The notes under the pieces are model-generated. The model ran no database searches. It saw only the letters and a list, made by a program, of their open reading frames with translations, and was not told where the DNA came from. From positions 3,596,001 to 3,660,000 of the forward strand of contig NZ_CP030034.1 of assembly GCF_006874625.1 (NCBI RefSeq): a DNA stretch of 64,000 nucleotides. The letters are read 5' to 3'. Numbering within the stretch: the stretch's first letter is position 1; every line of letters begins with the position of its first letter. Made by a program: the position numbers and the translations under genes. This stretch comes from Bdellovibrio sp. NC01 (GTDB lineage Bacteria > Bdellovibrionota > Bdellovibrionia > Bdellovibrionales > Bdellovibrionaceae). Below, piece after piece: positions 1 through 64,000 of this stretch.

Positions 1-555
1 CGCAATCCTATTTCTCGTCTTAATTGCGAGCTAAGAGTGAACTTCCGCGTTCCGCGTGGTTGGCAATTCACTGTCGTCACTGCGGATTATCGTGGCTATG
101 CTTATGCCGAAGCCAATACGACAGTCGTTCATCAAGCTCTTTATTCTTTCGATGGTAGCAAACCAATTAATGAAAGACCTGGTTACGAAAATAACGGCAA
201 ATATTCTTTCCGCGCTTCAGAATTCCGCGGTCCTTATAATAACAACTACACAATTCACCAAGAACTTGATCCTCGAGTGGCGCCATGGGCTCCGTGTAAC
301 AACAGCGACACACAAACGTTGTTCTTAACGACTTACATCATGGCTCGAAATCTCAATTTAAACTCAAACATTCAAGCCCAAATTTCTTTAGACAGTGTTG
401 ACGGATCTGTGCAATCGCAGCGCTACCAACTTGCTTGGCGTAGATGTGCGACGACGAATCCCACTCCACCGCCTGCGCCCGGACCAAATCCTGGCAATCC
501 AAACCCCGGCCCTGTCAAACCAGGCAACCCAGGGCGTCCACCAAGATTTCCATAA
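1..555 (+). CDS. DUF4360-type exported protein, 5' end missing
   Basis: The reading frame is open from base 1, so the start and any signal peptide lie before the window; the first internal ATG is at 37. The visible part resembles the next gene closely: an early RLNCELRVNF segment, an 'ADYRGYAY' strand, a 'FRGPYNNNYTIH' segment, 'PWAPCNN' and a closing 'LAWRRC'. This is the layout of DUF4360, a family of small secreted proteins of unknown function with paired cysteines. Unlike its neighbour it ends in a tail of about 30 residues made almost only of Pro, Gly and Asn, probably disordered. It and the next gene look like a tandem duplication. The family call is by pattern memory; no function is known to me. 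Confidence 0.75.
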   Translation, partial: RNPISRLNCELRVNFRVPRGWQFTVVTADYRGYAYAEANTTVVHQALYSFDGSKPINERPGYENNGKYSFRASEFRGPYNNNYTIHQELDPRVAPWAPCNNSDTQTLFLTTYIMARNLNLNSNIQAQISLDSVDGSVQSQRYQLAWRRCATTNPTPPPAPGPNPGNPNPGPVKPGNPGRPPRFP

Positions 556-621
556 TTAATAAGAAACTAAATTTGATTTTTTAAAACAACGAAACTTCAT
601 CAACTACTATAAGGGGGAACG

Positions 622-1227
622 ATGAAATCCGGTATCCTATTGAAAATTGTCGCAGCAGCTTTAACATTCTCAGCAGTCTCTGCTCATGCAGATGCACTTC
701 GCTTAGGCCAACCAGCTTACGGTGGAACAGGATGTCCTGCAGGATCTGCAAGCGTCACTGTCAGCCCTGATCAGTCGGCACTAAGTATCTTGTTTGATAG
801 CTACGTCTCTGAAGCGGGTGCGACAACTGGAAAAACAATTGATCGTAAATCATGTAACATCTCAATCCCAGTAGCTGTACCAAATGGATATAGCGTTGCT
901 GTTTTCCAAGTGGACTATCGCGGCTTCACTGCGGTTCCTCGCGGAGCACAGGCACGCTTTGATGCAGAATACTTCTGGGCAGGCAGCCGTGGTTTCAGAA
1001 TTTCTCGTATCTTCTCTGGCCCATACAACGATGCTTACACTCTGACGGATGCATTGCTTGCGAACACAATGGTGTGGACTCCATGCGGAGCGAGCGTGAA
1101 TCTTCGTGTGAACACATCTATGCTTGCACAAACGAACGCACGCAAAGAACAAACTCTAGCAACTGTGGATAGCGCTGACGTTTCTTCTGGTTTGATCTAC
1201 CACTTGCAATGGAGACGCTGCCAATAG
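622..1227 (+). CDS. DUF4360 exported protein
   Basis: The protein has 201 residues. The start at 622 is preceded by a strong ribosome binding site (AAGGGGGAACG). Residues 1-23 form a signal peptide ending in SAHA. The mature part has the DUF4360 pattern: GCPAGS, then a Cys-containing strand (RKSCNISIPV), 'VDYRGFTAVPRG', 'FSGPYNDAYTL', 'WTPCG' and a terminal 'LQWRRCQ'. The four to five cysteines probably form disulfides in the periplasm or outside the cell. It is a paralogue of the partial gene just upstream and lacks that gene's Pro/Gly tail. A hairpin terminator follows at 1263. The role is unknown. Confidence 0.85.
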   Translation: MKSGILLKIVAAALTFSAVSAHADALRLGQPAYGGTGCPAGSASVTVSPDQSALSILFDSYVSEAGATTGKTIDRKSCNISIPVAVPNGYSVAVFQVDYRGFTAVPRGAQARFDAEYFWAGSRGFRISRIFSGPYNDAYTLTDALLANTMVWTPCGASVNLRVNTSMLAQTNARKEQTLATVDSADVSSGLIYHLQWRRCQ

Positions 1228-1262
1228 TTGAATTTTAAAAAAATTGAATGCAGAAAAAGAAA

Positions 1263-1283
1263 AGCCCGGTTTTATACCGGGCT
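1263..1283. terminator. Bidirectional rho-independent terminator
   Basis: Perfect 8-bp stem AGCCCGGT / ACCGGGCT with a 5-base loop, followed by a T-run on the plus strand and, read on the minus strand, by TTTTCTTTTTC. It lies between two convergent genes (DUF4360 and hemerythrin) and can serve both. Confidence 0.9.
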
Positions 1284-1289
1284 TTTTTA

Positions 1290-1700
1290 TTAGCTCGCTT
1301 TTTGACTTGCGATCACACCGTACTTCGTATCGATACCCATGATATGGGCCGTTAGCCACGTCTTCAAGAATTGGAAGAACGCTGGCGTCAACTGACCGGT
1401 CTTTTCAAACTCAGCCCCATGATCTTTCAAGCGCTGAATCAAATCCTTGTGGATCTTTTTATGAACTGAAGCTTGTGAATAATCCAAAGTATCAAAGAAT
1501 TTTTCTTCATGATCGAAGTGGGTCACTGTCCACGATACGAGGTCGCGAACAATGGAACCTAATTCATTCTTTGTCGCTTTAGCTTCGTGGCGTTCGTACA
1601 GACGATTCATGATATCAATAAGCTTTTTATGCTCATTGTCCATGGCATCTACGTGTGTTGTTAAACGCTCTTTGTCCCATTTAAAGAAAGTGTCACCCAT
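1290..1700 (-). CDS. Bacteriohemerythrin
   Basis: A 136-residue single-domain hemerythrin, the usual length. The di-iron ligands are all visible: His24 (DNEHKKL), His61 and Glu65 (HFDHEE), His80 and His84 (HKKIH), and His119 with Asp124 (HIMGID). Such proteins bind O2 reversibly in the cytoplasm and are used for oxygen storage, delivery or sensing. A GAGG ribosome binding site precedes the ATG. The upstream region carries a short hairpin and a 16-bp dyad resembling an FNR-type site, which would suit an oxygen-linked gene; that regulatory link is my inference. Confidence 0.93.
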   Translation of the reverse strand: MGDTFFKWDKERLTTHVDAMDNEHKKLIDIMNRLYERHEAKATKNELGSIVRDLVSWTVTHFDHEEKFFDTLDYSQASVHKKIHKDLIQRLKDHGAEFEKTGQLTPAFFQFLKTWLTAHIMGIDTKYGVIASQKAS

Positions 1701-1720
1701 TTTTTACCTCGGTCGGTCGG

Positions 1721-1741
1721 CACCTTTTTGTGGAAGGTGCT
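1721..1741 (-). promoter_or_regulatory. Hairpin in the leader of the hemerythrin gene
   Basis: GCACCTT and AAGGTGC form perfect 7-bp arms around a 7-base loop, about 21 bases upstream of the hemerythrin start. No T-run follows on the minus strand, so it does not look like a terminator. It may stabilise the mRNA leader or be an operator. Confidence 0.4.
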
Positions 1742-1784
1742 AGTTAGTCTCAACCAACTCATCGGATTTAATGTAAGCGACTAC

Positions 1785-1800
1785 ATGATGGGAATCATGA
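1785..1800. promoter_or_regulatory. FNR/CRP-like dyad upstream of hemerythrin
   Basis: The sequence CATGATGGGAATCATG has perfect 6-bp arms (CATGAT / ATCATG) around a 4-base spacer. This matches the TGAT-N4-ATCA core of the FNR family consensus. It lies about 85 bases upstream of the hemerythrin start codon. No convincing promoter hexamers fix its distance from a transcription start. Confidence 0.35.
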
Positions 1801-1815
1801 TTCTAAATTTTGTTT

Positions 1816-2463
1816 TTAGTTTTTTCGAAGATCAGAAAGTTTCTCGCGAACCCAGCGTCTAATAATGGGATACTCTTCTTCTTTTAAAGAGTGATCTTTA
1901 TCCATTTCAACCCACTCAACATCAAGGCCAGCGGTTTTAAGCTTTTCCACGCCGTATTTAGTTTCTTCCAACGGCAAAATATCGTCTTGATGACCGTGCG
2001 TGAATAACCATGGCGTCTGTTTCGCATCCGGCGAAAGATTGTTTTTCCACCGTGGGTAGAAATTGAAATAGCCACTGATACCGACAACTCCCCCCAACTT
2101 ACGTGGGTAGTTCAAACCGATATCGGCACTGATTAAGCAACCTTGCGAGAAACCAAAAAGAAAGATGTTTTCACTCTTCCAACCTTGGTTTTCAAGATCG
2201 TTTAAAAGATCAAAAAGTTTTTCGCGGATTTTCATCACGCCATTCGCTTGATACGGAGGCTCTCCATACCACGTGTAACCGTCCAAAAACTTTCTTGGTG
2301 CGTTTAACAACAAGTAGTTCATTTCAGGCATCTTCATTTCGTCGTCAAATTCATAGAACGGCTTGATGCTATCGCCACGACCATGCAACACGATCATTAG
2401 ATATTCTGATTTTTTCTTTGCAGGAATAAATTTATGCTTAAAAAGTTCAGTGCTGATCATCAT
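1816..2463 (-). CDS. Phospholipase/carboxylesterase family alpha/beta hydrolase
   Basis: The 215-residue protein matches the small carboxylesterase/acyl-protein thioesterase family. It has an oxyanion-hole segment 'VLHGRGDS' (about residues 25-32), the nucleophile elbow GFSQG with Ser106, an acid in 'THGHQDDILP' and a His in 'DKDHSLKEEE'. There is no signal peptide, so it is probably cytoplasmic; the substrate is unknown. The ATG follows the stop of the protease gene by one base, so the two are cotranscribed and probably translationally coupled. Confidence 0.87.
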   Translation of the reverse strand: MMISTELFKHKFIPAKKKSEYLMIVLHGRGDSIKPFYEFDDEMKMPEMNYLLLNAPRKFLDGYTWYGEPPYQANGVMKIREKLFDLLNDLENQGWKSENIFLFGFSQGCLISADIGLNYPRKLGGVVGISGYFNFYPRWKNNLSPDAKQTPWLFTHGHQDDILPLEETKYGVEKLKTAGLDVEWVEMDKDHSLKEEEYPIIRRWVREKLSDLRKN

Positions 2464-2464
2464 C

Positions 2465-4015
2465 TTAGTTCACCTTCGACACAGTTTTGCTACAGAATAA
2501 AACTTGTCGAGCTTTTGAAAGTTGCATGTCTTCAGATTTGGAACCGTCTTCCATATCCAAACAATCTTGAGTCGAAATCGCAGTCACAAGTGGCTTCACT
2601 TGTCTTTCTGGTGCACGCAAAGGATTGATGAATTGATCTTCCTCGCGACCCACAGAAATATTATCGAAAGTCACCGCCACGTCAGGAGTCAAACCTTTCA
2701 TCTGCGGCGAACGGCCCGATGGAAGATAGTAGAAACCTTTTGTTTCAAACAAAGCGACTTTCTTATTTTGTGTCCAGTATTCACCCTCTTGGAATGAACC
2801 TTTACCGAATGTTCTTTCACCAACTAGGACCGCACGACCGAAGTCACGCAAGGCACCTGCTACGATTTCTGATGCGCTTGCTGAACCGGCGTTGATAAGT
2901 ACGGCCATCGGTTTATCGAAGATTTTGTCTTCGCCACCGAAATAAGCTTCTGATTTTTTACCTGGATCTAAATAACGAAGTTCAAAGATCTTTTTATCGC
3001 CACCAACGAACAAGCTTGCGATACACGCCGCTTCTTCCATTTGGCCACCTGGGTTGTCACGCAGATCAAGCAACAAACCACGAACTGAAGCTTTCTTTAC
3101 CATAGAGATAGCTTCTTTAGTTTTATCACATGCACCTTTGGCAAATTTATTAATACCGATCACGCCGATTGGTTTAATGCCATCGATAACTCGCGTCGAA
3201 ACAGTCGCCACCGTAATTTCAGCGCGCACCATTTTGAATTTCAATTTTTCGCCGTTACGGTTCACACGCAAGGTCGCTTCCGTGCCAACATCACCTTTCA
3301 ACAACTCAGAAATGCGCGCTTGCAACAAGCCACGAACTTTTTGACCATTGATTTCTACGATGATGTCGCCTTTTTCCAGACCAGCTTTTTTCGCAGGGCT
3401 GCCTTCTAAAACTTTACGTACAACGTATTGGCCATTTGATTTTCCTAAAGTGACTCCCAAAGACGTGCTTTGGTTATCTGCTTTAGAAACGACCTCTTTG
3501 AACATTGCGACTGGCATTAAGTAAGTATGTGGGTCGCGGAATGCAGAAATGAAACCATTCAAACCAAGACCGACCATCATCGCTTCTTGTTCTGGCTTCA
3601 CGTATTTTTCTTGCAGAGTTTTCCACACGTTCATGAATGACAATTTCACCGCTTGCGCTGTGTGTGCCGTGAAATATTCCTTCCACACATCAAGCTGCTT
3701 TTTTTCCGAGCTCATGTCGGCAGACATGTTCACGTCAACAGGCACGATTTTGCCTTCTGTCGTCACAGTCATGTTGAAACGATTTGCGATATTTAGAACT
3801 GAGTTTGCACACGCGATAAAGTAGCGCTCTGAACTGCCACACGTGTTGTCTTGGATAAGATCTTCCAAGGCCGCTGGACCGAGCCCCGTCTCGGCCCAGT
3901 AGGCATCCACTGATTTAACCTTGGAAGAGCCGCTATGCGTACGCGACAAGGAAAGGCTGATCCCCATGGTGAAAATTAACAATGAAATGATGGTCAATCG
4001 CGGTGAACGTAGCAC
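2465..4015 (-). CDS. S41 family C-terminal processing peptidase (Ctp/Tsp-like)
   Basis: The 516-residue protein starts at GTG with a good GGGAGG site six bases upstream; an out-of-frame ATG overlaps the start. An N-terminal hydrophobic segment (about residues 7-24) exports or anchors it. A PDZ domain spans about 185-265 ('GSPAKKAGLEKGDIIVEING'), followed by the S41 core with 'LLLDLRDNPGG'. The catalytic Ser380 lies in GSASASEI and Lys405 in FGKGS, 25 residues apart as in other Ctp enzymes. These periplasmic proteases trim protein C-termini and act on envelope proteins; the substrate here is unknown. The N-terminal 100 residues beyond the usual core hold two cysteines. Confidence 0.93.
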   Translation of the reverse strand: MLRSPRLTIISLLIFTMGISLSLSRTHSGSSKVKSVDAYWAETGLGPAALEDLIQDNTCGSSERYFIACANSVLNIANRFNMTVTTEGKIVPVDVNMSADMSSEKKQLDVWKEYFTAHTAQAVKLSFMNVWKTLQEKYVKPEQEAMMVGLGLNGFISAFRDPHTYLMPVAMFKEVVSKADNQSTSLGVTLGKSNGQYVVRKVLEGSPAKKAGLEKGDIIVEINGQKVRGLLQARISELLKGDVGTEATLRVNRNGEKLKFKMVRAEITVATVSTRVIDGIKPIGVIGINKFAKGACDKTKEAISMVKKASVRGLLLDLRDNPGGQMEEAACIASLFVGGDKKIFELRYLDPGKKSEAYFGGEDKIFDKPMAVLINAGSASASEIVAGALRDFGRAVLVGERTFGKGSFQEGEYWTQNKKVALFETKGFYYLPSGRSPQMKGLTPDVAVTFDNISVGREEDQFINPLRAPERQVKPLVTAISTQDCLDMEDGSKSEDMQLSKARQVLFCSKTVSKVN

Positions 4016-4033
4016 TCATCGCCTCCCGATAGT

Positions 4034-4061
4034 GACGGTATTGAGCAAGGGTCGTACCGTC
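4034..4061. promoter_or_regulatory. Inverted repeat in a divergent promoter region
   Basis: GACGGTA (4034-4040) and TACCGTC (4055-4061) are perfect 7-bp arms with a 14-base spacer, in the 165-bp gap between the divergent protease gene and hldD. It lies just upstream of the protease GTG and could be an operator or a leader hairpin. No regulator can be named. Confidence 0.35.
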
Positions 4062-4180
4062 TCAGAACGAACTGGTTAGGTCTAGAGGGCGGTTTTATGA
4101 AGAAAATGCAGGTTTGGACAGAGCTTCCACAGGGCTTATTTCTTGAGGTTTTTGGGGGCCTGGGATAGGGTGATTTCACT

Positions 4181-5149
4181 ATGATTATTGTAACTGGCGC
4201 GAATGGTTTTATTGGAAGTGTGATGGTATGGCAACTCAACCAAAAAGGAGTTACCGACATCGTGGCTGTGGACACTGTTTCTTTGAAGGAAAGAGACCTT
4301 CTTAAGAAACGTCAGTACTCAAAATTTCTTTTGAAAGATGAGTTGTGGCCATTCCTTGAAACTGAAGAAGCAAAATCTAAAGTCACGTGGATCATCCACA
4401 TGGGTGCATGCTCTTCAACGACAGAAACAAACAAAGAATTCTTGTGGGAAAATAACACTTACTACACACAAAGAATTTTTGAATGGTGTACTCAGTACGG
4501 TAAATCAATGATCTACGCTTCAAGTGCTGCAACATACGGCGCTGGCGAACTTGGCTTTGACGACACAACAGATCCTGAATTGTTGAAACCGTTGAATCTT
4601 TACGGCGAATCGAAAGTTTTGTTCGATCGTTGGGCTTTGAAACAAACTAAAACTCCTCCACACTGGTATGGCTTGAAATTCTTTAACGTGTTTGGTCCGA
4701 ACGAACACAAAAAAGAAGCGATGGCTTCCGTGGTATTCAAAGCTTTCAACCAAATCAAAGAATCTGGTTCATTGGGCTTATTCAAATCTGCAAATCCAAA
4801 ATACAAAGACGGCGAATTCATGCGCGACTTCGTTTACGTGAAAGATGTCACAGGTTGGATGGCAGAGCTGATGGATAAAATGCCTAAGAATGGCGTTTAC
4901 AACATGGGCTTCGGTCAACCGCGTACATGGTTGGATCTTGCTAATGCAACTTTCAAAGCCATGAACAAAGACACGAAAATCAACTGGCTAGAAATGCCAG
5001 AAAATATTCGTGGTCAATATCAGTACTACACAGAAGCAAAAACAGATAAGTGGTTGGCAGCAGGCATGAGCCCCGCTAAATGGCCGCTTGAAAAAGCAGT
5101 GACTGATTATGTGCAAAATTATCTCTCAAAAGAGGACCCAACTCTTTAA
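4181..5149 (+). CDS. hldD: ADP-L-glycero-D-manno-heptose-6-epimerase
   Basis: The 322-residue protein is an extended short-chain dehydrogenase. It has the NAD(P) motif GANGFIG near the N-terminus, the HldD-type segment 'IIHMGACSSTTET', an SSAATYG strand and the catalytic YGESK. The sequence 'LKFFNVFGPNEHKK' is also typical of HldD. The enzyme makes ADP-L,D-heptose for the inner core of lipopolysaccharide, in the cytoplasm. It leads a plus-strand run with the aromatic amino acid hydroxylase, an RNA methyltransferase and a DUF4337 gene; these do not share a pathway. Other heptose genes are not in the window. Confidence 0.93.
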   Translation: MIIVTGANGFIGSVMVWQLNQKGVTDIVAVDTVSLKERDLLKKRQYSKFLLKDELWPFLETEEAKSKVTWIIHMGACSSTTETNKEFLWENNTYYTQRIFEWCTQYGKSMIYASSAATYGAGELGFDDTTDPELLKPLNLYGESKVLFDRWALKQTKTPPHWYGLKFFNVFGPNEHKKEAMASVVFKAFNQIKESGSLGLFKSANPKYKDGEFMRDFVYVKDVTGWMAELMDKMPKNGVYNMGFGQPRTWLDLANATFKAMNKDTKINWLEMPENIRGQYQYYTEAKTDKWLAAGMSPAKWPLEKAVTDYVQNYLSKEDPTL

Positions 5150-5163
5150 GGAGAGCGTAATTT

Positions 5164-6906
5164 ATGGAGACTGAGTTTCTACCCCCGCACTTAAGAAAAT
5201 ACGTCGTAGAACAACACTACGAAAAATACACTCCGATTGATCAGGCTGTGTGGCGCTATATCTTGCGCCAACTGCGTGCGTTTTTAGGAAAGCACGCGCA
5301 CGAATGCTATCTTGAAGGTTTGGAAAAAACCGGCATTGATGTCGAGCGCATTCCAAAAATCGATGAGATCAGCAAAAAGCTACAAGCTTTCGGATGGCGC
5401 GCCTACCCTGTCAGTGGCTTTATTCCTCCTGCAGCTTTCATGGAGCTGCAATCGTTGGGTGTATTGCCCATCGCTTCTGACATGCGCACACTTGAACACT
5501 TGTTGTATACGCCAGCTCCTGACATCGTTCACGAAGCTGCGGGACATGCGCCGATTTTGGTGCATCCTGAATTTGCAAAATACCTGACTGAATACGCCCA
5601 AGTTGCAAAGAAAGCGATTATCAGTAAAGAAGATTTAAATCTTTACGAAGCGATTCGCGAACTTTCCGACATCAAAGAAAATCCAGCATCGTCTGCTGCT
5701 GAAATTAAAGCGGCGGAAGAAAACTTGGATAAAGTCAGCAAAAGTATTTCCCATGTTTCTGAAGCGACTGAATTGGGTCGTATGAATTGGTGGACAGCGG
5801 AATACGGGTTGATTGGCTCTTTATCGAATCCAAAACTTTTCGGCGCGGGCTTGCTTTCAAGCGTCGGTGAAGCGAAATGGTGCTTGGATGCGAAAGTTAA
5901 AAAGATTCCGTTGTCGGTTGATTGTATCAAACAAGGGTACGACATCACGGAACCACAACCGCAATTGTATGTAACTCCAGATTTTAAAACTTTAAGTCGC
6001 GTGCTTGAAGACATGGCCGAACAAATGGCTTTCCGTCTTGGCGGTCTTAAAGGTTTGAATAAAGCGATCGAAGCGCAATCTGTGAATACGGCCGAACTGA
6101 ATTCAGGAATTCAAATTTCTGGTCAAATCATTGAAGCGATCACGGATAACAAAGGCGATATTGCTTATCTTCGTCTGCAAGGCCCAACACAACTTTGTTA
6201 CAAAGATAAACAGCTTGTTGGTCATGACAAATCTTATCACGCGGAAGGCTTTGGAACTCCTGTCGGTCATTTGAAGGCTTTGCCTGGCAAATGTCCTTCA
6301 GAATTCACGGCGTCTGAGTGGGAATCACTGGGCGTAAAACAAGGCAGCTCTGTGAAGTTGGAATACACTTCAGGGGTTGTTGTTACTGGCGAAGTAACGG
6401 GTCTACTTGCTCGTGATGGTAAAACTTTGATTCTGACTTTGAAAAATGCCAGTGCGAAACTGGGCGACCGCGTGTTGTTTGCTCCTGAATGGGGCATGTT
6501 CGACATGGCTGTTGGTTGCTCGGTCCCATCGGTATTTGGTGGTGCTGCTGATCGTGAAGCTTACGGCGAAACTGACGATTTTGTTGCGAAACGCGTTCCT
6601 GCTCCGAAATATTCTGAAACTGAATTGAAACTTCAGAAACAATACGGATCATTGCGTGAAGTTCGTGAACAAAAACTGAATGGCCCTGCTTTGGAAGAAA
6701 AACTTTCTGTCATCATCGCTATTCATGATAAAGAGTTCCCACAAGATTGGTTGCTTCGTTTGGAAGCGATTGAATTGTTGAACTCGCGTGCTGCAACATC
6801 TGCTTTGAAAGCGAAACTTGAGAAGGATCTTCAAGTTTTGTCTGCCAAAGATGAAAAAACTAAAAATCTTATCCAGGATGGACTTGCACTAGCAGGAACT
6901 CTGTAG
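5164..6906 (+). CDS. Aromatic amino acid hydroxylase with long C-terminal extension
   Basis: The 580-residue protein has an N-terminal domain (about 1-300) of the pterin-dependent, non-heme-iron hydroxylase family (phenylalanine 4-monooxygenase type). The iron ligands are visible: His123 and His128 in 'IVHEAAGHAP' and Glu213 in 'WWTAEYGLIG'. Typical bacterial PhhA has about 260-300 residues; here a further 280 or so residues follow with no motif I recognise, although long forms of this kind exist in some Bacteroidetes and Bdellovibrio. Substrate (Phe, Tyr or Trp) cannot be told from sequence. An AAGGAG site overlaps the hldD stop, and the RNA methyltransferase ATG directly follows its stop. 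Confidence 0.87.
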   Translation: METEFLPPHLRKYVVEQHYEKYTPIDQAVWRYILRQLRAFLGKHAHECYLEGLEKTGIDVERIPKIDEISKKLQAFGWRAYPVSGFIPPAAFMELQSLGVLPIASDMRTLEHLLYTPAPDIVHEAAGHAPILVHPEFAKYLTEYAQVAKKAIISKEDLNLYEAIRELSDIKENPASSAAEIKAAEENLDKVSKSISHVSEATELGRMNWWTAEYGLIGSLSNPKLFGAGLLSSVGEAKWCLDAKVKKIPLSVDCIKQGYDITEPQPQLYVTPDFKTLSRVLEDMAEQMAFRLGGLKGLNKAIEAQSVNTAELNSGIQISGQIIEAITDNKGDIAYLRLQGPTQLCYKDKQLVGHDKSYHAEGFGTPVGHLKALPGKCPSEFTASEWESLGVKQGSSVKLEYTSGVVVTGEVTGLLARDGKTLILTLKNASAKLGDRVLFAPEWGMFDMAVGCSVPSVFGGAADREAYGETDDFVAKRVPAPKYSETELKLQKQYGSLREVREQKLNGPALEEKLSVIIAIHDKEFPQDWLLRLEAIELLNSRAATSALKAKLEKDLQVLSAKDEKTKNLIQDGLALAGTL

Positions 6907-7701
6907 ATGAAACGTCCTTTTGAAGTGCGCATTGTTTTAGTGCGCACAATCTATGAAAGAAATATCGGTGCCACTTCACGTGCTATGAGCAACATGGGTG
7001 TTGATAAGTTGATTCTTGTCGACCCTAAATGCGAAATCACTTACGAGGCTCAACAAACGGCGGCGACTGGTCAAACGGGTTTGCAAAATCGCACGACTTA
7101 TAAAGACTGGGATGAATTCTTCGCGAAAGAACCGGAAAGTATTAAGATCGCCATGACCGCACGTGATGGTAAAGGTCGTCAGGTTCGTGACATTGATGAA
7201 GTCTTAGCTGACGTTGCAACGAAGTCCCCGCAATTTCAAATTTCCAGCGATGATGCTTACGTCGTGCATTTGATCCTTGGTCCTGAAGACTGGGGCTTAT
7301 CGGGCGAAGACCTTGAACATGCGAATTTCTGCGCATGTCTTCCTACTTACGGTGAAAACTGGAGTTTGAATTTGGCGCAAGCAGCGTTGCTTACGATGTT
7401 TTCACTTCGTCGCGCTTGGGGTGGAAACCGCACGCGCTTGGATGGTGGCAAAGCTCGTCGTGCGCCTCAAGGAATTGAAGGCATCAATCCTGAACAAACT
7501 TTAAAAATCTGGTTGGAAGAAATGGGCTTTGATCTGACTCGCCAACGCAAGATCAACGTCTTCACAGTACTTCGTCGTATGCTTTTGCAAAACACGCCGA
7601 CTAAAAAAGAGTTGGTGATTTTAGAAACCGTTTTGCAGCAAGCCACACGCAAATTGAGAGAGTGGAAAGAATATCAAAAACGTGATAACAAAAGTGAATA
7701 G
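6907..7701 (+). CDS. SPOUT-family RNA methyltransferase (TrmH/TrmJ type)
   Basis: The 264-residue protein has the SPOUT (SpoU) signatures: motif 1 'YERNIGATSRAMSNMG' with the conserved Asn-Ile-Gly-Ala-x-x-R, motif 2 'HLILGPEDWGLS' and motif 3 'SLNLAQAALLTM'. These knotted enzymes 2'-O-methylate ribose in tRNA or rRNA using SAM. The layout and the C-terminal tail after about residue 170 resemble TrmJ (tRNA position 32), but TrmH or an rRNA target cannot be excluded. Its ATG immediately follows the hydroxylase stop, so translation is coupled. Confidence 0.87.
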   Translation: MKRPFEVRIVLVRTIYERNIGATSRAMSNMGVDKLILVDPKCEITYEAQQTAATGQTGLQNRTTYKDWDEFFAKEPESIKIAMTARDGKGRQVRDIDEVLADVATKSPQFQISSDDAYVVHLILGPEDWGLSGEDLEHANFCACLPTYGENWSLNLAQAALLTMFSLRRAWGGNRTRLDGGKARRAPQGIEGINPEQTLKIWLEEMGFDLTRQRKINVFTVLRRMLLQNTPTKKELVILETVLQQATRKLREWKEYQKRDNKSE

Positions 7702-7713
7702 CATGGAGTTATC

Positions 7714-8271
7714 GTGGAAGAAATCGAAGTCCCCCTAGAGCAAACACAAGAACATCTGCAACACGCGGCTCACCACAGTCATGATGGCGGTGGTGGCGGA
7801 TTCAGCCTCATCAATCTAGGTGCGGTGATGTCTGCGATCCTTGCGGTTTTCGCTGCGATCTGCGCATTGCTTGCGGGTCACTATTCGAATGAAGCGATGA
7901 TTGAGCAAATCAAATCTTCAGACCAATGGTCGTACTATCAAGCCAAAGGTATCAAAGGCGCTCTTCAAGAGTTCCGTCTAGAGATGAACACGACTCAAGG
8001 TGAAGAGAAGATCGAAAAGATCAAAGAGCGCATTGAAAAATACAAAAAAGACCAAGAAGAAATCCAAGAAGTCGCTAAAGAAAAAGAGGAAGCCAGCGAA
8101 AAGCTTCTGAAATGGCACGAGCGTTTAGCGATGGCCGTGACTTTCTTCCAAGTTGCCATCGCAGTCATTGCGATTGGTGTACTAACTCGTAAGAAGTTCT
8201 TCTTTTATATGGGATCGACTTCGGGTCTTATTGGACTGGGCTGCTTTATCAGCTTCTTTTTCTTAAGATAG
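7714..8271 (+). CDS. DUF4337 membrane protein
   Basis: The 185-residue protein starts at GTG with a GGAG site seven bases upstream. A His/Gly-rich stretch (HHSHDGGGGG, about residues 20-31) precedes a first membrane segment (about 32-57). A charged Glu/Lys-rich helix (about 75-135), probably coiled coil, follows, then two more membrane segments near the C-terminus. This is the DUF4337 layout; the function is unknown. It closes the hldD run and is followed by a terminator at 8281. Confidence 0.8.
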   Translation: MEEIEVPLEQTQEHLQHAAHHSHDGGGGGFSLINLGAVMSAILAVFAAICALLAGHYSNEAMIEQIKSSDQWSYYQAKGIKGALQEFRLEMNTTQGEEKIEKIKERIEKYKKDQEEIQEVAKEKEEASEKLLKWHERLAMAVTFFQVAIAVIAIGVLTRKKFFFYMGSTSGLIGLGCFISFFFLR

Positions 8272-8280
8272 AAAAACAAA

Positions 8281-8299
8281 GGGCGCTTTCACAGCGCCC
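8281..8299. terminator. Bidirectional hairpin terminator
   Basis: GGGCGCT and AGCGCCC form a perfect 7-bp stem with a 5-base loop, flanked by an A-rich stretch on the left and TTGTT on the right. It separates two convergent genes. Confidence 0.8.
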
Positions 8300-8306
8300 T
8301 TGTTCA

Positions 8307-8708
8307 TTATGCTTCTTGAATCTCTAATTCTTTCGTTCGAACCTCGCGAAGTTTTTTATCCAACTTCGCCAGTGCCTCGGCCATGCTTTGACCAAGATCG
8401 TTCAGTTCGTGAATGCGGTTCAAAGTTTCATCTTCGTCGCCACCAACTAAACGCAAGCTTTCAAGTTTTGCGGAATTTAGATCCAACTCTTTTGAAAGCG
8501 TTTCTAGTTTCTGATTTAGTTTCTTACGGTCTTCCGTTAAACCTTTTGTGATTTGACGGACACGATCAAGGCTCATCGCCTCGACTTTTGAATCTTCGAA
8601 AGAAGCGTCGTTTTTGTCTGCCTCGTCATCGCCCTGAAATGCTTCAAGGAACAAGGCCCATTCTTTTTTGAGGGATTTTACGATCGACCTACTACTGTCA
8701 TCACCCAT
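8307..8708 (-). CDS. Coiled-coil protein of unknown function
   Basis: The 133-residue, highly charged protein is rich in Leu, Glu, Lys and Asp. Residues from about 45 to 130 show heptad-like spacing of Leu, predicting a long alpha-helical coiled coil. There is no signal peptide or membrane segment. An AGGAG lies about 13 bases before the ATG, rather far. It lies 25 bases downstream of the PspC-like gene on the same strand, so it is probably in that operon. I do not recognise the family. Confidence 0.7.
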   Translation of the reverse strand: MGDDSSRSIVKSLKKEWALFLEAFQGDDEADKNDASFEDSKVEAMSLDRVRQITKGLTEDRKKLNQKLETLSKELDLNSAKLESLRLVGGDEDETLNRIHELNDLGQSMAEALAKLDKKLREVRTKELEIQEA

Positions 8709-8733
8709 ATATAGTGAAATACTCCTGCGCTAA

Positions 8734-9159
8734 TCAAAGCGACTTTGCAGATTCATCGGCAGTCGGTACTAAGAAGTAGCAAAGCCCATAAACCAAGATC
8801 GCAACTCCGAAGGTCACAAATAAAAACAGAACAGCGCCTGTTCTTACGATACCGACCTCAAGTTGATATCTCTTAGCAATTCTAGCACACACGCCCAGGA
8901 GCTTTCTATCTAGAGCTTGGTCTAGTCTATCGACGCGGGGCAGACAGATCGCCAAGATCAAATATAAGAGGATGCCAGTTCCGAACCATAAAACAGATAC
9001 AATCCAAATGACGCGCAGTATCCAAGTTTCGATACCCAAAGACTGACCTAGACCCTTACAAACCCCTGCCAAAGCGCCATCAGAAGCGCGAGTCCAACGA
9101 TAATGTGGAGTCGATTTTGGAGTCGTCGTCGTATTTTCGTTCATCGTTTCAGTCGTCAT
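8734..9159 (-). CDS. PspC-domain membrane protein
   Basis: The 141-residue protein has a Thr-rich head and then a PspC-like domain (RASDGALAGVCKGLGQ, about residues 20-75) with membrane segments. A second, degenerate PspC-like unit follows ('LLGVCARIAKRYQLEVGIVR'). PspC proteins sit in the inner membrane and take part in the phage-shock envelope stress response. I chose the ATG at 9159, with AGGG six bases upstream, over a TTG two codons earlier at 9165. It directly follows ribD on the same strand. Confidence 0.83.
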   Translation of the reverse strand: MTTETMNENTTTTPKSTPHYRWTRASDGALAGVCKGLGQSLGIETWILRVIWIVSVLWFGTGILLYLILAICLPRVDRLDQALDRKLLGVCARIAKRYQLEVGIVRTGAVLFLFVTFGVAILVYGLCYFLVPTADESAKSL

Positions 9160-9167
9160 TTTCAACC

Positions 9168-10355
9168 CTATTTCAAAGTTCCGGTAATCATAAAGTCGCC
9201 GCCGAAAGTAAGATAGCGCGGATTCTTCACATGAATTTTATTCGCCATCTTCTCAATTCTGACCGTCTCTGTCCAGGAGCGCGAGCCACCCGAACCCATG
9301 ATGATCGGAGCTTGGAACATGTACAAACGATTCACCAACTCATGAGAAATGAAAGAGCTCGCCGTCATCGCGCCCCCTTCAACCATCACCGAACGTAAAC
9401 CTTTGCTGTGAAGTTGCGCCAGTAAATCTTTAAGATCCAACTCGCCCGTCACTTCCGTTTTGACGAATACCAATTGCGGAGGATTCTTTAACTTCGCCGC
9501 TTTTTTCTGTGTTTCTTCCATCATATCGGCAGATACACACCAGAAAATATTTTGGGGTTCGTTTACTTGCGAAAGTTTTAAATCCGAAAACTTGTTGAGC
9601 AATTCGGCTTCACCATCAATCACGACAATTTTATTTTTCTTTTCAATTGTTGGATGACGAATGTTGAGTGATGGATTGTCGAATTCAACAGTACCCTTAC
9701 CGACAAGAATTCCATCGTAACAAGAGCGCAGATAGTGAACATATTCGCGCGATTCAGGTCCCGTGATCCATTGGCTTTCGCCCGACTTCAAAGCCACTTG
9801 ACCGTCAAGACTGCTGGCCATTTTGACTGCGACAAAAACTTTTTTATGACGGAAATTCCACAAGAATGCTTCGCAAACTTCTTCAAGTTGCGTTTTGATT
9901 TCTTGTTCTAATTTTTTATCTGGCGAAGAAAATACTTCCGCTTCAATACCAACGTCTTTCAGAATCTGCGCGCCTTGTCCCGCGACTAATGGATTTGGAT
10001 CAATCAACCCGAACGTCACTTTTTTCACTGGAAGTTTTGCGATCATCTTTGCGCAAGACGGAGTTTTTCCTTCATGCGCACACGGCTCAAGTGTCACAAT
10101 CACGTGAGCGCCTTTAAGATCTTCAGCACTTAAACCTTTCAGCGCATTCACTTCCGCATGCGGGCCCCCATAAACTTGGTGATAACCACTTTGAATGAAT
10201 TTGCCATTTGCATCTAAGACAACACTGCCTACTAAAGGATTGGGACTGACATGAGGCCCACCTTTGTAAGCCTCGCTAATTGCCAGTTGCATAGCTTGTT
10301 CAGTGGTTAGAGGTGTTCCCTTCGCAGGTATTGGAAGAGATTTGATTTGTTCCAC
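9168..10355 (-). CDS. ribD: Bifunctional riboflavin deaminase/reductase RibD
   Basis: The 395-residue protein starts at GTG with AAGGGAG six bases upstream. The N-terminal deaminase domain has the zinc site His66-Ala-Glu68 (GPHAEVNAL) and Cys92 plus Cys101 (PCAHEGKTPSC). The C-terminal reductase domain (about 165-395) carries 'VAVKMASSLDG' and 'MVEGGAMTASSFI'. RibD catalyses the second and third steps of riboflavin synthesis after GTP cyclohydrolase II. No other rib gene is in the window, and I see no FMN riboswitch in its leader. Confidence 0.94.
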   Translation of the reverse strand: MEQIKSLPIPAKGTPLTTEQAMQLAISEAYKGGPHVSPNPLVGSVVLDANGKFIQSGYHQVYGGPHAEVNALKGLSAEDLKGAHVIVTLEPCAHEGKTPSCAKMIAKLPVKKVTFGLIDPNPLVAGQGAQILKDVGIEAEVFSSPDKKLEQEIKTQLEEVCEAFLWNFRHKKVFVAVKMASSLDGQVALKSGESQWITGPESREYVHYLRSCYDGILVGKGTVEFDNPSLNIRHPTIEKKNKIVVIDGEAELLNKFSDLKLSQVNEPQNIFWCVSADMMEETQKKAAKLKNPPQLVFVKTEVTGELDLKDLLAQLHSKGLRSVMVEGGAMTASSFISHELVNRLYMFQAPIIMGSGGSRSWTETVRIEKMANKIHVKNPRYLTFGGDFMITGTLK

Positions 10356-10737
10356 TGTGGGCTCCCTTGCTTAATCAATCGAGTGTGCGGAACTCATCTT
10401 AAAACTGTGGGATCACGAACGCAACTCACGCTGCTCTTGCGGTTTTTGCTGAAACTGCTCGCGCAAGCATCGCGCTCGTCTTTTGCAACAATTGTGATTC
10501 AAATGGAGAGATAAGTACTCATAATCGCTGAACAAAGTCTAAACAAATCATTCAAACTCTTCGATGCTCTAATGTGGCTTTCGACAAGGAAACATATCAA
10601 AGGGGTATAAACAATGTTCCATTTTGAGGTGCGAAAATTAATTCCAAGTAAACATAGTTTAAATTATCGAACTAATACATTAGTTAAATGTTGTTTAGTC
10701 ACATTTATTCCGAAGAGTTTTCTAAGAGGGGCACGTT
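10356..10737. other. Gene-free divergent region upstream of ribD
   Basis: This 382-bp gap separates ribD (minus) from a 38-residue membrane ORF (plus). The part near ribD is mixed in composition; the part from about 10500 is AT-rich and promoter-like. It holds a 16-bp palindrome at 10670. I see no riboswitch. An 86-codon open frame starting at 10614 has no recognisable protein features and overlaps the better-supported small ORF, so I do not call it. Confidence 0.5.
10670..10685. promoter_or_regulatory. Operator-like palindrome
   Basis: AACTAATACATTAGTT has perfect 7-bp arms around a 2-base centre, in AT-rich DNA about 53 bases before the ATG of the small membrane ORF. The spacing and symmetry suit a dimeric repressor or activator site. 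No regulator is identifiable. Confidence 0.35.
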
Positions 10738-10854
10738 ATGGCAGCACAAAACAAAGCAAAAAATCCAGGCTGGTTTTACTTCGTGTTAGTTCTGCAGTGT
10801 CTCTTCATTCTTTTGGGCATCGGAATGCTCAAAGACCTCATGTGGATTCTTTAA
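10738..10854 (+). CDS. Small membrane protein, 38 residues
   Basis: A short ORF begins at an ATG with a GAGGGG site about six bases upstream. The product has a soluble, positively charged head (MAAQNKAKNPGW) and then a hydrophobic segment of about 20 residues (FYFVLVLQCLFILLGIGML) ending in KDLMWIL. That is the layout of a single-pass small membrane protein with its N-terminus inside. The coding evidence is the ribosome binding site, the clean hydrophobic helix and the own promoter-like region. I know no family for it. Confidence 0.55.
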   Translation: MAAQNKAKNPGWFYFVLVLQCLFILLGIGMLKDLMWIL

Positions 10855-10895
10855 TTTCCCAAAAAAGTTATTAAGACGGTTTTTCGTAGTGCGGG

Positions 10896-11043
10896 GATTT
10901 GCTAAAGCCTTAGAGCTTCACTGCTTCTTCGGCGGCACGCCATCCGGGCTCAATCGTCGCCGCAGCTTTGCTGCGGTTCGCGCCATCGTGGCGCCGACGA
11001 AGGCCGCCTACGTAGCAGCGAATCTCTAAGTCTTTCGCAAATT
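10896..11043. repeat. Long imperfect palindrome with nested hairpins
   Basis: The outer arms (10896-10925 and 11014-11043) are reverse complements at 25 of 30 positions by my alignment. Inside lie a shorter GGCGGC/GCCGCC pairing and a perfect nested hairpin, CCGCAGC TTT GCTGCGG (10960-10976). The interior is far more GC-rich than the flanking AT-rich DNA. It fills the gap between the small membrane ORF and the FadL-like gene. It looks like a REP- or MITE-like element that could fold as one RNA, without a protein gene. Confidence 0.6.
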
Positions 11044-11107
11044 TTGCCTTCGATATTGTTTTAATTTTTTTTGAAATTAAAGATGGCGTACTCTGTTTAA
11101 TATTTTT

Positions 11108-12238
11108 TTAGTAGCCGACGTTTGAAGAGAAGATAATTCCGTAAGCGTCGAACGGAGAGTTTTGGCTGTTTCCTTTTGTTAGGCCTTTATTGTAGTAAAG
11201 ACCAAGACTGAGTTCGCTGTTGCCGTCGACTCGTGTGATGCCGCCGGTGCCTGAGTAGGTTTCTGAAGTTCTGTTATCAAGATAGGCGAAGCCTGCTAGT
11301 GGGTGCCACGATGTCGAGTTGAAGCCTTTCCAGCCAACGCCGTAGCTGGTTTGCTCTGGCAGTTGTGTTGTTGTGCCGTCGCTATCTTTTTGATCGGCGC
11401 TCATAGAATAGTTGATATCAAAAAAGAATTTCTGATCATTCACATTGAACTGTTGACCAAGACCGAATGAAAAAGCGTCTCTGCCATCGGGGTCGTAACT
11501 TGATGTGACTTGTTTGTTTAACGTTGGATCATTCGCGTTCATCGTTGAGGCGTAATAATCACCGGAAGAGCTAATTTTAAAGGGCAGTGAAAAAATCGTG
11601 AATCCGATTTTGTAGTTATCATTTACTTTCCACAGAACGCCAGGATTCAAAAAGTAATGCATTTCTTTTGTGTGGCTTTGCGAAACCGCCAACGACTTCA
11701 CCACGCCACCGCTGGATGCAGAACCAATCGAATGCACTGATGAAGTTTGATTGGTTACTCCGGTGCTGATCCCCGCACTTAAGTTTTCATTCAGGAAAAT
11801 GGCGTAACTGATGCCCGCCAAGATCACATTCGTCTGTGCCGTCACAGAAGTTTTAACATCAAAGCCGGAAATAACAGAATTGCTTCCCTGAATCACGTTG
11901 TACGAAAGTGGATTTCCAACGAACAATGCAAACGTACCACGCTCCGATGGATAGATTCCTGTCACCAACATGGGACGAATATTAGGATCAGAACTGTCAG
12001 ACATTTCATCTAACTTGAAACGTTGCTGTTCGATCGCATTGCCGCTGACGCTGAGTTTTAATTTGTGGGAATTATAATAAGCAAGACCTGCGGGATTATA
12101 TAAAACATTGCCCGGTGAATCCTCAAATGCGATTCCTGTATTCGCCATCAAAGCTTCTTCGTTGCCTGTGGGGAACGGATAAATAAAAGCCATAGCTTGT
12201 GACGAAATCAAAAGAAGTAAGCAGCTAAGAAATCTCAA
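11108..12238 (-). CDS. FadL/OMPP1-like outer-membrane barrel protein
   Basis: The 376-residue protein has a signal peptide ending SSQAMA and an N-terminal segment 'NPAGLAYYN' typical of the OMPP1/FadL hydrophobic-compound porin family. Alternating polar and apolar strands follow to the end, which is an aromatic-capped strand (FSSNVGY) as expected of outer-membrane barrels. Start choice: TTG at 12238, preceded five bases earlier by GAGGG, lies one base after the helicase stop; another TTG at 12250 overlaps that gene. The transported substrate is unknown. Confidence 0.78.
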   Translation of the reverse strand: MRFLSCLLLLISSQAMAFIYPFPTGNEEALMANTGIAFEDSPGNVLYNPAGLAYYNSHKLKLSVSGNAIEQQRFKLDEMSDSSDPNIRPMLVTGIYPSERGTFALFVGNPLSYNVIQGSNSVISGFDVKTSVTAQTNVILAGISYAIFLNENLSAGISTGVTNQTSSVHSIGSASSGGVVKSLAVSQSHTKEMHYFLNPGVLWKVNDNYKIGFTIFSLPFKISSSGDYYASTMNANDPTLNKQVTSSYDPDGRDAFSFGLGQQFNVNDQKFFFDINYSMSADQKDSDGTTTQLPEQTSYGVGWKGFNSTSWHPLAGFAYLDNRTSETYSGTGGITRVDGNSELSLGLYYNKGLTKGNSQNSPFDAYGIIFSSNVGY

Positions 12239-12239
12239 A

Positions 12240-13499
12240 TTATCCCTCAAGCTTTTTATAAAACTCCAACACCTTAGGATCTACGATGATAGAGCGTGGA
12301 TTCCAGCCAATCAAATGCAAACCCTCAGCATTGCGCAAACGACTAAGTGCTACGTAAGCATGTCCTGGTTCCCACAGATTGCTAAGGTCACACCACAAAT
12401 CATCCAAAGTCGCACCTTGGCTTTTATGAATTGTCGTAGCGTAAGCAAGTGTTAACGGAAATTGAATGACGGATGCCATGACATTGCCTTCGGCGTCTTG
12501 CAAAGCGAACTGTGTCTTATCGACTTGAACTTCGCGACCTCCGTCTTTTTTAACAATAATTTTATCGTCAGCAATATCCGTCACAACACCACGAGTGCCA
12601 TTCACCCACCGCTTTTGTGGATCGTTTTGTAAGAACATCACGCGGCAGCCAAGCTTCAACACAAGCTTCACCGGCACCGGTGCAGACTTCATCAAAATCT
12701 CAATATGCTTTTCCGAACCAAAATAAATGGAGTCAATCGTGACTTCTTCTTCATTCAGTTCTTTCAATTTCATTTGATTGAAATTTTCAGCGTTGATTTT
12801 ACGAGGGAACAAGCGCGTGCCCGGATGATCTGGATCGTGAGTTTGAATATGTTCGTTCAAAAACTCACGCACACGCGGAGTCGAAAGTCCGTGGCGCACA
12901 TCACTTAGCACATCTAAAAATAAATTATCGGAAACACGCTGGTTGTGTGACAGCATCGCCGTTTGAAAGCCTGTTTGCTCCCACACGCCATTAATGAATG
13001 CCCAATCACGATTACCGGTTTGTGTGACTGGCGGCAACTGTGCGAAATCGCCAACCGCGATAATACGCATGCCTCCCCATGGAAGCTTCGATTCACGCGC
13101 ACGTTGTGACAAAGCTTCTGCAATCATCAAGGCTTGCCCTGGGATCATTGAAATTTCATCGATGATCACGCCTTCGACCTTACGCAAACGCGCCATCAAC
13201 TTATTATCTTTTGAAGCGCGTTCATAAGTGGCGTCGGGACCACCGTCCATGATTCCTAAGCCGAAGAAACTGTGGAACGTTCTGCCACCAAGCAAAACTG
13301 CCGCAGCACCTGTGCTCGCAAGAATGGGCAATTCTTTCGTATCGATCTCTTTCATGTATTGGCGGATCAAAAAACTTTTGCCACTACCCGCACCGCCCGT
13401 CAAAAAGACGTTCTCTCCAGATCTTAGAAGATCTAGAGCGCCTGCTTGTTCTGGGGAAAGATCGAAAGGAGTAGAATTTGTCATTAGTCGTTCGATCAT
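12240..13499 (-). CDS. PIF1-like ATP-dependent DNA helicase
   Basis: The 419-residue protein is a superfamily 1B helicase. It has Walker A GGAGSGKSF (about residue 35), 'ASTGAAAVLLGGRTFHSF' (motif Ia of PIF1), Walker B IIDEISM, motif III 'VGDFAQLPPV' and a C-terminal 'TIHKSQGATLDDL' with 'YVALSRLRNAEGL'. These are hallmarks of the PIF1/RecD2 group, which unwinds DNA 5' to 3' and resolves G-quadruplexes and forks. I prefer the ATG at 13499, which follows AGGTGAG; a GTG three codons earlier (13508) is possible. It is next to the porin gene but shares no pathway with it. Confidence 0.9.
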   Translation of the reverse strand: MIERLMTNSTPFDLSPEQAGALDLLRSGENVFLTGGAGSGKSFLIRQYMKEIDTKELPILASTGAAAVLLGGRTFHSFFGLGIMDGGPDATYERASKDNKLMARLRKVEGVIIDEISMIPGQALMIAEALSQRARESKLPWGGMRIIAVGDFAQLPPVTQTGNRDWAFINGVWEQTGFQTAMLSHNQRVSDNLFLDVLSDVRHGLSTPRVREFLNEHIQTHDPDHPGTRLFPRKINAENFNQMKLKELNEEEVTIDSIYFGSEKHIEILMKSAPVPVKLVLKLGCRVMFLQNDPQKRWVNGTRGVVTDIADDKIIVKKDGGREVQVDKTQFALQDAEGNVMASVIQFPLTLAYATTIHKSQGATLDDLWCDLSNLWEPGHAYVALSRLRNAEGLHLIGWNPRSIIVDPKVLEFYKKLEG

Positions 13500-13589
13500 G
13501 CCACTCACCTAGACCATAAGCAAGACAGCTATTGCAAATCGCCTTTTTCAGTCATGAAATAGGAGGGTCTTTCGAAAGGATTCGACACA

Positions 13590-15584
13590 ATGGCTCATCC
13601 GAAATTAACGGTATTGCTTTTATCCGCTTCTTTGTTCACTTCACCAGTTTTTGCCAAGGCGCCTTCTTCAGAGATTCCAGAGAAACGTGAATTTCCTCTG
13701 AATACGTCAGTAAATCCGTGTGAAGACTTTCATAAATACGTGTGCTCTGAAGTAGAAGCGTCTTTCAAACTTCGTCCTGATCGCAGTCACCATCTTTTTG
13801 CATTTAGCGATTCGCGCGAAAGATTGTTAGAGACAAAAAAGAAATTCATGTCGGAACTTCCCACAAAAAAAGATTTGAATGAAAGAACGGAACAACTTCG
13901 TGATTTCTATATGGCATGCATGGACCCCAAAGCCCGTGCTGCTTCAGAAAAAGCCGAAGTTAAAAAATTCCAAAAAGATCTTAGTAAAATTGAAACTGTC
14001 GACGATCTTATCACTTTCAATAACAACCAAGCCTCTAAAGGAATGTTTGGTCCGTTCATGTGGATGGGTAACACACCTGACTTGGATAACGCTAAAAAAT
14101 TGAATATTGCACTGGGCGGAAGCATTATGGGTCTGCCTGATCATAAATATTATGAAGATGCAAAATTGATGGCTGATTACAAAAAGCTTTTGATTTCATT
14201 CTTCAAAGCAATTGATCCAAAAATAAAGGCTTCTGACGCTGATACTCGTGCGCAGGCCTTGGTGAATTTGGAAAAAGACTTTATCAAGGTTTACCCGGTC
14301 GCTTCGACTCGTCGTCAACGCTGGAGCGAACGTCATTTGACTCCCCAAGACGAGACGATCAAAAAATATCCGAATCTGAAATTGGATATGTTGTTTAAGA
14401 AAACTCCTAAGGATGCTTTGGTCAGTATGCCCATCCCTGAAACGGCTGCATTCTTGAATGACGAACTTGCAAAACGCCCTTTGCAAACGTGGAAAGATCT
14501 TTTGCTCGTCAGAAACTTGTCTGACGAAATGGATGACGCTTATCCGAAGTTCTTCCAAGAAAACTTCGACTTCGAAAAGAAATACTTCGGAGGACCTGAA
14601 AAGCGCCCTGATCGTCAAGAGCGTTGCACAGATTTAGTTACAAACTACTTCATGAAAGAACTTGATGCGGCACTGGTTGATCAAGTGTTCCCGAACTTTG
14701 ATGAAAAGAAAGTCACTGAAGTTGCTGAAAACATTCGCGCCAGCATCTTGAAAGGCTTAGAAAATAACAAATGGCTTTCTTCTGACGGCAGAAAAGGTGC
14801 GATCGCAAAAATCAAAACGGCGCGCTTGCAACTTGTGAAACCTCATACAGATAAAGAATGGGATTTCATGCCGATTCGTAAATACACGAAAACGGATATC
14901 TTGGTGGATAAACACCTTTACCGTGAAGCTTCATTCAGCAAAATGATGAAAGAGCTTCATGAGCCAGCCAATCAAGACGCTTGGGGCATGGGTCCTTTGA
15001 CCGTGAACGCTTACTACAGCGAAAACGAAAATAAATTCGTTCTGCCAATTGGTATTCTGCAATATCCGTTCTACAACAAAGACGGAACTTTGATTGAAAA
15101 CTTGGGTGCCGTTGGTGCCGTGATCGGTCACGAATTAGGTCACAGTATCGATGACAACGGTGCGAAGTATGACTCTGAAGGTCGCCTGAAAGATTGGATG
15201 AGCCAAAAAGACATCACAGAATTCGCGTCTCGCCAAAACAAACTGGTTGAGCAGTTCAACAAAGCAGAACACGACGGCAAGTTAACTCTTGGTGAAAATA
15301 CCGCGGACTTGGTAGGCGTCACTTTCGCTTACAATGCGGCTTTCCCGGGCGGCAAAGGTGATGTTGAAGATAAAAAGAAATTCTTCATCGCTTACGGCCG
15401 TCTGTGGTGCTCGGTGACTCGCCCGGATTTTGAGAAGTTGATGAGAAAAACCGACCCGCACTCTTCCGGAACAGCCCGTATCAACGAGCAAGTGAAGCAG
15501 CAGCCAGCGTTCGCGGAAACTTTCCAGTGCAAAGCAGGCGACAAGATGACCCTGCCTGATTCTGAGCGAGTTCAAATCTGGTAG
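13590..15584 (+). CDS. M13 (neprilysin-like) zinc metallopeptidase
   Basis: The 664-residue protein has a signal peptide (residues 1-22, ending PVFA) and is probably periplasmic or secreted. The zinc site is complete: His514-Glu515-x-x-His518 in 'VIGHELGHSIDDNG' and the third ligand Glu569 in 'LGENTADLVG'. The N-terminal 'NPCEDFHKYVC' and the C-terminal '...RVQIW' are also typical of M13. These enzymes cut short peptides; for a predator a role in prey peptide digestion is plausible but is my inference. A terminator follows at 15618. Confidence 0.95.
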   Translation: MAHPKLTVLLLSASLFTSPVFAKAPSSEIPEKREFPLNTSVNPCEDFHKYVCSEVEASFKLRPDRSHHLFAFSDSRERLLETKKKFMSELPTKKDLNERTEQLRDFYMACMDPKARAASEKAEVKKFQKDLSKIETVDDLITFNNNQASKGMFGPFMWMGNTPDLDNAKKLNIALGGSIMGLPDHKYYEDAKLMADYKKLLISFFKAIDPKIKASDADTRAQALVNLEKDFIKVYPVASTRRQRWSERHLTPQDETIKKYPNLKLDMLFKKTPKDALVSMPIPETAAFLNDELAKRPLQTWKDLLLVRNLSDEMDDAYPKFFQENFDFEKKYFGGPEKRPDRQERCTDLVTNYFMKELDAALVDQVFPNFDEKKVTEVAENIRASILKGLENNKWLSSDGRKGAIAKIKTARLQLVKPHTDKEWDFMPIRKYTKTDILVDKHLYREASFSKMMKELHEPANQDAWGMGPLTVNAYYSENENKFVLPIGILQYPFYNKDGTLIENLGAVGAVIGHELGHSIDDNGAKYDSEGRLKDWMSQKDITEFASRQNKLVEQFNKAEHDGKLTLGENTADLVGVTFAYNAAFPGGKGDVEDKKKFFIAYGRLWCSVTRPDFEKLMRKTDPHSSGTARINEQVKQQPAFAETFQCKAGDKMTLPDSERVQIW

Positions 15585-15617
15585 GTTTGAGCCTTTTTAG
15601 CGCGTCCAACACCCTAC

Positions 15618-15650
15618 GCCCCTCGTCGAGAACATCGAAATACGAGGGGC
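15618..15650 (+). terminator. Rho-independent terminator after the M13 peptidase
   Basis: GCCCCTCGT and ACGAGGGGC form a perfect 9-bp stem with a 15-base loop, followed by TCTTTATT. It separates the peptidase gene from the rhodanese gene. Confidence 0.8.
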
Positions 15651-15716
15651 TCTTTATTGAAGCGCAATTCAATTTCTGATATTCTTAGAGTCTTGGCTCC
15701 ACCTAAGGAGGGCTCT

Positions 15717-16076
15717 ATGGCACTAGTTGAATTCGCTACGAAGACAGAAAACCCACATTTCGAAAATGTCTTCGACATTGCTCCAACCGAACTTCAACAA
15801 AAACTTAATGACGTGAAGGTCATCGACGTTCGTGAACATCATGAATATGTTGGTGAACTTGGTCACATTGTTGGTTCTGAGTTAATTTCACTCGGGACCT
15901 TGCCAGATAACTTGAATAACCTTCCGAAGGACCAAACAATCGTATTCATCTGTCTTGGCGGAGTGCGCTCTGCTAAAGCGGCTGCTTATGCGACGATGAA
16001 TGGCTTTACGAACGTTTTAAATATGAGCGGCGGCATGATGGCGTGGAGCCAACTTCAGCTGCCGGTTGAAAGATAA
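15717..16076 (+). CDS. Single-domain rhodanese-like protein
   Basis: The 119-residue protein is one rhodanese domain: 'VIDVREHHEYVGELGHIVGS' and the active-site loop 'ICLGGVRS' with the catalytic Cys79. Rhodaneses carry sulfur as a persulfide. The start at 15717 follows AAGGAGG by five bases; the frame stays open upstream to 15657, but that would include the ribosome binding site and poorly conserved residues. The protein has no signal peptide. It lies 11 bases before the nucleotidase gene, likely cotranscribed. Confidence 0.9.
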   Translation: MALVEFATKTENPHFENVFDIAPTELQQKLNDVKVIDVREHHEYVGELGHIVGSELISLGTLPDNLNNLPKDQTIVFICLGGVRSAKAAAYATMNGFTNVLNMSGGMMAWSQLQLPVER

Positions 16077-16087
16077 GAAAAGAAAAT

Positions 16088-17461
16088 ATGCCAGGAAAAG
16101 TATTTGTTAACAGAACTTTGAATATGAAAAAAATCCGCTATATCGGCGTCGATATGGATCACACGCTTGTTCGCTATAATAGCGAAAACTTCGAGCGTCT
16201 GTCGCATACAACGATGATCGATAAATTGGTAAAGCGCGGATACCCAGAAACTTTGCGTAAGCTGACTTTCGATTACAACTTCGCGATTCGCGGCCTTGTG
16301 ATCGACCGTAAAATGGGAAATCTTTTGAAATTGAATCGCTACACGGCGATTCGTGCAAGCTACCATGGTTTGAAACCGCTTGATTTCAAAACGCACCAAA
16401 AATTGTACAAATCGACTTACATCGATCTTTCGAACACAGACTACTTGGCTGTCGATACGTCATTCTCTATCTCTTTGGCGAATTTGATCGCGCAAATCGT
16501 AGAGTTGAAAGACACAGATCTTGCCAACAAATATCCAGAGTATGTGCAAATCGCGGATGACGTTTTGGATGCTTTGGATGAAGCGCACAGAGATGGCTCT
16601 TTGAAAGAAGTTGTTAAGAACAACTTGGATCACTACATCGTGAAAGATCCCGGTTTGGTTGCAAGCCTTGAAAAATTCCGTCGTCACGGTAAAAAGATTT
16701 TCGTTTTGACGAACTCTGATTACCACTACACGAAATTGCTTTTGGATTACGCGATCCAGCCATTCTTGAAAGAACACAAATCTTGGCAAGACTTGTTCGA
16801 GATCGTGATCACGTTCGCTTCAAAACCGAAGTTCTTCTATGAAAATCAGAAGTACCTTCGTGTGAACCCAGCAGACGGCACGATGACGAACATGGAAGGC
16901 AAACTGACACCTGGTATTTACCAAGGTGGAAATGCTAAGAAATTCACTGCGGATCTAGATCTTGCGGGTGATGATATTCTTTATATCGGTGACCATATCT
17001 ACGGCGACATCCTTCGTTTGAAAAAGGATTGTAACTGGAGAACGGCAATGGTGATCGAAGAGCTTGATGTTGAAGTTGAAAACAACAAAAAAGCTGAGCC
17101 GATCAATCAAGAGATCGAAGTTCTGATGAAGAAAAAAGAACCTCTTGAAGATGAATTGACTGACATCATGACTCGCAAAATTGAAAAAGCGGGTGACGTG
17201 AATGAAGCCCAAATCGAAACTTTGCAAAAAACTATTTCAGAGATCGATTCGCAGATCAGCCAGTACATCAAAAAGCAACAGTCGATGTACAACGGAAACT
17301 GGGGCCAATTGATGAGAGCCGGTAACGAAGAAAGCTACTTCGCTTACCAGTTAGACCGTTACGCCTGCGTGTACATGGAAAAACTAGCGGACTTAGTCGA
17401 ACTATCTCCGCGCACATATTTCCGTGCCCCACGCCGCCCACTAGCCCACGAAATCTACTAA
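16088..17461 (+). CDS. HAD-superfamily 5'-nucleotidase (cN-II/HAD-IG type)
   Basis: The 457-residue protein has the HAD nucleophile motif 'GVDMDHTLVRY' with Asp22 and Asp24, 'FVLTNSDYHYTK' (motif II), and 'DILYIGDHIYGDILRLKK' (motifs III/IV). This matches the large cytosolic purine 5'-nucleotidase family, which dephosphorylates nucleotides such as IMP and GMP. A charged region near residues 340-400 looks like coiled coil. A second in-frame ATG, 12 codons in, directly precedes the conserved core, so the start is not certain. For a predator that recycles prey nucleotides such an enzyme is fitting, but this is inference. Confidence 0.9.
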   Translation: MPGKVFVNRTLNMKKIRYIGVDMDHTLVRYNSENFERLSHTTMIDKLVKRGYPETLRKLTFDYNFAIRGLVIDRKMGNLLKLNRYTAIRASYHGLKPLDFKTHQKLYKSTYIDLSNTDYLAVDTSFSISLANLIAQIVELKDTDLANKYPEYVQIADDVLDALDEAHRDGSLKEVVKNNLDHYIVKDPGLVASLEKFRRHGKKIFVLTNSDYHYTKLLLDYAIQPFLKEHKSWQDLFEIVITFASKPKFFYENQKYLRVNPADGTMTNMEGKLTPGIYQGGNAKKFTADLDLAGDDILYIGDHIYGDILRLKKDCNWRTAMVIEELDVEVENNKKAEPINQEIEVLMKKKEPLEDELTDIMTRKIEKAGDVNEAQIETLQKTISEIDSQISQYIKKQQSMYNGNWGQLMRAGNEESYFAYQLDRYACVYMEKLADLVELSPRTYFRAPRRPLAHEIY

Positions 17462-17468
17462 TCGCGTC

Positions 17469-17490
17469 AAGCCCCTAGCAATAGGGGCTT
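17469..17490 (+). terminator. Rho-independent terminator after the nucleotidase
   Basis: AAGCCCCT and AGGGGCTT form a perfect 8-bp stem with a 6-base loop, followed by TTCTTTTTTC. Confidence 0.9.
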
Positions 17491-17524
17491 TTCTTTTTTC
17501 TACCGTTTGTTAGTTTAGATCTAT

Positions 17525-18454
17525 ATGAAAAAGTCTGTTCTGATCGGCTTAGTGCTTTTGGTTGTCACGAGTTTTGCTTCGTACAAAGCAGGACAACGTT
17601 CTGTGATTCACAATGATTCTTCTGAGTCGATCGAAACCCAGGTGAAAGAAGATTTGATCAATCTGACGAAGAAGGATTTTGAAGAATATCAGAATCTAAA
17701 AACCATGGAAGATCGCTACAAAAAAGCGGACGAGATTCTTGGCAAGATTGTGACTGTTTTCCTTGCGGATTTAAGCGTTAAACTTGCTTACAAGCCTTCC
17801 AATCCTGCGATGCTTGAAGGTGCTTGTGCGATTCCGGGTTTGAATACGACGCCAACACCTGTCGCCACGCCTGAACAAAGCCAAATGTCAGTGGCACAAG
17901 CAACAGCAACGCCCGTACCTGAAACAAAGCCTTCGACCCCTGCATGGATTCAGACTGAAAAGAAAATCGCAGTCATGACAAATGAGGACGAAGTTCTTGA
18001 ACAGCTTAGAAAAAATCCCATCGAAGATATCTTTGATACTTTAAAATCGACAACGGTAATGAATCGCAAAGAGGCCGTGGATATCGATGGACGCTTTGAA
18101 GGTGAAATCTCTTTCTTTGACAAAAAGAAACACAAAACAGATTGGATCGTTTATTGGGAAGTGAACCTTAATGGTGGCACTAGCAACAACAAACCAGCCA
18201 GTGGTCGCGCCCTTATCACTTTGACGAACAAATCCGATGGCAAAACTTTCAGCCGCTCGTCCGGCACAAACACTTTGAAGGATTTCGTGCGAGCTCCCGG
18301 CAGTAACGCATTTATCATTAATGTTTACGGTGATGATGGTTACATCCAGATTTATCCAGTGGGCGATAAAGATCACTGGGTCGGGAACTATTATGAGAAA
18401 GTGAAAATGGGTCAGTATAATTTTGCAGGCCAAGTACGCGTAAATCGTCTATAG
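17525..18454 (+). CDS. Exported or membrane-anchored protein of unknown function
   Basis: The 309-residue protein has one N-terminal hydrophobic segment (about 3-20) without a clear cleavage site, so it may be an inner-membrane anchor with a periplasmic body. A charged helical part (about 30-85) is followed by a Pro/Thr/Ala-rich linker (about 105-140) and a C-terminal beta-rich domain (about 185-309) with 'YWEVNLNGG' and 'DDGYIQIYPVGDKDHW'. I do not recognise a family. No ribosome binding site is obvious. It stands between two terminators' worth of spacing and is probably monocistronic. Confidence 0.75.
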   Translation: MKKSVLIGLVLLVVTSFASYKAGQRSVIHNDSSESIETQVKEDLINLTKKDFEEYQNLKTMEDRYKKADEILGKIVTVFLADLSVKLAYKPSNPAMLEGACAIPGLNTTPTPVATPEQSQMSVAQATATPVPETKPSTPAWIQTEKKIAVMTNEDEVLEQLRKNPIEDIFDTLKSTTVMNRKEAVDIDGRFEGEISFFDKKKHKTDWIVYWEVNLNGGTSNNKPASGRALITLTNKSDGKTFSRSSGTNTLKDFVRAPGSNAFIINVYGDDGYIQIYPVGDKDHWVGNYYEKVKMGQYNFAGQVRVNRL

Positions 18455-18588
18455 GCTGAATACACTTCAAACTGAGACCAGAATCTTCAAAGCTTGCATC
18501 AAGCTTCAATAATTGATCCCTAAGATGACTTTAACAAAGCGAGCAACTTCTCATCACAGAAGAGTCCGCTTTTTAAAGGAGTCTTAGT

Positions 18589-19365
18589 TTGAAACACAAA
18601 TCATCTCTACTTATTCTAGGTATCTCCTTAGTTCTGATGGACTGCACGGGCAAACGTGCAAGCACGGAAGCTTCAAGCTCTTCTGCAACGTCTTCAGCAA
18701 AAACAACTACCACATATAGCTCAGCAGAGAATCTGCAAATCGCGCAGTCCCTGGCAAATGTTGTTACTTCAGATCGCCAATCATTGATGGCAATTCAACA
18801 AGGCACCTGTGTTAACGTCGACTACAATTTAAAAACAGACATCCATGAAGATAAAATATTTCGTGTAGGCTGCACAAATATCGAAGGCACCATCGAAGTG
18901 ATTTCGGATAATGCAAATAATGAAAAAACTTACGAGATTACGACGGACTTAACTTATTCGGATGATGTGAACACATCGCGTGTAGATAGCAGCTTTTATT
19001 CAATAAAAATTTCTGCTGATCAAACAGAGTATATTAATAAAGATTTTTCTGAAGTCTTTAAAACCAACGGCAAATCATATGAACTAAGTGGCAGTTCGAA
19101 TTACGTCTTCACGCCTGATGAAGAGTCTGAAGATGCGTTAGCTGGTGACGTTTCCATTGAAAGCACAGTTTATTTTTCGAAAGACCAAGCGGATTTGAAA
19201 TACTTTGATGTTGCGACTTACAGTTTACATAAGTCAGCGTGCGGAATTGACCGTGGCATTTTAGCTTTGTCGAACGCAGACGTAAGCTATCAAATCGTTT
19301 ATTCAGGTTGTGGTAAATTTAAAGTAAAAGAAAATAACGTTTCAGCAACTGCGAGCTTTTACTAA
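18589..19365 (+). CDS. Exported Ser/Thr-rich protein of unknown function
   Basis: The 258-residue protein starts at TTG, with AAAGGAG eight bases upstream. The N-terminus looks like a signal peptide (KHKSSLLILGISLVLMDC); the Cys after 'LMD' would be an atypical lipobox because Asp precedes it, so lipid attachment is uncertain. A Ser/Thr/Ala-rich linker follows (about 25-45), then a beta-rich domain with several cysteines ('GTCVNVDYN', 'RVGCTNIEG', 'SACGIDRG', 'YSGCGKFKV'). No family is recognised. Confidence 0.75.
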   Translation: MKHKSSLLILGISLVLMDCTGKRASTEASSSSATSSAKTTTTYSSAENLQIAQSLANVVTSDRQSLMAIQQGTCVNVDYNLKTDIHEDKIFRVGCTNIEGTIEVISDNANNEKTYEITTDLTYSDDVNTSRVDSSFYSIKISADQTEYINKDFSEVFKTNGKSYELSGSSNYVFTPDEESEDALAGDVSIESTVYFSKDQADLKYFDVATYSLHKSACGIDRGILALSNADVSYQIVYSGCGKFKVKENNVSATASFY

Positions 19366-19392
19366 GTCAGCAAACGGCGAGCGCCGACGGCA

Positions 19393-20103
19393 CTACCATT
19401 CAATCGGCTCGCCGTCGCGGAAGAAGCCACCATTAGGACCGCCCTTTGGCAAAGTGGCCGCCCACAGAATGCCTTTAATCCCTTGATCGATGGTGCGATT
19501 GGCACCCTGCCCGCCCATATCGGTTTTTACCCAACCAGGACAAATCGAATTTACTAAAACATCCGCGCCACCCGCTTCAGCAGCGAATACACGAGTCACA
19601 ACATTCAATGCTGTTTTCGACATACGATAAGCGGCATAAGCACCATCCATTTCGCCCAACTGTCCCATGCCAGAGGAAACGTTCACGATACGACCGTAGC
19701 CTTCTTGCTTCATCAATGGGAATAATTTCTGCGTCAGTAAGAATGGACCAATGGTATTAGTCGCTAAAGTCTTTTGAATAGTCGAAGCTTTAGTTTTGAA
19801 AACAGATTTATCGCCGCCTTCTTCGTTGTCGATGAAGATGCCAGCGTTATTTACAAGCACGTCCACGAAACCATATTCACGACGAAAGGCCTCAACAAAG
19901 TCGTTGATGCTTTTTTCCTGCGCGACATCCAGTTTCATCGCAACAACATCAAGATCTTTCATCTTCAAGTTGTTAATAACCTTTTGTGCTTTTTCTGGAT
20001 TACGCATGGCCATGACAACTTTATAGCCTCGTTGCGCAAGCGCTTCACTCGTAGCTAGTCCTAATCCGCGGCTGGCTCCAGTAACGATGGCAAGTTTCTT
20101 CAT
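19393..20103 (-). CDS. Short-chain dehydrogenase/reductase
   Basis: The 236-residue protein is a classical SDR: cofactor motif TGASRGLG at residues 8-15, NNAG around residue 88, a Ser in 'NVSSGMGQLG' and the catalytic YRMSK near residue 160. After the active site comes 'SICPGWVKTDMGG'. It resembles carbonyl-reductase-like SDRs that use NADPH, but the substrate cannot be read from sequence. An AGGAG site precedes the ATG. It is in line with two further minus-strand genes coding for exported proteins. Confidence 0.9.
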   Translation of the reverse strand: MKKLAIVTGASRGLGLATSEALAQRGYKVVMAMRNPEKAQKVINNLKMKDLDVVAMKLDVAQEKSINDFVEAFRREYGFVDVLVNNAGIFIDNEEGGDKSVFKTKASTIQKTLATNTIGPFLLTQKLFPLMKQEGYGRIVNVSSGMGQLGEMDGAYAAYRMSKTALNVVTRVFAAEAGGADVLVNSICPGWVKTDMGGQGANRTIDQGIKGILWAATLPKGGPNGGFFRDGEPIEW

Positions 20104-20120
20104 GGCCGATACTCCTGAAA

Positions 20121-20699
20121 TTATTTTTTAACTGAAGATGGAATTGGGAGTGGTTGACCACCAACTGGAACAAGCACTGCCGTCGTCCAATTACGTTGGT
20201 CGATCACGCATTCAGAAGAGACGACTCTCCATCTTTCAATTGGGAAGTAGTAACCCGTTTCAACCCAACCCCAACCAGTCCAATCAACTTGGCGACCGTA
20301 GTAGTAACCGCCACGACCTTGATTGTAGCGCACAGAGCGAGTTTCGCGGTGATAAGTCAAAAGTGGGTGATGAATTTTCAAAGTGCCATCGGCTTCTTTT
20401 AATAAGAAAGCTTTTTCATCGAACACGCAATTGTAGTATCCATCAAGGCTTCTTACACGCCCAGTGACTTTTTGACCAACGGCTACGTTTCCGTTTTGCG
20501 GCAAGATAAATTCAAAAAACCAATTCACTGCTTGGCCCGTTGAATAGTAACTGACGGTATTTAACGTCAAAGAACGATCGAACTGAGTCACACGAACCTC
20601 TTTAGTTCCATCGATATTTCTATACAAACCTTCAAGTGGACCTGCGAATGCTGGCAAAGCCAATGCTGTCGCTACTACTGACAAGAAAATCTTTTTCAT
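20121..20699 (-). CDS. Exported protein of unknown function
   Basis: The 192-residue protein has a signal peptide (MKKIFLSVVATALALPAFA) and a mature part rich in Tyr, Trp and Arg, with a 'YNQGRGGYYYGRQVDWTGWG' segment. Two cysteines (one in 'YYNCVFDEK', one in 'SSECVIDQR') may form a disulfide. A GGGGGAA site precedes the ATG. It is predicted periplasmic or surface-exposed. I do not recognise a family. Confidence 0.75.
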   Translation of the reverse strand: MKKIFLSVVATALALPAFAGPLEGLYRNIDGTKEVRVTQFDRSLTLNTVSYYSTGQAVNWFFEFILPQNGNVAVGQKVTGRVRSLDGYYNCVFDEKAFLLKEADGTLKIHHPLLTYHRETRSVRYNQGRGGYYYGRQVDWTGWGWVETGYYFPIERWRVVSSECVIDQRNWTTAVLVPVGGQPLPIPSSVKK

Positions 20700-20719
20700 A
20701 ATTCCCCCAAGAAAAAGAA

Positions 20720-21442
20720 CTAGTTCTTATTAAAAATAATCGTAAAGTCTTTCGGGCCCGTTTGATCCATCAAGCCCGAATATTTATTGGCCTCAAACTT
20801 CTCTTTATAAGTTTTGCGTGCCATTTGACGAATCATACAACCATAGGCGCTTGTGCCTGAAGGATCAACCTCTCCGCTGTCGATGCACTTCGGCTCAAAT
20901 ACATTTTCTTGATCGCGCGTTAGTGGAAATTTGCCAACTGATAAGCTTGTAATGTCGAGTTTGAATTCTTCCTTCAAACGCGTTACTGGATTGCCTTTCA
21001 CAAGCTGCGTTGAGTAAATGTTTGGACCGATGATCGCAACACGCAGATTCTGTGCGCGCGCATTTTGAATGCCCTCTACCAAGCGTGGCAGATCTTCTTT
21101 TAAATCCAAGTGCATGCTGTTATTGAAAATCTCAACGTACGGCAACTGCGCTTCAACGACGATAACGTCATACTTGGAACCTGGAGCTTGATTTGCTTCA
21201 AGAAAACCTCTCCACAACTCCAGATCTTCAATCTTATTCGGAGTCACACCCAAGAATACTACGGGTGCCTTTTGAATTTCATAAGACAGCTTTTCTGCGA
21301 TCTCTTTACCCAAATCTTCCGGAACTGCAACTTGAGTAAATTTGATCTTTGGAAGCGTGTCAGGTTGCACGGAAATTTGCGTGGAAAAATAGATACCTAG
21401 AGCGATAACAGCGATGGCGCCTAACCAATAAAGATACTTCAT
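20720..21442 (-). CDS. Membrane-anchored protein of unknown function
   Basis: The 240-residue protein has an N-terminal membrane segment (about 4-20) and a soluble, presumably periplasmic body with alternating helices and strands ('VAIIGPNIYSTQLVKG', 'YDVIVVEAQLPYVEIF'), suggesting an alpha/beta fold. Two cysteines occur near the C-terminus ('EPKCIDSG', 'YGCMIRQM'). No ribosome binding site is obvious. It lies 20 bases upstream of the preceding exported-protein gene on the same strand. No family is recognised. Confidence 0.7.
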   Translation of the reverse strand: MKYLYWLGAIAVIALGIYFSTQISVQPDTLPKIKFTQVAVPEDLGKEIAEKLSYEIQKAPVVFLGVTPNKIEDLELWRGFLEANQAPGSKYDVIVVEAQLPYVEIFNNSMHLDLKEDLPRLVEGIQNARAQNLRVAIIGPNIYSTQLVKGNPVTRLKEEFKLDITSLSVGKFPLTRDQENVFEPKCIDSGEVDPSGTSAYGCMIRQMARKTYKEKFEANKYSGLMDQTGPKDFTIIFNKN

Positions 21443-21563
21443 AGGACTATCGACCTATCACCCCTGACCCATCATGGCAAGACTCATTGTATTCTGTTAG
21501 AATTGTGCTAAGTTCCGATCATTACAGAGGACTTGATCTTTAACCAGACAGGTACCGAAAAAT

Positions 21564-22292
21564 ATGAAGGCGACGAATACACTATCTTCCATAAGCTATC
21601 TGATCATTGGTTCTGGCCGCGTCGCCCGACACCTTGGCCACTATTTTCATTTATTAAACATCAGTCATCAAACATGGGACCGCGCCCAAGATCCGCATTT
21701 GCTACGCACAAAGATCGCGAATGCCACACATGTTCTGCTTGCGATTAGCGACGACTCTTTAGCAGCGTTTTATCGTCAGAACTTAGCAGGTCATGAAAAA
21801 ACCGTTGTGCATTTTTCTGGTGCGCTTAATTTCGATGACATGATCGCGGCTCACCCACTTATGACCTTTGGGCCAGAGCTTTACGAATTAGATTTTTATA
21901 AACAGATCCACTTCACGATGACCGGTGCATCTTTAAGCGAAGCCTTGCCGGGTCTTCCAAATCCTTCAAGCCTTCTTCCGGCAGAACAAAAAGCTTTGTA
22001 TCACGCCTTCTGTGTGATCGGCGGAAACTTTTCAACTTTGCTGATTGCCAAGATGTTGTCAGGCTTTGCTGATATGAAAATTCCCTCTGAAGCAGCAAGG
22101 GTTTATATTGAGAAGGTCGTGGAAAACACTTTTGCAAATCCAGAAAAAGCCTTAACCGGCCCACTGATTCGCAAAGACGCAAAAACAGTGCAAAAAAATT
22201 TAACGGCTTTGGGCAATGATCCCGCGGCGGATATCTACAAAGCTTTCTTGAAGAACTACTGGCCCGAATACAAAGAAAGTGAGGGCTTATGA
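21564..22292 (+). CDS. Rossmann/DUF2520 protein, candidate ketopantoate reductase
   Basis: The 242-residue protein has an N-terminal NAD(P)-binding Rossmann fold (GSGRVARHLGH, about residues 17-27) and 'HVLLAISDDSL', then 'VHFSGAL' and an all-helical C-terminal half, the layout of Rossmann/DUF2520 proteins. It is the first gene of the pantothenate/CoA operon; its TGA overlaps the panB ATG (ATGA). The operon holds panB, panC, panD and the next steps but no standard panE, so this gene sits where the ketopantoate-to-pantoate reductase is needed. DUF2520 proteins are related in fold to PanE-type dehydrogenases, so that role is a reasonable inference, not shown by sequence. The start has only a weak ribosome binding site. 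Confidence 0.8.
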   Translation: MKATNTLSSISYLIIGSGRVARHLGHYFHLLNISHQTWDRAQDPHLLRTKIANATHVLLAISDDSLAAFYRQNLAGHEKTVVHFSGALNFDDMIAAHPLMTFGPELYELDFYKQIHFTMTGASLSEALPGLPNPSSLLPAEQKALYHAFCVIGGNFSTLLIAKMLSGFADMKIPSEAARVYIEKVVENTFANPEKALTGPLIRKDAKTVQKNLTALGNDPAADIYKAFLKNYWPEYKESEGL

Positions 22293-23083
22293 AAAGCATC
22301 CTCGATTTCCACGAAAAGAAAATCAAAAAAGAAAAATTCACTATGTGCACGTGCTATGACTACTCGTTCGCGCGTATTCTAGCGGAAAGCGATGTTGATT
22401 GCCTTCTAGTTGGCGATTCTTTGTCGAATACAATGCTGGGTCACTCGACAACTTTAAATGCCACGAATGAAATCATGGCTTTGTATGCAGGTTCAGTGGT
22501 TCGCGGTGCTGGCGATAAAAAATTCGTTGTCGCTGATATGCCATTTATGAGCTACCGCAAAGGTCTTACTGCCAGCATGACTTCGGCAGAGATCATCATG
22601 CGGTCGGGCGCTCACGCCGTGAAACTTGAAGGTGGCGAAGGCAACTATAAAATCGTTCGCCACATGGTCGGTTCTGGCGTTCCGGTCATGGGGCACTTGG
22701 GCTTAACTCCACAATCCGTCAATCAATTGGGTGGCTTCAAAGTGCAAGGTCGCGATCAAAAAGCTCAAGCGAAAATCAAAGAAGAAGCTTTGCGCCTGCA
22801 AGATGCAGGTTCATTCTGTATCGTGCTTGAATGTGTGCCTTCTGCTTTGGCTGAAGAAATCACAAACTCTTTGGACATTCCGACAATTGGTATCGGTGCG
22901 GGCTCTGCGACGGATGGCCAAGTTTTGGTCTTACAAGATTTGCTTGGCATGAATCCAGGTTTCAAACCGAAATTCGTTAAAAATTTCTATGACGGCTTCG
23001 GCAATTTAAAAGCGGCATTCAACAGCTATCACCAAGAAGTGACATCTGGAAAATTCCCAAGCGAGAAAGAGAGCTACTCATGA
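22289..23083 (+). CDS. panB: 3-methyl-2-oxobutanoate hydroxymethyltransferase
   Basis: The 264-residue protein is PanB: 'MCTCYDYSFARILAESDVD', 'LLVGDSLSNTMLGHSTT', 'VVADMPFMSY', 'AVKLEGGEGNYKIV' and 'PVMGHLGLTPQSVNQLGGF' are all family signatures. It transfers a hydroxymethyl group from methylene-THF to ketoisovalerate, giving ketopantoate, in the cytoplasm. The ATG overlaps the previous stop, and its own stop overlaps the panC ATG, so translation is coupled through the operon. Confidence 0.97.
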   Translation: MKSILDFHEKKIKKEKFTMCTCYDYSFARILAESDVDCLLVGDSLSNTMLGHSTTLNATNEIMALYAGSVVRGAGDKKFVVADMPFMSYRKGLTASMTSAEIIMRSGAHAVKLEGGEGNYKIVRHMVGSGVPVMGHLGLTPQSVNQLGGFKVQGRDQKAQAKIKEEALRLQDAGSFCIVLECVPSALAEEITNSLDIPTIGIGAGSATDGQVLVLQDLLGMNPGFKPKFVKNFYDGFGNLKAAFNSYHQEVTSGKFPSEKESYS

Positions 23084-23835
23084 CAGTAGTTTTGCGCTCG
23101 CCACAAGAATTTAAACAGTGGCGCAAAAAACAAAGCGGCAGCGTTGGTTTCGTACCAACAATGGGTGCTTTGCATTCGGGACACGAGCAGTTGCTTAAAA
23201 CTGCACGTGCCGAAAATAATATCGTTGTCTTGTCTATTTTTGTAAATCCAACTCAGTTCAACGATCCGAAGGATTTTGAAAAGTATCCGATCACGTGGGA
23301 CGCTGATTTGAAAATGGCGCAAAATAATAAAGTCGATGCGATTTTTTATCCGCACGCGCCTGACATGTACCCTGATAATTATCGCTACAAAGTGACAGAG
23401 AATGAATATTCAAAAACTTTGGACGGAGCTCATCGTCCAGGTCACTTTGATGGTGTGCTATCAGTTGTGATGAAACTGTTTAACGTGGTTTCTCCAACGA
23501 AAGCCTATTTTGGCGAAAAAGATTTCCAACAGATGCGTTTAATCCAAGGCATGGTTGAAAGTTTCTTTATGAATCTTGAAATCGTACCGGTTGCGACAGT
23601 TCGTGAAAGCGACGGTCTTGCGAAGAGTTCACGCAATGTGCGTTTGACTCAAGAACAACGTGCATTGGCTCCGGCCATTTACAAAGCGATTACCACAAGT
23701 AAAACGGCGGACGAAGCGGCCCAAGCTTTATCTGCACAAGGTTTTAAAGTGGATTATGTGACTGACATCGACAATCGCCGTTACGTAGCCGCCTTTCTTG
23801 GGGAAGTGAGATTGATTGACAATGTCCAAATCTAA
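23080..23835 (+). CDS. panC: Pantothenate synthetase
   Basis: The 251-residue protein has the ATP-binding signatures of the family: 'PTMGALHSGHEQLL' (HIGH-like), 'VVLSIFVNPTQFNDPKDFEKYP' in outline, and 'AKSSRNVRL' (KMSKS-like). It joins pantoate and beta-alanine with ATP. It overlaps panB by four bases and the downstream coaBC by 14 to 20 bases depending on the coaBC start. The C-terminal domain is shorter than in E. coli PanC (about 283 residues). Confidence 0.97.
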   Translation: MTVVLRSPQEFKQWRKKQSGSVGFVPTMGALHSGHEQLLKTARAENNIVVLSIFVNPTQFNDPKDFEKYPITWDADLKMAQNNKVDAIFYPHAPDMYPDNYRYKVTENEYSKTLDGAHRPGHFDGVLSVVMKLFNVVSPTKAYFGEKDFQQMRLIQGMVESFFMNLEIVPVATVRESDGLAKSSRNVRLTQEQRALAPAIYKAITTSKTADEAAQALSAQGFKVDYVTDIDNRRYVAAFLGEVRLIDNVQI

Positions 23836-25108
23836 AATCCTTTTTATGATGACAGGCTCGATCGCCTGTTACAAAGCCTGCCATGTGATTTCGCGCTTGG
23901 TGCAAGCCGGTTGTGAAGTGCAAGTTGTCGCAACTCCCTCGGCATTGAAGTTTGTGGGAACTGCAACATTGGAAGGCCTTTCTGGAAAGCCGGTAGTCAG
24001 CGATATGTATGCGACTGGCAATGTGATGGATCATATTCATCTTATGCGTTGGGCAGATTTAATTCTGGTGGCTCCGGCGACAGCGAATTTCATCAATAAA
24101 GCGGCACAAGGTATTGGCGATGATTTGCTTTCGACTTTATTCTTAGCTCACGACTTTAAGAAACCATTCATGTTAGCTCCGGCCATGAACACAAGCATGT
24201 ACTTGCATCCCGTGACTCAGAAGTCAGTAGCAGCGTTAAAGGACATGGGTCTTGAGATTCTTGATTCCGCCTCAGGAATTCTTGCCTGCGGCGAAGAAGG
24301 TTACGGCAAACTGCTTGAACCTGATTTGATTATCAAGATTGTTCTAGAAAAATTGAAAATGACTTCTGCGCAGATTGCGACGACAGAAGCTAGCGAAACG
24401 TCAGTCGCGCCAAAATCATCTTCACTTTCAAAAGTAAAAGTTTTGATTACCGCGGGTGGCACACAAGAACCGATCGATACGGTTCGTTCGATTTCAAATT
24501 TAAGTTCGGGTCGTACTGGCATTGCGTTGGCTGAATATCTTACACAAATGGGCTTCGATGTGACTCTGTTACAAGCTCATTCTTCTCCTAAGACGGATCT
24601 TGTAGCCAAGAAAGATGTGTTCGTCACTTTCAACAGCCTTGATCAAAAGATGAAACACTATCTTTCCACGGAAGATTTCACTCATGTTATTCATGCTGCG
24701 GCGGTCAGCGACTATTCGGTCGCTGACATCGAAGTGAACGGCGAAAAGCACAAGCCTTTGGAAGTTAAAAAAGTTTCCTCGGATGCGGATGAAGTGACAA
24801 TTCATATGAAACGCAATCACAAGATTGTAGATCGCCTGAAAGACTATTCGCGCAATAAAAACATCAAGGTCGTGGCATTTAAATTAACAAGCCATGCAAC
24901 CGAAGAACAGCGCAAAGCTGCGGTGAATAAGCTTTTCACAAATTCACACGCTGATTTTGTTGTTCATAACGATTTGACTGAAATCGATATTGTTAATAGA
25001 ACCCACAAGTTCACACTCTACAACCACGAAGGATTTGTGGTTTGTGAAAATTTAGATCGCCTGACGAGTGAATTGATTCGCGTCATGGTGCCAAAGGATA
25101 TTTTATGA
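23822..25108 (+). CDS. coaBC: Bifunctional phosphopantothenoylcysteine decarboxylase/synthetase
   Basis: The product has 428 residues from the ATG at 23822; a TTG two codons earlier (23816) is also possible. The N-terminal flavoprotein half (CoaC) has 'GSIACYK', the catalytic His in '[13 protein letters not shown]', 'APAMNTSMY' and '[15 protein letters not shown]'. The C-terminal half (CoaB) has '[16 protein letters not shown]' and 'NLSSGRTG'. It joins cysteine to phosphopantothenate with CTP and then decarboxylates it. The gene overlaps panC, and its stop overlaps the coaX ATG. Confidence 0.95.
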
Positions 25109-25875
25109 TTCTGTGCTTAGACGTCGGCAACACGCAAATTTACGGCGGCCTTTTTGATAAAGATAAAATGGTCTTGTCATTCCGTAAGAACTCGAAAAGC
25201 GGTGCTTCTTCTGACGAAACGGGTATTTTCTTAAGAACCGCTATCCGCGAAAACGGCTACGATCCTTCTAAAATCACAAAAATTGCGATCTGTAGTGTTG
25301 TGCCTGAAGTGATTTATTCCCTTCGTGGTGCGTGCATGAAGTATTTCAATATTAATCCATTCATTTTACAGGCCGGCGTGAAAACAGGCTTAAAAGTGAA
25401 GTACCGCAATCCTTTGGAAGTTGGTGCGGATCGTATTGCGAATTCTATTGCGGCGACTCACCTTTATCCGAATCAAAATGTGATCATCGTCGATCTGGGC
25501 ACAGCAACAACGTTCTGCGCGGTAACGAAAGAAAAAGACTATCTTGGTGGTTCTATCGTGGCGGGACTTCGCCTGTGTATGGAAGCGCTAGAGAGCAAAA
25601 CGGCAAAACTGCCTTCGGTTGAGATCATCTCGATGCACGAAGCTTTGGGTCGCTCGACGATCGAAAGCATCCAGTCTGGCTTGTATTACGGCCATTTAGG
25701 CACAATGAAAGAGATCATCGAGCGCGTAACGAAAGAATGTTTCCACAATGAAAAGCCTTTCGTCATCGGCACTGGTGGCTTCTCGTCATTATTTGAAAAA
25801 GAAAAAGTTTTTGATGCGATTGTTCCTGACCTTGTTTTAAAAGGCATGTTGATCGCTCTTCAGTATAATGCTTAA
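25105..25875 (+). CDS. coaX: Type III pantothenate kinase
   Basis: The 256-residue protein is CoaX: '[14 protein letters not shown]' (phosphate 1 motif), '[12 protein letters not shown]', '[15 protein letters not shown]' and '[10 protein letters not shown]' are family signatures. It phosphorylates pantothenate, the first committed step to CoA; the type III enzyme needs a monovalent cation and is not inhibited by CoA. Start and coaBC stop overlap (ATGA). The presence of CoaX suggests that no CoaA is needed. Confidence 0.96.
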
Positions 25876-25887
25876 AGGAATACGCAA

Positions 25888-26262
25888 ATGAATGTTTCAA
25901 TGCTTAGAACAAAAATCCACCGTGCAACAGTTTCAGGCGCTGACCTTAATTATGAAGGATCTATCAGCATCTGCCCTGACTTGATCAAAGCTTCAGGCTT
26001 ATTGATCAACGAACGCGTTGATATTTACAACTGCAACAACGGCGCACGTTTTTCAACATACGTAATCAAAGGCAATAAAGGCGAAATCTGCCTAAACGGC
26101 GCAGCGGCCCGTCACGTGCAAAAAGGTGACTTAGTTATCATTTGCTCTTATTGCGGTATGAGCTTCGAAGAAGCGCAAAAACATAAACCAACAGTCGTCT
26201 TCGTCGATGAAAAAAATCGTGTTAAAGAAAAGCGCGCTGAAAGCAGAAAGAACAATAAATAG
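25888..26262 (+). CDS. panD: Aspartate 1-decarboxylase
   Basis: The 124-residue proenzyme has the self-cleavage site Gly-Ser in 'NYEGSISICPDL', where Ser becomes the pyruvoyl cofactor, plus 'NERVDIYNCNNGARFSTYV' in outline and 'LNGAAARHVQKGD'. It makes beta-alanine for panC. It is the last gene of the pantothenate/CoA operon, with AAGGAA as the ribosome binding site and a strong terminator behind it. Confidence 0.96.
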   Translation: MNVSMLRTKIHRATVSGADLNYEGSISICPDLIKASGLLINERVDIYNCNNGARFSTYVIKGNKGEICLNGAAARHVQKGDLVIICSYCGMSFEEAQKHKPTVVFVDEKNRVKEKRAESRKNNK

Positions 26263-26280
26263 TTCTGCGAAACGCAAAAT

Positions 26281-26312
26281 AAAAAAGGGAAGCTTCACCG
26301 CTTCCCTTTTTT
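26281..26312. terminator. Bidirectional terminator after panD
   Basis: AAAAAAGGGAAGC and GCTTCCCTTTTTT form a perfect 13-bp stem with a 6-base loop. The A- and T-runs let it work for panD on the plus strand and for the caspase-like gene on the minus strand. Confidence 0.92.
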
Positions 26313-26362
26313 TATCATCAAACCAAAAGATCGAGTCGTGCCAGCCCATCATTTGCTAGCGA

Positions 26363-27136
26363 TTACAACGTGATTTCGCCTTTGGGTTTAATTAGCATTT
26401 TGACATTCAGTGCTTGAGCTAAATCAGTATCAAATTCTTCGGAGAACAAATATTTAAACAAGTCTTCGCTCGACACCGTACGATCCCACCCGATCACTTG
26501 CATCTTAGACTTTCTTAAGCCGTAATAATCCGTACTGACAGCACCATAGCAGTTGGCGAAAAGAATATACTTTAAGCTTTTACTGCGATTCTTATTGAAA
26601 ACGCTTTTAGGCAAAGCTTTTTTTGAAGAGTCATAAATCGCACCATCATTCGAACCGTGCGAGTTCCACACGATTGCTGACGTATGCGGATTACTTACCG
26701 CCTCTTGAAGATCAGGAGTAAATGCAACCACATTAATAATCGTTCTGAAACCCCGAGCCGCTAACCATTTCGCAACAGAATAATAACGAGAAAAATCTTT
26801 CTTCGTCCAATCGTCATCTAGATCGCCAATCAGATAATAGAAATCACCGTTAGGATAGTTCTTACGATAAATAACCTCTGCCGCGTTCGGTGAATCTGCA
26901 GCGGGTGCCATATTTCTGCTGATGTCTTTGGAATCCGTAAATTCAAATACCAAATTGCGGACGGCATGAGTATTTTCACGAAGCTGTTTAGCGAAAACCA
27001 ACAAGTTCTGTTGATCTGTTTTCGCCAAATCCAATTTCACTTTCATGTTGATAGCTTTATCTGCAGCACCTGCTGTGCTGAAAGCTCCCATGATTAAGGC
27101 AAAAACGACGAGTGTCTTTTTGAGACATGATTTCAT
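26363..27136 (-). CDS. Exported protein with caspase-like (clan CD) His-Gly/Cys signature
   Basis: The 257-residue protein has a signal peptide ending in FSTAGAA and is probably periplasmic or secreted. I do not know its family. Two spaced motifs stand out: His160-Gly161 in 'IVWNSHGSNDGAIY' and Cys196 in 'YILFANCYGAVS', each after a hydrophobic strand. That His-Gly ... Cys-x-Gly arrangement, with about 36 residues between, is what clan CD cysteine peptidases (caspases, metacaspases, CHAT, gingipain) show. 'YYLIGDLDDDW' may be another core strand. No ribosome binding site decision was needed; the ATG begins the signal peptide. Function is inference. Confidence 0.7.
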   Translation of the reverse strand: MKSCLKKTLVVFALIMGAFSTAGAADKAINMKVKLDLAKTDQQNLLVFAKQLRENTHAVRNLVFEFTDSKDISRNMAPAADSPNAAEVIYRKNYPNGDFYYLIGDLDDDWTKKDFSRYYSVAKWLAARGFRTIINVVAFTPDLQEAVSNPHTSAIVWNSHGSNDGAIYDSSKKALPKSVFNKNRSKSLKYILFANCYGAVSTDYYGLRKSKMQVIGWDRTVSSEDLFKYLFSEEFDTDLAQALNVKMLIKPKGEITL

Positions 27137-27380
27137 ATCATTACTCCTTGTTTCGACTTGCGCTCCGTACTACGCACTAAGAAGCAAAGCCGAGGCCATG
27201 CATAGCGCTCTAAAAGACAACGTATTTCACCCTACCCGGGTACTAAGGTTCCAAAGCTGAAAAACGCTCGACAGATCTGTAGGTCAGGATTTCGCAAATC
27301 TAACAGTCTCAGAGTGAGAAGGCCTCTCGCACTCCTAAATAGTTGACCCCAGCACGCTTCTTAGAGAAAGTGCAGGGGCT
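27137..27380. other. Divergent intergenic region
   Basis: The 244-bp gap lies between the caspase-like gene (minus) and the ABC-F gene (plus) and should hold both promoters. It contains a perfect 10-bp palindrome, TACCCGGGTA, at 27233-27242. I see no gene or clear promoter hexamers. Confidence 0.4.
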
Positions 27381-29213
27381 ATGGGAATTACTCTGCTGCA
27401 AGTCCAAGATGGCCACAAAGCCTTTGGCTCGAAAATTCTATTTGAAGAAGCGACGTTCGCAATTAACGAAGGCGAACACGTCGGTGTCATCGGTCCCAAT
27501 GGTGCCGGCAAATCAACTCTGTTCAAAATTCTGGTCGATCAAGAACACCTTGATAGCGGCCTGGTTACAAAATCACAGCAATTGCGCTTGGGTTACTTAG
27601 AACAAGAATCAGACTGGAACGTTGACGACAAGGTTGAAGAATATCTTGCCAAGAATTGCATCAAGCCATTGTGGGAACTGAAACAATTCGGTTTGAAGCT
27701 TGGTTTGACAGAGCAACACTTTCAATCTCACCTAAAACAGCTCAGCGGTGGTTACCGCATGCGCGTGAAGCTTTTGTTCTTGATCGGCCAAGAACCGAAC
27801 CTGCTGCTTCTGGATGAGCCAACCAACTTCTTGGATCTTGAGACGCTTCTAGTCCTTGAAAACTTCCTGCAAGAATTCAAAGGCGCATTTCTTTTGATCT
27901 CGCATGACCGCGAGTTTTTAAGACGCGTGACGGATCATATTCTTGAAGTTGAATCTGGTGACATCGTGAAGTTTGCAGGAAACTTAGATGACTACTTCGA
28001 ACAAAAAGCGATGTTGAACGAGCTTTTGCAAAAACAAGCACTCAGCCAACAAGCCAAACGAAAATCCATTATGGATTTCGTTACACGCTTTGGTGCGAAG
28101 GCTACAAAGGCCCGCCAAGCACAAAGCCGCTTAAAAGCTTTGGAAAAAATGGAAGTGATTGAGCTCAAAGCGGCTCCGACTCACTCACATATTCAAATCC
28201 CTCCGGCAAGTCCTACCGGCAAAATGATTTTAGAACTTGAAAACGCACAATGCGGTTACGGTGATAAAGTTATTTTGAAAGACGTGAATGTCCGTTTAGA
28301 ACGCGGCAATCACCTTGGCATCGTGGGTTTGAACGGCGCGGGCAAATCGACATTGCTTAAATCATTGGGGGAACAAATTCCTCTTTTAGGTGGTGAACTT
28401 AAATGGGGCCATCAAGTTCGTTTTTCTTATTTTGCACAACACACCCCTGAAGCATTGAATGCAGAACACACGGTCCTTGAGGCGATGGCTTCGGCAGCTC
28501 ATAAAGACGTGACTCAACAGGAAGTTTTAAATATCGCGGGCAGTTTGTTATTCAGCGGTGATAGCGTTCATAAGAAAGTAAAAGTTCTTTCGGGTGGTGA
28601 AAAGTCTCGTGTTGCCTTGGGGCAGATTCTTTTGCAGAAGTCGCCATTACTTTTGCTGGATGAGCCAACCAATCACTTGGATTTCGACACTGTTGAAGCG
28701 ATGACGACTGCGTTGGAACAATACGAAGGCACAATCGTCACGGTCAGCCATGATCGTGGTTTCATCGGCCGCGTTGCCAATAAAATTTTAGAAGTGAATC
28801 ACGGTAAACTGACATTGTATCCAGGAACGTATGACGAATACGTCTGGAGTCTTCAGAAAGGATTCCTTTCTGAACGTACCATGGACGTAGTGGACAAAAA
28901 GAACGCAATTTCTTCCGAAAATGCGGCGGAAGCTCCGAAATTTAACTACAAAGAAGAACGTAAGCGCCTAGAAGTACAGATCAAGAAAGCGCAAAAGTTG
29001 ATTGAAGACTGCGACAAGAAGATTGCAGAACTCGCGAAAAAAAGAGACGCTTTAAATGAATCTCTTGTAAGCGGTGGCGGCAATAACGCAGCTTCATTGG
29101 CTAAAGATCTGCACGATACCAGTGCGATGATCGATGAGCTTGAAATGAAGATGCTTGAAGCTATGGAAGAACAACACAGCTTCGAGAACGAATTAAAACA
29201 GCTTATTGGCTAG
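27381..29213 (+). CDS. ABC-F family ATPase
   Basis: The 610-residue protein has two ABC domains and no membrane segments. The first has GPNGAGKST, LSGGYRMRV and 'LLLLDEPTNFLD'; the second has GLNGAGKST, LSGGEKSRV and 'LLLLDEPTNHLD'. A linker of about 80 residues joins them, and a C-terminal Glu/Lys-rich coiled coil (about 525-610) ends the protein, as in the Uup subgroup. ABC-F proteins bind the ribosomal E site and rescue or tune translation; Uup acts also in DNA-related processes. The exact subgroup is uncertain. Confidence 0.93.
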   Translation: MGITLLQVQDGHKAFGSKILFEEATFAINEGEHVGVIGPNGAGKSTLFKILVDQEHLDSGLVTKSQQLRLGYLEQESDWNVDDKVEEYLAKNCIKPLWELKQFGLKLGLTEQHFQSHLKQLSGGYRMRVKLLFLIGQEPNLLLLDEPTNFLDLETLLVLENFLQEFKGAFLLISHDREFLRRVTDHILEVESGDIVKFAGNLDDYFEQKAMLNELLQKQALSQQAKRKSIMDFVTRFGAKATKARQAQSRLKALEKMEVIELKAAPTHSHIQIPPASPTGKMILELENAQCGYGDKVILKDVNVRLERGNHLGIVGLNGAGKSTLLKSLGEQIPLLGGELKWGHQVRFSYFAQHTPEALNAEHTVLEAMASAAHKDVTQQEVLNIAGSLLFSGDSVHKKVKVLSGGEKSRVALGQILLQKSPLLLLDEPTNHLDFDTVEAMTTALEQYEGTIVTVSHDRGFIGRVANKILEVNHGKLTLYPGTYDEYVWSLQKGFLSERTMDVVDKKNAISSENAAEAPKFNYKEERKRLEVQIKKAQKLIEDCDKKIAELAKKRDALNESLVSGGGNNAASLAKDLHDTSAMIDELEMKMLEAMEEQHSFENELKQLIG

Positions 29214-29225
29214 GGACTTTAAGGA

Positions 29226-30047
29226 ATGAAAAAGGTTTTTCTATCTTGCACGTTGCTCTTCACGGGTCTTCTTCTGACTTCTTGTACGAGCTATTTTAAA
29301 AGACAAAGCTGCGAGAGTATCAATTGGTATGAACACGGTCGCCAAGTCGCTTTGCGCGGTCAATGGTTGAATGCCGATCAGACTTTGCAAGAATGTCGCA
29401 AAGTTGAAGCGAACGTCAATGAGTCGCAAGTAGATCTTGGTTTCAAATCAGGTATGGGCGAATACTGTACGCCGCAAAAAGCTTATCAAATCGGTAAAGC
29501 AGGAGACGCTTTCCACCGCGATATCTGCGAAGGTCCGTCGATCACAAGTATCCTGAACAAATACACACAAGGTATTAACGATTACTGTTCTAAAGCGAAT
29601 GCTTTTGCAGCAGGTGCTTCCGGCAAGAAATATCAAAACGTGTGTTCAGTGAAACAAGAAAAAGACTTTTTGCCTGGTTACCGCAAAGGCAGAAAGAAAT
29701 TCGTCGAATCACAAATTACTGACAAAGAAAATCAACGTCAGCAATTGAACTTCACGATCGTGACAAAACAAGCTGATTTGAACAATGCTTATGGCGAACT
29801 TAATAATCTGCAAAACCGCAGAAGCTTCCTGGAAATGCAAAGAAGCAACGCTTTAGCAGCGCAGAATCCGACACAGGCAGGCTATATCGAAGGTCAGATT
29901 AATTCTTTGACGACAGATATTAGCTTGAAACAGTCCGATGTGAATTCTAAGAAAAGTGATCTTGAGTCCGTGCGCAAACAACAAGATCAATTGGGTGCGG
30001 ATATCTCTGCATTCAGAGCTGAGCTTCCAAGCTTAGACGAAAACTAA
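29226..30047 (+). CDS. DUF2799 lipoprotein
   Basis: The 273-residue protein has a lipoprotein signal peptide with lipobox LLTSC (Cys20). The DUF2799 region covers about residues 28-165 with repeated Cys residues and 'WYEHGRQVALRG', 'FKSGMGEYCTPQKAYQIGKAG'-like segments. The last 100 residues form a long Gln/Asn/Leu-rich coiled coil. Function unknown; probably anchored to a membrane facing the periplasm. It follows the ABC-F gene by 12 bases, and its stop overlaps the stop of the convergent gene by four bases. Confidence 0.85.
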   Translation: MKKVFLSCTLLFTGLLLTSCTSYFKRQSCESINWYEHGRQVALRGQWLNADQTLQECRKVEANVNESQVDLGFKSGMGEYCTPQKAYQIGKAGDAFHRDICEGPSITSILNKYTQGINDYCSKANAFAAGASGKKYQNVCSVKQEKDFLPGYRKGRKKFVESQITDKENQRQQLNFTIVTKQADLNNAYGELNNLQNRRSFLEMQRSNALAAQNPTQAGYIEGQINSLTTDISLKQSDVNSKKSDLESVRKQQDQLGADISAFRAELPSLDEN

Positions 30048-31612
30048 AGTCTATCTTGTCCTGGGATGCGGAACCATTCGATCGCATCCACGAAAGCCTT
30101 GGGCTGATAAGCGTTTGCTTGTTGGCTCCAACGCACTTCCTTCCATCCCAAACTTTTGAACGACGGATTTTCAACGTCACGTTTTTGAATGAATTCGAAG
30201 ACGTTACTGACTTGTTCCAACTCTGCTTTCTTCATCAACAATGATGGCAAGTGGAACTGAACAAAAGCGACGCCTTTGTTTTGAATTCCAAAACCTTCTG
30301 CACCATCCGATAAGAACATGCCGTATTCGACCGCTTTGCTGTGATCACAACGATCCACAACCAAAAGTTTTTCTGTCGTGTCGGCATAATCCATCACATA
30401 GCTAAAGTTATAACCACCGCACTTTTCAACGATCGTGCGATTCGCACGAATTTGTCCAAAGGTTGCAAGCGGGATTGGATATTGCGCTGGCAGCATCCAT
30501 AAGTTGTTCTGATCACGCAAAGCAAACTGCAATTCAGGATGCGCTTTTGCGATCTTTCTGAATTCGGCAAAAGTTTTTGAATCGTCACTCAGTGGCTCTT
30601 GGCTAACCAACAAAACGTCAAATGATGCTTCGGCAAAAGCATCTTGGAAACCACTTGAGCGCAGTTCATTCGTTAAATTCGCAACAAACGTTCTGTGGGC
30701 TACAGAGTCCTTCGCAAGTTTAGAACTTGAAATGAACAAATTCGTATTCTTGATCGCCTCTGCCGCTTTGACTAAGGTCTTTTCTGGCATCGCACTCATG
30801 ATTTGTTCAGTCACCATTGGCAATGGAATCGAATGATCAGCGCGCAAGATACGCACTAAGTTTCCAACGAATTCATAACGATCTTTCATGGAAAGCTTCA
30901 TGTACGAATGAATCCAGTTTGAGACTAGCAACGGGCGAAGACTCAGTTCTGTGACTTGTTCTTTCAACTCCCCTTCAGCGTCTGCAACATTTTGGCAAAT
31001 CGCGAAGTGCTCGGACTGCTTCCATGAAGATTCACAGTAGGAGGGAACGGATTTTAAAATATACGGCCACTTCACTTTACGAATGGCTGTCGTTAAGTGT
31101 GTATTTGGGTCGCCAATATCAAGATCACCCGATTGCAAATACACCAAGAAATCTGTGAAGACTTCTTCCATCAGATCTTGTTGTGCAAATAAAGTTTCAT
31201 TGCGCTCGCGGTACCAGATTTTAGCCAACGCCTTTTCCAGATGCCCTGGAGCTTCCAAAAGCTTACTGCCAATGAACAGGTGATGACCCTGGATACGATA
31301 TAACAATGGATGCTCGTCCATGATTGTTATTTGAATTTTTTTATAGAACGGCTCAATGCTTTCAAGAAGCTTTTCTGTTTGTTGAATACGAGTGCCAAGC
31401 TCTTTAGCTTGCTGGCCAAAGTAAGCGCTATAGGGAGTTTCCTTGTTCACGGCGCAACGATAGATCGTGTCGCTTCCTTTATCGGAAAGCTTGTCTATTC
31501 TTTCGACAACTTTGGAATCGATACAAAGCGGTCTGCGGGTCATTTGCAAGACCAACAGGCTAAGTACCCCAAAACACGCGAAACTAAGATATGTAAGCCA
31601 ACGTGAAATCAT
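30044..31612 (-). CDS. Membrane-anchored protein of unknown function, 522 residues
   Basis: The frame is open upstream to 31717, but an ATG at 31612 begins a hydrophobic segment 'MISRWLTYLSFACFGVLSL', a likely signal anchor, and the 35 residues before it look non-coding. The rest is soluble, with helical and mixed regions and several Cys. An 'ALAKIWYRE' segment and 'LMEEVFTDFLVYL' (about 120-150) faintly recall a gluzincin-like helix, but there is no HExxH. I recognise no family. The ATG has no good ribosome binding site. It is divergent from the SGNH hydrolase gene. Confidence 0.7.
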   Translation of the reverse strand: MISRWLTYLSFACFGVLSLLVLQMTRRPLCIDSKVVERIDKLSDKGSDTIYRCAVNKETPYSAYFGQQAKELGTRIQQTEKLLESIEPFYKKIQITIMDEHPLLYRIQGHHLFIGSKLLEAPGHLEKALAKIWYRERNETLFAQQDLMEEVFTDFLVYLQSGDLDIGDPNTHLTTAIRKVKWPYILKSVPSYCESSWKQSEHFAICQNVADAEGELKEQVTELSLRPLLVSNWIHSYMKLSMKDRYEFVGNLVRILRADHSIPLPMVTEQIMSAMPEKTLVKAAEAIKNTNLFISSSKLAKDSVAHRTFVANLTNELRSSGFQDAFAEASFDVLLVSQEPLSDDSKTFAEFRKIAKAHPELQFALRDQNNLWMLPAQYPIPLATFGQIRANRTIVEKCGGYNFSYVMDYADTTEKLLVVDRCDHSKAVEYGMFLSDGAEGFGIQNKGVAFVQFHLPSLLMKKAELEQVSNVFEFIQKRDVENPSFKSLGWKEVRWSQQANAYQPKAFVDAIEWFRIPGQDRL

Positions 31613-31708
31613 ACAAAGGTGAAAGGTTGCAATCTCGAGACCACAAGGTCCGGTTAACCGAAAGCCACCTTGCCCTTGTCCAAGGCTTCGATGAAACTGG
31701 AAGTACCT

Positions 31709-32476
31709 ATGAAACACTCAGCACTTCTTTTATTTTTTGTAGCAAGCCAAGCCTTCGCGAATGTGGAAACTCTTATCATCGGCGATTCGCATGTTGTCGG
31801 GCCCTTCGGTGAAAATATGCATAAGATTTTCCGCGAAACGACAAAAGAAGATACGCGCACAATCGGTCTTGCTGGCGCATCACCTAGCAACATGGTTGCG
31901 ACAAATGCGAAAGGCAGAACCTTGAATTATGGCTTTGCAGATCGCAATAATGAAAACGAAAGACTGATCAAAGGCGGCAACCCTGCGGAGTTTCCAGAAC
32001 TAGGTCCGTTGCTTCAAAAAACAAATCCTAATCGCATCATCATCGAGCTTGGGGATAACTTTGCGGATTACCGCTCTGGCAGCGCCGCTTCGGATGCTTC
32101 AGCAAAAGCGCAAGTGAATCTAATTTTGAAAGAGCTTGATAAACAAGGCTCAAAAGCTTCTTGTTATTGGGTTACACCAACATGGACAGACAAACCAGGC
32201 AGCAAGCCCTACCAAAAAAGCAACGAGCGTCTGTTGCAATTGATCGCGCTAATCAAGAAAACAGCGCAACCACGTTGCACAGTGATCGACAGCGCCGAAG
32301 GTATCGGCATCGGAAAAGGTGATATTAAAACTGGTTCAGACGGTTTGCACTTCGACGGCACAAACGGAAAAAAATGGGCTGAAGCCGCAGCTAAAAAAAT
32401 CCAAGAAATCGAAAAATCAAAACAAGCCAAATCCCCTGCGCAAAGTGTTCCAAATAAATCGGGAGCAGTACAATAA
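31709..32476 (+). CDS. Exported SGNH/GDSL-type hydrolase
   Basis: The 255-residue protein has a signal peptide (MKHSALLLFFVASQAFA) and the SGNH blocks: block I 'IIGDSHVVGPFG' with the nucleophile Ser, block II around 'GLAGASPSNM', block III 'IELGDNFADY' with Asn, and block V 'SDGLHFDGTNGKKW' with Asp and His. Such enzymes are esterases or lipases and include peptidoglycan and polysaccharide O-acetyl esterases; the substrate is not known here. The frame is open 13 codons further up, but the signal peptide sets the start at 31709. The C-terminal 25 residues are Lys/Ser/Pro-rich and probably flexible. Confidence 0.83.
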   Translation: MKHSALLLFFVASQAFANVETLIIGDSHVVGPFGENMHKIFRETTKEDTRTIGLAGASPSNMVATNAKGRTLNYGFADRNNENERLIKGGNPAEFPELGPLLQKTNPNRIIIELGDNFADYRSGSAASDASAKAQVNLILKELDKQGSKASCYWVTPTWTDKPGSKPYQKSNERLLQLIALIKKTAQPRCTVIDSAEGIGIGKGDIKTGSDGLHFDGTNGKKWAEAAAKKIQEIEKSKQAKSPAQSVPNKSGAVQ

Positions 32477-32577
32477 ATCCCATCTTTCTTGGGACATTTA
32501 TAATTACATTCTAGATAGGTCGAAAATTTCTTTGTAAGCCTCTTTAAAGACATATCAACGCGTCCGATAGATTTGAT

Positions 32578-32895
32578 ATGTTCTCAGAATTTTGTTTATC
32601 TCACTTTGGTATCAATAAGAGTCGCCTAGGAGCTTTGCTGTTGCTAAGCATGCTCTGTTCTTTGAGCGCATGCTCATTAGACGCTGACATCGCTTCATTG
32701 GAAAAAGCGCTTTCCACTAGTTTTTCAAAACCGACAACAGCCGAAGTAACTCCAGCAAGCACACAGAACTCTTACACAACTCGCGGATATAAAGTTCAAG
32801 CTTCATTAAGCTATCAAAATACCAATTCAGATGGAACGACAACTCGAGGATTCAAAGTAAATACGAACGTTCAAGGCTCAATCTTCAAGGAGTGA
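32578..32895 (+). CDS. Small lipoprotein coupled to the fibre gene
   Basis: The 105-residue protein has an N-terminal hydrophobic segment with lipobox LSAC (Cys32; a second Cys sits at 27 in SMLC). The mature part is short, Ser/Thr-rich and carries two copies of a TTRG[YF]KV motif ('TTRGYKVQA' and 'TTRGFKVNT') about 23 residues apart. The AAGGAG site of the fibre gene overlaps its end, and its TGA lies five bases before the fibre ATG, so the two are one transcript with coupled translation. I do not recognise a family. The start has no clear ribosome binding site. Confidence 0.7.
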   Translation: MFSEFCLSHFGINKSRLGALLLLSMLCSLSACSLDADIASLEKALSTSFSKPTTAEVTPASTQNSYTTRGYKVQASLSYQNTNSDGTTTRGFKVNTNVQGSIFKE

Positions 32896-32900
32896 GAACC

Positions 32901-35834
32901 ATGAAAACACCATGCATCTTTCTTGGAAATTTAGTGTTCGCCTTGTTGCTACCCACTTTCACTTGGGCAGGCGCGGTTATCACTTATCATGGTCGACTTC
33001 TTGATCAAAACGATCAACCACTGGAAGCAGCGAACGTGACATTTCGCATTCGCATTTTTAGTCCGAGTCCTAAAAAATGTCTTCTTTACGAGGAAAGTCG
33101 AACTGTAAATATGACGGCTTCACAAGGTGTGTTTGTGATTCCAATCGGCGACGGCTCAGGCACTCGTTCGGGCGACGATCCGGGTCTTACGATCGAAAAT
33201 ATTTTCGCTAATAATGGTACGACTATTTCTAATTTGGTCTGTAACTCAACGAGTTCTTATACTTCTCAGACATTAGATCAACGCGAAATGATTGTTTCAT
33301 ATGATGATCATACAGGATATGGCTGGGACAATCTTCCTTCCATGGCTTTAAATTATGTGCCGTTTTCTGTGAACTCTCACGATACTCAGAATGTGGGTGG
33401 TACTGCTGCAAAATCTGTATTGCGTGTCGTAGATCCAAATCCCGCAAATCCTGCATTCGATGCCACGCCTTTAACGCCCGCTGGTTTCACGCAGTTGATG
33501 TCGTTAATTAACGGGACGTCTACTCAATATGAAAAAGCCGGAAAACTCAATGGCACAACGGTTCCATCGTTAACTAACGGGCAAGTCCTTGGCTGGAATG
33601 GTGGAGCTTGGACTGCGGTAACGCCGATGACTTCCTATACAGAGACCGACCCTTCGGTAAAATCTTTTGCAAAATCGAACCTGCCGACTTGCGCTGCAAA
33701 TTCATTTTTAAAAAATGATGGTTCTGGAAATTTGGTGTGCGTGGTCGCTTCAGGAACAGCATCAGGCACAGTCACAAGTGTGGCTGCGGGAACAGGATTA
33801 AAAACGGATCAAGCAAGCAATGCCGCTATCACTAGTTCGGGAACGCTTGCCGTCGACGTAGGAACCGGCGCAAATCAAGTCGTGCAATTGGATTCATCAA
33901 GCAAGTTACCGGCAGTGGATGGATCGCTTCTAACGAATGTTGTAGCTTCTAGTTTATCAAGCTCAGCTTCGATTAATATTTCAGGAGATATCGTATCCAG
34001 TAACGGCAACATTCAAACGAATAAATCGCTCACGGCCAAAGATGCGCTCTATCTTTATGATGCGAAAACTCCAACACCAAGTTCTGTTGGTTTAAAAGCT
34101 CCTGCAAACGTAACGGCCAGTTATATTCTAACGTTGCCGACAGCCCAGGGTACTTCAGGCCAAGTACTTGGAATGAGCGCAACGACAGGGCAGCTTTCTT
34201 GGATCAGCCCGAGCACAGGCACAGTGACAAGTGTCACTGCAAGTGCGCCACTTGCTTCAAGTGGAGGCGCGACTCCTAATATTTCTTTGCCAAAAGTGGA
34301 TGCAACTCAAGACGGTTATTTGTCTAAAACGGATTTCAGCGCTTTCAACAATAAGCAACCGGCTGGAAATTACATTACAACATTAACAGGCGATGTGACT
34401 TCCTCCGCATTCAGTTCGGGATCTGTGACCACAACAATTGCAAACAGCGCAGTGACGGCAACGAAAATGAATTTTGGTGGAGTGAATAGCGCGACGTCAA
34501 ATCTTGTGGTCAGCGATTCGACCGGAAAATTTTATTCTTTTGGTTGTAGTACTGCCGGACAGGTCGCTACTTGGACTGTCGCGGGCTGGGGTTGTGCTGC
34601 GACCAGCATTAATGCTTTAAATGATTTACCTGACGTCTATGTGTACGCTCCGGGCAACGTCATCTTTTTTGGGCCTGGTACTTCCCCTCCGGCGACAGAA
34701 AGCGGTGGTACGGGCGGAAACACAGTATTCGGTGCTAAGGCAATGGCAGTGAATCAAAACGGTGGTCAGAATACCGCGTTTGGCGCAGAGACGCTTTCTT
34801 CATCGACCTCAAGCTCTGAAAACTCTGCCTTTGGTTGGCAGGCACTGCTGTCAAATACAACGGGACAACTCAACACTTCAATTGGCGCTGAGTCGATGAT
34901 CGGCAATACGACCGGCAGCGAAAACTCTGCAATCGGTACCGGCGCACTTGGGGGCATAGGCAGCGGCAATAACAACTCCGCCATCGGTGCTTGGTCAGGA
35001 CAGGGACTCAAATCGGGAAGTTATAACGTCATCATCGGTTCTCAAGCTGTGGGCAGCTCGCCGAACTCTTCAACATTTAATAACAATACGATTGTTGGTA
35101 GCCGCTCTGCACGCTATCTAACAACTGGTGCAGATGCCAACGTTGTTCTTGGTTATCAAGCCGCTAACAACTTAACGACCGGTGCAAACAATATTATTAT
35201 TGGCAATAACATCAGCGCGGTAACTGCGACTTCAAGTAATACACTGAACATTGGAAATTTGATTTTTGCAAATAGCGTTGACGGCACGGGCACTACTTTA
35301 TCGACAGGCAAAGTCGGTATTGGTGTGAACAGCCCAGCTTATAAACTGGATGTTGCCGGAGACATTAACACTTCAACGTGTTTCCGCATTGGTGCATCCG
35401 TTGTTAGCGGCACCTGTGCCTCGGATCAAAGATTGAAAGAAAATATTCAAGATTACTCTCAAGGACTTAAAGAACTTCTGAGTGTTCGCTTAAGAACATA
35501 TCGCTTCAATGGCTTGGGTGAAATGCCTAAAACTGGTGAAACAGCTGTTGGTGTTATCGCGCAAGAACTAGAGCAAACAAATCCCGATCTTGTGAAGCCG
35601 CGTTTGGTGAAAATGCATCCAGAAGATACCGAACTCACTGAAATTAAAACGGTCGATTACTCGAAGTTTTCGTACATGCTTATTAACGCCGTGAAAGAGC
35701 TCTATGCAAAGCTTGTTAACCAAGATCAGTCTCTTGAAATTCACAATAGACAAATCCTTGCTTTGCAAAAAGAGAACGCCGAACTCAAAGCCCGCTTAGA
35801 CCGCCTGGAAAAGTCCATGCAGGGTTCCCAGTAA
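32901..35834 (+). CDS. Surface fibre/adhesin with YadA-like repeats and Peptidase_S74 chaperone domain
   Basis: The 977-residue protein starts at ATG 32901, eight bases after AAGGAG (GTG three codons earlier is less likely). A signal peptide ends at TWA near residue 20. An N-terminal domain 'VITYHGRLLDQNDQPLE' is followed by a long Ser/Thr/Gly-rich shaft. Residues about 600-780 hold YadA-head-like repeats ('NSAIGTGALGG', 'NTVFGAKAM', 'NVIIGSQAVG'). From about 840 'SDQRLKENI' begins a Peptidase_S74 domain (intramolecular chaperone of trimeric tail spikes), and a coiled coil closes the chain. The family resembles the trimeric fibres (MAT proteins) Bdellovibrio uses to recognise prey, as I recall from published work. 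Function here is inferred. Confidence 0.87.
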   Translation: MKTPCIFLGNLVFALLLPTFTWAGAVITYHGRLLDQNDQPLEAANVTFRIRIFSPSPKKCLLYEESRTVNMTASQGVFVIPIGDGSGTRSGDDPGLTIENIFANNGTTISNLVCNSTSSYTSQTLDQREMIVSYDDHTGYGWDNLPSMALNYVPFSVNSHDTQNVGGTAAKSVLRVVDPNPANPAFDATPLTPAGFTQLMSLINGTSTQYEKAGKLNGTTVPSLTNGQVLGWNGGAWTAVTPMTSYTETDPSVKSFAKSNLPTCAANSFLKNDGSGNLVCVVASGTASGTVTSVAAGTGLKTDQASNAAITSSGTLAVDVGTGANQVVQLDSSSKLPAVDGSLLTNVVASSLSSSASINISGDIVSSNGNIQTNKSLTAKDALYLYDAKTPTPSSVGLKAPANVTASYILTLPTAQGTSGQVLGMSATTGQLSWISPSTGTVTSVTASAPLASSGGATPNISLPKVDATQDGYLSKTDFSAFNNKQPAGNYITTLTGDVTSSAFSSGSVTTTIANSAVTATKMNFGGVNSATSNLVVSDSTGKFYSFGCSTAGQVATWTVAGWGCAATSINALNDLPDVYVYAPGNVIFFGPGTSPPATESGGTGGNTVFGAKAMAVNQNGGQNTAFGAETLSSSTSSSENSAFGWQALLSNTTGQLNTSIGAESMIGNTTGSENSAIGTGALGGIGSGNNNSAIGAWSGQGLKSGSYNVIIGSQAVGSSPNSSTFNNNTIVGSRSARYLTTGADANVVLGYQAANNLTTGANNIIIGNNISAVTATSSNTLNIGNLIFANSVDGTGTTLSTGKVGIGVNSPAYKLDVAGDINTSTCFRIGASVVSGTCASDQRLKENIQDYSQGLKELLSVRLRTYRFNGLGEMPKTGETAVGVIAQELEQTNPDLVKPRLVKMHPEDTELTEIKTVDYSKFSYMLINAVKELYAKLVNQDQSLEIHNRQILALQKENAELKARLDRLEKSMQGSQ

Positions 35835-35943
35835 CAAAACAGGCCTGTTGCCTAAATTGTGACAGCTAAAAACGCATATAAAGCTTCTGAGAGGGGAATA
35901 GAACCTGCAATTCCCCGCCTTGTTATTAATATCAGGAGGTTTT

Positions 35944-36387
35944 ATGCGTAAGTCTTTGATGGTTTTGGCTTTGCCAATGTTGTTCGCTACGACTCAAGTT
36001 CAAGCATCGGCTTTTGATTCTTTGAACGATCAACAATTGCAAGAGCAAGCCTACTCTCTTTTAGAAAACAACGCGGCCTCTATCCGCATGTCTGGCGACG
36101 TTCATGACAATGAAAGACTGACGGATATCTTGGGCAAAGTAAAAGCTCGCAATGAAGAGATCATGAAGCGCCTTGAAGAAGGCCGTGATCTTGAAAATCT
36201 AGAAAGCCCGATTTCAAACGTTGATACAAAATGCGAAGTGCAAAGCGATAAGAAATCTGCAGACTGCACGACTTTTATTTCATACAGCCCAATGGGTGAA
36301 ACTGGTATTCAATTCAGAGTGATCCTGGATGCACAAGGTAACGCTGTAGACATCGTTCGCAATGTGCTTGTTTCTCGCGGTGACTAA
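35944..36387 (+). CDS. Exported protein of unknown function
   Basis: The 147-residue protein starts at ATG 35944, with AGGAGG four to six bases upstream; the frame is open eight codons further up. A signal peptide ends at VQASA. The mature part has a helical, charged region with 'DNERLTDILGKVKARNEE' and a C-terminal domain with two Cys ('DTKCEVQSDKKSADCTTF'), probably a disulfide. Predicted periplasmic. No family is recognised. Its stop lies three bases from the stop of the convergent HMG-CoA lyase gene. Confidence 0.75.
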   Translation: MRKSLMVLALPMLFATTQVQASAFDSLNDQQLQEQAYSLLENNAASIRMSGDVHDNERLTDILGKVKARNEEIMKRLEEGRDLENLESPISNVDTKCEVQSDKKSADCTTFISYSPMGETGIQFRVILDAQGNAVDIVRNVLVSRGD

Positions 36388-36390
36388 GAA

Positions 36391-37326
36391 TTAAAGAACT
36401 TTACCAAGCGGCTTGAGTTTTCCAACCTTGCCGACTTTTGATGGAAGTGGATGTTGGATTTTTTCTGCCATCCACGGATTTATTTCAAGAAGCTTATCAA
36501 GATTCAAACCTGTCTTCACGCCCATACCATGGAACATGTAAACCACGTCTTCAGTTGCAACGTTGCCCGTTGCACCTGGAGCGTAAGGGCAACCACCTAA
36601 GCCACCCAAGCTTGCATCAAACACCGTAATACCCATGTCGTAGGCCGCAAGAATGTTTGCCAACGCCTGCCCACGAGTATCGTGAAAATGTCCCGCTAAC
36701 TTTTTCGCAGGGACAACCTTCTTCAATTTTTTAAACAACGAACGAACCTGCCCCACATCAGCAACACCAATGGTATCGCCGATTGAAAGTTCATAAACGC
36801 CCATCTTATGCATTCTTTGCGCAAGCTTCACAACACGCGCCTCAGGCACTTTGCCTTCGAACGGACAGCCAAAGCATGTTGAAAGATAACCACGCACTTT
36901 GATTTTATGTTTCTTCGCTAAAGCCATCACCGGCTCAAAACGTTGGAAACTTTCTTCAATCGTGCAGTTGATATTTTTCTTAGAGAATGATTCTGAACAC
37001 GCAGCAAAGATTGCGATTTCTTTCACACCGGATTTGATTGCATCCAGCATTCCGTGTTCATTTGGAACCAGCACAGAAAATTCTGTCTTCTTTGGTAGCG
37101 CACCTGTTTTTTGCAAAGCAAAAGTCTTTGCTAAGATTTCAGATGTGCCCGCCATTTGCGGAACCCATTTAGGTGATACGAACGAACCAATTTCAACTCG
37201 TTTCGTTCCCGCTTCAATCAATCGTTTTGCGAATTCAACGCGCGTGTCAGCATCCAAAACGGTTTTCTCGTTTTGAAGTCCGTCACGAAGTCCCATTTCA
37301 ACAATAACGACTGCGTTCTTTTTCAT
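36391..37326 (-). CDS. mvaB: Hydroxymethylglutaryl-CoA lyase
   Basis: The 311-residue protein has the HMGL/TIM-barrel signatures: 'MGLRDGLQNEK' with catalytic Arg and Asp, 'GHFHDTRGQALAN' with the metal His pair and the active-site loop 'GGLGGCPYAPGATGN' with the catalytic Cys. It cleaves HMG-CoA to acetyl-CoA and acetoacetate, the last step of leucine breakdown. It closes the minus-strand block that carries the methylcrotonyl-CoA carboxylase genes. Confidence 0.95.
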   Translation of the reverse strand: MKKNAVVIVEMGLRDGLQNEKTVLDADTRVEFAKRLIEAGTKRVEIGSFVSPKWVPQMAGTSEILAKTFALQKTGALPKKTEFSVLVPNEHGMLDAIKSGVKEIAIFAACSESFSKKNINCTIEESFQRFEPVMALAKKHKIKVRGYLSTCFGCPFEGKVPEARVVKLAQRMHKMGVYELSIGDTIGVADVGQVRSLFKKLKKVVPAKKLAGHFHDTRGQALANILAAYDMGITVFDASLGGLGGCPYAPGATGNVATEDVVYMFHGMGVKTGLNLDKLLEINPWMAEKIQHPLPSKVGKVGKLKPLGKVL

Positions 37327-37330
37327 AGGC

Positions 37331-37711
37331 TTACTTTTCGGCAGATGGTTTCATTTTCACAAGGGCTTTACCTAAAGCCACTTGCTCGCCAACCGCACAT
37401 GATACTGATTCAATTGTACCATCGATTTCGCTCTTCAGTGTGTATTCCATTTTCATGGCTTCCATCACAAGCACGGCTTGGCCCGCTTTGACTGCTGAAC
37501 CCGCAGTTAAAAGAATCTTAGTTACTTTACCTGGCATTGGGGCCGCGATTGTATCCGAAGAACCACCGCCACCAGCTTTTTTACGAGACTTTTGTCCAGA
37601 GCCAGCGTCCATTGTGAAGGTGCGACCATTTACGTGCACCCACAAAGTGCCCTTCATAAGTTGCGCTTGGGCTTTGTGATCAACACCGTCGATTCTTACT
37701 TTAACTTCCAT
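37331..37711 (-). CDS. Biotin carboxyl carrier protein (split from carboxylase alpha subunit)
   Basis: The 126-residue protein has an N-terminal beta-rich part resembling the BT linker of methylcrotonyl-CoA carboxylase alpha subunits, a Ser/Gly/Lys hinge, and a C-terminal biotinyl domain with the biotin Lys in 'VMEAMKMEYTLK'. The ATG at 37711 overlaps the stop of the biotin carboxylase gene by one base (TAATG); the frame is open nine codons further up inside that gene. In typical MccA and PccA this region is fused to the carboxylase, so this looks like a fission that keeps gene order. Confidence 0.9.
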   Translation of the reverse strand: MEVKVRIDGVDHKAQAQLMKGTLWVHVNGRTFTMDAGSGQKSRKKAGGGGSSDTIAAPMPGKVTKILLTAGSAVKAGQAVLVMEAMKMEYTLKSEIDGTIESVSCAVGEQVALGKALVKMKPSAEK

Positions 37712-39216
37712 TAGACACCTCTCCAGAATGAAGACCATGGAGACGAAACACCTGCTGTCATCGCCGCAGAACCTTCAGCCGTTGCGACACCACGAACTTG
37801 TGCCAAAGCACCCGCTGCGATTTTCTTTTCAACTTCAGTCAATTCAGGTTCTTTCAAAGCTTCAGCAAAATACGTTTCAATAAAGCGAGTTGTCATTGTG
37901 CCCATCACGAATTCTTTGTGTGAAAGAATTTCGATCAAGTATGGAATATTCGTATGCACACCAAACACAACAGAGTCTTTCAACACGCGGATCATTTTTT
38001 GAATCGCACGCGGACGATTTTCATCCCACACAATCACTTTCGCGATCATCGGATCATAGAACGGAGTGATTGTGTCGCCTTCATCAAAACCATATTCATA
38101 ACGACGGCCTGGGCCTTCTGGCCAAGCTACGTGACCCAACAAACCTGTTGAAGGCACACCACCCATGAACGGATTTTCAGCGTAAATACGACACTCGATA
38201 GAATGACCACGAGGCACACGCACTTGTTTTGGATCGTGCACGAAATCACCTTGCGCCGTCAGGATTTGCATTTTCACTAAATCCACACCCAAAACTTCTT
38301 CCGTCACTGGATGTTCAACTTGCAAACGCGTATTTACCTCAAGCAAATAGAATTCACCGTCTTGCAATAGGAATTCAACTGTGCCAGCACCTTTGTATTT
38401 TCCCAAAGTTGCAATCGCACATGCAGCTTCACCCATGCGACGACGAAGATCGTCCGTCAATGAAGGCGAAGTCGCTTCTTCGATAATTTTTTGGTGACGT
38501 CTTTGCACTGAACATTCGCGATCAAAGAAATGAATCACTTGCCCTGTGCTATCGCCGAATACTTGGAACTCGATGTGTTTAGCGCGATCCAGATATTTTT
38601 CTAAGAAAACTTTTGGCGAACCAAACGCTGATTGAGCTTCACGTTGTGCGGACTCGATCAACTCTGCCGCATCTTCAATTTTTGTGATCAATTTCATACC
38701 ACGACCGCCACCGCCTGCTGCGGCTTTCACGATCACTGGCAATCCGATTTTTTTAACTTGCTCAATCAAGTGCGGAACATCTTGGTGTTCACCTTGATAA
38801 CCAGGCACAAGTGGCAAGCCCGCTTTTTTCGCAAGCTCTTTACAGTGAACTTTGTCACCTAAAGAACGAATCGCTTCAGCAGAAGGACCGATGAAAGTGA
38901 TACCAGCTTTTTCAACTGCTTCAGCGAAATCAGCATTTTCAGAAAGGAAACCGAAACCTGGATGAATCGCTTGCGCGCCACCAGCTAAAGCTCCGTTGAT
39001 ATTTGCTTGAATGTTTAAATAACTTTCGGCTGTTGGCGCTGGGCCGATGCAGATTGTTTTAGTCGCCATTCTGTAAGCGCGAGAATTGATGTCCGCTTCA
39101 GAGTGTAGAAGAACCGTTTCGATTCCCAACTCTTCGCAAGCTTTGATAATGCGAACCGCGACTTCACCGCGATTGGCAATGGCGATACGAGTAAATTTAA
39201 CAGGCATTTTCGTCAT
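37711..39216 (-). CDS. Biotin carboxylase subunit of an acyl-CoA carboxylase (probably methylcrotonyl-CoA)
   Basis: The 501-residue protein is an ATP-grasp biotin carboxylase: 'IANRGEVAVRIIKACEELGI', 'HPGFGFLSENADFAE', the Gly-rich 'KAAAGGGGRGMKLI' and 'EVNTRLQVEHPVTEEV'. It carboxylates biotin on the carrier protein with ATP and bicarbonate. It extends about 50 residues past the usual BC core, ending in 'SPWSSFWRGV', the beginning of the BT linker. Neighbouring mvaB, enoyl-CoA hydratase and a methylcrotonyl-type carboxyltransferase make it the MccA-like partner; acetyl- or propionyl-CoA carboxylase are alternatives. A GGAG lies ten bases upstream of the ATG. Confidence 0.9.
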   Translation of the reverse strand: MTKMPVKFTRIAIANRGEVAVRIIKACEELGIETVLLHSEADINSRAYRMATKTICIGPAPTAESYLNIQANINGALAGGAQAIHPGFGFLSENADFAEAVEKAGITFIGPSAEAIRSLGDKVHCKELAKKAGLPLVPGYQGEHQDVPHLIEQVKKIGLPVIVKAAAGGGGRGMKLITKIEDAAELIESAQREAQSAFGSPKVFLEKYLDRAKHIEFQVFGDSTGQVIHFFDRECSVQRRHQKIIEEATSPSLTDDLRRRMGEAACAIATLGKYKGAGTVEFLLQDGEFYLLEVNTRLQVEHPVTEEVLGVDLVKMQILTAQGDFVHDPKQVRVPRGHSIECRIYAENPFMGGVPSTGLLGHVAWPEGPGRRYEYGFDEGDTITPFYDPMIAKVIVWDENRPRAIQKMIRVLKDSVVFGVHTNIPYLIEILSHKEFVMGTMTTRFIETYFAEALKEPELTEVEKKIAAGALAQVRGVATAEGSAAMTAGVSSPWSSFWRGV

Positions 39217-39294
39217 GGTGCAAAAGCTCCAATTTAAGAGCTTTATCTATAATGGCGAATCGCGGTTAAGGCAACGAAAAGAGGAACAAATTCC

Positions 39295-39696
39295 CTAGGC
39301 CGCCTGGGGTTTTACGAACCCATCCATCGAACTGAAAACCTTCTCCTCTAAGCCTTTGGAGTTAAACGGTTTTAGCAAGAAGCCCTTAATATTGTACTTA
39401 CTGGCTTCTTTAATTCGTTCTGTGTCCGCAAGACCGCTCATCATCAGCACGGGAGTCGCTATTTTCAACTCTTCGCGCAAATATTTAAGGAAATCCAGGC
39501 CACTTGATTTGCCCAGTTTTACATCAAGCAAAATGATGTCAAAGGTGTTGGCTTGGACCAGAGTTTTAGCCTCTTCAGCGTCTTGCGCCCCCAGGACATT
39601 GCAGTGACGACGCGACATAATTAACTGAATTGCCGAGCGAATCGTTGGTTCGTCATCAATCGTCAATATCAACGGTTTGTCTTTCAGTTGTTCCAT
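39295..39696 (-). CDS. Single-domain response regulator
   Basis: The 133-residue protein is one receiver domain: acidic pair 'TIDDEPT', phospho-acceptor Asp in 'IILLDVKLGKSSG', Thr/Ser in 'VLMMSGLAD' and Lys in 'FLLKPFN'. There is no output domain, so it probably works in a phosphorelay or by protein contact. It lies one base downstream of the hybrid kinase gene (TAGTATG), which makes that kinase its likely partner. Confidence 0.93.
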   Translation of the reverse strand: MEQLKDKPLILTIDDEPTIRSAIQLIMSRRHCNVLGAQDAEEAKTLVQANTFDIILLDVKLGKSSGLDFLKYLREELKIATPVLMMSGLADTERIKEASKYNIKGFLLKPFNSKGLEEKVFSSMDGFVKPQAA

Positions 39697-39697
39697 A

Positions 39698-41527
39698 CTA
39701 AGCCGCCTTCTTCATAATTTCCCGAGCAAGCTGCTCGGCTTTAAAAGGTTTCTGGATGAACTTCACTGCATATCGATTTCGTAGTTCCGTAATTTCAGAG
39801 CTCTCTGCATAACCGCTAGAAAACACAAACTGAGCGTCAGGAGCCATTTCGCGCATCTTGTGGAAAGTTTCGATGCCGTTCATTTTTGGCATAATCGCAT
39901 CCAAGATAATAATCTTAAAACGCTCTGGATTTTCTTCAAGCGCTGCCAATGCCAATGAACCGTCTTCATAAGCATGCACACTTGCACCGTAACGTTTTAG
40001 AATATCACTGCCCGCTTTACGCATTGTCTCTTCATCGTCAGCCAACAAAATGTCTTGGCCTTGTAAGAATGTTTTTGAAGGAATCGACAAACCAGAAACT
40101 GGTGCTTCACGGAAAGCCACTTTACGCGAGCGTGGGAAATACAAATGGAAAACCGTGCCGTGACCTTGTTCCGAATACAAACCCACTGCACCTTTATGAT
40201 TTTTCATAATCCCGTAAACCATCGACAAACCTAAACCCGTGCCCGAGCCCGGTTGTTTTGTCGTAAAGAATGGTTCAAAAACTTTTTCCTGGATCTCTTT
40301 CGGAATACCAGAGCCGTTGTCTTCGATCGACAAACGCACATAGCTTCCTTTGGTCACCGATTTATGAACGGCACAGTAGTCTTCATCCGCTTCAACGTTT
40401 GTAGCCGAAATCTTGATATGACCACCCGTTGGCATCGCATCTTTAGAATTCACGGCCAAGTTCATCACCACTTGGAAAATCTGTGTCGAATCGCCTTCTG
40501 TCGGCCACAAGTTTTTATCCAGATCGATCGCCACCGTGATTTTTTCGTCCAGCGACGGTTCCAACAAACTCACCGCTTCTTCGATTGTCTTTTGTAAATC
40601 CACGATCGTATGTTCGTAGTTACCTTTACGCGCAAACGCCAAAAGCTTTTTCGTAAGTTCCGCACCACGTTCAGCACTTGTTTCAATCACGTTTAAAGAA
40701 GAAACCAAATGCGGATCATTGGCGTAATCTTCTTTCAAAAGACTTGCGTAAGCTAAGATACCACCCAACATATTGTTGAAGTCATGTGCCACACCACTTG
40801 CCAACTGCCCGATGGCTTCTAACTTTTGAGATTGCATCAATTGACGTTGCGTATTCGCTAACTCTTCCGTGCGCAGTTGCACATTTTTCTCGATACGCTC
40901 GTTCATCATTTCAAGTTGTACTTGGCGCTCTGAAATCGCACGCATTTGCTCTTGCACTCTAATACAACCTGGAATTAAGAATGAAATCTCGAAGACCACC
41001 CACGCAGAATGCTCCATCCATCGCCAATGACTTACAGCCTCGACGCCAAACACAGATGATGGCCAATAAATTCCACGCAGTAAATGATCTACTGCCGCAA
41101 CGGCCGCAGCTGTCACTAAAACTTTCCAATCGCGATAAAACGCAAGGAAAGCCAATGAACCAAAGATATGAAAATGCGTTTCTATGCGACCACCAGTTAA
41201 GTGAATCAACAACGCCGACATACCAATTTGAGTGACTGCGACGACGTGACGAGTGATCTCTTCAGCGGGACGTAAGATGATAAAACTACACGGCAAGAAA
41301 GTAAGAAGACCACCCAATACAAGAGCTGCCCATACATGGGGATGCAATGTGGAAACGTTGCCATTATAAGTTGTCGGAGTCAGGAAGATTGCACAACCAA
41401 TCGCGAACATCCATTGCGCCACCATCAAATACGAAAACAATTTGTCTGTACGATGAAAGTTTTCGCTTCTAATCGCCACATACATCTTTTGTATACGTTC
41501 TTGTTCACGTTTGTTTAATTCTTCCAT
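39698..41527 (-). CDS. Hybrid sensor histidine kinase with membrane sensor domain and receiver
   Basis: The 609-residue protein has an N-terminal membrane domain of about six segments (residues 25-200), a coiled-coil linker (about 205-240), an H-box '[12 protein letters not shown]' (His about 248), ATP-binding motifs '[11 protein letters not shown]', 'IEDNGSGIP' and '[14 protein letters not shown]', and a C-terminal receiver with '[13 protein letters not shown]'. GVAHDFNN kinases of this type usually pass phosphate to a separate receiver, here the small regulator next door. The sensed signal is unknown. Confidence 0.92.
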
Positions 41528-41536
41528 AACTACTTT

Positions 41537-42115
41537 CTAAAGATGACAGCCAAAGGTGGGAGTTCTTGCAAATGCGCTTTTAATAAATGGACCCGTCACA
41601 ATGCGGGCGATCTGTTGAGCACCAGGATTGTCACCCTGATGACCGCGACTATCTGTAATGCCGCCTTGGAATAACAAATTTCCCTCTGGCGCATATAACA
41701 TCGTTTGTCCTGACGTCAGCGCACCAAAAGTTTTTGCAACTTTACGATTTAGATCTTTTTCAACTTCAACATTAGCAATCGTGCGCGCTTGTTTTTCAAT
41801 AGCTTGGCCTTCAAACGCATCTTGCGGATCATATGAAATGAAAACTTTTACTGCGACTTGCGCCCCAAGCTTCGACTTCAGCTTCTCTAACTCCGCAAGA
41901 GTCGCCTGCGTGCACGTACATTTAGGATGAGCAAACACCAAGAGTGTTGGAACTTGTTTATCAAGGAAAGTAGAATTCACCGAAGCGGGAAAACGCTCTG
42001 GCGCGGCGACTTGATCGCCTGGTGTGAAGTTGTATTGCTCGAAGAAGTAAAAGCCCAGCACCAAAAGCGTTCCAGAGAGGACCAAACTCATCATAGAGAG
42101 AGTTGATCTTTTCAT
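41537..42115 (-). CDS. Membrane-anchored thioredoxin-like protein (RedB-like)
   Basis: The 192-residue protein has an N-terminal membrane segment (about 10-26) and a thioredoxin-like domain with a Cys-Thr-Cys motif in 'FAHPKCTCTQATL' instead of the usual CxxC. The C-terminus also has a Cys ('TFGCHL'). A 'LFQGGITDSRGHQGDN' segment is typical of RedB-type proteins. It is probably exposed to the periplasm and may take part in redox or metal handling; that is inference. It lies just downstream of the cyclase and upstream of the hybrid kinase on the same strand. Confidence 0.75.
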   Translation of the reverse strand: MKRSTLSMMSLVLSGTLLVLGFYFFEQYNFTPGDQVAAPERFPASVNSTFLDKQVPTLLVFAHPKCTCTQATLAELEKLKSKLGAQVAVKVFISYDPQDAFEGQAIEKQARTIANVEVEKDLNRKVAKTFGALTSGQTMLYAPEGNLLFQGGITDSRGHQGDNPGAQQIARIVTGPFIKSAFARTPTFGCHL

Positions 42116-42203
42116 ATGCCTAACTTTTCGGCTTTTATTACAGAACCTTAATTCACTTTTAAAAAAAATTTTACATCTAGACGAAGCGAATTGAATTAAC
42201 CCA

Positions 42204-44150
42204 CTACGCGATCTGATTCAACTCGCTTAATTTTTCTGACACAAAATGATCCACCATGTTTTGGAAACGAGCGTGCAAGCTCAACAAGGCAACATCTTTT
42301 GCAATTAATTGAACTAAACGTAAATCTTCCTCGTTGAAAGGAACATTTCCACGCTTGTCAGAGAAGGTCATCACACCGAGCATTTCGTTCCCAATAATCA
42401 AGGGACACAACAAGCACGAGCGAGTGCGATATTCATTCGATTTAATATGAGATCTTTCTTCACTCGTCAGACGATCTTCTTTCTTAAAGTCATCGACCAG
42501 CAAAGGACTGCGCGTCTTCCACACACGACCAATCAAACCGTGCTGAGGATCGACTTCCAAAGCGACTTCTTTCAACTTATTTGTCGGTCCATAAATCGCT
42601 TGCGCACGCAAATGCGTATCGCCGCCTTTTAAATCCGTTAGATAAATTGTCGAGCGTTCCGCATTTAAGAATGAACAAATTTTTTCCTGAATGTTCGAAA
42701 GCTTATCTTCATAAGATTCGGCTGAACATGTAATCACTGAAACTTTTTGCATCGTCTTCATCGCATGGTCTTTACGAAGATGCGATTTTTCTTGGAAGAC
42801 GAACCCAAACATCAAGAAGACGGTAAAATACAATGGAAATGCCACTGGGAAAAAGACATCCAGAAACTGCGCAATGCCGTCGATTCTCCAGCCTGGCGAC
42901 ATTTGCGAAATGATTGCCGCTGTCGACATCGTCACCAGAACCCAACGACGAAGGTCATTTATTGGAAGTGGCGCAGAACGACTGATACGTGAACCCACTA
43001 GATAGGTAAAATAAACGGACGCGCCAATTGAAAACGCCAGTGCTGCCACTCGTAACGCTTCAAATTCATGCTTGTACGACAGGAAAACACCTGAAAAAAC
43101 AAATGCCGCAAGACCCAGATTCGCTAAGACCTCGATGCGACGTTTTTCTTTTTCCAAAGCTTCTAAGGCAACAAATGGAAATGCCACAAGACCTGCAGCT
43201 AAAACATTAATTAATTGCAGATGCTGGGTTGTTAAACCCGTGACAGCAACAGGGATTCGTTCAACCAGACTTAAACTACCTACGGTAAAAACCATCGACA
43301 AATATAATAGACGACGATCTTGCGGTTGGAACATCCACATCAACCACAAACTGCTAGCCAAAATAGGATTTAAAATAATCAGATTCTGCCAGCTTGAAAC
43401 GAAGTGAATCAAGCCCGTCGGGTCCGTAAAACCATTTTTAGGCAGCAAGAACACAGCCCACAAAATCAAACCCGCAAGGCCAACAAGGCCTAAGCTTGCA
43501 AATAACAGACTATTTTGCAGAGTGATTTTCTTGGGAATCCACTTCTGAACTTGCGAAGAGAAAGAAATAGTTTCGCGATTATTTAACCACGGAAGTTCAA
43601 CGGAATAACTGGCAACCGGTCTTTTAATATTTTTAAGCTTACGCGCTTTAAGAGGTTTGAATTTCAAATCCAACTTATCGCTGACTTGATCGACAACCTG
43701 TTGGCTAACGCAAATGCCACCCGCAGGAGCGATTTTTTCCAAACGCGAAGAAACGTTAACGTCATTACCAAAGGCATCTTCGTCTGTCGCAATGAAATCA
43801 CACAGGTGAATACCGATACGAATTTGGAATCGTTCATCCTGCATGCCACCTAAGTTACGTTGATAAAGTTGCGACTGAATGTCGTAGGCACACTTTACGG
43901 CCTCAAGCACGCTTGGAAACTCAATAAAGAATCCATCACCAAGAGTTTTGATTTCACGACCACCATAAGAGGGGAAAATCGAGCGCAAGATATTGCACTT
44001 TTGGCTGAGCAAGTTCATCGCTAAATTTTCGTCGCGATGAAAAATCGCGCTATAGCCCACGATGTCCGTAAACATCAATGCAGCTAATCGGCGACGATCT
44101 AGTGCGGGACTAAATTTAACAAAGGACCTACTGGACAACGACATGTCCAT
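42204..44150 (-). CDS. Class III adenylate/guanylate cyclase with membrane domain and GAF domain
   Basis: The 648-residue protein has a class III cyclase domain at the N-terminus (about 20-190): 'ALMFTDIVGYSAI' with Asp29, 'TLGDGFFIEF' with Asp72, and 'GNDVNVSSRLEKIAPAGG'. About eight membrane segments follow (210-450), and a GAF domain closes it (about 475-630; 'GLIGRVWKTRSPLLVDDF', 'SCLLCPLIIGNEMLGVM'). Usually the sensor comes first and the cyclase last, so the order is inverted. It would make cAMP or cGMP in response to a GAF-bound or membrane signal. Nucleotide choice cannot be told. Confidence 0.9.
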   Translation of the reverse strand: MDMSLSSRSFVKFSPALDRRRLAALMFTDIVGYSAIFHRDENLAMNLLSQKCNILRSIFPSYGGREIKTLGDGFFIEFPSVLEAVKCAYDIQSQLYQRNLGGMQDERFQIRIGIHLCDFIATDEDAFGNDVNVSSRLEKIAPAGGICVSQQVVDQVSDKLDLKFKPLKARKLKNIKRPVASYSVELPWLNNRETISFSSQVQKWIPKKITLQNSLLFASLGLVGLAGLILWAVFLLPKNGFTDPTGLIHFVSSWQNLIILNPILASSLWLMWMFQPQDRRLLYLSMVFTVGSLSLVERIPVAVTGLTTQHLQLINVLAAGLVAFPFVALEALEKEKRRIEVLANLGLAAFVFSGVFLSYKHEFEALRVAALAFSIGASVYFTYLVGSRISRSAPLPINDLRRWVLVTMSTAAIISQMSPGWRIDGIAQFLDVFFPVAFPLYFTVFLMFGFVFQEKSHLRKDHAMKTMQKVSVITCSAESYEDKLSNIQEKICSFLNAERSTIYLTDLKGGDTHLRAQAIYGPTNKLKEVALEVDPQHGLIGRVWKTRSPLLVDDFKKEDRLTSEERSHIKSNEYRTRSCLLCPLIIGNEMLGVMTFSDKRGNVPFNEEDLRLVQLIAKDVALLSLHARFQNMVDHFVSEKLSELNQIA

Positions 44151-44209
44151 GATATCGGAGTATGCTTTTATTTCTTAACTAGGACATCACGGACACAAGT
44201 TGTAAGTTT

Positions 44210-45070
44210 CTATGATTGTGTCGGGACTTCCGCCGTTCGAGATGTGAGGGAACTTCCAGAAGAAGCCACCATCACGCATAAAATCGCCATAAGCTGAAGA
44301 CCTGAAAGTTTCTCGTTTAAAAAAACGAATCCCATCAAAGCCGCAACCGCAGGTTCTAGACTCATCAAAACACCAAAAGTTTTAGAGGGAATTGAACGTA
44401 ATGCGATCATTTCTAGCGAATATGGAAGCGCGCTCGACAAAACAGCAACCGCCAAAGCAGATAACCAAATCTGCAAGGTATAATCAGCAAAATGCAATTG
44501 TGGGATCGCCGTCGGCGTCACCGTTAAAGCTGCGAAGAACATTCCTAAAGCCGTCGCACTTCCGCCGACGATAGATCTTCCCACTTTTTTCGCGAAGACG
44601 ATGTAAAGACCCCAGAAGAATCCCGCCCCCAACGCCAACGCAACACCTATCACGTCAATGCTTGATGAAAAATTCGCATGCGGCAGAATCAAAACAATTC
44701 CTAAACCCGCAAGCAACGCCCACACAACATCAAGCGCTTTCTTAGAAGCGAAAGTTGCAACTGCCAGCGGACCTGTGAACTCTAAAGCGACCGCGACACC
44801 AAGAGGAATTCTTTGCAGCGCCAAATAGAAAAGCAAATTCATTGCACCCAAGGACATGCCATAAAGTGCAACCACGCCCCAGGTATTTTTCGTCAGCTTA
44901 TGTTTCCACGGTTGAAAAATCACAAGCAATAAAAGTGCAGAGATCCACACTCGTAAGAACGTTGTGACCCCTGGGCCTAGTACTGTAAATAATTGTTTGG
45001 CAAAACTCGCTCCGCCTTGAATGGAAAAAATCGCAATCAAGACAAGAATAATGGACTTTAGTTTCTCCAC
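44210..45070 (-). CDS. EamA/DMT family transporter (RhtA-like)
   Basis: The 286-residue protein has ten predicted membrane segments in two EamA repeats: 'LALQRIPLGVAVALEFTGPL' and 'MIALRSIPSKTFGVLMSLEPAVAAL'. The sequence recalls RhtA, an exporter of threonine/homoserine-like amino acids. The start is GTG at 45070, inside the end of the enoyl-CoA hydratase gene (13-base overlap). Substrate is unknown; placement next to leucine catabolism genes is only suggestive. Confidence 0.87.
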   Translation of the reverse strand: MEKLKSIILVLIAIFSIQGGASFAKQLFTVLGPGVTTFLRVWISALLLLVIFQPWKHKLTKNTWGVVALYGMSLGAMNLLFYLALQRIPLGVAVALEFTGPLAVATFASKKALDVVWALLAGLGIVLILPHANFSSSIDVIGVALALGAGFFWGLYIVFAKKVGRSIVGGSATALGMFFAALTVTPTAIPQLHFADYTLQIWLSALAVAVLSSALPYSLEMIALRSIPSKTFGVLMSLEPAVAALMGFVFLNEKLSGLQLMAILCVMVASSGSSLTSRTAEVPTQS

Positions 45071-45834
45071 GAAGGTTCACGCTTTTCAAGGAAGGACTTC
45101 AGCCCTTCTTGACCTTCAGCGCTTGCGCGGCGTTCAGCAATCAAGTGAGTCGTGCGATCGCGTTGTTGTTCCCAAGTCATATTGCCGATATCGTTCAAAA
45201 GCTTTTTGGTTTCACGAACAGCTTCAGGGCCGCATTGTTTGTAGTTATGAACAACCTTTTGCAAAGCTGTATGGCCTTCACCCGCAGGAACAACTTCAGT
45301 CACAAGTCCCGCTTGTTGGGCGATATGTGCGTTGAATACAGTCGCTGACAACATCAAAGGACGAACTTTACCGGCAACTGCTTTACGCGCAACAAAGGCA
45401 CTGATCACGGCAGGAGCAATTCCCAATTTCACTTCACTGAAACAAAACTGTGTGCCCTCTTCAGCGATAACTTCGTCACAGACTGCGATCAAACCTAGCG
45501 CGCCACCAAAAGCTGCGCCATGAACCATGCCCACAACAGGCAAAGTGCAGCGTGCGATTGCCTCAAACATATTGAATAGAACCAACGAGTCTTCACGATT
45601 CTGGATGTAAGAGAAATTCACCATCTCTTTCATCCAATTTAAATCAGCACCTGCACAGAAACTTTTGCCTTCGCCTTGCAAAACGATGACGCGAAGATCT
45701 TTGCGGTGTTCAAGCTCATGAAACGTCTGTGTGATTTCTTGAATCATCTGTGGATTAAAAGCATTGCGCACGTCAGGTCTGTTCAACTTTACGTAAGCGA
45801 CATGATCTAACTCAGTGACATTCAAAAAATTCAT
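45058..45834 (-). CDS. Enoyl-CoA hydratase/isomerase (probable methylglutaconyl-CoA hydratase)
   Basis: The 258-residue crotonase-family protein has 'KSFCAGADLNWMKEM' (oxyanion hole and CoA contact), 'PVVGMVHGAAFGGALGLIAVCD' in outline, and 'AEEGTQFCFSEVKLGIAPAVISAF' in part, where Glu in SEVKLG is the acid/base. With the carboxylase subunits and HMG-CoA lyase nearby, methylglutaconyl-CoA hydratase (LiuC-like) is the likely role. AAAGGAG precedes the ATG; a 19-base gap separates it from the carboxyltransferase gene. Confidence 0.9.
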   Translation of the reverse strand: MNFLNVTELDHVAYVKLNRPDVRNAFNPQMIQEITQTFHELEHRKDLRVIVLQGEGKSFCAGADLNWMKEMVNFSYIQNREDSLVLFNMFEAIARCTLPVVGMVHGAAFGGALGLIAVCDEVIAEEGTQFCFSEVKLGIAPAVISAFVARKAVAGKVRPLMLSATVFNAHIAQQAGLVTEVVPAGEGHTALQKVVHNYKQCGPEAVRETKKLLNDIGNMTWEQQRDRTTHLIAERRASAEGQEGLKSFLEKREPSWRN

Positions 45835-45853
45835 ACAGACTCCTTTAACCCGA

Positions 45854-47461
45854 CTACATTCTAAACACGCCTTGAGTTTTTTCTCCCCAAGACTTGTTCA
45901 AACTTGCTGCAATACCTAGTGCCAAAACACGACGCGTGTCTGCTGGATCAATGATACCATCGTCCCACAAACGTGCTGAAGAATAATAACACGAGCTTTC
46001 GTGTTCATACCTTTCTAGTGTCGGACGCTTGAATTCCGCTTGTGCAGCGGCATCCATCGTTTGTCCTTTAGCAGCCATTTGATCTAATTTCACAGTCAGC
46101 AATACGTTAGCAGCTTGTTCGCCACCCATCACGCTGATCTTTGCATTCGGCCACATCCACATTTGGCGTGGTTGATAAGCGCGACCGCACATACCGTAGT
46201 TACCCGCTCCGTAAGAGCCCCCGATGACAACAGTAAATTTTGGAACATGCGCATTTGATACAGCCATAACCATTTTCGCGCCATGTTTCGCAATACCTTC
46301 ATTTTCGTATTTCTTACCGACCATGAAGCCCGTGATATTTTGCAAGAAGATCAATGGAACTTCACGTTGCTCACACAACTCGATGAAGTGCGCTGCTTTC
46401 AAAGCAGATTCACTGAACAACACGCCGTTGTTCGCGATGATCCCTACTGGCATACCCCAAATGTGTGCAAAACCTGTCACCAAAGTTTTGCCGTACAACG
46501 GTTTGAATTCATGCAAGCGTGAACCATCTACAATACGCGCGATAATTTCGCGAACGTCGAATGGCACACGGCTGTCTTTAGGAATCACGCCATAGATTTC
46601 TTTTGAATCAAACAATGGCTCTTCAATCGGCATCGTTTTCAATTGCACAGCTTTGTTGTGATTCAAGTGCGCAACGATGGAACGCGTGATTTCAATCGCG
46701 TGATTGTCATCTTCTGCGAAATGATCTGTGACACCCGAAGTTTCACAGTGGACTTGCGCGCCACCAAGCTCTTGCGCATCAACGATTTCACCTGTTGCTG
46801 CACGCACCAGTGGAGGACCACCCAAGAAGATTGTACCGTTTTCTTTTACGATCACAGTTTCGTCACTCATCGCAGGAACGTAAGCACCACCCGCAGTACA
46901 TGAACCCATGACAACCGCGATTTGTGGAATGTTCGCTGCAGACATGCGCGCTTGGTTGTAGAAAATTCTGCCGAAATGATCACGGTCTGGGAACACGTCT
47001 GCTTGCATCGGCAAGAACGCACCACCCGAGTCGACAAGATAAATACATGGCAAACCGTTTTCGAAGGCGATTTCTTGTGCGCGCAAATGTTTTTTCACTG
47101 TCATCGGGAAGTAAGTACCACCCTTCACAGTCGCATCGTTCGCAACAATCACACACTCAGTTCCGTGCACCACACCGATACCTGTCACAACGCCAGCACC
47201 CGGTGCTTGGCCTTCGTACATATCCCATGCTGCCAAAGTTGAAAACTCAAGGAAAGCTGTTCCGCCGTCCACCAAAGCTTCAATACGTTCACGCGCCGTT
47301 AATTTGCCGCGCGCTTTGTGTTTCTTAGTGGCATCCGCACCACCGCCTTGTTTTACAAGTTCAACTTTTTCACGCCAGTCTTTTACGATGGACAACATCG
47401 CATCTTGATTGGCTTTAAAGTCAGCAGAGTTCGTATCAATGTTACTTTCTAAAATTTCCAT
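45854..47461 (-). CDS. mccB: Methylcrotonyl-CoA carboxylase beta (carboxyltransferase) subunit
   Basis: The 535-residue protein matches methylcrotonyl-CoA carboxyltransferase in length and motifs: '[17 protein letters not shown]', '[19 protein letters not shown]' in outline, '[11 protein letters not shown]', '[17 protein letters not shown]' and '[17 protein letters not shown]'. The '[15 protein letters not shown]' stretch is characteristic of MccB rather than PccB. It transfers CO2 from biotin to methylcrotonyl-CoA in leucine breakdown. The biotin carboxylase and carrier lie at the other end of this block, about 7 kb away. Confidence 0.94.
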
Positions 47462-47474
47462 AAAACCTTTTTAC

Positions 47475-48098
47475 TTAAGCAAGTGCCGGCGTGTGTTTGA
47501 ATTTTAATTGCAAAACAACAGAGCCAACTGCTTGATCGTTCTCATCATAAATTTTTACTTCAGCTTCAGCTTGCGCCTCACGCTGATCACGAACTTCCGC
47601 CAAAACCACTTCGCGAGTCGTTTCTGGAAGCTCCATACGCAAACGGCAGTCCGCTGTTTGTGTTTTGAAAAACTCAGCCTGCGTTCCCGCCACTGAAATT
47701 TCAAAATTGCCCAAAGGTGCGTGACGCATCCACAATAATTTTGCTGCTTCAATCGCCGCTGTGATCAAAGCGCCTTCGTGCATTTGTTTGGTGTCGTTCA
47801 AGTTTCTTGTACGTGAAGGAACAACCATCTCAACTTGGTTATCTGACAAGCGAGAGATTCTCAATCCCATTCCCGCAGAAAAGGGGCGAACGATATCCAA
47901 AGCATAACTCAAGGCAGCATGCGAGGCCTTCGGGGAAACCTCTTCCAGCAAGGCCGCCAGGTCAGCAGCACTCAGGCGGATACCGCGTTCTTCCAATTGC
48001 GTCTTCAAGCCATCTTTAGCCTGCTGCAATTGCTGACGCAAATTTTGCTCAAGCTCGATCCCTTTAGACATTAAGATTGTCAGCCATTGTTGGTTCAT
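47475..48098 (-). CDS. Hotdog-fold (DUF4442-type) protein
   Basis: The 207-residue protein begins at ATG 48098 with GGAGG about seven bases upstream; the frame stays open far upstream, through a region that looks non-coding, so a longer start is unlikely. The N-terminal 80 residues are helical and Gln/Leu-rich; the C-terminal part resembles a hotdog thioesterase-like fold of the DUF4442 kind ('MHEGALITAAIEAAKLLW', 'QAEAEVKIYDENDQAVGS'). It lies 13 bases before the MccB gene and may act on acyl-CoA or acyl-ACP. Confidence 0.75.
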   Translation of the reverse strand: MNQQWLTILMSKGIELEQNLRQQLQQAKDGLKTQLEERGIRLSAADLAALLEEVSPKASHAALSYALDIVRPFSAGMGLRISRLSDNQVEMVVPSRTRNLNDTKQMHEGALITAAIEAAKLLWMRHAPLGNFEISVAGTQAEFFKTQTADCRLRMELPETTREVVLAEVRDQREAQAEAEVKIYDENDQAVGSVVLQLKFKHTPALA

Positions 48099-48212
48099 GA
48101 GATATCCTCCGTGACCGCTTACACTTCGGGTTGAAAAAAATGAAATATCATGCTCGGATAAAGATGTAAACGAACCCACGCAATAGATACCGGCAGTAGA
48201 GAGGATTTTCGA

Positions 48213-48692
48213 ATGAAGAAGATTGTTAGTCTTGTTGTTTTCATCGCAGCTTTGGTTTGGACTTGGAATGTAATCCACACAACTGAGGCAATTGGTTTCG
48301 AGACGCACTCCGGCATTCAGGCTAAGTTGGCAGATCTTATCACAGAAACTTTGGCGACTAAAAAACCTCACTCTAAAGATCTTAAAATCCAACGTCTTTG
48401 GACTGAAACTTTGAACGACAATAAAGTTCGCGCCGTGTTTTCGTACAGCTTTGTTGACGTTTCTGAAGGTGGCGAAGCTCTTGAACAAACTATCGAAGGC
48501 GAAGCCGTTCTTCACCGTGAACCATCTGAAGATTCAAAAGTTGATAAATGGACTTTGCAATCAGTAAAAACAACGAATGACTTCGTTACTTTCACTGAAG
48601 GCTCATTGATCACTCCGGGCACTGCAACTGAAGGCGACACGCAAACAGTTCCAGCACCAGCTCCAGCTCCTACTGAATCTGAACAACACTAA
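48213..48692 (+). CDS. Exported or anchored protein of unknown function
   Basis: The 159-residue protein has an N-terminal hydrophobic segment (MKKIVSLVVFIAALVWTW), which may be an uncleaved anchor, and a soluble body with beta-strand pattern ('VRAVFSYSFVDVSEGGE'). The last 20 residues are a Pro/Ala/Glu-rich tail. GAGAGG lies about nine bases upstream. Its TAA overlaps the methyltransferase ATG by one base. It is divergent from the hotdog protein. No family is recognised. Confidence 0.75.
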   Translation: MKKIVSLVVFIAALVWTWNVIHTTEAIGFETHSGIQAKLADLITETLATKKPHSKDLKIQRLWTETLNDNKVRAVFSYSFVDVSEGGEALEQTIEGEAVLHREPSEDSKVDKWTLQSVKTTNDFVTFTEGSLITPGTATEGDTQTVPAPAPAPTESEQH

Positions 48693-49726
48693 TGGCAATT
48701 CCCGATCAATTTATTCAGATTGATGAAGAGGGTTACGGAGTCAGCCGCGAGTTGCGCATCCAAGACCCTACAGCGGGAAGTGAAATTCTTGAAAATCTAA
48801 AAGTTCATCAGGGCGGAACACTGCTTAGCACATTCGGTGGAACGCCTGTCATCGTCGAAGCTTTCGACGAACCTTTGGTTGCTCAACAAATTCTACTCGA
48901 CGGAAAAACTTGGAAAATTCAAGGTCTTTACGGCACTGAATTCACTTTCAATTTACAGTCGCTTTCACTGGACGAGTGGGATCGCTTCCACGGCTACACG
49001 GACACTTTCGTGCCGTTCGTGATGTCACGTAAAGCACAAGCGACATTCTTCAACATGCTTGAAGAATTCGACGATGAATCCATCACATGGGATGGTCGAG
49101 CTTACGAAATTCCACCGTATTGGCCCGACAAACCAGAAATTGAAAAAGAAAATTTCTGGAGCAAGGCTTACCAAAACGACAACAATCCAGGTTGGAATTT
49201 AGGCGAACCCGCAGAAGCATTGAAAGACATGCTTCCACGTCTGAAAATCGCGCGTTCGCGCATTTTGGTGCTTGGTTGTGGCGAAGGTCACGATGCAGCG
49301 ATGTTTGCGGCCGCTGGCCACGTGGTCACCGCGGTGGATATTTCTCCACTGGCTTTGGAACGCGCTAAAAAACTTTACGGTCACATGGAAAATTTGAAGT
49401 TGGTTCAAGCGGATCTCTTCAAACTTCCGCGCGACTGGGATCAATCGTTCGATGTTATTTTTGAACACACATGTTACTGCGCAGTGAATCCGATCCATCG
49501 CCAAGATTTAGTAAAAACTTGGAATCGTCTTCTTGCAGAGGGCGGTCACTTGATGGGTGTCTTCTTCACATTCGAAAAACGCCAAGGCCCACCTTTCGGC
49601 GGCTCTGAATGGGAATTGCGCCAACGTCTAAAAAACAATTATCAGCCTATATTCTGGGGCCGCTGGCAAAAATCTGTTCCCAATCGCCAGGGCAAAGAGT
49701 TATTCATCTACTGCAAGAAAAAGTAG
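48692..49726 (+). CDS. SAM-dependent methyltransferase with N-terminal extension
   Basis: The 344-residue protein has a class I methyltransferase domain from about residue 165: the SAM motif 'ILVLGCGEGHDAAMFA', acidic loop 'VVTAVDISPLALERA', 'LVQADLFKLP' and 'FDVIFEHTCYCAV'. This resembles thiopurine/TPMT-like and halide methyltransferases. About 150 residues precede it, with no motif I know. Small-molecule targets are typical of such enzymes. Cotranscribed with the preceding gene by TAATG overlap. Confidence 0.87.
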   Translation: MAIPDQFIQIDEEGYGVSRELRIQDPTAGSEILENLKVHQGGTLLSTFGGTPVIVEAFDEPLVAQQILLDGKTWKIQGLYGTEFTFNLQSLSLDEWDRFHGYTDTFVPFVMSRKAQATFFNMLEEFDDESITWDGRAYEIPPYWPDKPEIEKENFWSKAYQNDNNPGWNLGEPAEALKDMLPRLKIARSRILVLGCGEGHDAAMFAAAGHVVTAVDISPLALERAKKLYGHMENLKLVQADLFKLPRDWDQSFDVIFEHTCYCAVNPIHRQDLVKTWNRLLAEGGHLMGVFFTFEKRQGPPFGGSEWELRQRLKNNYQPIFWGRWQKSVPNRQGKELFIYCKKK

Positions 49727-49729
49727 CCT

Positions 49730-49800
49730 AAAAGGTGTCTGGCACTTTTTCCGCAAAAATGGCAGGCACCTTCTCCGCAAAAGTGCCTGGCACTTTTTTG
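49730..49800. repeat. Three tandem copies of a TGCCTGGCAC-type motif
   Basis: Three units of 22-25 bases follow each other (49730-49754, 49755-49778, 49779-49800). Each is built around a near-palindromic GTGCCTGGCAC core flanked by A/T runs, joined by CCGC. The middle copy is in a slightly diverged form (ATGGCAGGCACC). It lies in the 109-bp gap between the methyltransferase and GNAT genes. Motifs of this look recur between genes in many Gram-negative genomes; copy number here was not counted. Confidence 0.65.
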
Positions 49801-49835
49801 GGTCCACACTGCGTTAATTTAAGAGAGGTTTATTT

Positions 49836-50363
49836 ATGCATATTGAATTCACTCAAGCTGATGAAAGTCATATTGATGAGATCGTGGCGTTGGTAAACTC
49901 GGCTTATCGCGGAGAGAGTTCGAAAAAGGGTTGGACGACGGAAGCGGATTTGCTTGATGGTCAACGCATTGATACCGAAAGCATCATGGCGACTTTGGCC
50001 AAAGAAAACGCGACCATCTTGATCGCGCAAGATGAAGATGCGGATGATAAAATCGTTGGATGCGCTCACTTAGAAAATCACGACGGCAAATTGTATCTTG
50101 GAATGCTAACAGTCGAACCGACTTTGCAGAAAAAAGGTATTGGCCGCATGTTAGTGAATGAAAGCGAAGCCTTCGCACAGTTCTGGGATTGTACGCATAT
50201 GTACATGACTGTGATTTCAGCGCGTACCGAACTTATCAAATGGTACGAAAAGCTAGGCTTCCGTAACACTGGCGAGAAAAGACCGTTCCCCTACGGCGAC
50301 GAGCGCTTCGGAATTCCGAAAGTCGAAAATCTTGAATTTGTAATCCTTGAAAAGAAAATCTAA
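49836..50363 (+). CDS. GNAT family N-acetyltransferase
   Basis: The 175-residue protein has the GNAT core: 'YLGMLTVEPTLQKKGIGRML' holds the acetyl-CoA loop (Q-x-x-G-I-G), followed by 'VISARTELIKWYEKLGFRNTGEK'. This last segment is common in GNATs that act on small molecules or protein N-termini. AGAGAGGT lies upstream of the ATG. Substrate unknown; monocistronic by spacing. Confidence 0.88.
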   Translation: MHIEFTQADESHIDEIVALVNSAYRGESSKKGWTTEADLLDGQRIDTESIMATLAKENATILIAQDEDADDKIVGCAHLENHDGKLYLGMLTVEPTLQKKGIGRMLVNESEAFAQFWDCTHMYMTVISARTELIKWYEKLGFRNTGEKRPFPYGDERFGIPKVENLEFVILEKKI

Positions 50364-50449
50364 ATTCATCTCACGCATAATAAATTCGCGTGTATGTATT
50401 AAAAGTTTTGTTTGTTTGGCGTTATGTTTTCGTTAAGGAGAACGTAACG

Positions 50450-50980
50450 ATGAGCATGAAACTAGTTGTGGTAGCGACTTTGAGCCTAATCTCTTCTTTG
50501 GCACTTGCCGATAGCATGGGACCTCAAGGCGACAAATTTTACGAAGAAGCTGCTCACTTTGCGAACGCTTGCTCTGAAGAACCTTGCAAAGCTCCTTATT
50601 CAACTGACATTTTGTACAACCAAAAAAATCGTACAAACAAATTGGCGCCAGACACTCGCGAAACTTTGAAAAAAGTTGCGTGGGAGCAAGCTCAAGTTTG
50701 GGGCGACACTATTCTTGAAGGTGACTACGCGTCTTCGGGTCGTACACGTTTAGATTCAGTTTCTGGTTACTATAAAGAAAACCGTTTGGTGGGTTACAAA
50801 ATCACTTACTCTGAAAAAGCTTGGTACACTGGCGAGTGTAACTACGACGGAACTCGCGATACTTTGAAGGGCTGCAAAGAAGGCCGTATCACAGAAGTGA
50901 GCTTTGTTTCTCCTGACATGAAAACATTCTTCACAGACGAAGATCGTCACGCGGATTTTGATTCCAATACTGTTCTTTAA
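50450..50980 (+). CDS. Exported protein of unknown function
   Basis: The 176-residue protein starts at ATG 50450, nine bases after AAGGAG; the frame is open 20 codons further up without a ribosome binding site. A signal peptide ends at SLALA. The mature part has four Cys ('ANACSEEPCKAPY', 'GECNYDGTRDTLKGC') that may form two disulfides, and Trp/Tyr-rich strands. Predicted periplasmic. No family is recognised. Confidence 0.75.
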   Translation: MSMKLVVVATLSLISSLALADSMGPQGDKFYEEAAHFANACSEEPCKAPYSTDILYNQKNRTNKLAPDTRETLKKVAWEQAQVWGDTILEGDYASSGRTRLDSVSGYYKENRLVGYKITYSEKAWYTGECNYDGTRDTLKGCKEGRITEVSFVSPDMKTFFTDEDRHADFDSNTVL

Positions 50981-50997
50981 TCCCTATACTCGGACGC

Positions 50998-51828
50998 ATG
51001 TCGTTCGTAATCGAAACTAAAGATCTTACTCGCGTCTATCAGACTTATCAAAAGCCTGAAGGCTTCCTGAATTCCCTACGTGGATTCTTCAACCGCAAAT
51101 ACAATAACAAAGTCGCTTTGGATAAAACGACTTTGTCGATTGAGCCAGGACAAATTGTCGGTCTTGTCGGTGCCAATGGCGCGGGAAAAACAACTCTGTT
51201 GAAAATGCTATCTGGTTTGGTGACACCCACTTCGGGTGATGCTCGAGTTCTTGGTTACAAACCGTGGGAACGCAAAAACGAATTCTTAAGCCAAATCAGT
51301 ATTCTTCTTGGACAAAAAAATCAGTTGTGGTGGGACATCTCCCCTGCTGATTCTTTTGCGTTGCTTGCGCGCATTTACGATCTTGATCCAGACGCTGCCA
51401 GAAAACGTGTCGCACATTTGGCAGACATGCTTCAGTGCACGCACGTCTTGCACACACAATTGCGCCGCCTAAGCCTTGGTGAAAGAATGAAGATGGAAAT
51501 CATCGGTTCACTTTTGCACGAACCAAAAGTTCTTTTCCTGGATGAACCGACAATTGGTTTAGACATCGTAGCGCAAGAAACAATTCGTGAATTCCTTGAT
51601 CAATACGTGAAAGAAAAAGGTCCAACTGTGATTCTAACAAGTCACTACATGGACGACATCGCAAAACTTGCGGATAAATTATTGCTGATTTCAAAAGGCA
51701 ATATCGTTTACCAAGGCACTGTTGAACAGTTCGTTAAAAATGCCAACACTGGCATGGCTGAAAATGAAGAGGTCGATTTTGAAGAAGTCATTCACCGTTT
51801 TTTGGAAACGGAATCTCGCGTTCGCTAA
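50998..51828 (+). CDS. ABC-2 type transporter ATP-binding protein
   Basis: The 276-residue protein has one ABC domain: Walker A GANGAGKTT, Q-loop near 'SILLGQKNQLWW', signature LSLGERMK and Walker B 'VLFLDEPTIGLD', then the H-loop 'ILTSHYMDD'. The N-terminal 'KPEGFLNSLRGFFNRKY' insert is typical of the subgroup with two DUF990-type permeases. Two such permeases follow directly, so this is an ABC exporter of unknown cargo; energy for it comes from ATP in the cytoplasm. Confidence 0.93.
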   Translation: MSFVIETKDLTRVYQTYQKPEGFLNSLRGFFNRKYNNKVALDKTTLSIEPGQIVGLVGANGAGKTTLLKMLSGLVTPTSGDARVLGYKPWERKNEFLSQISILLGQKNQLWWDISPADSFALLARIYDLDPDAARKRVAHLADMLQCTHVLHTQLRRLSLGERMKMEIIGSLLHEPKVLFLDEPTIGLDIVAQETIREFLDQYVKEKGPTVILTSHYMDDIAKLADKLLLISKGNIVYQGTVEQFVKNANTGMAENEEVDFEEVIHRFLETESRVR

Positions 51829-52597
51829 TCTTGCGATCGTTTCCAATCTTGAATACAGACTGAACTATTTCGTCGACGCTATCTTGCAGCCGACGCTTAC
51901 GACGGGCATCGAAGTTCTGTTGTGGTTTGCGGTATTCCGTGGCGCTCAAACGACAGAGATCGCGGGCTTCGGTCGTGATTTCTATTTGTCCTATGCGCTG
52001 TGGGGCGCGTTCTTCGCACGTATTTGTACAAGCTGGATGTATGAATTCCGCATGATTCAAGAAATTGATTCCGGAACGATCAACAGTTTGCTGACTCGTC
52101 CGATGAGTTACTACGAATATTATTTCTCGCAACTGATGGGCTATAAATTCATCACAACGATTGTGTCGATGGCGGTTCCAATTATTGCGGTATTGATTTT
52201 TGCTTTACCGACAAAATTTGAACGCCTGCCGATGGCCTTTGCCCTTGAATTCTATTATTTGATCTTGGTGCACTCGATCAGCTTTGTGATTGCCACGTGC
52301 GCGTTTTACTTAAACAAAGTGTATTCATTCACAGGTGCTAAAAACTTAGCGTTGTGGTTATTAACCGGCGAACTGTTTCCATTAGACTTGATGCCCGAAC
52401 CGTTTAAAACATTCATCATCTCTTTACCTTTCAGTTCTGGCGTTTACATTCCTGTTGGTTATCTGACGGGCCGCTTGGAGATCGCATCGGTGTACCAAGG
52501 ATTTATTTCTGTTACAGCAGGTATTGTGGTTGTGAATTTACTTGGCGCGTGGATGTGGAAAAAAGGCCTTAAAGTTTACGTTGGGACGGGAGCATAA
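51764..52597 (+). CDS. ABC-2 type transporter permease 1
   Basis: The 277-residue protein has about six membrane segments and the 'LEYRLNYFVD' start typical of ABC2_membrane_6/DUF990 permeases. ATG 51764 is my choice; an ATG at 51740 and a TTG at 51722 are open in the same frame. All lie inside the end of the ATPase gene, an overlap of 65 bases from 51764, without a strong ribosome binding site, so translation is probably coupled. It pairs with the next permease. Confidence 0.85.
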   Translation: MKRSILKKSFTVFWKRNLAFANLAIVSNLEYRLNYFVDAILQPTLTTGIEVLLWFAVFRGAQTTEIAGFGRDFYLSYALWGAFFARICTSWMYEFRMIQEIDSGTINSLLTRPMSYYEYYFSQLMGYKFITTIVSMAVPIIAVLIFALPTKFERLPMAFALEFYYLILVHSISFVIATCAFYLNKVYSFTGAKNLALWLLTGELFPLDLMPEPFKTFIISLPFSSGVYIPVGYLTGRLEIASVYQGFISVTAGIVVVNLLGAWMWKKGLKVYVGTGA

Positions 52598-52598
52598 A

Positions 52599-53393
52599 AT
52601 GGCAAACGTTCAAAAGTACTTACGCCTTTACCTCGCTATGTTCAGAGCAAGTTTCATCGCCGATCTGGAATATCGTGCGAATTTCCTGACTCGTGTGATG
52701 ACGGATATTTTCTGGTATATTGCACAGATCACGACGTTTGAAGTCTTGTTCCAACATACACCACTGATCGGCGGTTGGAATTTACCACAAATGCGCGTGT
52801 TTCTTGGAGTCGTCTTCGTTGTCGATGCGCTGTACATGATTATCTTGTCTGAAAATCTTGATCAGTTTTCAGAAAAAGTGCGCAAAGGTGATTTGGATTT
52901 ACTACTAGCTAAGCCCGTGAATTCACAATTCATGATCAGCTTACAAAAGGCTTCAACACCTGCGATCGGTAATCTTATCATCGCGACAAGCTGGTTTATT
53001 TATAGTCTTAGCCAACTGCCAGATTTCCACTGGTTCCGTTTGTTGTGGATGTTGATTTTAATCCCGTGTGGATTGGTTGCGTGTTATTCAGTTCGTTTCT
53101 TCATGGCGTCTACGGCGGTCATTTTTGCGAAGTCTGAAAACTTGCAATTCATTTGGTATCAGATCTACAGACTGGGAATGCGTCCCGACTCGATTTATGT
53201 GCCATGGTTGAAGTGGTTGTTACTGACAGCGGTACCTGTGGGTGTGATTGCCAGTGTGCCGTCACGCGCACTGCTTGAACCGCCACAATTTGGCTTGTTC
53301 GCGTGGATCATGGTTCTGACGTGCATTTTGCTGTTTTTATCAAACAAATTTTGGAAATTTGCTCTGCGTTTTTATGCCAGCGCAAGTTCGTAG
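52599..53393 (+). CDS. ABC-2 type transporter permease 2
   Basis: The 264-residue protein starts at ATG 52599, one base after the previous stop, with GGGAG six bases upstream. It has 'LEYRANFLTRV' near the N-terminus and about six membrane segments, including 'FVVDALYMIILSENL' and 'DLDLLLAKPVNSQFM', typical of DUF990 permeases. Together with the ATPase and permease 1 it forms a complete exporter. The cargo is unknown. Confidence 0.88.
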   Translation: MANVQKYLRLYLAMFRASFIADLEYRANFLTRVMTDIFWYIAQITTFEVLFQHTPLIGGWNLPQMRVFLGVVFVVDALYMIILSENLDQFSEKVRKGDLDLLLAKPVNSQFMISLQKASTPAIGNLIIATSWFIYSLSQLPDFHWFRLLWMLILIPCGLVACYSVRFFMASTAVIFAKSENLQFIWYQIYRLGMRPDSIYVPWLKWLLLTAVPVGVIASVPSRALLEPPQFGLFAWIMVLTCILLFLSNKFWKFALRFYASASS

Positions 53394-53490
53394 TATTTTC
53401 GTTATTAAGTCGAAAATAACCCGCTAACTCTTAGCGCCGGCCACAGCGCAGAGTCATGACTTTCCACAAGGCCCTTTTTAAATTGGCCCT

Positions 53491-54756
53491 ATGAATTCAC
53501 AAGATTCAACGAGTACGACTGCATTTCTAAAAAGATGCAGTCTACTTCTAATAATTCTATTTCCGTTCCTTGTCGGCTGCGCAAGCAATAAAATTATTCG
53601 CGACTCCGATTACACCGATTCACTTGCAGCAATGCGCACGGGCTCTCCTGAAAAAGCAATGATCCTTTTTCCTTCGGGAGAACAAAAAGGTTTCATCACT
53701 TCGATGGAAAAATCGTGGATCTCTCTTTGGAATGGTAACAAGGATCAAAGCTCGTTACTTGATCAGGTGAAGTTTCTTGAGAGCCGCAAGTACACCAGCA
53801 TTTCACGTGAAGCCGAATATTTCTTCTTCAGCGAATCCGAAGAAGGCTACATCCCCGGTGAACATGAAATTATCGTGCTCCATTTATTAAGCGCGATGTA
53901 CTTCATGGAAAACCAACAATGGGACGAGGCAAAGGTAGAAGCACGTCTTGCAGGATATTTTCTGCAAACAATGTTTAATCCCAATCAACCCCACTTCGAT
54001 GATCCCGCACTCCGTATTTGGCTTGCAAGTATCTGGTCCGCTCTGGGTGAATGGAATGAAGCCCAAGTCGATTTGCGTAGAGCGTATGAATTAAGTCAGA
54101 ACAAAAACTTGTTACCACTTATTTTACTCAATCACCCACCAAAAAACTTAGCACTGAGTTTTTACGGAGTCTCCCCACACTTAGATTGGGTTCAGGGCGA
54201 GGCCTTCCCGAAATTCAGCAATAAAACAGCGGAACCTCTTGGGGGAATTCACTATTCGACTGAAGCTTGGTACCAACGACATATGCTTCGCAACACCGCC
54301 ATTCGCGATATCGTTTCCAGTTCCAATTACATGGCTCAATATTATGGAGTGAAGTTCGGAGCAGGAAGTGAAAAAGCACTCGGCTACACCGCGGGTGGCG
54401 CCATCATGACAACAGGAGTGATTCTTGGAACGGCGATTTTTGCAGGTGGCGTTTACTTACTTGCCTCTGCCGGCGTTAACGATGGCCAAGCTATCGGCTA
54501 CATCATTGGTGCAGGTTTTATCGTTGGTGCAAAAATGTGGAAAGAAGGATCAAGACTTGCCAGTGATACTGCTCGCCGGGTCGACGAAGAAGAAGAGCAG
54601 AAGCTTGAAAACATGCGCACATATCGCTTCATGCGCTTCTTGCCCAATTGGATCGCGTTAGAAGCCGATCCAATTCTGATTACTCCATGGCAAGCCGTAA
54701 AAACTTACCAAGCACCGAAGTCGAAAACTTCAGTTCAATTTATTCAGCGTTTTTAG
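53491..54756 (+). CDS. Lipoprotein with helical-repeat body and Gly-rich hairpin
   Basis: The 421-residue protein has a lipoprotein signal peptide with lipobox LVGC (Cys30). Residues about 35-215 look like a TPR-type helical repeat region ('MYFMENQQWDEAKVEARLA', 'GEWNEAQVDLRRAYEL'). Near the C-terminus a pair of Gly-rich hydrophobic segments (about 300-350) could be a membrane-inserting hairpin. No family is recognised. The ATG has no clear ribosome binding site. Its 3' end overlaps the convergent alpha/beta hydrolase gene by 17 bases. Confidence 0.8.
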   Translation: MNSQDSTSTTAFLKRCSLLLIILFPFLVGCASNKIIRDSDYTDSLAAMRTGSPEKAMILFPSGEQKGFITSMEKSWISLWNGNKDQSSLLDQVKFLESRKYTSISREAEYFFFSESEEGYIPGEHEIIVLHLLSAMYFMENQQWDEAKVEARLAGYFLQTMFNPNQPHFDDPALRIWLASIWSALGEWNEAQVDLRRAYELSQNKNLLPLILLNHPPKNLALSFYGVSPHLDWVQGEAFPKFSNKTAEPLGGIHYSTEAWYQRHMLRNTAIRDIVSSSNYMAQYYGVKFGAGSEKALGYTAGGAIMTTGVILGTAIFAGGVYLLASAGVNDGQAIGYIIGAGFIVGAKMWKEGSRLASDTARRVDEEEEQKLENMRTYRFMRFLPNWIALEADPILITPWQAVKTYQAPKSKTSVQFIQRF

Positions 54757-56059
54757 AAGTGTAAACCCACTTGAGCTCTTGAGCTTTTTGAATCTTCTTG
54801 AGGAATTCAGCTGGCACGGCTTTACCTGCTACTGCATAAGCAAACAATTCCTTTTGCCCAGGAGCTTCGTTGCCAATGTTGCTTAAGTTTGGATTGTGAC
54901 CACCACGAACCAAAATCAACAGCTGCTTAAATCCTTGCGGCACTTCTTTATAATGACGAATACCTTCCGGCGAAGGAGTCGCACTGTCGTCAGAACCTTG
55001 GAAGTATGTCACTGGCACTTTCAAAGGATATTTCGTCGCAAAATAAGTTTGATCGGCGCGAGCATTCAATTGCTTACAGTTATTCAAAGAATCTTCATCA
55101 GGAGCTGGATACAGCTTACCGTTAATCAATGCATCCGAAGTCGCAGTACCAGGGTTTGCTAAGCCCAATTCACGACAAGAAATCATCGTGTACGGTACTT
55201 CATTCATCGTAAATAAAATATGCGGCTCATAAGACAATGGCTCATACATATCTTTAAGTTGCTCGATGTAACCTTGATAAGTTTTTTCATCAGCAAGGCT
55301 CATAAGCTGATTACGCAAATTGCGAAGGCCATCATTCAACATCAACGTACCACGCGCCGTGCGCGACAACCACGTATTCGGAACTCCATATTGAGTCGAA
55401 ATACGATCCATCTTAGCTTTGATTTCCGTTGGCAAACCATCAATCATTTTCTGCATCAGCTTGCGACGATGCGGAGCCGACCACAGACGTTCACTTCCAG
55501 AATAGACCGTTCCTTCCAAAATCACAGAACGAGTTAATTCTGGAAACAAGGAACCAAACATTGTCGCAGGCACGGTGCCATAAGAAATACCGTAAGCAGT
55601 CACTTTATCTAAACCAAAGGACTTCACGATTTTCTGTGCATCACGCGCCACAAATTCAGAGGAATAAAATGAAGGCGACAATAATTGTTGAACCGTCGCA
55701 GGACGTGAACATCCAACGCCGCGATGTTCAACAATCAAAACATTGTAAGGCATTGAGACACGAAATAAACCCCAATGCGCAGTCTGCCCAGGACCGCCAG
55801 TGAAATATAAAATCGTTTCTTTCTTTGGATCATAACCACCAGAAAAAAACGCATACACATCCGTCGTGCCTTTTGAAAGGTCTGCATAATCAACGGGAAC
55901 TGTGACGTAAGTGCCTTTTTCAAAACTCACAAGGTCTTTGTACTTGTCTTGGCAAAGCAGACGCCCCGACTCGTAAGTCGCAGCTGTCGGAAGATTTAAC
56001 GACGCTTCTGCAGCAGAAGCCCCCACCATTAAAAGCGCAAACAAAACCAGATTTTTCAT
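54740..56059 (-). CDS. Exported alpha/beta hydrolase (S33 peptidase-like)
   Basis: The product has 439 residues from ATG 56059, where a signal peptide begins (MKNLVLFALLMVGASAAEA); the frame stays open upstream, but no ribosome binding site decides. The fold shows an oxyanion segment 'LYFTGGPGQTAHWG', nucleophile elbow 'AYGISYGTVPA', acid in 'FQGSDDSATPSPEG' and His in 'VRGGHNPNLS'. The layout matches S33 aminopeptidases such as tripeptidyl aminopeptidases. A role in cutting prey-derived peptides in the periplasm is plausible but inferred. Confidence 0.85.
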   Translation of the reverse strand: MKNLVLFALLMVGASAAEASLNLPTAATYESGRLLCQDKYKDLVSFEKGTYVTVPVDYADLSKGTTDVYAFFSGGYDPKKETILYFTGGPGQTAHWGLFRVSMPYNVLIVEHRGVGCSRPATVQQLLSPSFYSSEFVARDAQKIVKSFGLDKVTAYGISYGTVPATMFGSLFPELTRSVILEGTVYSGSERLWSAPHRRKLMQKMIDGLPTEIKAKMDRISTQYGVPNTWLSRTARGTLMLNDGLRNLRNQLMSLADEKTYQGYIEQLKDMYEPLSYEPHILFTMNEVPYTMISCRELGLANPGTATSDALINGKLYPAPDEDSLNNCKQLNARADQTYFATKYPLKVPVTYFQGSDDSATPSPEGIRHYKEVPQGFKQLLILVRGGHNPNLSNIGNEAPGQKELFAYAVAGKAVPAEFLKKIQKAQELKWVYTSKNAE

Positions 56060-56166
56060 AGGAAGATGGTTGTACCGCAAGAACCGCACAAGGCCCATCA
56101 AGCACGGCAGCCCGAATAAAAAATTACATGACTGTTGAATGTTTCGACAGCACAGATGTGCAAGCG

Positions 56167-57243
56167 CTACCAACGATAGTTCATCACGAACGTCTGATTC
56201 TCACGATTCTGAGAATACCCAAGCTCAACGACAACGGACCACTCTTTACTGATTTCCCAGTTAAGCCCAGTGATCGCATTCCATAAATCCATGGGGCTTT
56301 CTTTGATCTCGTAATTGACAGGAACATCGTGCCCAATTTCAGTCCCTGTTAAAGGAAGCATATAGCGGCCACGCAAAGTAATTTCCATTTGTTGATAGTT
56401 GGCACCCAAATAGAAACCCATCTTCCCTAAAGGTCCACCCCAATTATATCCCAAACGCGGAGTCACGTTAAAAACGTAAGTCGGCACATCAGTCACATTT
56501 ACGTAAGTCTTTACATACGTGACAGGCATCGCGAAAAAATAGTTCTGATAACCAGCTCCCAACAAGAATCCAAGCCCGACGTTATAGCCATAGTAGTTGA
56601 TAGGAGCATCATAAGAAATTTTCGAGTTACACAATTCTGGAGTATGCGCCCCATCGCAGATATCAATTCCCTCAGAGGCAAAAACATCTTTAGCAGCAAT
56701 CGACACGGGCACATTTCCAGAACCTTTAATCGACCCAACAACGGCAAACACATTCAAAAACGGAAAGATCCAAGCATCAAGCTTCGCCTGCCAAGTATAA
56801 TTCTCTACATGCGCATTCGTAAATTTCACGAAATCAATGTCTTTCAAAGGAACATCATCTTTGAAAGCCAATTTCAAATCCCCAAGATTAATCCCTTGAT
56901 CCTGATGAAAAAAGATCACCGATAGACCGTAAGGTTTAGGCAAACTAAAACCACGATCAATCACTCGCTGAGCAAGAAAAGGCAAAGCATAATCCCATTC
57001 CTGCTTCTGCCGAGTCCCCCGATTCTCCCAAAAAAACTCAGGCACAGGCTTCCCATCCAACTTACGAGCCTGCTCAAGAATCATCTTAGTATATTCCGCA
57101 CAAAGCGAAGCCGGATCACAACTATTAACAGGAGCCTCAAGCGACTCCGCATCACCCGCATTCTCGGCCGCCCCAAACGAAGTCTGCGCAAATCCCTGCG
57201 AAACAAAAATAAAATTGAAAATTAAAAGAAGAACTCTTCTCAT
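56167..57243 (-). CDS. Predicted outer-membrane barrel protein
   Basis: The 358-residue protein starts at ATG 57243 with a signal peptide ending in SQGFAQ; the frame is open 14 codons further up. Its second half has alternating strands ('YNVGLGFLLGAGYQNYF', 'GKMGFYLGANYQQMEI') and ends in 'NQTFVMNYRW', an aromatic-terminated last strand typical of BamA substrates. An N-terminal soluble part of about 90 residues holds two cysteines in 'NSCDPASLC'. No exact family is recognised. Confidence 0.78.
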   Translation of the reverse strand: MRRVLLLIFNFIFVSQGFAQTSFGAAENAGDAESLEAPVNSCDPASLCAEYTKMILEQARKLDGKPVPEFFWENRGTRQKQEWDYALPFLAQRVIDRGFSLPKPYGLSVIFFHQDQGINLGDLKLAFKDDVPLKDIDFVKFTNAHVENYTWQAKLDAWIFPFLNVFAVVGSIKGSGNVPVSIAAKDVFASEGIDICDGAHTPELCNSKISYDAPINYYGYNVGLGFLLGAGYQNYFFAMPVTYVKTYVNVTDVPTYVFNVTPRLGYNWGGPLGKMGFYLGANYQQMEITLRGRYMLPLTGTEIGHDVPVNYEIKESPMDLWNAITGLNWEISKEWSVVVELGYSQNRENQTFVMNYRW

Positions 57244-57313
57244 ACAAACAAGCTTCAATCGAGACCAGCAAGAACACCAACCCACATAACCGAAACCTGT
57301 ATAAAATCAGCCC

Positions 57314-57390
57314 CAAAAAAAGCGTCCTGCAAGCGAAAGCGAGCAGAAGCCAAAAAAAAAGCGACCCGCAAGCGAAAGCGAGCGGAAGCC
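57314..57390. repeat. Two-copy tandem repeat of about 38 bases
   Basis: Two near-identical units (57314-57351 and 57352-57390) share an A-run followed by AGCG, CC, GCAAGCGAAAGCGAGC and GAAGCC. Only three or four bases differ. It sits just upstream of the outer-membrane protein gene on the minus strand, in its likely leader or promoter region. Confidence 0.6.
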
Positions 57391-57421
57391 AAAAAACTCC
57401 GACCGAAGAACGATAAGGGTT

Positions 57422-57533
57422 CTTAAAACGGTCTAGAAAATGTCAGATGCAAGGCGCGAGGAGGAGAGCGTACTGCAAAGTACGCCGACGACGAAGCAAC
57501 GCAGTCAGCTGGCATTTGCTAGGCCGTTTTAAG
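57422..57533. repeat. Palindromic element next to rnpB
   Basis: The arms 57422-57449 and 57506-57533 are reverse complements at 24 of 28 positions by my alignment. The centre has a perfect hairpin GCGTACT GCAA AGTACGC (57468-57485). One strand of the interior is purine-rich with GAGGAG repeats facing GACGACGAAG. The outer end lies 11 bases beyond the 3' end of RNase P RNA, so transcripts of rnpB may run into it. It is unrelated in sequence to the palindrome at 10896. It looks like a REP- or MITE-like element. Confidence 0.65.
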
Positions 57534-57544
57534 GAAGGTGGGAT

Positions 57545-57926
57545 GTCGGTTTTGCTGTAAGCCGGATTCTGTCCCAGTAACCAGGTCCCATAATTGTCCC
57601 GTTCACTGTAGATAATCATTCCTCTGGGAGTGCCATTACTGACACCCTCAAGCGATCTTACCCGGTAACTACGGGCTGGCCGCCCTACTAGTGTTACCCT
57701 ATTTGATCTTGCTCCGCGCAGAGTTTGGCTGTTTTCACTCCAGCGGCTCCCCTGACCCTCCCGTTCCCGGTGTCAGGCTCAATGCCCCGGACATTCTCTC
57801 TGTTCCACTGTTCCTTACATTACTGTAGAAGGGCGTTACCCTTTGCGCTGCCATATGGAGTCCGGACTTTCCTCTCTAATTTCAATAATTTAGAATATTA
57901 TTAGAGCAATTATCCGCAAAACCGAC
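57545..57926 (-). ncRNA. rnpB: RNase P RNA
   Basis: Read on the minus strand, the gene has the universal RNase P signatures: GAGGAAAGTCCGGACTCC near the 5' end, 'AGAGGAATGATTATC' in the middle and 'ACAGAATCCGGCTTA' at the 3' end. The ends pair perfectly over 11 bases (57545-57555 with 57916-57926), the P1 helix, which fixes the limits at about 382 nt. The region between P1 and the GAGGAAAGTCC box (P3) is unusually AT-rich, with a CTCTAAT/ATTAGAG stem. A weak promoter (TTGCGC, 16 bases, TTAAAA) lies just upstream. RNase P trims tRNA 5' ends. Confidence 0.95.
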
Positions 57927-58022
57927 GGGTTTTTTAACACCCTCCAGCAAAAAGCGCAAGAGGGTTTTCTTAAGACTGGTTTTATTTTACTTTGATTGGA
58001 CTGACTTAAAAAGGATTTATTT

Positions 58023-58496
58023 ATGAAGATCTTGGTATCTGTGCTTGCTATCGCGTTGACGTTCGCTCTTACAACTAAAGCTCTAGCTTCTGAAGAAGCT
58101 CACGGCGGAGGTCACGAAGATCACGAAGCTCTTGCAAAGAAAATGAACTCTCTTTTCCCAGAAAAGAAAGCAAATCCTGAAGATGCAAAAATTCCAGCGA
58201 AGCCTGAGCTGACTTCTCCAGCTTACTTTGCAGCGATCACAACTCCTTCAGTAAAATTAGAATGGAAAGCAGCTGCAGACGCACAAGAATATCACGTTCA
58301 AGTTGCGACAGATCCAAACTTCAAATGGATCGTTGCTGAAGACTATGCTCACAAAGAAACAAACTACGAAGTAACTAAACTTGAGCCAGGTAAACACTAC
58401 TTCTGGCGTGTAGCTTCTGTAAGACCTGATAACTGGAAAACTTTCCGTAAGTCTTACTTTGCAGCTTCTATGTTCGAAACTCCGGCTGCAAAATAA
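58023..58496 (+). CDS. Exported FN3-like protein of unknown function
   Basis: The 157-residue protein has a signal peptide ending in KALA, a His/Gly-rich stretch (EEAHGGGHEDHEAL, about residues 24-37) that could bind metal, a linker, and a C-terminal domain of about 85 residues with fibronectin type III-like strands ('SVKLEWKAAADAQEYHVQVA', 'LEPGKHYFWRVASV'). Such single FN3-like domains are common in exported Bdellovibrio proteins. AAGGA lies nine bases upstream. A terminator follows at 58528. Confidence 0.8.
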   Translation: MKILVSVLAIALTFALTTKALASEEAHGGGHEDHEALAKKMNSLFPEKKANPEDAKIPAKPELTSPAYFAAITTPSVKLEWKAAADAQEYHVQVATDPNFKWIVAEDYAHKETNYEVTKLEPGKHYFWRVASVRPDNWKTFRKSYFAASMFETPAAK

Positions 58497-58527
58497 CAAG
58501 TTTCGATATTTAAAATCATAAGATTTC

Positions 58528-58563
58528 AAAAGCCCTCATATACTTTGTATGAGGGCTTTTTTT
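58528..58563 (+). terminator. Terminator whose 3' arm carries the next gene's ribosome binding site
   Basis: AAAAGCCCTCATA pairs with TATGAGGGCTTTT as a perfect 13-bp stem around a 7-base loop, followed by a T-run. GAGGG in the 3' arm (58551-58555) is also the only ribosome binding site for the CPXCG gene, whose ATG at 58564 follows the T-run directly. The hairpin can end the upstream transcript and, in read-through RNA, hide that site. Confidence 0.85.
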
Positions 58564-58782
58564 ATGAGCGACGATTTACAATTTGAATCCTTTGAAGATG
58601 CACAGTTCGAAAAGCATTTCAAATGTCCGTACTGCCACGAGAAGATCTCAATGGTGCTCGATATCTCGGAGCCCGGCAGACAATATTACGTCGAAGACTG
58701 CGAAGTCTGCTGCAAACCCATCCAAATCAGCTACTCGTCGGATCAAGGCAAATTGGTAGACTTCTTCGCCCAAACTATTTAA
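58564..58782 (+). CDS. CPXCG-motif cysteine-rich small protein
   Basis: The 72-residue protein has two Cys pairs, CPYC and CEVC-C, of the Cys_rich_CPXG family, likely a zinc ribbon in the cytoplasm; the function is unknown. The first pair reads CPYCHEK, so the Gly of the family name is replaced by His. The start at 58564 is preceded by GAGGG at good spacing; another ATG at 58549 lies inside the hairpin. The whole 5' region overlaps the terminator of the previous gene. Confidence 0.82.
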   Translation: MSDDLQFESFEDAQFEKHFKCPYCHEKISMVLDISEPGRQYYVEDCEVCCKPIQISYSSDQGKLVDFFAQTI

Positions 58783-58853
58783 CGACTGCTATCCTGCTAA
58801 GAATCACAATCAGCGCGCTTTTGAAGTCTCAAGGCAAATCCTATTCTTAGGTT

Positions 58854-59666
58854 ATGTCGTTCGATGTATTTTTAGGAATAGATCAAACCGGAGCTGTTAC
58901 AAAGAGTGGTCTACCGCAACCACTACCGACTGCTATTGTCTATAAAGACGGTGGTGCGATGTGGATCTTAGAAAGTGATTTATATCTTCCGAATCTGACA
59001 CGAAGAAGTACCGAATCACTTATCAAGGACATCGATCCAAGATTGGAAATCGAAAAGAGTGCAATCATCTTGGACAGTGCCTTGGGATTAGCGAAAGACA
59101 TCTTTCCCAAAAACAAAAATATCTTCGATCTTATGCAACGAGCCCATCACTTCAGTTACCACGGCAAACGTTTTGGGGAAAAAACGGCGCACGCATTTTT
59201 CGCGCAGTTCATTGAAAAAAATCCTGCACACATTCCGCAGCGCCAGTGCGAAATCATCGCTCACGAAAAATCCGTGTTTCAATCCCACGCCTTTCAAAAA
59301 AATCTAAGCACCGGCACCTTTCGGGCATGGAGCGAACTAGGGTCTGCGTCAGAAAAGTGGTTTTCGTTGTGGCCGATGGATGAGGCGCCAGCAAAGGGCC
59401 CGTGGTTGTTTGAAGCTTATCCCGATTTATTGTGGAAAAAATTGGTTAAGAGTCCAACAAAGGATCCTGTGGCTCTGAAAGCCTTCTTAAGCGCACAAAA
59501 GTTAGTAAAGCTGCATCCATCTGTCTCTAAATCCCTTGCCAGCATTGATTTCTGTGACGCCGTGATTCTTGCGTACGCCGGACTTGTCTTTCAAAAACGC
59601 AGACAGCTTTTTAAAAATCCAAAAATCGCCTCTCCCAAAAAAGAGGGATGGATTCTTGGTTTGTGA
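58854..59666 (+). CDS. DUF429-like predicted nuclease-fold protein
   Basis: The 270-residue protein begins with 'FLGIDQTGAV', a first strand typical of RNase H-like folds, and ends with 'DFCDAVILAYAGLVF' and 'KEGWILGL', which recall the C-terminal motifs of DUF429 (DAxxCAxxA ... EGWI). 'WLFEAYPDLLWKKL' matches the family's 'EVYP' strand. The family call is by pattern and moderate. It is predicted cytoplasmic. The start has only a weak ribosome binding site. Confidence 0.65.
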   Translation: MSFDVFLGIDQTGAVTKSGLPQPLPTAIVYKDGGAMWILESDLYLPNLTRRSTESLIKDIDPRLEIEKSAIILDSALGLAKDIFPKNKNIFDLMQRAHHFSYHGKRFGEKTAHAFFAQFIEKNPAHIPQRQCEIIAHEKSVFQSHAFQKNLSTGTFRAWSELGSASEKWFSLWPMDEAPAKGPWLFEAYPDLLWKKLVKSPTKDPVALKAFLSAQKLVKLHPSVSKSLASIDFCDAVILAYAGLVFQKRRQLFKNPKIASPKKEGWILGL

Positions 59667-59681
59667 TGATTGCTGAAGTTT

Positions 59682-59720
59682 AATTCTCAGGAGCGTTTGT
59701 AATTTTATTTTATGAGAATT
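59682..59720. promoter_or_regulatory. Inverted repeat before the PAS hybrid kinase
   Basis: AATTCTCA (59682-59689) and TGAGAATT (59713-59720) are perfect 8-bp arms with a 23-base AT-rich spacer, ending 19 bases before the ATG of the kinase gene. Arms separated by about three helical turns suit cooperative regulator binding at the promoter. Confidence 0.35.
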
Positions 59721-59739
59721 TCTTATGTAGACTTACATC

Positions 59740-62158
<2,419 letters not shown>

Positions 62159-62197
62159 TTAGTACCATAAGCGACTGTTTTTGTCTAAAACGGCCCC

Positions 62198-63118
62198 ATG
62201 GACATGATCAAAAATCGCCTCGAAAAGAATTATAAGAAACTTAAAGCCTGGGCTGACCGCCAAAAAATCGAAGCTTACCGTCTGTATGATCGTGATATTC
62301 CAGAATATCCCTACATCGTTGATATCTATAAAGATCACTATGTCATCTATGACAAATCGGATTTCATCAAAGACAAAGATAAAAACCATCTTCCGCACGT
62401 TGTGGATGCTGTAAAAGCGCTGTTCAAATGCGAAGAAGACAAAGTGGTCGTAAAAAAACGCGAGCGCCAAGAAGGTTTGAATCAATACGAAAAGATCTCT
62501 GCGAAAAATGAGACGATGTCGGTCCGCGAATCGCAAGCGCTGTTGAAAGTAAATCTGTACGATTATTTGGATACAGGTTTGTTCTTGGATCACCGTCCAA
62601 TGCGCCAAAAAGTTTTTAAAACCGTAGAAGGTAAAAAGTTTTTAAACCTGTTCTGCTACACAGGTTCTGTCAGTGTATTTGCGGCCCTGGGTGGCGCCCG
62701 CACGACAAGTGTGGACATGTCGCAAACATACTTGCGTTGGGCTCAAGACAACTTTGACTTGAATCAAATCGACCTAGGATCACATAGTTTTGTGAATGAA
62801 AATGTCATCGAGTGGCTCCACCAAAATCGCCATTCTAAAAAATTCGACGTGATCTTTTTGGATCCGCCAACGTTTTCAAACTCAAAAAAGATGAATGAAA
62901 GCTTCGAAGTCGAACGCGATCAGGACTTTCTTGTCGACAGTTGCATGCAAATGCTTTTACCAGAGGGCATTTTGTACTTTTCTAACAACAAAAGAAAATT
63001 CAAATTAAGCCCGAGCGTCCTGTCGAAGTACAAGGTCAAAGACATCACGGAAGAGTCGATTCCTCAAGATTTCCATGACAAAAAAATCCACAACTGTTTT
63101 GAGATTAAGAACTCTTAA
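62198..63118 (+). CDS. RlmK-like 23S rRNA methyltransferase
   Basis: The 306-residue protein has 'NRLEKNYKKLKAWADRQKIE' and 'YRLYDRDIPEYPY' near the N-terminus, as in the C-terminal half (RlmK) of RlmL, which makes m7G2069 in 23S rRNA. The SAM-binding segment is 'FLNLFCYTGSVSVFAALGGA', the catalytic loop is 'VIFLDPPTFSNSKKM'. It stands alone here, without the RlmL (m2G) half. It is divergent from the deaminase with a 45-base gap and has no clear ribosome binding site. Confidence 0.87.
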   Translation: MDMIKNRLEKNYKKLKAWADRQKIEAYRLYDRDIPEYPYIVDIYKDHYVIYDKSDFIKDKDKNHLPHVVDAVKALFKCEEDKVVVKKRERQEGLNQYEKISAKNETMSVRESQALLKVNLYDYLDTGLFLDHRPMRQKVFKTVEGKKFLNLFCYTGSVSVFAALGGARTTSVDMSQTYLRWAQDNFDLNQIDLGSHSFVNENVIEWLHQNRHSKKFDVIFLDPPTFSNSKKMNESFEVERDQDFLVDSCMQMLLPEGILYFSNNKRKFKLSPSVLSKYKVKDITEESIPQDFHDKKIHNCFEIKNS

Positions 63119-63245
63119 CAGACCTTCGCACTCAGTAAGCTGATCATTCTCGGCGCCTCTGCTTCACTCATTGAAACAAATTTATTCCGCTGTTCTAGAC
63201 GGGCTTTCCGGCCCGCTAAGCGGACTATGCAAATGAGGTATAAGG

Positions 63246-64000
63246 ATGCGCTCTTTATTGAACATTTCTTTGGGTGTGGCTTTCGCCCTATCAACTTCGA
63301 CGTCAACTTCTGCCTGGGCTGCGACGGCAAAACCGCCAAGCAAACCCACAAAAGTACAACGCCCATCGCAATACGTGGTGATTAGTTTTGATGGTGGTTT
63401 AAATTTGGATCAGTGGAAAGCAATGCGCGGTTTCGTCGCAACTATGAAAAAAGCGAAGAAGCCAGTGAACTTCACTTATTTTGTAAGCGGCGTTTATTTC
63501 CTCTCGCATAACAACCGCATGGTTTATGCGCCACCAAAACACACTCAAGGCTATTCACTGATTGGCTTTGCTGAAGACAATCCCAAAGTCATCGCTGATC
63601 GTGTCGATCAATTAAACGGCGCTTTCAAAGAAGGGCAAGAAATCGCCTCTAAAGGCAATGGTCACTTCGATGCGGGCCAAGACGGTTGGAATGCTGAAGA
63701 CTGGGCTTCGGAGCTTAAACAATATGACGACTTGTTGTTTGGCGCTTTCTACAACAACAAAGCACAACCCAATCCGACAAATAAATTTCCTAAAGGCTAT
63801 GCTTTTGAAAGCAAAGACGTCGTAGGCTTCCGCGCACCATTTATGTCGACGACACCTGATTTATATCCAAGCTTGAAAGCTTACGGCTATAAATACGATG
63901 CTTCCGGCACAAGTGACGATCCTGTTTGGCCAGAAAAAGATGCGAACGGCATTTGGAAATACTCGACACCGGCGGTTGAGCTCGCAGGAACTGGTAAAAA
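63246..64000 (+). CDS. Exported polysaccharide deacetylase family protein, 3' end cut off
   Basis: The frame runs from an ATG at 63246 to the window end (251 codons). A signal peptide ends at SAWAA. 'QYVVISFDGGLNLDQW' matches the NodB first motif with an Asp, 'IASKGNGHFDAG' matches the second with a His, and 'VVGFRAPFMSTTPDLY' the RxPxG/Y-type third. Such enzymes remove acetyl groups from GlcNAc in peptidoglycan or chitin-like chains; in Bdellovibrio peptidoglycan deacetylases act on the prey wall, as known from published work. Whether this one does is inference. The usual His-x-x-x-His is incomplete here. Confidence 0.82.
   Translation, partial: MRSLLNISLGVAFALSTSTSTSAWAATAKPPSKPTKVQRPSQYVVISFDGGLNLDQWKAMRGFVATMKKAKKPVNFTYFVSGVYFLSHNNRMVYAPPKHTQGYSLIGFAEDNPKVIADRVDQLNGAFKEGQEIASKGNGHFDAGQDGWNAEDWASELKQYDDLLFGAFYNNKAQPNPTNKFPKGYAFESKDVVGFRAPFMSTTPDLYPSLKAYGYKYDASGTSDDPVWPEKDANGIWKYSTPAVELAGTGK

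Follow-up and report, generated by a model that had tools for sequence, protein, structure and literature searches.

Small lipoproteins encoded upstream of divergent MAT fibres are candidate partners of the fibre base in Bdellovibrio

In a 64,000-nt stretch of the Bdellovibrio sp. NC01 genome (contig NZ_CP030034.1, hereafter the window), a gene for a 105-aa lipoprotein directly precedes the gene for a prey-recognition fibre of the MAT (mosaic adhesive trimeric) type. It exemplifies a broader pattern that relates divergent MATs to lipoproteins encoded upstream of them, and the C-terminal tail of the lipoprotein co-varies with the N-terminal domain of the adjoining fibre. Based on these sequence comparisons, we propose that the lipoprotein is probably a dedicated cell-envelope partner of the window MAT, whose tail would bind the N-domain and hold the base of the fibre at the surface.

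Results

The lipoprotein-fibre pair of the window

The features of the pair are listed by window position and strand.

32578..32895, + strand: MAT-partner lipoprotein gene, 105 aa (ORF; family alignments A3 and A6)
32578..32670, + strand: signal peptide of the lipoprotein (residues 1-31), with Cys following an LSA lipobox (by-eye sequence reading)
32671..32676, + strand: Cys32-Ser33, predicted lipidated Cys and Ser at +2 (A3 alignment; +2 counts across pairs)
32743..32886, + strand: C-terminal tail, residues 56-103, with strand repeats EVTPASTQ, YKVQASLS and FKVNTNVQ (alignment; N-domain co-variation)
32887..32892, + strand: Shine-Dalgarno AAGGAG of the fibre gene, identical with the last two lipoprotein codons (sequence)
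32901..35834, + strand: gene encoding the MAT fibre, 977 aa with the ATG start (ORF, domain searches)
32961..33425, + strand: MAT N-terminal domain (Bdello_MAT_N, NF053851), divergent type, residues 21-175 (profile match)
34719..35210, + strand: YadA-head-like repeats (17-residue spacing; far end set by eye)
35421..35597, + strand: Peptidase_S74 (PF13884) intramolecular chaperone/protease, residues 841-899 (Pfam, 3e-11)

Read by eye, the lipoprotein signal comprises K14/R16, a hydrophobic stretch and LSA ahead of Cys32. In the A3 alignment (23 rows), this lipobox Cys and Tyr71 in the conserved C-terminal strand-repeat tail are invariant, and S33, S59, Q63, V73, G78, T88, Y92, V94, Q99 and G100 are near-invariant. 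The TTRG[YF]KV repeats noted in a preliminary description of this DNA are present as TTRGYKV (residues 67-73) and TTRGFKV (residues 88-94). Both belong to the longer conserved tail, in which a third, weaker strand precedes them; the segments used in the three-repeat test were picked by eye. Pfam and NCBIfam returned no family for the lipoprotein, the single NCBIfam row being at chance level (E 0.025), and searching PDB sequences with the A3 profile up to E=1 gave only weak matches to LpqN and Gluebody. The viral contigs searched contained no relatives, and a single-chain model was of low confidence (pLDDT 57). Our literature searches, in which some of the gene numbers queried were guessed neighbours, returned no paper on such a lipoprotein; by term count, the word "lipoprotein" occurs zero times in the main text of PMC10769870 and in PMC12034629.

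The fibre matches NF053851 at 6.9e-32 and 110.5 bits, above the curated cut-off of 60, in agreement with its earlier assignment to the prey-recognition type. Its N-domain has 36% identity with a canonical MAT N-domain and is preceded by a hydrophobic start, MKTPCIFLGNLVFALLLPTFTWAG, that reads as a signal peptide. The Peptidase_S74 tail was likewise recovered and carries SDQRLK, an SDxxxK motif recognized by eye. As to the proposed YadA-head-like repeats, N[TS].[FI]G repeats recur every 17 residues across residues 607-692, but the likeness to YadA heads is by eye, and a Pfam search of the fibre up to E=1 returned no YadA family. PDB sequences gave zero matches to the fibre up to 0.01. A model of the N-domain built from 4 sequences had a mean pLDDT of 59 (blocks of 56-81 across residues 11-130); its best Foldseek E was 0.04, and its best VIA-align match had a Z of 6.2 (rmsd 3.1, 90 residues), a level usual among unrelated beta sandwiches. 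One distant relative of the N-domain was found in viral contigs. MATs are described in PMC10769870 as trimeric fibres located on the outer surface, with the surface element that binds their constant N-domain still to be identified as of 2024; the window fibre is predicted to be trimeric as well. It resembles other MATs in its N-domain and S74 layout and differs from them in its divergent-type N-domain and private lipoprotein.

The lipoprotein stop codon occupies 32893-32895, and, as the preliminary description had it, the lipoprotein ends inside the ribosome-binding region of the fibre gene. Starting instead at the GTG at 32892 would give 980 aa and a 4-bp overlap with the lipoprotein stop; we prefer the ATG at 32901 because it lies 8 nt from AAGGAG. 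Among 61 script-called pairs, the gap to the nearest fibre start was -4 in 24 and -8 in 13, values that are biased toward overlaps by use of the start codon closest to the lipoprotein stop.

Gene pairing across genomes

We took a census of two complete genomes, that of the window and one taken, by inference, as HD100. A lipoprotein lies directly upstream of 8/9 divergent MATs compared to 0/42 canonical MATs (p 1.4e-8). The lipobox script also flagged an upstream ORF at each of three canonical MATs (L026, L297 and L291); by eye these ORFs have no tail, and they are left out of the count. The inferred HD100 contributes six of seven divergent MATs with a lipoprotein directly upstream, and for the seventh the lipoprotein lies ~0.9 kb off on the opposite strand. 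Genome G014 has divergent MATs only, and four of the six examined (of 7) have a lipoprotein directly upstream; one of the other two stands in tandem after another MAT, and the last (L305) is without a lipoprotein, which counts against the rule. Where the profile returned no match at E 0.001, a related-tail lipoprotein is still encoded upstream of 11 of 18 sampled MATs, in favour of a partnership; the other 7 lack one, which again counts against it.

Viewed from the lipoprotein side, the family comprises 83 members in 80 loci, 52 of them on the same strand as a MAT/S74 fibre and within 400 bp of it (38 before, 14 after). The window pair, a lipoprotein adjoining a divergent-type MAT, belongs here. 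For the other 31, several of which come from outside the genus, that distance holds no fibre on the same strand, and genomes G110 and G111 encode tail-bearing lipoproteins with no MAT detected; both observations count against a partner reading. Class-wide, MATs are found in 63/66 lipoprotein-carrying genomes versus 42/77 others. Fused lipoprotein-MAT frames were sought among weak matches in long frames, where the two examined, L261 and L262, proved to be large lipoproteins with only the start in common. Weak own-genome matches (L034-L036) were taken as chance.

A shared homologue in genomes with canonical MATs

The preliminary description had named two observations that would speak against a partnership, related fibres consistently lacking the lipoprotein and the lipoprotein conserved without a fibre nearby, and each was found in part. 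None of the canonical MATs in the census has a private lipoprotein, but their genomes nearly always hold a shared homologue: it is present in 20/21 genus genomes with canonical-type MATs and in 0/3 without. G011 counts against this association: its 20 MATs score as canonical, but the shared lipoprotein could not be detected. At its locus, a truncated third fibre precedes a low-complexity stretch and an HNH gene. The shared homologue is kept in place without an adjoining fibre at five genus loci (L139, L147-L150), and the genomes concerned (G013, G019, G007, G004 and G020) have 3 to 23 MATs elsewhere. Both observations refine the partnership idea. The inferred HD100 has one shared homologue and 14 canonical MATs, all of which it could serve. 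Applied to the shared lipoprotein, a distance-vector test gave mixed results (r 0.51, 0.56, 0.49 and 0.26, equalled by 5, 0, 4 and 9 of 60 private tails, respectively).

Co-variation of the tail and the fibre N-domain

The C-terminal tail of the lipoprotein co-varies with the N-domain of the adjoining fibre (r 0.885, 60 pairs), a value reached by 0/2000 within-genome shuffles. The 60 pairs are the script-called set minus L307, a fibre end misread as a lipoprotein. In a set of 46 pairs, the correlation was 0.91 with the N-domain and 0.74 with the next 150 aa of the fibre, and with the last 150 aa of 39 complete fibres it was 0.45. The mature start of the lipoprotein itself, a short piece, gave r 0.35 compared to 0.91 for the tail. 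With a 62-residue tail, the mirror test weakened once close relatives were removed: at N-domain distances >0.4 (35 pairs), r was 0.76 with 0/2000 shuffles as high; at >0.5 (28 pairs), 0.69 with 18/2000 within-genome shuffles as high; and at >0.6 (23 pairs), 0.64 with 132/2000, few genomes still holding two pairs in these filtered tests.

Co-variation that fades along the fibre might arise from close linkage alone, as very close linkage by itself yields matched trees. The two genes could then be mere neighbours, with translational coupling and common timing maintaining their linkage and no physical contact between the products. We consider this improbable, given that the private lipoprotein is restricted to divergent N-domains in the two genomes, that the shared homologue is retained at sites without a fibre and occurs where canonical MATs occur, and that the tail co-varies more strongly than the mature start, short as that piece is. 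Because tail and fibre base have evolved together, the lipoprotein is probably the component by which the fibre is held or assembled at the surface. Synteny, co-occurrence and co-variation lend support, at the level of sequence, to the partnership first suggested for this pair, in which a lipoprotein co-produced with the fibre could serve to anchor it or to aid its assembly.

Discussion

We infer that the lipoprotein is lipidated at Cys32 and probably resides in the outer membrane, that its strand-repeat tail would bind the trimeric fibre at the N-terminal domain, and that, once bound, it would keep the base of the fibre on the surface of the predator. Divergent MATs would mostly have a private partner supplied by a coupled upstream gene, and canonical MATs would have one homologous lipoprotein common to all. 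According to the Lol rule, the +2 residue governs lipoprotein sorting, with Ser directing the protein to the outer membrane. Of the 61 script-called pairs, 35 have Ser at +2 and none has Asp, and we favour the outer membrane because Ser predominates and Asp is absent.

The +2 residues also bear on a reading modelled on SadB, in which the lipoprotein is an export and assembly chaperone that meets the N-domain in the periplasm, keeps the three chains in register and aids display, while the final anchoring is left to something else. The gene order of the window pair is that of sadBA, with a small lipoprotein gene just upstream of a trimeric adhesin gene; SadB improves adhesin display and, like the family described here, has a paralogue elsewhere without an adjoining adhesin, as described in PMC3953254. 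That source presents SadB as an inner-membrane lipoprotein that is trimeric and has been compared with MATH domains, whereas the MAT-partner lipoproteins have a ~50-residue strand-repeat tail and form a large, diversified set of pairs. SadB serves the trimeric autotransporter SadA, and Pfam gives no autotransporter domain in the window fibre. Neither SadB nor YajI was listed when the A3 profile was searched against PDB sequences up to E=1, although either may be missing from that set. With a +2 position that by the Lol rule points to the outer membrane, we regard a chaperone role as rather unlikely. A further likeness, by description only, is to FAD-I of Fusobacterium, a small lipoprotein encoded in the RadD adhesin operon. 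RadD belongs to another adhesin class.

Some MATs finish in a vesicle left inside the prey, according to PMC10769870, and the lipoprotein might accordingly act in release or quality control, holding the fibre base until invasion and then freeing the fibre into that vesicle. The sequence gave no sign of a release step, and we judge this very unlikely.

Returning to the lipoprotein as an envelope partner that holds the fibre base, we tentatively raise a more specific arrangement, possible but doubtful, in which one lipoprotein would serve each fibre trimer. Its three tail repeats would each join one of the three identical N-domains, so that a plug with pseudo-threefold symmetry fills a threefold socket. 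The private pairs of tail and N-domain would then make up a lock-and-key code, seating ~30 fibres per predator on shared and dedicated bases.

Six MATs have been deleted, with a predation defect only for Bd2734 and Bd2740, according to PMC10769870. Both have a directly upstream lipoprotein in the inferred HD100; Bd2439 and Bd3182 likewise have one, yet their deletion caused no predation defect. For the question of how Bdellovibrio keeps prey-recognition fibres on its surface, the finding supplies candidate genes that can be deleted.

The lipoprotein-fibre pair and its genome

The coupling of a small lipoprotein to the fibre, as proposed in the preliminary description, was borne out: the lipoprotein gene extends into the ribosome-binding site of the 977-aa fibre gene. 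The fibre is a mosaic adhesive trimeric (MAT) protein, scoring 110.5 bits against a cut-off of 60 with the NCBIfam N-domain model NF053851, and it carries a Peptidase_S74 (S74) domain. The lipoprotein matched no family in Pfam or NCBIfam and is 23-41% identical to the other members of a 23-member profile (A3).

32578-32895: 105-aa lipoprotein gene
29226-30047: protein of the DUF2799 family (3e-24) bearing a lipoprotein-like signal, ~2.5 kb before the lipoprotein-fibre pair

The NC01 genome (3.98 Mb, single contig) contains 23 S74 matches and 30 MAT N-domains, 28 of which share 54-100% identity with the canonical query. The other two, that of the window and one at 2443 kb (locus L021), are divergent (36%), and each is immediately preceded by a lipoprotein gene. 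A third lipoprotein gene, for a related protein of 98 aa, follows three consecutive canonical MAT genes at 29 bp.

Pairing by N-domain type

Genome G003, which we infer to be HD100, encodes 21 MATs, equal to the published HD100 number, and its fibres of 1151, 1031, 1107, 922, 843, 627, and 626 aa correspond to Bd1334, Bd2133, Bd2439, Bd3182, Bd2734, Bd2740, and Bd2872 by the published lengths or last construct residues (PMC10769870). None of its 14 canonical MATs (190-234 bits, own profile) has an upstream lipoprotein bearing the C-terminal strand-repeat tail; one is followed directly by the shared lipoprotein. Six of the seven divergent MATs (99-168 bits) have an upstream lipoprotein, within 53 bp or overlapping. 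Near the seventh, Bd2872, a lipoprotein of 210 aa with a MAT-partner-like tail is encoded on the opposite strand at a distance of ~0.9 kb (L293:527-1159 (-)). Over NC01 and G003, upstream lipoproteins occur at 8/9 divergent versus 0/42 canonical MATs (p 1.4e-8). Genome G014 has seven divergent MATs; among the six examined, four are directly preceded by a lipoprotein, one is behind another MAT, and one (L305) is without.

Searching with the 98-aa lipoprotein returned matches in 43/66 family genomes at E 0.05 or better. This shared lipoprotein, with the tail pattern LVSGSTQ..Y.VQSSVGNYMSGIEQTT..YKVYSSVQGAIVS, is present in 20 of 24 genus genomes (E 2.4e-25 or better) and missing from G011, G014, G016, and G024. 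Canonical-type MATs occur in just one of those four, G011 (best N-domain E 2.5e-75); the best N-domain E is 5e-37 to 5e-33 in the other three and 4e-58 or better in the 20 carriers. The shared lipoprotein thus occurs in 20/21 genomes with canonical-type MATs versus 0/3 without (p 0.002), under a split drawn after the scores were known. In five loci (L139, L147-L150) it has no adjoining fibres; L139, L148, and L149 match NC01 in that an EamA-type or pseudouridine-synthase gene precedes it and a prmA-type gene follows (named by eye).

G011, with 20 MATs, is a counter-case to the pairing, the shared lipoprotein being undetected. At L286:3900-7833, where the shared lipoprotein was expected, the third canonical MAT of its cluster ends prematurely, and low-complexity sequence and an HNH/DUF222 gene come next; because of this arrangement, loss by insertion is plausible.

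Gene neighborhoods

That the same lipoprotein would precede other fibre genes held in part. In 80 regions around the better A3-profile matches in family genomes, a sample covering part of the matches, 38 of 83 lipoprotein genes stand before a MAT/S74 gene on the same strand and 14 after one, while 31 have none within 400 bp. Of these 31, five are the shared genus lipoprotein at the loci noted above (L139, L147-L150), others stand alone in genomes outside the genus, and some have a fibre nearby but differently arranged (L196, L206, L211, L213). Among 18 MAT starts from eight family genomes without a profile match at E 0.001, 11 have a lipoprotein with a related tail (e.g., GGWSVSIDNSDPVEKTSLANGWTVEVLDE) within 84 bp upstream (L270-L273, L278-L280, L282-L285), and seven have no upstream lipoprotein (L268, L269, L274-L277, L281).

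Elsewhere in the order, in other families, larger lipoproteins finish with this tail; their genes immediately precede MAT genes (L251-L254) or, in L250, lie 2.4 kb before one. At eight order-level loci (L247-L249, L255-L259; two are contigs of <5 kb), no MAT was within reach of the lipoprotein. A Big_1-like insert (E 4e-6 to 1.5e-4, below the Pfam cut-off) separates lipobox and tail at L251:1343-2050, L253:1788-2414 (-), and L264:6580-7173, the last from the Bdellovibrio family itself, as if placing the tail farther from the membrane. L293 and L021, tested as well, matched no family.

Very large lipoproteins, in frames of 1239 and 1325 aa at L261:1799-5518 (-) and L262:2089-6066 (-), have no more in common with the family than the lipobox and a CSLDA-like start. 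On a viral-collection contig, L267:5932-7512 encodes a 526-aa protein whose YQGRL-type N-terminal domain is 36% identical over 59 residues to the MAT N-domain; given this distant relative, the domain may occur outside Bdellovibrionota.

Co-occurrence across the phylum

The A3 profile detected the lipoprotein in 53/66 family genomes (E 0.01) and a MAT N-domain profile matched 61/66 (E 1e-5). All five genomes that are MAT-less by this profile lack the lipoprotein (p 1.4e-4), although one of them, G030, has two weak MAT matches by the NCBIfam model (best 9.7e-8). Across the class, the lipoprotein occurs in 66 (E 0.001) and MAT in 105 (E 1e-5) of 143 genomes, with MAT in 63/66 lipoprotein genomes versus 42/77 others (p 9e-9). 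The three exceptions are G110, G111, and G121, the last a doubtful match; the tail-bearing lipoproteins of G110 and G111 closely resemble their counterparts in the MAT-carrying genomes G109 and G112 (L248, L249, L255, L256). At the phylum level, matches were obtained in 65/368 genomes (E 1e-4), including one from outside the class.

Co-variation and tail architecture

Distance matrices of the last 62 lipoprotein residues and the fibre N-domain correlate at r 0.885 over 60 pairs (61 pairs from 35 genomes minus one false pair; r 0.868 before removal). Within-genome shuffles gave a mean r of 0.50, and 0/2000 reached 0.885. Over 46 pairs, the tail correlates at 0.91 with the N-domain versus 0.74 with the next 150 residues; r is 0.45 with the last 150 fibre residues (39 complete fibres) and 0.35 for the first 20 mature lipoprotein residues. 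Upon removal of close relatives, r was 0.76 (35 pairs), 0.69 (28), and 0.64 (23), with power falling too. Tight linkage could be the source of part of this co-variation, but it does not explain why the shared copy, located at a distance, goes along with canonical MATs.

By sequence, the tail looks like a series of strands sharing one pattern. With segments picked by eye in nine non-redundant A3 rows, segments two and three (YxVQSSVG, YKVYSSVQ) are clearly similar (mean score 14.6 versus -3.5 shuffled), and segment one (LVSGSTQ) resembles them more weakly (2.0 and 2.1; equaled by 18 and 1 of 4000 shuffles). A low-confidence structure model has three strands, a tempting but speculative match to a trimeric fibre.

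A putative membrane anchor for MAT fibres

At the level of sequence, a lipobox, gene coupling, pairing by N-domain type, co-occurrence, and co-variation connect the two proteins. The lipoprotein is probably lipidated. Under the lipoprotein sorting rule, Ser at +2 directs to the outer membrane. This residue is Ser in 35/61 pairs and Asp in 0/61, by a script that puts the Cys at the wrong position in at least two rows (L021, L166); because Ser predominates, the lipoprotein would reside in the outer membrane.

The closest precedent is SadB, likewise a lipoprotein whose gene stands upstream of one for a trimeric adhesin; SadB is described as aiding adhesin display from the inner membrane instead (PMC3953254). 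Given this precedent, a SadB-like role as assembly partner of the fibre stays a live rival.

Attack-phase cells are reported to carry MATs on their outer surface, where the N-domain is expected to engage a yet unidentified surface element (PMC10769870). In the same source, six MATs were deleted in HD100 and two gave a predation defect. Both are divergent MATs with lipoproteins; as a counter-point, two more deleted MATs of that kind gave no defect. As an anchor, the lipoprotein would bind the fibre N-domain through its tail and thereby may hold the fibre at the cell surface.
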